Source: an uncultured Bacteroidales bacterium (GTDB lineage: Bacteria; Bacteroidota; Bacteroidia; Bacteroidales; Paludibacteraceae). From it: a DNA stretch of 5,450 bases. The stretch is taken from NCBI GenBank assembly GCA_903873355.1, contig CAIQOG010000439.1, forward strand, positions 1 through 5,450, given 5' to 3'. Below the pieces are notes generated by a model. It did no database searches. It saw only the letters and a list, made by a program, of their open reading frames with translations, and was not told the DNA's origin. Shown one piece after another: positions 1 to 5,450 of this stretch (position 1 is the first letter of the stretch; each line of letters opens with the position of its first letter). A program made the translations under genes and the position numbers.

Positions 1-134
1 GCTTTGTACGATGACATACAAAGTGAATCGGAAACTACTTTCGCCAATATTTCATTGTCTTTAATCTGCGGCAATTCAAACTCTTCTAAGCGAAGGTCTT
101 TTTTGCCATATAAACGGATTGCTTTTGTTTTCAT
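1..134 (-). CDS. Zinc-dependent alcohol/polyol dehydrogenase, N-terminal fragment (runs off window)
   Basis: Reading the minus strand from the ATG at 134-132 gives 44 uninterrupted codons plus two bases before the window ends. The peptide starts MKTKAIRLYGKKDLRLEEFE and continues through LPQIKDNEILAKVVSDSLCMSSYK. This is the GroES-like N-terminal part of the medium-chain (zinc) dehydrogenase superfamily: the xKAxRLYGxxDLRLEExxLP opening, the GEILVKV-like strand (here NEILAKV, about residues 27-33), and Cys39 in the place of the first catalytic-zinc ligand. From memory the opening most resembles proteins annotated as L-sorbose-1-phosphate reductase or unspecified zinc-binding dehydrogenases, but 44 residues cannot fix the substrate. 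The start is preceded by an A-rich leader (AAAAAAG then ATG). It lies 161 bp downstream of the aldolase/SDR gene on the same strand, so it is probably part of the same sugar-catabolism block, although a large inverted repeat separates the two. Confidence 0.8.
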   Translation of the reverse strand, partial: MKTKAIRLYGKKDLRLEEFELPQIKDNEILAKVVSDSLCMSSYK

Positions 135-142
135 CTTTTTTG

Positions 143-173
143 AGAACCAAGAGTCAAGAACAAGAATCAAGAC
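143..173. repeat. Left arm of an inverted repeat built of 7-nt GANNCAA units
   Basis: This 31-nt arm begins AGAACCAAGAGTCAAGAAC and ends AATCAAGAC. Its reverse complement recurs at 266-297 with a one-base indel and one substitution. The arm has a 7-nt period: GAACCAA, GAGTCAA, GAAC-AA, GAATCAA. It lies 9-39 bp upstream of the start of the zinc dehydrogenase gene. Such CAAGARTCAAGAACC strings are, from memory, scattered between genes in many Bacteroidota genomes; the window itself shows only the two arms. Confidence 0.75.
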
Positions 174-265
174 GGTTTTGTATTGATAATTGATTTTGCA
201 CTGGTTGATTTTTATTATTTATATTTTTATTCTAATCTCACGATGAAAGCTCTTTGGAGACCTCT
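174..265. other. AT-rich intergenic spacer between the two inverted-repeat arms
   Basis: This 92-bp stretch between the aldolase/SDR gene and the zinc dehydrogenase gene is very AT-rich, especially 181-238. On the minus strand I find no TAnnTTTG promoter box and no GC-rich hairpin with a T run. A small imperfect palindrome around TGATAATTGAT at 184-194 is not convincing as an operator. I see no gene here. Confidence 0.5.
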
Positions 266-297
266 GTCTTGAATCTTGGTTCTTGACTCTTGGTTCT
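266..297. repeat. Right arm of the inverted repeat, overlapping the aldolase/SDR stop codon
   Basis: This 32-nt arm is the reverse complement of 143-173 apart from one indel and one substitution. Read on the minus strand it has five 7-nt units: GAACCAA GAGTCAA GAACCAA GATTCAA GACAGAG. The TAG stop of the aldolase/SDR gene (298-296) overlaps its outer edge, so the coding region ends exactly where the repeat begins. In the transcript the two arms could pair into a stem of about 30 bp with a 92-nt loop. Confidence 0.75.
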
Positions 298-2320
298 ACG
301 AAAGCATCACCTGCCCACCGGTAATTGGCAATGCCTGGCCGGTTTCGCCGCATTGTTCCATCAGGTAAAGTGCGCCTTTGGTAACATCCTCTGGTGAACA
401 TCCTTTTTGTAACGGAACTTGTGCCAAATAAAACGCTTTTACGTCATCTATAGTTTTTGCGCCGGGCACTTTTCCTGCATTTAAATACTGCACAAACAAG
501 CCGTTAACAGGGTCGCTCCACAGCGGACCTTCGTAGAAATTACCCGGACAGATAGAGTTCACTTTAATACGGAACGGAGCCAACTCCAATGCAAATGACT
601 GAGTCAAACCAATGCCGCCGAATTTACCACCGGCATAAGCGAAGTTTGCCTTGCTGCCACGCAATCCCGATTTAGAATTTACCTGAATAATATCAGCGTA
701 ATACTCCGGTGCGTATTTGGTTTGCAACTTCATAACCTTGCTAACCACTTTGGTGCAATAGAAATAGGCGTTATAGTTGATTTTCGTTACGAATTCGAAA
801 TCTTCAGGTGTCATATCGTCCAGTCCACCTGCGCGCAAAACGCCTGCATTACTAATGAAGGCATCGATAGCACCAAAGTTGCAAATGGTTTCGTGAACCA
901 GGTTTTCGATGCTTGGAATTTCGCTTACGTTGGTTTTTACAAAGATGGCACGGTTGCTTTTTGCCAAGGTGTTGAAACGTTCCACAGTAGCACGTCCTAC
1001 CGTTTCGTTCATATCAGCTACTACAATGTTAGCGCCTTGTTGTAACAAGCAACGGGCAATTCCTTCGCCAAAACCCTGTGCAGCACCTGTAACGATGATG
1101 GTTTTATTTTCTGCACGACCAGCTGCTCCACCTGCCGCCACACTGCGACGGTAGTTTTCCACTTCCCAATTGTCGATAAAGTCAATTTGCGCTTGCGTCA
1201 TTGGGTGAGGACCACCAAACGATTCGGCATAAAAAGCAATCTTCATCGCATCCTCGAATACGTCCAGAATAATGTCGCACTGAGCAGCATTATCGCCTAC
1301 GGCCACTAATCCGATTCCTTTCATCAGAATTACCTTTGGCTGATAACCAAACTTGGCGGTGAAAGCCGGAATTTGTTTCGCAGCCTCAGCCAGTACAGCT
1401 TCAGGTTCTTCGTCGTTGAGGAAAATATAGTTCGATTTGCAATAAACAATCGCGTCCGGAGTAAACGGTTTAGCAATTTTGGCCTGCGCTTCTTTGGTGT
1501 CGTAAAAAAGTTTTACCAATGCATTCTTACGTACTTTCAGGGTTTTCAAACCCTCGGAAGAAAGTATCATGCGAATGCCTGGAAGAACTTCGACTGCCCC
1601 CTGCCCCCCTGAAGGGGGAACTTCTTCTCCCCCTTCAGGGGGTTGGGGGGCAACTTTCTCAAGAGTACCCAGAATTTTATCGTAAAGTACTTTCACTTCT
1701 TCAATGCTGTTGGCAGCCACGAAGATTCCGTGGTTTTGCAACCAGATAACAGCAGGTTCGGCACCATCCTCGGCACGGAAAGCTTTGATAGCATCTTCTA
1801 CTTTTTTGAAAAGCACATAACCCGGATCGGTGTATTCGATGTACAATGCTTTTGCACCAAACAGCTTTTGCAAGTCGGCCTGAGCATTATTCGCACACAT
1901 CAAACCATTTACCAATGTTGGGTGCATGTGTACCACAAAGGCGAAGTCAATCACATTGTGCATCGATGTTTCCACCGATGGGCGTTTGCCTTTGGTAATG
2001 GTAGCATCGGCCAAATCATTTTTTACCTGTTCTTCACGTTCTGCCGCATTAGCGCTGTAGACTTTGTCGGACATGAGGTTCAGTTTAGCTCTGTCCAGTA
2101 CCGCAAAACCATCTTCGGTAATGGTTGCCAACGACGAGCCACTGGCTTTAACCCAGATTTTCTCTGCGTTTTTGTACGATGTATTTCCACCGCCTGCAAT
2201 CACGAAACGGCTATCGCGGCCGTAGTATTGCGATATTGAAATTAAGTCAGTCAAAGCTGCCCCCCAACCCCCTGAAGGGGGAGTAAGAGAGCGATTATCA
2301 CTTTTTTCTGTATTTTTCAT
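296..2320 (-). CDS. Bifunctional class II aldolase / short-chain dehydrogenase (rhamnulose-1-phosphate aldolase / lactaldehyde dehydrogenase type)
   Basis: A 674-residue two-domain enzyme, about the length I recall for the rhamnulose-1-P aldolase/alcohol dehydrogenase fusion family. The aldolase half shows GGGNTS at 43-48 (phosphate site), the putative catalytic Glu117 in the VETSMH motif, zinc ligands His131 and His133 in HMHP, and His197 in NHG. The SDR half begins near residue 404 with the TGxxxGxG dinucleotide loop (TGAAQGFG, 411-418), Asp436 ending strand beta2 (suggesting NAD over NADP), NAG at 491-493, and Ser549, Tyr562 and Lys566 as the catalytic set (YAGGK). By family, the aldolase splits a 6-deoxyketose-1-phosphate to DHAP and lactaldehyde, and the SDR oxidises or reduces the aldehyde. 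Substrate is inferred: rhamnose is likely, fucose or another deoxysugar possible. The start at 2320 lies 59 bp after the PHP stop, with no promoter box seen between them, suggesting co-transcription. Residues 14-21 and 224-242 are encoded by dispersed repeats and look like foreign loops. Confidence 0.9.
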   Translation of the reverse strand: MKNTEKSDNRSLTPPSGGWGAALTDLISISQYYGRDSRFVIAGGGNTSYKNAEKIWVKASGSSLATITEDGFAVLDRAKLNLMSDKVYSANAAEREEQVKNDLADATITKGKRPSVETSMHNVIDFAFVVHMHPTLVNGLMCANNAQADLQKLFGAKALYIEYTDPGYVLFKKVEDAIKAFRAEDGAEPAVIWLQNHGIFVAANSIEEVKVLYDKILGTLEKVAPQPPEGGEEVPPSGGQGAVEVLPGIRMILSSEGLKTLKVRKNALVKLFYDTKEAQAKIAKPFTPDAIVYCKSNYIFLNDEEPEAVLAEAAKQIPAFTAKFGYQPKVILMKGIGLVAVGDNAAQCDIILDVFEDAMKIAFYAESFGGPHPMTQAQIDFIDNWEVENYRRSVAAGGAAGRAENKTIIVTGAAQGFGEGIARCLLQQGANIVVADMNETVGRATVERFNTLAKSNRAIFVKTNVSEIPSIENLVHETICNFGAIDAFISNAGVLRAGGLDDMTPEDFEFVTKINYNAYFYCTKVVSKVMKLQTKYAPEYYADIIQVNSKSGLRGSKANFAYAGGKFGGIGLTQSFALELAPFRIKVNSICPGNFYEGPLWSDPVNGLFVQYLNAGKVPGAKTIDDVKAFYLAQVPLQKGCSPEDVTKGALYLMEQCGETGQALPITGGQVMLS
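1595..1652. repeat. Head-to-head pair of GC-rich 25-bp repeats inside the aldolase domain
   Basis: Copy A (1595-1619, plus orientation) is TG-C5-TG-C6-TGAA-G5-A. Copy B (1628-1652, minus orientation) is TG-C6-AA-C5-TGAA-G5-A. They match at 22 of 25 positions as an inverted pair around an 8-nt centre (1620-1627), and each also has a small C5-TGAA-G5 hairpin. On the coding strand they are translated without a stop as APQPPEGG (224-231), EEV, then PPSGGQGA (235-242). The peptide interrupts the segment between the aldolase core (ending about 222) and LPGIRMILSS (from 246). The arrangement resembles the paired palindromes of REP/REPIN-type elements; that classification is an inference. Confidence 0.85.
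2258..2282 (+). repeat. GC-rich 25-bp repeat (copy C) in the N-terminal codons of the aldolase/SDR gene
   Basis: This copy is TG-C6-AA-C5-TGAA-G5-A, identical over all 25 bases to the reverse complement of 1628-1652. On the coding strand it is read in frame as PPSGGWGA (residues 14-21), between the short polar start MKNTEKSDNRSLT and ALTDLISISQYYG, where the conserved aldolase fold begins. It lies 38 bp inside the start codon. Confidence 0.85.
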
Positions 2321-2372
2321 TGAGTAATTTAGTTTATATTTGATTCTACAAAACTTCCTTCTGGCTCAGTTT

Positions 2373-2398
2373 TCCCCCTTTAGGGGGTTAGGGGGGCA
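2373..2398 (-). repeat. GC-rich repeat (copy D) that forms the 3' end of the PHP gene
   Basis: Read on the minus strand this is TG-C6-TAA-C5-TAAA-G5-A, a 26-nt variant with one extra T and TAAA in place of TGAA. It faces copy C (2258-2282) across 90 bp that hold the aldolase start codon. In the PHP reading frame it encodes the last residues APLTP and then the TAA stop at 2382-2380, so the repeat itself terminates the gene. Confidence 0.8.
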
Positions 2399-3540
2399 GA
2401 TATTAGTAGATCTCCCAGATTTATAAACTCTTGTCTTTTTGAGCGATCAGCTTGTCCGTTGGCATCTACATAACCGCGCAAGCCTTGTGCGACCAAATGT
2501 TGGTGAGCCGCTACCACGCAAACACCTTCGTAGTTGATTTGCAACAAACGGTCGGTAAGTGGTGTGCTGTTACGCGCAAAAAGTTCAATCGGTTCCATAG
2601 CAGGCGTGTTGTGCTCGCTACCGAATGTCACCACAAAACCCTGGTCGTGCAAATAACTGGCGTATTTCTCCAGCAATTCAACACCATTACGGGTAGTGAT
2701 AAACTCCACTGAATGGAAACCGCGCTCGGTTAATTGCTTTGCCACTTTTTCCAAATCACCTTCGAAATCGGTGTAACCACCTTTGGCGTCGTCGGCCAAA
2801 AACGGATAGGTTGGTATGCCGCCACCTGCCACGATAATATCGCAAACAGTTTGCATAGGCAAAAATGCCTTTGGGTCTTCGGAAACAAAAGCGCCACCAC
2901 CTGCTTTGAGCAAGTTACCACGGATTTCGTTTTCCACTCCGGCAATGTCGTTTATTTCCGATTTCAATTCTTTTCCTCCGAAAAGTTTATGAAACAAAAT
3001 ACGAATATCCAACGGATTGTTATTACAAGCTTCGTACACTTTCAGGCGCAAGGCTTTGGCCAAATGACGTTCACGGATTGAACCTTTTGTCAAATCTGAA
3101 ATTATCCATTCGAAGTCGAGCGTAAATCCTGCTTGACATCCAACTAATAATAAATTCACTTTATTGCACATAGCTTCCACTTGTGCATTGGCTTCATTGG
3201 AAACGTCGGCCAATTGCGTTGCAAAAGGTTCAGCGAGTTGGAACGGATACGAAAGTCCTTTGCCACTCAGGTACGTGCGACCGGGATTTCCAGGATCGTT
3301 AACACGTAAACCGGCTTTTTGGTCGGCTTCGTTCAGACTGATAAACTCTATATTGAACAACGGATACAATCCGCGTTCCTTACAACCAACTGCCCAGGCT
3401 TCGTAGCCGGCAGTAGTATAAAAATCATTAATACCAACCACTTTTACGCCTTCGGCAACTGCCATATCGAGTGCCTGATTTAGTTCGGTGAATGCACTGA
3501 ACGAGTAAGGTGTGTGGAGGTGTGCGTTTACTTTTTTCAT
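2380..3540 (-). CDS. PHP-domain metal-dependent hydrolase, uncharacterised
   Basis: A 386-residue cytosolic protein with no signal peptide or membrane segment. The PHP superfamily is recognised by the N-terminal HxH metal motif (NAHLHTPYSFS, His7 and His9), Asp39 in the GIND motif, Glu65 in NIEF, His159 in the RERHLAKAL motif, and a late GSEHNTP motif (Ser308, Glu309, His310) in the position of the usual GSD/GSE-H metal site. PHP proteins are metal-dependent phosphoesterases and include histidinol phosphatases, nucleotide phosphatases and the polymerase PHP domain. At this length, with a long middle insertion (about 70-145), it is a stand-alone enzyme, not a polymerase. Its place just before the aldolase/SDR gene suggests a role in the same pathway, perhaps on a phosphorylated sugar or lactone; that is inference. 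The ATG at 3540 gives MKKVNAHLHT, placing the metal motif at the usual N-terminal edge. The last five residues and stop come from a dispersed repeat, so the native C terminus is probably altered. Confidence 0.85.
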   Translation of the reverse strand: MKKVNAHLHTPYSFSAFTELNQALDMAVAEGVKVVGINDFYTTAGYEAWAVGCKERGLYPLFNIEFISLNEADQKAGLRVNDPGNPGRTYLSGKGLSYPFQLAEPFATQLADVSNEANAQVEAMCNKVNLLLVGCQAGFTLDFEWIISDLTKGSIRERHLAKALRLKVYEACNNNPLDIRILFHKLFGGKELKSEINDIAGVENEIRGNLLKAGGGAFVSEDPKAFLPMQTVCDIIVAGGGIPTYPFLADDAKGGYTDFEGDLEKVAKQLTERGFHSVEFITTRNGVELLEKYASYLHDQGFVVTFGSEHNTPAMEPIELFARNSTPLTDRLLQINYEGVCVVAAHQHLVAQGLRGYVDANGQADRSKRQEFINLGDLLISAPLTP

Positions 3541-3545
3541 GTTTG

Positions 3546-3590
3546 ATTAACCACTAAGGTACTCAGGACACAAGTATCTCTAAGTTTGTG
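3546..3590. repeat. Degenerate CACTAAGG-type intergenic repeat remnant upstream of the PHP gene
   Basis: The string ATTAACCACTAAGGTACTC, followed by AGGACACAAG and CTAAGTTTGTG, resembles the CACTAAGG/CACAAAG strings that, from memory, recur between genes in Bacteroidota. Within it CACAA (3569-3573) can pair with TTGTG (3586-3590). It lies just upstream of the PHP start codon and may be transcribed as part of its leader. Only one copy is visible at this quality, so the assignment is tentative. Confidence 0.35.
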
Positions 3591-3639
3591 TTTGTAATTG
3601 TATTAGTTATTTAAAGTGTAATTTGTCCAAAATATTCTA

Positions 3640-3652
3640 CAGAAATTTTCTG
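3640..3652. other. Small palindrome between the secreted-protein gene and the PHP gene
   Basis: CAGAAATTTTCTG is a perfect 6-bp inverted repeat around one central base, 49 bp downstream of the stop of the secreted-protein gene. It is AT-rich and not followed by a clear T run on the minus strand (TAGAATATTTTGG follows), so it is a weak terminator candidate at best. It could equally be an operator for the PHP gene or chance. Confidence 0.25.
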
Positions 3653-3700
3653 AAGCATTTTACGATATTTGTTTGGTTGGTAATTTTTTTGTTCATGATA

Positions 3701-4318
3701 TTATGGATACGTATGACTCGTCCAAGTTGATTTAGTTGTCGTTCCATCAATTGGATTAATTGAGAATAATTCTCCATCTGCTCCGGTGAATTTTCCGTAA
3801 TATTTCCCTTCTACCTCACATTTATGAAGCAAAGTAGTTGATCTTATTTCCCAAGTGAGCTTTTTTCTCAAATAATTCAACTCAATTTCCCATGGTTTAA
3901 GACCTTTTGTGAAATTATTATTGTTGGCTATTTCTATTGCTTTATCTTTCCCAATTAAAAGTTTGCAATTTTGGCCTAAAATGCATTTGTTTATTTCAGT
4001 TACATCACAAAATATTTGCAGAGTATCAAGTGTTAATTGACTTTGTTTTTTGTTTTCAAATAGAACAATAATTGTATTTCTACCTTCATGATTTATATCG
4101 ATTTTATATTTTGTTTTTACTTCATAAATAGCATAGAAATACGGCCAAATTTTCTCAATTGAATAGAGTTTAATATTTTCATTTACTATGGTTTCACCCA
4201 ATTTAAGATTTAAATAGTTTATTGAACGAACACTAATTATTGAATCAAATTTATCAAAATCTTGACTATAAGTAGAAATTGACCAAATTAAAACAAGAAA
4301 AATAATTGCCTTTTTCAT
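3701..4318 (-). CDS. Secreted protein of unknown function, weakly PepSY-like C terminus
   Basis: I do not recognise this 205-residue protein. It starts with a clear Sec signal peptide: MKK, a hydrophobic run AIIFLVLIWSIS, and a likely cleavage after TYS before Gln19, a pattern common in Bacteroidota. There is no lipobox cysteine, so the product is probably periplasmic or exported. The mature part has four cysteines (104, 112, 118, 167), which could form disulfides. The C-terminal third (about 121-200: KDKAIEIANN, then LTWEIRST, then GELFSINPIDGTT) follows the helix-strand-strand rhythm of a PepSY domain, ending with a DG-x-x-x-SINPIDG hairpin; this is a low-confidence reading. The gene is much more AT-rich than its neighbours (27% GC in 3901-3960 against 47% in 4621-4680) and unrelated to sugar catabolism. 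It has its own candidate promoter and 107- and 160-bp gaps on either side, so it looks like an independently expressed insertion. Confidence 0.75.
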   Translation of the reverse strand: MKKAIIFLVLIWSISTYSQDFDKFDSIISVRSINYLNLKLGETIVNENIKLYSIEKIWPYFYAIYEVKTKYKIDINHEGRNTIIVLFENKKQSQLTLDTLQIFCDVTEINKCILGQNCKLLIGKDKAIEIANNNNFTKGLKPWEIELNYLRKKLTWEIRSTTLLHKCEVEGKYYGKFTGADGELFSINPIDGTTTKSTWTSHTYP

Positions 4319-4351
4319 AAAAATAATTGTTTTATATCACTAATCACAAAG

Positions 4352-4384
4352 CAAAAATAATCTGTAATGTGTTTCAAACACAAG
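4352..4384 (-). promoter_or_regulatory. Candidate Bacteroidota-type promoter for the secreted-protein gene
   Basis: On the minus strand TATTTTTG (4359-4352) fits the TAnnTTTG -7 box described for Bacteroides sigma factors, with TTG (4383-4381) 21 bp upstream as a possible -33 element. A second TTTG at 4378-4375 is spaced too closely (15 bp). Transcription would begin near 4345 and leave a short leader of roughly 25-30 nt before the ATG at 4318. The match is by eye, and AT-rich DNA gives such matches by chance. Confidence 0.35.
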
Positions 4385-4418
4385 GCACCAACTCTTACTT
4401 AGAATCAGTGCCTTTGTG
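4379..4418 (-). terminator. Bulged hairpin just after the E1 gene, possible terminator or repeat-derived stem
   Basis: CACAAGGCAC (4379-4388) pairs with GTGCCTTTGTG (4408-4418) with one bulged base, making a 10-bp stem around a 19-nt loop. On the minus strand it starts 7 nt after the TAA stop of the E1 gene. The flank downstream (TGTTTGAAAC) is not a proper U tract, so it is not a textbook intrinsic terminator, but its position suits a transcript end or 3'-protecting stem. The GGCAC/CACAAAG wording also resembles the dispersed repeat remnant at 3546-3590. Confidence 0.4.
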
Positions 4419-4425
4419 CTTATAA

Positions 4426-5450
4426 TTAGACTCCTAATTTCGATCTCCGAATAAACTCTGCATCAGTAAAATTCTGACCGGGAACATAACCTGCCAGTGG
4501 TTGGATGCGTTCGTTAATCATATCGAGGAACCAGCTAACTTGTGGGAAGAATGAATCTTCCAGTTCGAAGGCCGGAGTAATCCAGTTGCGTGAACCAAGT
4601 ACACAAACCGGAGCATCCAAATAGTCGAAGCAAAGGGTGCTTATATTAGTTGCAAAGTCATTCAGGAACGAACCACGGGCACAAGCGTCGCCGGCCACAA
4701 TGATTTTACCTGTTTTCTTCACCGAAGCCACCACTTGTTCGTAGTTGAATGGAACTAACGAGCGAGCATCGATAACTTCTGCGCTCAAACCGTATTTTTC
4801 TTCCAGTTCTTTAGCAGCAGCCAATGCTGGATATAAAGTGTGACCAACAGTTAGGAAAGTAATATCTTTTCCTTCTTTTTTCACGTCCGGCTCACCAAAT
4901 GGAATTTCGTAGTAACCTTCAGGAACACCGCCTTTGTGGAATTGCTCTCCAATTTCGTAGATACGTTGGCTTTCGAAGTAAACTACAGGGTCAGTTCCCT
5001 GCAAAGCTGAGTTCATCAAACCTTTTGCATCGTAAGGAGTTACCGGGAAACAAACTTTCAATCCGGGGATTTGAGTCACCAACGAAGTCCAGTCTTGTGA
5101 GTGTTGAGCACCATATTTTGAACCTACCGATACACGCAATGTAATAGGCATTTTCAACACGTTACCACTCATCGATTGCCATTTAGGCATTTGGTTGAAC
5201 ACCTCATCACCACAACGACCCAAGAAATCGCAATACATAATTTCGGGAACTACACGGCCACCACACATGGCGTAACCAATAGCAGTACCCACAATAGAAG
5301 CCTCAGCAATAGGTGAGTTGAACAAACGGTGGTAAGGTAAAGCCTCAGTCATACCGCCATATACGGCAAATGCACCACCCCAATCGCGGTTTTCTTCTCC
5401 ATAAGCTACCAACGATGCATCTTTGTAGAAACGATCCATCATGGCTTCGA
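4426..5450 (-). CDS. Thiamine-diphosphate 2-oxoacid dehydrogenase E1, beta-type C-terminal part (5' end beyond window)
   Basis: The frame is open to the window edge: codons GAA GCC precede the first visible Met (5442-5440), so that MM is probably internal. Counting from it, residues 1-338 cover the E1-beta fold. They include [11 protein letters not shown] (15-25, Glu16 as the likely ThDP-contacting glutamate), [16 protein letters not shown] (43-58), MPKWQSMSG (85-93), and GAQHSQDW (111-118, His114 at the active site). [18 protein letters not shown] (125-142) and the transketolase C-terminal domain [13 protein letters not shown] (197-209), then [11 protein letters not shown] (223-233), follow. 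By family this is the pyruvate/branched-chain/acetoin dehydrogenase E1 beta subunit, which with an alpha part decarboxylates a 2-oxo substrate. The in-frame extension suggests an alpha-beta fusion. The C-terminal [17 protein letters not shown] departs from the usual Glu- and Gly-rich E1-beta motif. No E2 or E3 gene is visible, so the substrate is open. Confidence 0.85.

Follow-up and report, generated by a model that had tools for sequence, protein, structure and literature searches.

An in-frame palindrome pair in an aldolase loop of a Paludibacter-like bacterium and its likeness to palindrome-flanked DUF559 inserts in core enzymes

An aldolase/dehydrogenase gene in the window (the whole stretch of DNA that was analysed, 5,450 nt) carries an inverted pair of palindromic repeats within its open frame, in the place of a variable loop. 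Palindromes of the same kind flank nuclease-type DUF559 domains that are written in frame into core enzymes of related genomes. We think it fairly probable that the aldolase pair belongs, as an in-frame form without the nuclease, to a family of palindrome-ended elements found in Paludibacter-like Bacteroidota.

The palindrome pair and the aldolase loop

Among full-length matches to the aldolase ORF, the best comes from a Paludibacter MAG, and all 80 loci kept are from Bacteroidota; judged by sequence, the source is a Paludibacter-like member of the Bacteroidales. The Pfam Aldolase_II core covers residues 34-210 of the 674-aa ORF and the short-chain dehydrogenase domain residues 406-595. In an NCBIfam scan, the ORF did not reach the curated cut-off of RhaD_aldol-ADH (TIGR02632; 219.8 vs 567.75 bits) and likewise stayed below those of the PRK08324 models. 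Features of the window are listed in Table 1.

Table 1. Coordinates of the features in the window
Feature	Position	Strand	Basis
ORF, 674 aa, class II aldolase N-terminal domain and short-chain dehydrogenase	296..2320	-	ORF list, domain search
Intragenic pair, F arm (gene sense: C-rich outer end first), residues APQPPEGG	1628..1652	-	
Intragenic pair, spacer, 8 nt	1620..1627	-	
Intragenic pair, R arm (inverted), residues PPSGGQGA	1595..1619	-	
Composite junction element: F palindrome, ~90-nt interior, R palindrome; single hairpin predicted, -60 kcal/mol	2257..2399	-	
F palindrome, 3' end of upstream ORF; gives final residues and stop codon (2380-2382)	2373..2398	-	
R palindrome, in frame, aldolase N-terminus, residues 13-21 (TPPSGGWGA)	2258..2282	-	
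Start codon and leader codons within composite junction element; element-free relatives begin MKEIQQL	2283..2320	-	
Upstream ORF, 386 aa, weak PHP-domain match below Pfam cut-off; stop codon in F palindrome	2380..3540	-	
Second junction bracket, unrelated inverted-repeat family; predicted -49.6 kcal/mol	143..297	-	

The initial annotation had described an inverted pair in frame within an enzyme ORF (1595-1652), with two more copies within 800 bp, and both statements were borne out. The 25-nt arms are complementary at 22 of 25 positions (88%) and are read by the ORF as residues 224-242, APQPPEGG-EEV-PPSGGQGA; the further copies lie at about 2258-2282 and 2373-2398, and all four palindromes of the window touch coding sequence. 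The pair had also been taken to add about 19 residues. It replaces a loop instead, with a net gain of three: across the columns of residues 215-247, the commonest length is 30 (119 of 200 sequences), and the window protein has 33. The proposal that a mobile-type palindrome became protein sequence in a loop that tolerates it, behind the Aldolase_II core, agrees with this stretch being the most variable of the protein. In the alignment of 200 sequences, the six most variable 20-residue windows after residue 25 all begin at 218-225, and variability is 1.80 bits over residues 224-243 against a protein mean of 0.58. The loops discussed here are probably exposed at the surface. The idea of a unique insertion did not survive in one respect, as relatives have loops of near-equal length with unrelated codons, and stood in another, the repeat clearly forming a genome-wide family. 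A one-off assembly error behind the pair is unlikely, because an identical protein comes from another contig (4198 bases) and a 98% identical one from 21 contigs.

Among 120 close proteins, the loop occurs as discrete alleles: repeat-free (AVKFPVPTEERATCSCTEQ), compact pair, long pair, in which the second palindrome is of another type, and others. Called by peptide, an APQPP-type palindrome is present at the loop in 27 of the 120 proteins and at the N-terminus in 41, and every combination of the two states is seen: both in 12 proteins, the loop alone in 15, the N-terminus alone in 29 and neither in 64. When the loop and N-terminal regions are left out of the tree, at least 15 changes of loop state are counted across 200 sequences (shuffled mean, 29); the regex used for this count missed the pair-bearing row P0022, which is included in the counts on 120 proteins. 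The whole loop differs between two proteins that are 95% identical (P0001 and P0004), which suggests allele exchange. The corresponding loop of a distant Petrimonas MAG (L021) has a single R copy.

Some aldolases depart from these alleles. At three loci (L003, L005, L011) the loop holds a different short palindrome with the core GCGACTTNAAGTCGC, present in 17 of 48 genomes of the genus at no more than six copies each, and the loop thus seems to accept unrelated palindrome types. The L073 aldolase (match of 703 codons) has about 50 extra residues outside the loop, and a homologue that is 91% identical (G039:C27:175162-177186) has three stop codons within the match.

In mRNA, the pair might act as a mid-gene hairpin that pauses ribosomes between two folding units, a role that we regard as highly improbable. 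The 58-nt hairpin is predicted at -51 kcal/mol, and GGG and CCC make up 6% of the glycine and 16% of the proline codons, respectively, in one related genome. Moreover, the 15 distinct compact alleles have arm centres E/S (5), K/L (8), K/S (1) and Q/S (1), so that the arms change together in 13 of them, E with S and K with L (Fisher P 0.003 on 14, kinship ignored). As proof of a selected stem, however, this covariation is weakened by the intergenic pairs, whose loops match at chance level (27/48, expected 25, P 0.25). Many close relatives, including P0004, lack the hairpin altogether, long-spacer alleles combine palindromes of two types, and some of the pairs have decayed; with hairpin-free, long-spacer and decayed alleles in existence, it is unlikely that a pause is needed. 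Weak Rfam matches over the pair, to miRNA and scaRNA models of animal families, were all below the gathering scores and follow the hairpin; they were rejected.

Palindromes across the genus and at gene junctions

Family copies were counted in related genomes, 48 of the genus, mostly draft contig sets. The core CCCCCTNNAGGGGG is present in 40 of them, at 0-227 exact copies per genome. The reversed pattern occurs once in one genome and in none of the other 47, so the repeats are not due to chance. Positions relative to genes were classed in five genomes with our own codon-usage caller, which takes the first ATG as the start; for G001, G006, G009 and G013 the analysis was confined to the surroundings of exact cores, and G012, chosen partly for its listed copies, contributed 797,772 bases. 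The family had been expected to be genome-wide and mostly extragenic, and in these five related genomes 11 of 228 detections were called internal to genes, with 46 more at N- or C-terminal codons. In G012, a single copy of 73 was called internal, though 76% of the DNA is coding.

The copies obey an orientation rule. Near a gene end (up to 36 nt outside the gene, or inside it no more than 110 nt from the start or 45 nt from the stop), the outer TGCCCCC end points towards the nearest gene end in 143 of 147 detections. Of the four exceptions, three arise where a single overlapping palindrome was detected a second time in the opposite direction; when these are dropped, 143 of 144 agree (singles 77/78, pair members 66/66). 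On the stop side, where the result is independent of start calling, the figure is 54 of 55. The 59 neighbour pairs within 160 nt comprise 48 F-R, 8 ++, 3 -- and no R-F arrangements, and of 129 single copies, 23 have a decayed partner in inverted orientation on their inner side and none has one on the outer side, which is mostly coding and hence an imperfect control. As F-R neighbours dominate and decayed partners lie only on the inner side, the family unit is probably two-ended. Interiors are alike in a minority: the 12 best pairs score 38-89 (shuffled maximum, 34), with means of 19.7 and 17.8. By eye, no GTAG/CGTC tag is seen at the palindrome ends, inner ends being mostly GGGGGA.

Intergenic pairs are composites of F, about 90 nt and R that bracket junctions and supply stop codons upstream. 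In the window, the 2257-2399 element has its two ends on either side of the gap that separates the upstream ORF from the aldolase; relatives that lack this element have a different end of the upstream protein and an aldolase that begins MKEIQQL. Across the five genomes there are 32 N-terminal copies, 21 of them 37-45 nt after the ATG, and 28 copies stand in frame in N-terminal leaders. The leaders before 21 non-homologous genes resemble each other (0.182, against 0.127 for codon-shuffled leaders, with a maximum of 0.140 in 300 shuffles, and 0.076 for ordinary starts), and in-frame ATGs are not more frequent behind the palindrome than at ordinary positions in genes (6/28 vs 98/463). Because of this likeness beyond composition and the lack of an excess of downstream ATGs, the junction element apparently supplies the start codon and leader of the downstream gene. 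Among 57 copies upstream of a called start, an ATG lies 30-56 nt ahead of the palindrome in only 15, and the frames that begin there mostly run into stops; this limits leader donation to one class of copies.

Strict orientation at gene ends might also arise if the inverted palindromes were selected as intercistronic RNA hairpins, the intragenic pair being a stray copy. In G012, 17 of the 199 gaps have inverted repeats, from several families, on either side, compared with 1 in shuffled sequence, 7 with mismatched partners and 1 within genes; 16 of the 17 gaps separate co-directional genes, a class that makes up 164 of the 199. However, a two-ended element inserted between genes would give the same orientation without selection, and the inner-side position of the decayed partners, with the imperfect control noted above, also speaks against selected hairpins. 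We consider this explanation improbable.

Several further junctions have similar features. Positions 143-161 and 279-297 form a perfect 19-nt inverted repeat of a family distinct from the 25-nt palindromes. Its two arms are placed at the stop codon of the aldolase and a very short way upstream of the following ATG (134), and its geometry matches that of the 25-nt palindromes at junctions. Genes that by eye appear to belong to a trp operon (trpB, trpE, trpG-like) bear N-terminal palindrome leaders at L205 (G001) and L120 (G009), where palindromes are also found at several upstream stops. At L002, L003, L006, L007, L017 and L065, the bracket-free junction upstream of the aldolase seems, by eye, to be filled by other inverted repeats that are ACCACAAAG-like.

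DUF559 inserts and Y1 transposases

The initial annotation had missed the links to gene junctions and to DUF559 inserts. DUF559 is described as a Vsr-like domain of the PD-(D/E)XK type (PMC12907096). The 48 genomes hold 99 DUF559 matches, distributed over 37 of them; 43 lie in open frames of at least 600 aa and 38 of these are near full length. Among the best 30 of the 99 matches, 23 have flanking inverted repeats, compared with 4 of 600 shuffles. These flanks were found for 16 of 17 in-frame domains and for 7 of 13 free-standing ones, the other six staying below the threshold. Scanned in-frame hosts (10 of the 17 with Pfam, 9 with NCBIfam) include IleRS (two sites), ValRS, LeuRS, UvrA, MetH, PurL and a type ISP enzyme. 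Pfam at E 1e-6 reported no Hint/intein domain in the 10 hosts, and none at 1e-3 in two PurL proteins. The motif residues E, DF, E-DG-H and RF-N-E are identical in all 17 in-frame domains. The flanking palindromes of the in-frame cases examined are of several subfamilies, most of them other than that of the window.

In PurL, an intragenic F-R pair encloses the DUF559 domain; the inserts at L249 and L252 have palindromes of the window's subfamily, and a palindrome-ended DUF559 insert sits at the same PurL place in two genomes (L145 and L226). Allele counts were made on 30 loci for each of two enzymes, out of 44 genomes with a PurL match and 45 with a ValRS match. PurL was empty at 19 loci, full at 6 and not located at 5. 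The ValRS loop was empty (KIEGEDGYAVV) at 25 loci and longer at 5; four of these five have a palindrome (e.g. KIDAPQPPEGGVEEPQYAVI), and three of the four read APQPPEGG or near it. Three further ValRS loci have the arrangement palindrome-nuclease-palindrome. One and the same ValRS loop thus exists in three states: empty, palindrome-only and palindrome-nuclease-palindrome. In both enzymes the insert takes the place of a short segment, just as the pair does in the aldolase. Outside the genus, long frames with DUF559 occur elsewhere in the phylum, and inverted repeats reach the threshold in four of seven in-frame cases.

Over the 48 genomes, repeat counts correlate with DUF559 counts at rho 0.60 (0.55 given genome size) and with Y1-transposase counts at rho 0.36 (0.23 given genome size), kinship being ignored in both. 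Six F-R neighbour pairs are 300-5000 nt apart; two of the intervals hold DUF559 (L118, L145), and the other four, one of them in G012 C12, hold nothing that is clear as an autonomous element. An aldolase with a DUF559-sized insert was not seen in the 36 of 200 family genomes having a match (open frames up to 696 aa), nor among the 120 listed proteins, and a hint of an FTNEE motif in long-spacer aldolase alleles is weak, being equalled by 476 of 20000 shuffles.

The main rival to a nuclease-linked origin is an ordinary REP/REPIN-type pair that was moved by a Y1 (RAYT) transposase or another enzyme and landed by chance in a tolerant loop, the association with DUF559 being secondary. High copy number, small size, mostly extragenic position and inverted dimers fit this explanation, and other bacteria are known to carry REP dimers of 20-30 aa inside genes (PMC3733652). 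Y1 transposases were found in 9 of 11 genomes and are absent from both repeat-free ones, and the counts correlate weakly. Nevertheless, in 30 Y1 loci (up to 1.5 kb on each side) no transposase is flanked by the same palindrome; repeat copies occur only at L086 and L108, each more than 1 kb from the gene, and several other loci have different short palindromes instead. Neither these flanks nor the counts, which follow Y1 less closely than DUF559, support the transposase as mover, and palindrome-flanked DUF559 inserts at reused enzyme sites would be left unexplained. The tests made do not favour this rival, and we regard it as unlikely. Two Y1-transposase matches lie inside open frames of 1336 aa (G022:C10:74840-75100) and 1230 aa (G020:C301:6689-6997), perhaps as in-frame inserts.

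Proposed mechanism and relation to known elements

In the proposed scheme, a full element consists of palindrome F, a DUF559 nuclease and palindrome R; it takes the place of a short variable segment within a conserved enzyme and keeps the frame. Since no intein domain was found in the hosts scanned, the element appears to remain in the protein as an additional domain. The nuclease would probably cut element-free alleles next to conserved motifs, and repair would then copy the element in (homing). Selection would retain only copies that read through as Pro/Gly-rich linkers, and loss of the nuclease would leave a palindrome scar. Short forms keep the palindromes only, as one arm (ValRS) or a compact F-R pair (aldolase), and at gene junctions the same palindromes occur as the composites described above. 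The aldolase pair is read as a nuclease-free form because it is like the palindrome-only ValRS alleles in peptide, loop replacement and kept frame; it would once have carried the nuclease or spread with it. Translation of the inserts, nuclease activity, homing and absence of splicing are steps that we infer. On the other side, another enzyme may move the palindromes, as these far outnumber DUF559 (227 exact cores vs 7 in G012), and the palindromes might be landing sites that DUF559 entered later.

Inteins with homing endonucleases are likewise in-frame nuclease-type inserts in conserved enzymes with empty and full alleles. The inserts described here differ in their palindromic ends and DUF559 domain and in that no Hint/intein domain was reported in the hosts scanned. 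In-frame palindromes as such are already known from Rickettsia palindromic elements (RPEs), which occur in frame in unrelated genes, fused to host proteins (PMC10969869). Read from sequence, the palindromes in aldolase, ValRS and PurL also stand in frame and would be fused to their hosts; in contrast to RPEs, they are 25-bp arms in inverted pairs, belong to Bacteroidota, replace loops and include the kind that flanks a nuclease-type domain. Bacterial MITEs, also treated there (PMC10969869), are short, have two inverted ends and are known from in-frame fusions, whereas the interior here is only partly conserved. REP/REPIN sequences with RAYTs are small high-copy palindromes and inverted dimers, mostly extragenic, with some known intragenic REPs and REP dimers, and can supply stop codons (PMC3733652); the present family differs in lacking the GTAG/CGTC tag (by eye) and a flanked transposase (30 Y1 loci), and in its outer-end-to-gene orientation and DUF559 link. 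In the TnpA-REP subclass 2.6 of Bacteroidetes, atypical structures flank the Y1 transposases and recur elsewhere in the genome (PMC6006769), whereas the palindromes next to Y1 genes here are different and shorter. Searches of an open-access library turned up neither the orientation rule at junctions nor leader donation nor palindrome-flanked DUF559 inside enzymes.

Tentatively, and with some doubt, these elements may be a separate selfish class: palindrome-ended, splicing-independent homing inserts, written in frame into core-enzyme loops as a permanent DUF559 domain, which degrade into translated palindrome scars, with the aldolase pair as an example, and at junctions donate the upstream stop and the downstream start and leader peptide. 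In-frame palindromes have so far lacked a known agent, and here the same palindrome kind flanks a nuclease-type domain in core enzymes. With empty, scar and full alleles at one site, the origin of protein-coding palindromes becomes directly testable. Database start codons and enzyme lengths in some Bacteroidota may include mobile sequence, and the findings suggest a route by which selfish DNA could add linkers and domains to conserved proteins without splicing.
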